Source of the DNA: Magnetococcales bacterium
GTDB lineage: Bacteria; Pseudomonadota; Magnetococcia; Magnetococcales; JADFWU01
Direction of reading: 5' to 3'
Assembly: GCA_015234045.1 (NCBI GenBank)
Contig: JADFWU010000018.1
Location: 1 to 13,305, forward strand
DNA: 13,305 nucleotides
Of the stretch, positions 1 to 13,305 are shown one piece after another (within the stretch, counting starts at the first letter, position 1; the number at the start of each line of letters is the position of its first letter). The notes beneath the pieces were generated by a model that saw nothing but the letters and a program-made list of their open reading frames with translations, ran no database searches and had not been told where the DNA came from. The position numbers were made by a program, and so were the translations under genes.

Positions 1-85
1 AAAGCGGCGCAAAAACATCACCAGGGCTTCCACTCAGGTAGTGATTCATCGTCAAATTTTGGATCGAAATGACTATAACTGGGTT

Positions 86-116
86 GGTCCCTGCCTAAAC
101 CGCTCAGGCAGGGGCC
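86..116. other. Perfect hairpin upstream of the first gene
   Basis: CCCTGCCT (89-96) pairs with AGGCAGGG (106-113) around a 9-nt loop. Two further pairs and one G-U extend the stem outward to 86 and 116. No T-run follows on the plus strand, so it is not a standard intrinsic terminator. It could be the end of an upstream transcript or a leader element of the operon that starts at 175. No convincing promoter could be assigned in 1-174. Confidence 0.5.
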
Positions 117-174
117 GTAGTTAAGCTGAGACTTTATTGACAGACTCCTCAACGCCCTAACCCGAGGCTCGACC

Positions 175-915
175 ATGACTCAAGTCAAAACACTTTCAGC
201 GCCAGAGATGGCTGAACCGGACCTGACCAAACTCTCACAGAGTGAACGCCGTGCCATGTTGGATGCGGGTTTAGAGGTGTTAGAGTGCTATCGTGTCATG
301 CAAAAGGGCGGTTTGAATGTGGTGGGTGAGGTTCTGAAAGATCAGGGCCAATTTATCGAACTTGAACACTATCCAAAAGATGATGTTCATGACCCGGACA
401 CTCACGGGCAATACTACTATCACACCCATCGTGAAACCGATGAACATGGTCACTTTCATCTTTTCGTGCGTTCAGGCGCTTTTCCCGACGGCATGACACC
501 GCTTGAGTATCCATTGGCCAGTGCGCCTTGGCCAAAAGGGGATGATACCATCGCCCATATTGTCGCTCTATCCATGGATGCCTGGGGCTATCCCATTGGG
601 CTGTTTACAACCAATCGTTGGGTGACTGATGAAACATGGCACTCTGCTGAATCGGTGATCCAACTGATTGATCGATTCACCATTGATCACGCATTTCCCA
701 ACTGGGCGGTGAATCGTTGGCTCACCGCCATGGTTCAACTCTACCGCCACCACATTATTGCCCTATTACGCCACCGTGATCAGTGTATTAAAACCTGGCA
801 ACAGCGATACCCTGAACGTGATATATTTGAGATGCGAGAGTTTGACATTACCGGAACTATTGAGATTTCCGTTGACACTTTAATCACGCGACTTCAAAAG
901 CTGGAAAAGCAATGA
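175..915 (+). CDS. DUF6969-like histidine-rich protein of unknown function
   Basis: This is a 246-residue soluble protein with no signal peptide and no membrane segment. It resembles the uncharacterised DUF6969 family from memory; no search was run. The most striking stretch is residues 77-95, where His77, His83, His85, His91, His93 and His95 sit among Tyr and Phe residues, a pattern suited to metal binding (inference). A second conserved-looking block is LFTTNRWVTDETW (143-155), followed by DHAFPNWAVNRW (171-182). The start ATG has a GAGG 7 nt upstream (164-167). The stop overlaps the start of the next small gene (ATGA), so this is the first gene of a translationally coupled set that also encodes an ECF sigma factor and its anti-sigma factor. 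The function is unknown; a role in the stress sensed by the sigma pair is a guess from context. Confidence 0.8.
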   Translation: MTQVKTLSAPEMAEPDLTKLSQSERRAMLDAGLEVLECYRVMQKGGLNVVGEVLKDQGQFIELEHYPKDDVHDPDTHGQYYYHTHRETDEHGHFHLFVRSGAFPDGMTPLEYPLASAPWPKGDDTIAHIVALSMDAWGYPIGLFTTNRWVTDETWHSAESVIQLIDRFTIDHAFPNWAVNRWLTAMVQLYRHHIIALLRHRDQCIKTWQQRYPERDIFEMREFDITGTIEISVDTLITRLQKLEKQ

Positions 916-1034
916 GCCTTTCAAAAGCCGTTGCCCGCCTCTTTCAGATTTGGAACTTCCTGGTGCCATTCAGTGTTTCCAGCTATAGCGCAGCCAAAAA
1001 CCAGCTGCGCCAGGAAGAGGCAACCCGCCCGTGA
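912..1034 (+). CDS. 40-residue microprotein coupled to the sigma factor gene
   Basis: This short gene exactly fills the gap between the DUF6969-like gene and the sigma factor gene. Its ATG overlaps the upstream stop (ATGA, 912-915) and its TGA overlaps the GTG start of the sigma gene (GTGA, 1031-1034). The product begins MSLSKAVARLFQIWNFLVPF and ends in a charged tail rich in Gln, Arg and Glu. The N-terminal half is an amphipathic or hydrophobic helix of about 17 residues, too short and too polar to be a sure membrane anchor. The ribosome site is weak (GGAAAAG just upstream), as expected for a coupled gene. No family is recognised. The double overlap is the main support; the alternative is that it only passes ribosomes along to the sigma gene. 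Confidence 0.6.
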   Translation: MSLSKAVARLFQIWNFLVPFSVSSYSAAKNQLRQEEATRP

Positions 1035-1630
1035 GCGCAACTGCCTTGACATCAGATCACACACACACCACTCAGATTGGCGGATTTCGTGACGACATGA
1101 TTCGGTTTACCCTGCTTCAAGTGAGAGACAGAGCATTGGCCGAAGATGTTGTTCAAGAAGCGATGTCAGCGGCTTTATCCGGTCAAAAGGGCTTTTCCGG
1201 CAAAGCCACGTTAAAAACCTGGGTCTTTGGTATTTTGCGCCATAAAATCATTGATTCTCTGCGCCATAATCAGCGTGAAATCAGTTTTTCCGACCTGTCA
1301 CGCGAAGGCGAAGCCCTTGATGAGCAGATCGATACGCTATTTAAAAACAATGGCCACTGGAACGAGCAACAACGCCCAACCAATTGGGATGATCCTGAAC
1401 AGAGCCTGCACCAGCAACAGTTCTGGGCAATATTCCACGCCTGCCTGGGCCATCTACCGAAAAACACCGCGCAGATATTCACCATGCGTGAATTTCTGGA
1501 TCTCGACATCGAAGAGATCTGCGCCCAACTGGGCGTGACCACCAACAACTGTTACGTCACACTCTACCGAGCCCGTATGAAACTGCGGATCTGCCTGGAA
1601 CAGAACTGGTTTACCGGAGAGCCTCTATGA
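1031..1630 (+). CDS. ECF-type RNA polymerase sigma factor
   Basis: A 199-residue sigma-70 family protein with only regions 2 and 4, hence the extracytoplasmic-function type. Region 2 covers about residues 24-80, including LAEDVVQEA (36-44), the core-binding and -10 recognition part, and TLKTWVFGILRHKIIDSLR (60-78). A linker with GHW and PTNWDDPEQSL follows. Region 4 covers about 134-192, with LPKNTAQIFTMREFLDL and a helix-turn-helix around EEICAQLGVTTNNCYVTLYR. The linker and region 4 resemble the TIGR02943 family. Translation starts at a GTG overlapping the microprotein stop, behind a GGAAGAGG about 11 nt upstream. Its stop overlaps the anti-sigma start. The promoter it recognises cannot be told from the sequence; autoregulation of this operon is usual for such pairs but no matching site was found. 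Confidence 0.92.
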   Translation: MSATALTSDHTHTTQIGGFRDDMIRFTLLQVRDRALAEDVVQEAMSAALSGQKGFSGKATLKTWVFGILRHKIIDSLRHNQREISFSDLSREGEALDEQIDTLFKNNGHWNEQQRPTNWDDPEQSLHQQQFWAIFHACLGHLPKNTAQIFTMREFLDLDIEEICAQLGVTTNNCYVTLYRARMKLRICLEQNWFTGEPL

Positions 1631-1842
1631 TGATGAGTTGTAAGGAGATAACCCGCCTAATCTCGATTTCTCAAGACCGAAAGTTGGCTCTGCCCGAACG
1701 GATGCAGATGAAATTCCACACAATGATGTGCTCCAGTTGCGCGAACGTGAACAAACAGCTTGGCTTTATTCGCAAGGCAGGAAAAGATCAGGCAAACGGC
1801 GGATCTTTGGACAGGCCAACCATAGTGCCTAAATCGGAATAA
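1627..1842 (+). CDS. Small ZAS-type zinc-binding anti-sigma factor
   Basis: A 71-residue protein encoded directly after the ECF sigma gene with an ATGA overlap. Cys5, His31, Cys35 and Cys38 form the His-x3-Cys-x2-Cys pattern plus an upstream Cys that defines zinc-binding anti-sigma (zf-HC2) domains. It has no membrane segment, so it would be a soluble regulator that holds the sigma factor inactive in the cytoplasm. Thiol-based release by oxidants is known for related proteins and is possible here (inference). Three ATG codons lie in a row (1627, 1630, 1633), so the exact start is uncertain. GGAGAG at 1616-1621 is spaced 5, 8 or 11 nt from them, which makes the second start (1630) the best spaced. 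The tail after residue 50 is polar and looks unstructured. Confidence 0.85.
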   Translation: MMMSCKEITRLISISQDRKLALPERMQMKFHTMMCSSCANVNKQLGFIRKAGKDQANGGSLDRPTIVPKSE

Positions 1843-1851
1843 ACAACTCGG

Positions 1852-1880
1852 AAACATGGTCGGCCTGGCCGCCCTGTTTT
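1852..1880 (+). terminator. Likely terminator of the sigma factor operon
   Basis: AAACA (1852-1856) pairs with TGTTT (1875-1879), GG (1858-1859) with CC (1873-1874), and CGG (1861-1863) with CCG (1869-1871), leaving a small loop, a mismatch and a bulge. The T-run overlaps the 3' arm. It lies 10 nt after the anti-sigma stop and before a convergent gene, which fits a terminator of moderate strength. Confidence 0.45.
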
Positions 1881-1965
1881 CAGCCTAAACAACCATACAA
1901 TTCAAAAGATACAAACAAAAACAAACTCCACACCCCTGCCAAAAGTTAAAATTGGAATAACACGA

Positions 1966-4335
1966 TCACCGCCCCACGAGATAAAGATCGTTCAACTGTT
2001 TAAACAACTCTTCACGCAATATGTGCAGTCGTTCAGTAGCCTGACGAGCCTCATCACGTGACTCCTCTTTCAACAGGCTTAACACCTCCTGAGCCGCCGA
2101 ATGGACCTGTTCGTGAACACGACCAAGCTCTACAAATTGCGGATTACTACCGAATTGACGCTGGCCTTCTGAATAATACCACTGGCCCAGTACACATTGA
2201 CGACTGTCATCTACTTCTGCACCTTCCATGCGATTGCGACCATTAAGCGCCTCAATAATACGCCCCAACCAGGAAAGATGGCCCCGTTTAACGGCCTCGA
2301 TATCAAACAACTCCGGCCCGATATCCAGACCTTCTCCAGCTTCCTTCAAAGAAACACTGGTCTCTTTGCTGATTTTGGCCAGTGCGTTGGATCGCTCAAT
2401 GGTACCTTCAAGAAAATGTGTCAAATCAAGTGATTCCAGCATCATTTTCTGGACACGGACCGATGCAGTGTAGATCTCTTCCACACCCATTTGCAGAGAA
2501 TCAGCTCGATGTTTGGCATCATTGCTCTGTGTGGAAACTTCCTGAGAGAGGGCGGTCAATTCACGGGTTGCCTGATTAATCTCTTCAGCACTGTTGGCCG
2601 CATCTTTGGAAGCTTCAGCCACGGCGTTAGCCGCTTGGGTGAGTTGCGCCGCATTTTGATGCACCTCATCCGCTGCTGATGAGACACTCTCCACCGAACG
2701 TGAAATCTCGGTTACCGCCATACTCTGTTCATCCACAGCCTGGGTAATTTCCTGATTGGTATCAGAAATACGTCCAATCATCTGTGTAATACTATCGGTA
2801 GCGGCTGCGGCATCCGTTGAGCGGGTCTGAATATCCTGGATCTTCTCTTCAATCAGTTGCGTAGCCTTGGATGTCTGTTGCGCCAGATCTTTTACCTCAT
2901 TGGCCACCACTGCAAAACCTTTACCCGCTTCACCTGCACCCGCCGCCTCAATAGAGGCATTGAGCGCCAACATATTGGTTTGTTCTGCAATGTTGTTGAT
3001 CATCCCCACCACACTGTCGATCTCCTCGGAAGAGCGGCGCAGACTTTTCATGATACTCAATGTCTTTTCAACGCTATCCTTGGCTTCCAACGAAATGGTG
3101 TCCGCCAATTGACAGCGTGTACGAATCTCTTGCACAGAGCTTTCCACCTCAGCCACTGAAGGTACAACCACATCAACGGACTGCCGCACCTGGTTGAGAT
3201 TGTCACTAACGCAATTTAGCTCACTGATCATCTCACGGGAAGCAGAGTCCATTCGAGATACGTTTTGACTCGCCCCTTCAACAGAATCATGAATGCGTGC
3301 GATCTCGTTGGAAAGCGTTACAAAGGATTGAGTGACAGAATCAACCCGCTCTTTGACAGTATCAATATGATTTTTCAAATATTGTGTCTGCGTATCCAGT
3401 TGGTCATTCTCCTTGAGAACAGCCTTGGAAAGCTCGGAACTACTGCGCGAATCGGCAAGCAAAATCTCGTTAACTTCAAGCTGCTCTGACACCAATGACT
3501 GAACAGTTTTAGACTGCAAACCAACCAACTGAACGTTGTTTTTCAACACGTCTCGAACATGGATAAGCCGTCCAGCCACAGTGTCGGGTTTAGCCTCTGG
3601 CAAATCGCCGACCAATGAACCGCGCTCCATATCCTGAAGTAGACGAAACAGATCCGAAAGATCATACCCCAACTGGCCAAGAATACTTTTGACCATTAAC
3701 CAGCCCATAATCAGTGAGATGATCAGACAGAGCCCGACCACTGAGACCACCAACATCGTCTGAGTGCCAAGAGTCGCCAACAGGCCGGATGAGTTATCCC
3801 GAATTTCCGTCACCGCCTCTTCCACAAACGGTGTCATGAGATCCGCCATTTTAGCGGCCTTGCCATCAAACTGACCCATCAGCTTATTACCGCCAACAGG
3901 CCCTTGTTTCACATAGGCGCGCGCCATCTCAGCACCCATGGCATCATATTGACTAAACGCCTCTTTCAACTCGTTAAACCAAGTGGAACGCGGATCACCA
4001 TTCTCCGCCATAACGCTTTCCGCCTGGCTTAGTTTTTCTCTAAATGTCTTAGCAAAAGCGGCGGCTTCACTAAAACCATCATCAAGGCCATCTTGACCCC
4101 GTGTGGCGGAAATATCGGTATACCACTGCTGAACCTGAGCCACATCATACTTCATTCCAAGAGAGAGCAGTGTCATCTGTAGATGGTAGTTGCTTATTCG
4201 GTTCAGCGTGTCGTTTGTGTCCTTCTGTTGCCACCAGGAAAGTAAACCGATACACAACATCAGCCCCAGTGGAATCAGGATCACGATTAACAATCGTGTC
4301 TGAATGGACAAACGATTCAGTGCAGAATTAGACAT
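1966..4335 (-). CDS. Methyl-accepting chemotaxis protein with C-terminal CZB domain
   Basis: A 789-residue transmembrane chemoreceptor. A first membrane helix at about 14-34 and a second at about 194-215 bracket a roughly 160-residue, mainly helical periplasmic sensor. A short HAMP-like or linker region follows. A long coiled coil leads to the receptor tip at about 440-482, with [20 protein letters not shown] and [16 protein letters not shown], the site that contacts CheA and CheW. After the coiled coil comes a CZB (chemoreceptor zinc-binding) domain: His686 in GHLSW, Cys714 in QCVLGQWYY, and His741 and His745 in HEQVH are the expected zinc ligands. CZB domains in other bacteria sense zinc or oxidants such as hypochlorous acid, so this receptor may report both a periplasmic ligand and a cytoplasmic redox or zinc state (inference). 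The start has a good GAGGG site 8 nt upstream. It lies 82 nt downstream of hisS on the same strand. Confidence 0.95.
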
Positions 4336-4396
4336 GGCATTAGCCCTCTAAGCCAATATGGCAAGACAGTTCAAAGTATTCAGCAATGACAACCAA

Positions 4397-4414
4397 TATC
4401 CTCCCCCAAGGATA
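4397..4414. other. Small hairpin between hisS and the chemoreceptor gene
   Basis: TATCCT (4397-4402) pairs with AGGATA (4409-4414) around a 6-nt loop, just after the hisS stop. Neither strand has a following T-run, so termination is doubtful. It may act as a processing or weak stop site between the two genes. Confidence 0.3.
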
Positions 4415-4417
4415 ATG

Positions 4418-5731
4418 CTACCGATATTTTACTGGCTGGATCATAAAACTTTTCAGATGATCCAATAGCGTTTCCTGATCGACAATATCCTGATCACCCA
4501 ACTTCATATTTTTAATTGTCAGACTATTATTCTCAATCTCACTGGTTCCAATGATACCAGCAAAGATCACGCCCATTCGATTGGCCTGTTTCAAACCATT
4601 CCGCATCCGAGTTGGTCCCATGGCCGTTGACGTACGGTATCCCGCTTGCCGAAACGTTCGCGCCGCCTGACGCACCATGGCCTGACCTTCCGCCTCGGTG
4701 GAGAACAGATAGACCTGCGCCCCGGTGTCTGGCTTAGGCAATAAGCCGTGACTCTCCATAAAATTCCAGGTGGTCACATCACCCATACCAAAACCAATGC
4801 CTGGAATCTTCTGCTTGGTGAATAGCGAAGCCAGATCATCGTAGCGCCCTCCCCCGAAAATAGAACGGCGATTCTTAGGGTCAGTATCAAACACCTCAAA
4901 TACCGTAGAAGTGTAGTAGTTGAACGCACGCATGATCATGGGATCGAATTGAATCGGCGCTTGTGACTGTTTTTCACGAATAATCGCAACAATCCGCGAA
5001 CGCTCTACCGCTTCTGGACCAGCGGCCTGGCAATAAGCATCCAGGTCCATGTTGACCAGTTCACACAATCGCTCAAATGGCGCACCATCCAACCCTAATT
5101 CAGCCATGGCCTTGGCGCGGGCGGCTTCATTGACCTTTTCCCAACGGTCGATGATCATGCCCACGTCGGTGCGCTTCTCTTCGGGAACCCCTACATGGTT
5201 GGTCAACGCCGCTTCAACCAGGATGCGGTCATTGACACGCAATACATACTGATCATCCGAAGCACCCATGGCACCGAGCAGTGCATGAATCAGGTCAAAA
5301 ATCTCTACCTCAGCTTCAGCGGATTCACTGCCGAACATATCCACATTCAACTGCCAATGCTCACGCACACGGCCACGCTGAGGCCGTTCATAACGGTGAC
5401 AGTTGACATGAGAGTACCAGCGAGCCGGAAAACTCAAGGTACCAGCACTGCGTGCAATCATCCGTGCCACAGAGGGTGTCATCTCCGGCCTGAGCGCCAA
5501 ACGACGGTTGCCCTTATCCACCAGACTATAGAGTTGCTGATTGGCAATCTCCTCGCCAGACTTGGCCTCATAAATCTCAGCCGATTCCAATACTGGACCG
5601 TCATAACGCTGAAATCCGAACGATTCCACCGCCTGAAACAGAGTTTCAAACAGTTGAGTGCGAATGGACATCTCTTCAGGAAGAAAATCACGCGTGCCTT
5701 TATAGGGCTGTGTGGATAGCTTGTTTGTCAT
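4418..5731 (-). CDS. hisS: Histidine--tRNA ligase
   Basis: Class II aminoacyl-tRNA synthetase of 437 residues that attaches histidine to tRNA-His in the cytoplasm. The N-terminal PYKGTRDF (9-16), EMTPSVARM (83-91) and motif 2 around RYERPQRGRVREHWQLN (113-129) are diagnostic. The histidine-specific HisA segment is RAFNYYTSTVFEVFD (268-282), where most bacterial enzymes have a GLDYYTGTVFE-type sequence; the change of Gly-Leu-Asp to Ala-Phe-Asn is unusual. FGGGRYDDL (292-300) and motif 3 GIGFGMGD (311-318) follow. The last 100 residues form the anticodon-binding domain. The overall pattern matches a HisRS branch of patchy distribution rather than the E. coli type (from memory). The ribosome site is weak (GTAAG). 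A GC-rich hairpin lies in the leader at 5763-5783. Confidence 0.95.
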   Translation of the reverse strand: MTNKLSTQPYKGTRDFLPEEMSIRTQLFETLFQAVESFGFQRYDGPVLESAEIYEAKSGEEIANQQLYSLVDKGNRRLALRPEMTPSVARMIARSAGTLSFPARWYSHVNCHRYERPQRGRVREHWQLNVDMFGSESAEAEVEIFDLIHALLGAMGASDDQYVLRVNDRILVEAALTNHVGVPEEKRTDVGMIIDRWEKVNEAARAKAMAELGLDGAPFERLCELVNMDLDAYCQAAGPEAVERSRIVAIIREKQSQAPIQFDPMIMRAFNYYTSTVFEVFDTDPKNRRSIFGGGRYDDLASLFTKQKIPGIGFGMGDVTTWNFMESHGLLPKPDTGAQVYLFSTEAEGQAMVRQAARTFRQAGYRTSTAMGPTRMRNGLKQANRMGVIFAGIIGTSEIENNSLTIKNMKLGDQDIVDQETLLDHLKSFMIQPVKYR

Positions 5732-5762
5732 TGATAAACTTACGAAAAACAGACAACATTAC

Positions 5763-5783
5763 GCCGCCGCATATCGCGGCGGC
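5763..5783 (-). promoter_or_regulatory. GC-rich hairpin in the hisS leader
   Basis: GCCGCCGC (5763-5770) and GCGGCGGC (5776-5783) form a perfect 8-bp stem with a 5-nt loop. On the hisS strand it lies about 30 nt before the start codon and is followed by a U-rich stretch containing five consecutive T residues about 11 nt after the stem. It could attenuate transcription or slow translation of hisS. It could also be one member of a dispersed palindromic repeat family. No His-codon leader peptide was found. Confidence 0.4.
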
Positions 5784-5894
5784 AATACTTTGTCCAAGTT
5801 GATGGGATAAATTGGAGAGTCAAGGATAACGCATTAGTGCAGGTTGTGGCCAAGGTTAGGACCACGAGGAAGGATGAAATGTGCAGAAAATAAG

Positions 5895-5943
5895 TAAAAA
5901 AAACCTGGGGCGGCATTCCCCCAAACACCATAGAGCCCCAGGT
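5895..5943 (-). terminator. Rho-independent terminator (minus strand)
   Basis: On the minus strand ACCTGGGGC (from 5943) pairs perfectly with GCCCCAGGT (ending at 5903) across a 23-nt loop and runs straight into eight T residues. This is a textbook intrinsic terminator. No annotated gene ends here: the next gene upstream on this strand already has its own terminator at 6131-6166. It therefore most likely ends a separate small transcript. Confidence 0.8.
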
Positions 5944-6008
5944 CAGGAAGAGTCATATGCGTTAATCAAATCAAAGTTCCCCTTCGATCTGCGAACTCTT
6001 CTCAGGCG
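5895..6008 (-). ncRNA. Candidate small RNA of about 114 nt
   Basis: A promoter-like pair on the minus strand (TTGAAT at 6044-6039, 18-nt spacer, TATAGT at 6020-6015) would start transcription near 6008. A perfect intrinsic terminator ends it near 5895. Inside, GAAGAGT pairs with ACTCTTC. Between these arms ATCGAAG pairs with CTTTGAT (one G-U) over a GGGAA loop. The third hairpin is the terminator. It matches no family I recognise (6S, SRP, tmRNA, RNase P and T-box were considered). A rival reading is a 41-codon frame, 6068-5943, whose stop touches the terminator stem. It has no ribosome site and overlaps the promoter, so the RNA reading is preferred. Confidence 0.45.
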
Positions 6009-6014
6009 GGACAG

Positions 6015-6044
6015 ACTATACTGCCATTTCATGAGATGATTCAA
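6015..6044 (-). promoter_or_regulatory. Sigma-70-like promoter of the small RNA
   Basis: On the minus strand TTGAAT (6044-6039) and TATAGT (6020-6015) are separated by 18 nt. Each hexamer differs from the consensus at only one or two positions. The position upstream of an orphan terminator supports it. Confidence 0.5.
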
Positions 6045-6055
6045 CCCATTTTTTT

Positions 6056-6080
6056 CAATGTTGACCATTTTACAACATTG
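6056..6080. promoter_or_regulatory. Inverted repeat, possible activator site
   Basis: CAATGTTG (6056-6063) and CAACATTG (6073-6080) are perfect 8-bp arms with a 9-nt spacer. The repeat lies 12 to 36 nt upstream of the -35 box of the small-RNA promoter, where an activating dimer would bind. No T-run follows on either strand. The regulator is unknown. Confidence 0.4.
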
Positions 6081-6130
6081 ATTCTTTAGCAAAACCAATC
6101 AACAATTCATACAACACACTGACAATGAAC

Positions 6131-6166
6131 AATAAAAAAAGCAGCCCAAAGGCTGCTTTTTTTATT
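6131..6166. terminator. Bidirectional terminator after the ferredoxin gene
   Basis: A perfect 16-bp inverted repeat: a GCAGCC/GGCTGC core (6141-6146 and 6151-6156) with a CAAA loop is flanked by matching A-rich and T-rich runs. It can end transcription on both strands. It lies 15 nt after the ferredoxin stop on the minus strand. Confidence 0.85.
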
Positions 6167-6181
6167 GAATCAATTCAGTTT

Positions 6182-6496
6182 TTACAAAATCCGCAGACGA
6201 TCCAGCGGCGCGCCTTCATCAGGCACAAGATGGGTGTCAAAGATCTCAGCCACATCAGCGGGCTTCACTTTGCCATACCAAACACCTTCAGGATAAACCA
6301 CAACCGTTGGACCTTGCATACAAGGCCCCATGCAGCCAGCAGCGGTAACAAGAATAGACTCGAACAATCCGCGCTTCTCAAGTTCGCCATAGAAGGCATC
6401 AATAACCTGATGCGAACCAAGCGCTTTACAGGAACCTTTAGGATGCCCCTCAGGACGTTGATTCATACAAACAAAAACATGATGCTTGGGCTTCAT
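6182..6496 (-). CDS. (2Fe-2S) ferredoxin, thioredoxin-like fold
   Basis: A 104-residue electron carrier of the Shethna/thioredoxin-like [2Fe-2S] ferredoxin family. The four cluster ligands are Cys10 (HHVFVCMN), Cys23 (PKGSCKALG), and Cys55 and Cys59 (AAGCMGPCMQGP), with the usual long first spacing and short second spacing. The segment PTVVVYPEGVWYG (63-75) and the C-terminal acidic helix VADVAEIF-type region are also typical. It has an excellent AAGGAGAG ribosome site 8 nt before the ATG. It is a single-gene unit: a bidirectional terminator follows, and another terminator-like hairpin lies upstream. The redox partner is not known. Nearby dsr genes make a link to sulfur metabolism conceivable, but they lie on the other strand and are separately controlled. 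Confidence 0.93.
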   Translation of the reverse strand: MKPKHHVFVCMNQRPEGHPKGSCKALGSHQVIDAFYGELEKRGLFESILVTAAGCMGPCMQGPTVVVYPEGVWYGKVKPADVAEIFDTHLVPDEGAPLDRLRIL

Positions 6497-6589
6497 GACA
6501 CCGCTCTCCTTTGGTCTTGAATGCGACTAGTTTAGATCGTTGAGATACCGGGTGATGACCGGATCATGGATAAAGTAGACAAACTTTTA

Positions 6590-6614
6590 TATAAAAAAAC
6601 CTGCCGCCCGACAG
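6590..6614 (-). terminator. Terminator-like hairpin on the minus strand
   Basis: Read on the minus strand, CTGTC (from 6614) pairs with GGCAG (ending at 6601) including one G-U, with a GGGC loop, followed by seven T residues. On the plus strand the stem has a C-A mismatch, so the minus orientation is favoured. It would end a transcript arising between it and about 6950, where no confident gene is seen. It would also separate that transcript from the ferredoxin gene. Confidence 0.4.
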
Positions 6615-6920
6615 ATTTTGGCGTTACATTAAGCCTGTTGGAATTGGGGTTAGTCAACGCATAGTGAAAAAATCAAGACGCTGATTACAATATTCGGCGA
6701 ATGTTTTCTGTGCTGTCGATGTACCCGCGCGTGATACAGAGACAGGGATCTGACGTATCTTTAACAACCATTCGTTGACGTGAAAATTATCGCTGTTTAT
6801 TGACCTGTTTTGCAATAAATAATGTGTGTACAAACAGACTGTTATTACTGCGAAGCGCGTACCACTGCTAAGACTCACACTTAATAATGATTGACAGATG
6901 CACACATACAGGGCATTAAC

Positions 6921-6980
6921 ATGACGGCATAAGCGTAACCTGTATAATGCAATTTTACGTTTGGTTACAGTATGGTTACA
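6921..6980 (+). promoter_or_regulatory. Candidate dsrC promoter with GGTTACA repeats
   Basis: ATGACG (6921-6926) and a perfect TATAAT (6943-6948) are separated by 16 nt. Two exact GGTTACA copies (6963-6969 and 6974-6980) are spaced 11 nt, one helical turn. An inverted GTAACC (6935-6940) lies just before the -10 box. Tandem half-sites of this period are typical of OmpR/PhoB-type response regulators. Lying over and after the start site, they would most likely repress. If used, this promoter gives a leader of about 280 nt before dsrC. Confidence 0.4.
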
Positions 6981-7045
6981 TAAAAATCACACCGGGAAAG
7001 TGATTAAGCGTCTTTTGGTGTCTTGCCCTGGTTTGGAAAATCATG

Positions 7046-7076
7046 ATATCCTAATTTTCGAAGTTTAGGATATACT
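7046..7076 (+). promoter_or_regulatory. Dyad operator overlapping a possible -10 box
   Basis: ATATCCTAA (7046-7054) and TTAGGATAT (7065-7073) are perfect 9-bp arms with a 10-nt spacer. The right arm overlaps TATACT (7071-7076), a good -10 hexamer, although no clear -35 box is visible. This geometry suits a dimeric regulator that controls dsrC, or an activator replacing the -35 contact. The long A/T-ended palindrome recalls Rrf2-family sites, but the regulator cannot be named. Confidence 0.45.
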
Positions 7077-7164
7077 AATATTCCGCCCCGGTCATGGGCA
7101 AAGCCTGAGCGCCATCCCCCGCGCCGGATAACACGTTTTGCCTGTTACAAGCAGGCGACCCAAT

Positions 7165-7187
7165 GGATTCAGAATCCGATCGTTTTT
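7165..7187 (+). promoter_or_regulatory. Hairpin and U-run in the dsrC leader
   Basis: GGATTC (7165-7170) and GAATCC (7172-7177) form a tight stem followed 5 nt later by TTTTT (7183-7187). Just before it GCCTG (7140-7144) can pair with CAGGC (7152-7156). The pair could act as a weak attenuator about 50 nt before the dsrC start. No known riboswitch pattern is recognised. Confidence 0.25.
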
Positions 7188-7237
7188 AATACATTGTTCT
7201 GCGATCTGTTGATACAAACCTCTGAGGAGAAGCAAAC

Positions 7238-7573
7238 ATGGGAAGCTTTGAACTAAACGGCACCACTTACGAGACTGACGAAGACGGCTACCTGGTAGAC
7301 CTGAACGAATGGAACGAAGATGTGGCCGCTTATTTGGCCAAAGCCGAAAGCATTGAGATGACTGAGTCTCATTGGGAAGTTGTCCAATTTCTGCGTGAGT
7401 ACTATGAAGAGTACAAGATCGCTCCAATGATCCGCATCTTGACCAAAGCCATTGGCAAGAAACTCGGTAAAGAAAAAGGCAACACCAAGTATCTTTATGA
7501 CCTCTATCCTGGTGGACCTGCCAAGCAAGCCTGTAAAGTTGCTGGCCTGCCCAAGCCCACCGGCTGCGTCTAA
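7238..7573 (+). CDS. dsrC: DsrC, sulfur-carrier protein of dissimilatory sulfur metabolism
   Basis: A 111-residue cytoplasmic protein of the DsrC/TusE family. The ending CKVAGLPKPTGCV places Cys99 and the penultimate Cys110 on the flexible C-terminal arm. Having both cysteines marks a true DsrC that forms a disulfide or trisulfide, rather than single-Cys TusE used only in tRNA thiolation. The family core is visible in GYLVDLNEWNEDVA (17-30), SHWEVVQFLREYY (43-55) and KYLYDLYPGGPAKQ (84-97). A strong TGAGGAGA ribosome site lies 8 nt before the ATG. The long regulated upstream region, a strong terminator downstream at 7682-7723 and separation from dsrM suggest a high-level monocistronic message with limited read-through into dsrM. 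Its partner in the membrane is DsrMK, encoded next. Confidence 0.95.
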   Translation: MGSFELNGTTYETDEDGYLVDLNEWNEDVAAYLAKAESIEMTESHWEVVQFLREYYEEYKIAPMIRILTKAIGKKLGKEKGNTKYLYDLYPGGPAKQACKVAGLPKPTGCV

Positions 7574-7600
7574 TTCCTTTTTGGAATTGCGCACACCGAT

Positions 7601-7674
7601 AGGTCTCACTGCCGCATGCTGACCAACCGCCCCTCTTAAGCGGACGGTCGGGAAAGCAACGGTAGTTAAGGTCT
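7601..7674 (+). other. Structured RNA element after dsrC
   Basis: Three nested helices can form in the dsrC 3' region: ACTGCCG/CGGTAGT (7608-7614 with 7660-7666, one G-U), CTGACC/GGTCGG (7619-7624 with 7646-7651, one G-U) and CCGC/GCGG (7627-7630 with 7640-7643). A direct repeat AGGTCT (7601-7606 and 7669-7674) brackets them. A terminator follows 8 nt later. The arrangement suggests a riboswitch-like or protein-bound control element for dsrMK, or the body of a 3'-derived small RNA. It matches no class I recognise. Confidence 0.4.
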
Positions 7675-7681
7675 GAAACAC

Positions 7682-7723
7682 CGGCTGCCCTCCGAAGCAT
7701 TTTCGGAGGTCAGCCGTTTTTTT
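7682..7723 (+). terminator. Strong rho-independent terminator between dsrC and dsrM
   Basis: CGGCTG (7682-7687) pairs with CAGCCG (7711-7716) and CCTCCGAA (7689-7696) with TTCGGAGG (7702-7709), with one mismatch and a 5-nt loop. Seven T residues follow at once. It should end most dsrC transcripts, so dsrM and dsrK need read-through, anti-termination or their own promoter. No clear promoter is visible in 7724-7794. Confidence 0.88.
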
Positions 7724-7794
7724 CACATGGTCGCCCCGCATCAACTGTTGGATGCAGACTTGACCAACCCATTCTTTTATTTGGGGGAAGCTGG

Positions 7795-8496
7795 ATGCTG
7801 TCGATCCTCGCCTATCTGGCCCTCTTGATCTTCGTCGTAGGGTTTACCTGGCGGATCATGGTGTACTTCAAGACACCAGCTCCGTTAAAAATTCCCACCA
7901 CCCCGGCTCCAATCACGACATCGGGTGTGGTCGTACGAATGTTCACAGAAGTGGCTTTCTTCCACAGCTTGTTTAAAGGTAACAAATGGACTTGGCTTGG
8001 CGGATACGTCTTTCACCTGGCCCTGGCACTGGTTACTCTCCGGCACCTCCGCTATTTCATCAATCCACTGCCTGACTTTTTCGCCCATCTTCAGATTTTC
8101 GGCATCATTGCCGGTATCGTCATGGTTGGGGCTTTGGGTTTTCTACTTGTTCGCCGCTATTGGGTGGACCGGGTCCGGCATATCTCTTCACCGGCTGACT
8201 ATCTGATGCTTCTGCTTTTGATCGGCATTGGTGTGACCGGCTTGTTGATGAAGTTTGTCTATCGGCCTGACATCATTTCCATCAAGACCGCCATGATTAA
8301 CTGGATCACCTTCCAGGGCTTTACCGCTCCCGGAGACACGCTGTTCTTGGTCCACTTTGGCATGGTGCTGATTTTGATGGTGATCTTCCCGTTCTCCAAG
8401 CTGATGCATATGGGCGGTATCTTCTTCAGCCCAACACGCAACCAGCGGGACAACCCCCGGGAAATCAAGCATGTCAATCCCTGGTCAAAATACTAA
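7795..8496 (+). CDS. dsrM: DsrM, NarI-like cytochrome b membrane subunit
   Basis: A 233-residue integral membrane protein with about five helices (roughly 3-23, 69-86, 101-119, 134-153 and 183-200). It carries two b hemes and exchanges electrons with the quinone pool. His74 and His84 lie 10 apart in helix 2, and His187 and His205 lie 18 apart at helix 5. These are the same spacings as the heme ligands His56/His66 and His187/His205 of E. coli NarI. The ending SKLMHMGGIFFSPTRN and HVNPW is typical of DsrM and closely recalls the sulfur-oxidiser protein. The short length also fits that type rather than the longer DsrM of sulfate reducers (from memory). A GGGGGA ribosome site precedes the ATG. 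It sits between a terminator and a 183-nt structured spacer, an unusual isolation from dsrC and dsrK. Confidence 0.9.
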   Translation: MLSILAYLALLIFVVGFTWRIMVYFKTPAPLKIPTTPAPITTSGVVVRMFTEVAFFHSLFKGNKWTWLGGYVFHLALALVTLRHLRYFINPLPDFFAHLQIFGIIAGIVMVGALGFLLVRRYWVDRVRHISSPADYLMLLLLIGIGVTGLLMKFVYRPDIISIKTAMINWITFQGFTAPGDTLFLVHFGMVLILMVIFPFSKLMHMGGIFFSPTRNQRDNPREIKHVNPWSKY

Positions 8497-8679
8497 CGAC
8501 CAGTTAAACGCTTTGTGGACACAGGATGATGATCATCCTGTGTCCGCCGCGTCTATCCTTTGGGTAGGTGCGATTTAGAACGATAAATCTCGTGGACGGG
8601 GTTGACTCCCTGCCACGCTCAGTGTGTGAAAGTCCTATTGATACTTTCGCAGTGAGATTAGATTTCAAGGAGCCTTTCT
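8497..8679 (+). other. Hairpin-dense spacer between dsrM and dsrK
   Basis: Five successive stems fit in 183 nt. GGACACAGGATGA pairs with its exact complement (8517-8529 and 8533-8545, 3-nt loop). CTATCC pairs with GGGTAG (8553-8558 and 8562-8567). GATTTA pairs with TAAATC (8572-8577 and 8584-8589). CGTGG pairs with CCACG, with GGG/CCC inside (8591-8595 and 8613-8617). GAAAGT pairs with ACTTTC (8628-8633 and 8643-8648). None ends in a T-run. The spacer may set message stability or the DsrM:DsrK ratio. Confidence 0.55.
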
Positions 8680-10182
8680 GTGGCTAATGATACCGTAGTT
8701 CCTGAAATCACGAAGGACATTGAAACACCGCGTCTTGAGGTGGGTACAATGTCCGGCATGGAGCCTTTTCCTGCCAAGCCGATTCATATGGAGCCTCTGG
8801 ATTTTCCTCCTGAGCGACTACCGGACTGGGAAGAAAAAGGCGTAGCAAAGCTGGGTGATTTACTCAAGAAGTATCGCTCATTGCAAGTCTACATGGACAT
8901 CTGCGTCAAGTGCGGGTCGTGTACTGATAAGTGTCACTACTATCTCGGCACAAAAGATCCCAACAACATGCCGGTGCAGCGTGCAGAACTGCTTCGTCAG
9001 GTCTACCGTCGTTACTATACTGTAGCTGGCAAAATCGCTCCTGGTGTGGTTCGAGCTAAAGAGCTTGATGAAGAGGTCCTGGATGACTGGATGACCTACT
9101 TCCATCAGTGTTCGCAGTGTCGGCGCTGCTCGGTGTTCTGCCCTTATGGCATTGACACCGCAGAAATCACCATGGCGGCACGTGAGTTGATGGACGGTAT
9201 CGGTGTGGGTCACAAGTACTCAGCCGAGATCATCGCCAAAGTCCACGTTGTAGGTAACAACCTTGGCATTCCTCAGCCTGCTCTTGAAGGCACCCTTCAG
9301 TTTATGGAGGAAGAGATTCTTGAGCTGACCGGCCATGAGGTAAAACTGCCTTTGGATCAGCCTAACGCTGATGTGCTTTTGATCGCACCTTCTGCTGACT
9401 TTTTCAGTGCGCCACATATTGAATCATTGATGGGCTATGCCAAAGTATTCCATCAAGCTGGCATCAGCTATACCATCAGTTCTTACGCTTCTGAAGCGGC
9501 CAACTTCGGCATGTTTATCGGATCGTTCGATCAGATGCAGAAGATTGCCAAGCGCGTAGCGGACCAAGCCCGTGATTTGAATGTCAAACGGATTGTGGTT
9601 GGCGAATGCGGTCATGCCTGGCGTGTGGCTTACAGCTTCTGGAACACTTTGAACGGTCCGTTTGATTTTCTTGATCCCAACTATCCGGTTCCCCAACATA
9701 TCTGCGAGTTCACACATGATCTCGTTAAACGGGGCGCTTTGGTGTTGGACAAGGAAGCCAACGATCACCGCACAGTCACGTTCCACGACTCCTGTAACGT
9801 TGCGCGTGCTTCACGCATGGGTTCAAATCCTGGCGGTCAGTTCAGCATTCCGCGTGATTTGATTCGTGCCACATGCAACAACTTCATTGATATGGATGAA
9901 GATACCATCAATGAGAAGACATTCTGCTGCGGTGGTGGCGGCGGTCTACTTACCGATGAGTTGATGGACTTGCGTGTCAAAGGCGCTCAACCGCGCGTTA
10001 CTGCTCTGAAACGGGTGATGGAAGATCATGATGTCAACTTCTTGGCTTTGATCTGCGCCATCTGTAAAGCCCAATTCAGCAAAATCCTGCCCATGTACGG
10101 TATCCCCATGGATACTGTTGGCGGTGTTCACCAGTTGGTGAGCGATGCCATTCAATTGGGTGTTAAAAAGGGCATTGTCTAA
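8680..10182 (+). CDS. dsrK: DsrK, HdrD-like iron-sulfur protein
   Basis: A 500-residue cytoplasmic Fe-S subunit that works with DsrM to exchange electrons with the DsrC disulfide or trisulfide. Two [4Fe-4S] ferredoxin motifs are present: Cys75, 78, 81 and 85 ([11 protein letters not shown]) and Cys144, 147, 150 and 154 ([11 protein letters not shown]). The C-terminal half has the heterodisulfide-reductase CCG domain: GECGHAW (308-314), HDSCN (369-373), [17 protein letters not shown] (416-432) and ICAICKAQF (458-466). These provide the cysteines for the noncubane catalytic cluster. CCGGGGGLL and CAICK are characteristic of DsrK. The start is GTG, with AAGGAG 7 nt before it. The next gene, rph, starts 7 nt after the stop. 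DsrJ, DsrO and DsrP, the periplasmic partners in full DsrMKJOP complexes, are absent here. Confidence 0.94.
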
Positions 10183-10189
10183 TATCCAA

Positions 10190-10918
10190 ATGACACGAGC
10201 TGATGGACGACTCCCGGACCAAATGCGTCCGGTTACCATAGAACGCGGGTATCTCAAACATGCTGAGGGCTCATGCCTGATTCATTTTGGCAATACCCGC
10301 GTGTTATGCACTGCTTCAGTTGACGAAGCCCAACCCCGTTGGCTTAGAAATTCAGGTAAAGGCTGGGTAACAGCCGAGTACGGCATGTTGCCCCGCTCCA
10401 CTCATACCCGTTCGTCTCGTGAAGCCACCCGTGGCAAGCAAGGCGGACGTACCCTTGAGATTCAACGTCTCATTGGCCGTTCTTTACGTGCTGTCGTTGA
10501 TCTAAAGAAACTGGGCAAACGCTCCATTTGGATTGACTGTGACGTAATCCAGGCCGATGGCGGTACGCGTACCGCCTCCATTACCGGTGCTTTTATCGCT
10601 CTGAACGATGCTTGCCAGTCCCTTCTGGATCGCAAGCTGATCAAGGAACTGCCGATCACCGATTTTATCGCCGCCATCAGCTGTGGCATGGTAGACGGTA
10701 CACCGTTGATGGATCTGGACTACAGTGAAGATTCCAACTGTGAAACGGATATGAACTTTGTCATGACCGGTTCTGGTGGTTTTGTAGAAGTTCAGGGTAC
10801 AGCGGAAGGCGCACCTTTTAGCCGTGCTGATCTGAATGCACTGAGTGATTTAGCTGAAAAGGGCATCCATGATCTGATCGCACAGCAGAGGAAGCTGCTT
10901 TTCTCCAAGCCGGAATGA
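10190..10918 (+). CDS. rph: Ribonuclease PH
   Basis: A 242-residue phosphate-dependent 3'-5' exoribonuclease that trims tRNA 3' ends, normally as a hexamer. The start at 10190 gives [14 protein letters not shown], the expected N-terminus. An earlier in-frame ATG at 10145 lies inside dsrK, adds 15 residues with no family support, and is rejected. Family features are [54 protein letters not shown], and the phosphate-binding [35 protein letters not shown] and [11 protein letters not shown] lie near the C-terminus. Length matches the usual 235-245. The gene follows dsrK after only 7 nt and lacks a good ribosome site, so it probably depends on the dsrK message or on coupling. Its stop overlaps the hemW start (ATGA). 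Confidence 0.95.
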
Positions 10919-12096
10919 GGCTGCCGCCACTTTCTCTCTACATTCATATTCCATTTTGTACTTCCAAATGTCCTTACTGTGACTTTCACAGTCAAGCCAA
11001 TCGACAACCGCCTGAAGAACGTTATCTTCGGGCGGTACAGAATGAGCTTTTGCATTGGCGTACTTTTTTAGCATCAGACAGCCGCCCGATTCACTCTATT
11101 TTTATTGGCGGCGGCACACCCTCCCTACTCCGTCCAGAATTTTATCACGCGCTATTACAGACCCTCAGCACCTATTGGACACGTTCTCCAGCCTGTGAGA
11201 TCACTTTAGAAGCCAACCCGGACTCATTGAGCCGCGAGAAACTTCACGGCTATAAACAAGCAGGGATCAACCGCATCAGCCTTGGCGTTCAAGCCTTGGC
11301 CACTATTCGGTTAAAGCGTCTTGGACGGCCACACAGTGTTGAACAAGCCGTAGCGGCTGTAGACAACATCTGTGATGCTGGCTTTACCAATTTCAACATT
11401 GACCTTATCCACGCCACACCAAACCTTTCATTACACCAATGGCAACAAGAGCTTGCCCAAGCAGTAGAGACACTTAAACCGCCGCATATCTCCTGCTACT
11501 CTCTCACGTTGGAACAGGGCACTGCATTTCATCATCAATGGCAATCGGGCACTCTTTCACCTCTTTCTGAATCCCAACAGCTGGCCCAATTTAATCATAC
11601 CCGTTCGTTTCTCACTGGTGTTGGTTATGACGCTTACGAAATTTCGAACTTTGCTCTTTCAGGGCACTCGTGCATCCATAATCTGAATTACTGGCGGTTT
11701 GGCGACTATATTGGTCTCGGCTGTGCGGCACATGGCAAAATCACCGCATTAGACGGCAGATTAATTCGCACCAACAACACAGCCAATGTTGAGGAATTCA
11801 TCTCTTTGTATCTCGAAAGAGATACAAAAGAACCACACCCTTGGCAGACCAATAAACCTTCACGTAACGAAGCTGGCTATGAATGTCTACTCATGGGATT
11901 ACGCTGCGCGGAAGGAGCATCTATACCAATGTATGAATGGGTCACTGGCCGACCTTTTTCACCAGCCCAGATTCAGACATTGGACCGTCTGATTGAATGG
12001 GGGTTTGTTGAGCGGTTTGAACAGGACCTGAGGCTAACATCTCGGGGCGTTCCCATGACGGACAGCGTAATATCTCAGCTGGCGGAAACGGAATAG
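10915..12096 (+). CDS. hemW: HemW-type radical SAM protein (heme chaperone family)
   Basis: A 393-residue radical SAM enzyme of the HemN/HemW family. Cys15, Cys19 and Cys22 (CTSKCPYC) bind the [4Fe-4S] cluster. HIPFC before it lacks the extra Cys of the coproporphyrinogen oxidase HemN (CNxxCxYC type), so HemW, which inserts heme into target proteins, is the better name. Further motifs are [54 protein letters not shown] and DAYEISNFA. The C-terminal winged-helix region (about 310-385) follows. The third of these usually reads NIDLIYGLPGQ, so HATPN is a small divergence. The ATG overlaps the rph stop. An rdgB gene often found between rph and hemW is missing. Heme insertion would suit the adjacent cytochrome DsrM, but this order is common and need not mean a functional link. 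Confidence 0.9.
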
Positions 12097-12143
12097 ATTT
12101 TTATTCTGTGCGTGTCGTGGATGATTACTGATTTTCGTGGTTC

Positions 12144-13016
12144 TTACATATAGCCCATCATTTTATACGCGATGCGCGCGGCTAGGAAATCACTGGCTGG
12201 TTGTCCTGCAATTGGTGCCAACTCTACGAGATCAAACCCTACAACGTCTCGTTCTTGTGTGACTCTTCGCAATAGCTTTAACAACGTGTAATAGTCCAAT
12301 CCGCCTGGTTCTGGTGTTCCTGTTGCGGGGAAGATACCGGGATCGAGCACATCCAGATCTATTGTTATATATACCCGTTCATTGAGTCGGGCTATGACTT
12401 GATCCATCCAGACATCATTTTGCTCTGGAATGATTTTTCTTGCCCAGAACACGTTATCCATCAGGCCGTTATCCTCGATAAACGACCACTCTTTTTCACT
12501 TAAAGAGCGTAGACCTACTTGTACAAACGGATGGCCCATTTCATGAATCCTGCGCATGACACAGGCATGTGAGAATCCGGTTCCTTGATAGGTATTGCGT
12601 AAGTCTGCGTGTGCATCTAATTGAAGCACTGAGAAGGGTCTTGGATCTGCTTGTTGTAGGGCCCACAGGACACCTGTTGTTATGGAGTGTTCACCACCTA
12701 GCACTGCTATGCGTTTTTGTTGCTTGAATATGGGTAGGCAGGTTTTGGTGATTTTAGCTAGGGTCTCTTTTGGGCCGGTTAGGTCTGGTTCTAGGAAGGG
12801 TAGTGTGTGTAATCCTGTGCGCCAGATTTCTTTTTTTAGCTCTTCGTCGAATAGTTCCATGTAGCAGCTGGCTTCTAGGATGGCTTGTGGGCCTTTTTCT
12901 GCGCCGCCGCCGTAGGAGGTTGTTCCGCCGTAGGGAATGGGGAGGATGACGGTTTTAGCTGTGGGGAATGGGGATTGGGGGGCTTGGGCGAATGGGATTT
13001 GAGTTTCTTGGGGCAT
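12144..13016 (-). CDS. speB: Agmatinase (arginase/ureohydrolase family)
   Basis: A 290-residue binuclear manganese ureohydrolase. It probably converts agmatine to putrescine and urea in polyamine synthesis, although guanidino substrates vary within the family. The metal ligands are visible: His110 in GGEHS, Asp134, His136 and Asp138 in LDAHADLR, and Asp220 and Asp222 in ITIDLDVLDP. TGTPEPGGLDYY (232-243) is the agmatinase-type substrate loop, and FDLVELAP (261-268) is also conserved. Length is normal. Coding bases in the N-terminal third are unusually rich in A and C, and Leu is mostly CTA, unlike the other genes here. There is no ribosome site: a 65-bp tandem repeat begins 6 nt before the start. 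The gene converges on hemW with a 47-nt gap and no clear terminator. Confidence 0.88.
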   Translation of the reverse strand: MPQETQIPFAQAPQSPFPTAKTVILPIPYGGTTSYGGGAEKGPQAILEASCYMELFDEELKKEIWRTGLHTLPFLEPDLTGPKETLAKITKTCLPIFKQQKRIAVLGGEHSITTGVLWALQQADPRPFSVLQLDAHADLRNTYQGTGFSHACVMRRIHEMGHPFVQVGLRSLSEKEWSFIEDNGLMDNVFWARKIIPEQNDVWMDQVIARLNERVYITIDLDVLDPGIFPATGTPEPGGLDYYTLLKLLRRVTQERDVVGFDLVELAPIAGQPASDFLAARIAYKMMGYM

Positions 13017-13021
13017 ATCAT

Positions 13022-13086
13022 TTCTAAAACTGGTTGGGTTGTAAGGGAGGCTGTGCCGCCCTTACCGGGTGTGGGCAGAGCCCACA
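13022..13086. repeat. 65-bp palindromic tandem repeat, copy 1
   Basis: The first of two identical 65-bp units that begin TTCTAAAACTGG. Each unit holds two hairpins: GTAAGGG with CCCTTAC enclosing GGC/GCC, and TGTGGGC with GCCCACA around an AGA loop. The unit starts 6 nt upstream of the speB start codon. The pattern resembles the dispersed extragenic palindromic elements of many proteobacteria. Confidence 0.92.
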
Positions 13087-13151
13087 TTCTAAAACTGGTT
13101 GGGTTGTAAGGGAGGCTGTGCCGCCCTTACCGGGTGTGGGCAGAGCCCACA
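13087..13151. repeat. 65-bp palindromic tandem repeat, copy 2
   Basis: Exact second copy of the 65-bp unit, directly abutting the first, with the same two hairpins. A third copy fails after two bases. Identity between copies indicates recent duplication or active homogenisation. Confidence 0.92.
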
Positions 13152-13164
13152 TTAAACTAAATCA

Positions 13165-13305
13165 GGCGCGTTAGCATCCGGAGCATTTTTTGTCCAAAGG
13201 ACGGAAAATGCGTAGCGCCGTGGTCCGAAGGACCACACAACCGGAGGCCCAAAGGGCCGACTTATCCATCAGACAAACTGTGCGACAACTTAGCCCCAAA
13301 GGGGC
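13165..13305. repeat. Cluster of short perfect hairpins at the window end
   Basis: GGCGC (13165-13169) pairs with GCGCC (13215-13219) and encloses GCATTTT/AAAATGC (13183-13189, 13205-13211) and GTCC/GGAC around AAA. Next come GTGGTCC-GAA-GGACCAC (13220-13236), GGCCC-AAA-GGGCC (13246-13258) and GCCCC-AAA-GGGGC (13293-13305, cut by the window edge). Three loops are AAA and one is GAA. No gene is seen in 13017-13305. This looks like a non-coding palindromic array, possibly a repeat family that continues to the right. Confidence 0.6.

Follow-up and report, generated by a model that had tools for sequence, protein, structure and literature searches.

What does a strong transcription terminator serve when the gene upstream of it is already terminated? 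The question is raised by a minus-strand gap that separates a [2Fe-2S] ferredoxin gene from hisS, within a 13,305-nt stretch of a Magnetococcales genome that we refer to as the window. The gap holds a dyad, a promoter-like site, a segment with predicted structure and, at its end, an intrinsic terminator (Table 1). Our best explanation, which we offer tentatively, is a stand-alone small RNA gene whose product, about 106-114 nt long, would act as a base-pairing regulator. The first-pass annotation had described a complete unit; this overstates the case, since the start at 6008 is deduced from the promoter-like site and transcription itself is likewise deduced.

Table 1. Coordinates of the features in and around the ferredoxin-hisS gap
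Feature	Position	Strand	Remark
Ferredoxin gene ([2Fe-2S])	6496-6182	minus	
Ferredoxin gene's own terminator	6167-6130	minus	
Dyad TCAATGTTG-N9-CAACATTGA	6081-6055		putative operator; direct sequence
Sigma-70-like promoter TTGAAT-18-TATAGT	6044-6015	minus	candidate
Inferred transcript, about 106-114 nt	6008-5895	minus	start inferred from promoter
5' domain of inferred RNA: 8-bp stem around 10-bp hairpin	6008-5945	minus	predicted fold
Unpaired 12-mer AUUAACGCAUAU of the 5' domain	5966-5955	minus	predicted fold
Intrinsic terminator: stem of 9-10 bp enclosing a 7-bp helix, followed by eight T	5944-5895	minus	
ATGCGTTA in hisS upstream region	5834-5827	minus	perfect complement of UAACGCAU (5964-5957)
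hisS, downstream gene, same strand	5731-4418	minus	TIGR00442 above cut-off

Terminator, promoter-like site and dyad

The 9-bp terminator stem reported earlier (ACCTGGGGC/GCCCCAGGT, followed by T8) is present in the sequence, and folding places an additional 7-bp helix within its loop. The element as a whole folds at -24.4 kcal/mol (z -3.5). As the genome background we used about 400 kb of stretches together with the window, 413 kb in total, and counted as strong any terminator with a hairpin of -15 kcal/mol or better and seven of eight T. Counted on both strands, about 59 kb between genes held 18 strong terminators and about 354 kb of genes held 6, so the one in the gap is very unlikely to be there by chance. 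It is also among the most stable in this background. The ferredoxin gene, as had been claimed, possesses its own terminator, a strong one about 190 nt upstream of the orphan, and a terminator far above chance that follows a separately terminated gene speaks for a small RNA gene. Orphan terminators are not unique to this gap, since half of the strong ones between genes have no gene end of the same strand directly before them, as judged by a crude gene calling with a simple hexamer model.

The -35/-10 pair with an 18-nt spacer was likewise found as described. It matches the consensus at 9 of 12 positions and is the best promoter-like pair in the gap, lying just upstream of the putative RNA at a suitable distance, a placement that favors a small RNA gene. 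It had been called good, but its score is only modestly above chance: local shuffles equal it in 3% of cases and upstream regions of the genome in 13%, which leaves 6044-6015 a weak promoter candidate. A score so modestly above chance counts against the small RNA reading.

The inverted repeat is also present, although its arms measure 9 bp and not the 8 bp first reported, and it is centered at about -60 relative to the putative start. Dyads of 9 bp are fairly common between genes in the 413-kb background. A genome-wide search for a second copy returned none that was perfect or had one mismatch, and a repeated operator was rejected on that basis; matches with two mismatches do exist. Beyond this dyad, to which no role is assigned, nothing supports the description of the small RNA as regulated. 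A separate dyad, ATATCCTAA-N10-TTAGGATAT, lies at 7046-7073 upstream of a dsrC-like gene (7238-7573) and is a possible operator.

Predicted fold and coding potential

The sequence between promoter-like site and T-run had been described as multi-stem, and folding of the 114 nt bears this out, giving a two-domain structure of -43.5 kcal/mol (z -3.61) that beats 200 of 200 shuffles, with the largest contribution coming from the terminator. The 5' domain alone is predicted to fold at -18.6 kcal/mol (z -2.46), a value reached by 4 of 200 shuffles. Both predictions are consistent with a small RNA gene.

The same stretch is overlapped by a 41-codon frame (6068-5943), which the first-pass annotation took to be the main rival explanation. 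A small protein gene ending at the terminator would account for the way the frame stops just before the terminator stem, which is read directly from the sequence. Its in-frame hexamer score, however, is -5.5; genuine coding windows of 42 codons in this genome average 12.4 (sd 5.7, 5th percentile 2.7), and all five overlapping frames tested fall under the 5th percentile. Neither a Pfam search nor a plasmid search with the frame gave a match, and we saw no evident ribosome-binding site ahead of it. Because the frame encloses the promoter candidate, its start codon would be missing from a transcript that begins at 6008. We regard such a protein gene as very improbable; the frame scores as non-coding under the hexamer model, and the place of main rival passes to a leader of hisS. 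That the overlapping frames carry no coding signal favors a small RNA gene, as does the presence of Hfq in the genome.

hisS as the downstream neighbor

It had been stated that nothing annotated needs the orphan terminator. This overlooks hisS, which lies on the same strand 171 nt downstream and for which the terminator could act as an attenuator. In this explanation, the main rival to a small RNA gene and a less likely one, transcription starting near 6008 would produce the 5' leader of hisS, and a shortage of charged tRNA-His, or of the synthetase, would let transcription pass the terminator. A survey of 302 genomes treated as putative attenuators those terminators that share the strand of the downstream gene, lie no more than 300 nt from it and are closer to it than to the gene upstream (PMC2965389). 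The same survey highlights hisS as an attenuated family, with attenuators that alternate between the T-box and the leader-peptide type (PMC2965389). With 171 nt between it and the hisS start downstream and 240 nt between it and the ferredoxin gene upstream, the orphan terminator falls within the survey's orientation, distance-ratio and 300-nt filters, and it resembles the known hisS attenuators in lying upstream on the hisS strand. Its attenuator-like distance from hisS weighs against the small RNA reading.

Two further observations are in keeping with a leader. Between the terminator and hisS, the best promoter-like site scores no better than chance (33% of shuffles do as well), although about 41% of this genome's upstream regions likewise offer no better promoter score. 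In addition, 8 nt of the exposed loop match the hisS upstream region perfectly. Complementarity as good as this occurs in 1.9% of shuffled leaders and at 4 gene starts out of 294, hisS included. The hisS match was found post hoc and is suggestive, a lead only.

In other respects the candidate differs from the known hisS attenuators, as it has no T-box match in Rfam, no histidine-rich frame ahead of the terminator (6008-5903) and no recognizable antiterminator. When the growing transcript was folded from 6008, in a test confined to folds independent of ligand or protein, no strong competitor of the terminator appeared, and even the alternative obtained with a start at 6014 is predicted to fall short of the terminator fold by about 10 kcal/mol. 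The predicted folding from 6008 thereby favors a small RNA gene. The terminator is also unusually stable for an attenuator, at -24.4 kcal/mol versus survey averages of -16.5 (5') and -20.2 (3') that were obtained by different methods (PMC2965389). The nearest hisS relative begins about 50 nt past its neighbor with no terminator-like site upstream, and 27 of the 29 order hisS genes examined have no such site either. Taken with the points in its favor, these differences leave an attenuated hisS leader doubtful, if still the foremost alternative.

We also examined hisS itself. It scores 323 bits against TIGR00442, compared with about 458-515 bits for the principal full-length copies in the other order genomes, and it is the sole hisS found in its genome, which is 93% complete. 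The 47 other order genomes gave no match to it at E 1e-60 or better. Its nearest relatives are found in a metagenome bin of Terriglobia (62%) and in actinobacteria (about 50-54%), followed by candidate-phylum bacteria. A foreign-type sole hisS with a low TIGR00442 score and distant nearest relatives points to horizontal replacement, and the native gene was likely lost in this way. It is conceivable, if rather improbable, that a lineage-specific RNA beside this acquired sole hisS controls it, either by a new kind of attenuation in cis or by pairing in trans between UAACGCAU (5964-5957) and AUGCGUUA (5834-5827). An RNA that regulates hisS would be the more important, as an example of how new control arises over an essential enzyme after its replacement.

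Shortly before the hisS start, at 5744-5787, lies a long GC-rich hairpin, GCCGCCGC-GATAT-GCGGCGGC; no second GCCGCC/GGCGGC hairpin occurs in the 413-kb background.

Search for relatives and the small RNA reading

The comparison set comprised 47 further genomes of the order, none of them from the same family, and some 400 from the phylum. At the gathering score, Rfam placed no family on the candidate, T-box included, and at E up to 10 it gave sub-threshold matches only, nearly all of which fell on the ferredoxin terminator. No tRNA or tmRNA was found at the candidate. A blastn search with the region, run against its own genome, 60 relatives, all 48 order genomes, plasmids and phages, returned nothing convincing besides itself; the single phage match spans about 40 bases at E 0.02. 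Two exact patterns sought in viral contigs were not found there. A covariance model built from this one sequence detected no relative in the 47 other order genomes and no significant match in the roughly 400 phylum genomes. Two weak matches to the model (E 0.02 and 0.05 per genome) were rejected: neither has the terminator T-run, and given the number of genomes searched, two such matches are expected by chance. Because no relative can be aligned with the candidate, there is no sign of selection on the RNA, and the lack of any sequence or structure relative across these genomes argues against a small RNA gene.

The same result bears on a different view of the terminator, as a second, fail-safe terminator of the ferredoxin gene or a relic of hisS insertion, with the promoter match arising by chance and no discrete RNA being made. 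The weak promoter match and the absence of conserved sequence in the gap both accord with it, as do the status of hisS as a newcomer to the order and the variation between relatives in the region downstream of the ferredoxin gene. Yet the ferredoxin gene's terminator is already strong and stands about 190 nt upstream, and the 5' domain by itself folds better than shuffles. We judge this view unlikely.

A small RNA of no recognized class, as first proposed, thus remains the single best reading, with no Rfam family on the candidate, once the word regulated is dropped from the proposal. The putative transcript is plausibly a lineage-specific small RNA. RNA polymerase would start near 6008 from the promoter at 6044-6015, perhaps under the control of a protein bound at the dyad, and would stop at the terminator (5942-5895), releasing a stable two-domain RNA. 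Such an RNA would most likely pair with its targets through the exposed 12-mer AUUAACGCAUAU, possibly with the help of Hfq, as hfq is encoded in the genome.

One published way to recognize small RNAs is by an orphan terminator paired with a promoter of the same orientation at a distance of 40-500 bp (PMC2573895), and in a Sinorhizobium meliloti screen, 14 of 18 initial candidate regions were detected (PMC2573895). The candidate resembles these sRNAPredict-type RNAs in its promoter-like site, its length of about 100 nt, its intrinsic terminator, and its intergenic and non-coding character (PMC2573895). Many of those RNAs are conserved among sister species and gave signals on northern blots or microarrays, whereas the present candidate has no relatives and is known from its sequence alone. 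In kind it is best read as an ordinary object, a species-specific small RNA.

We also considered an RNA that titrates CsrA, as the CsrB and RsmY types do. CsrA is encoded in the genome, and one GGA lies in a hairpin loop of the candidate. RNAs of this type carry many GGA motifs, whereas the candidate has two in 114 nt, about the number expected by chance, and the idea was rejected.

A full-text search of one literature library returned no paper devoted to small RNAs in this group, which probably consists of magnetotactic cocci. If transcribed, the candidate would add one more species-specific bacterial small RNA, from such a group.

The remaining observations concern the neighborhood. Across 6182-10182, the ferredoxin gene adjoins genes for dsrC-like, NarI/DsrM-like and 4Fe-4S/CCG-domain (HdrD/DsrK-like) proteins; the adjacency of ferredoxin and dsrC-like genes is kept across most of the order, and the genes that come after ferredoxin vary. 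Just outside the window, at locus L131 (own contig C27, 13803-14057), the dyad GGAAAGGGACACGTCCCTTTCC occurs three times, about 115 bases apart. Within the window, at 13022-13153, just past an arginase-family gene, two copies of a perfect 65-bp repeat stand in tandem.
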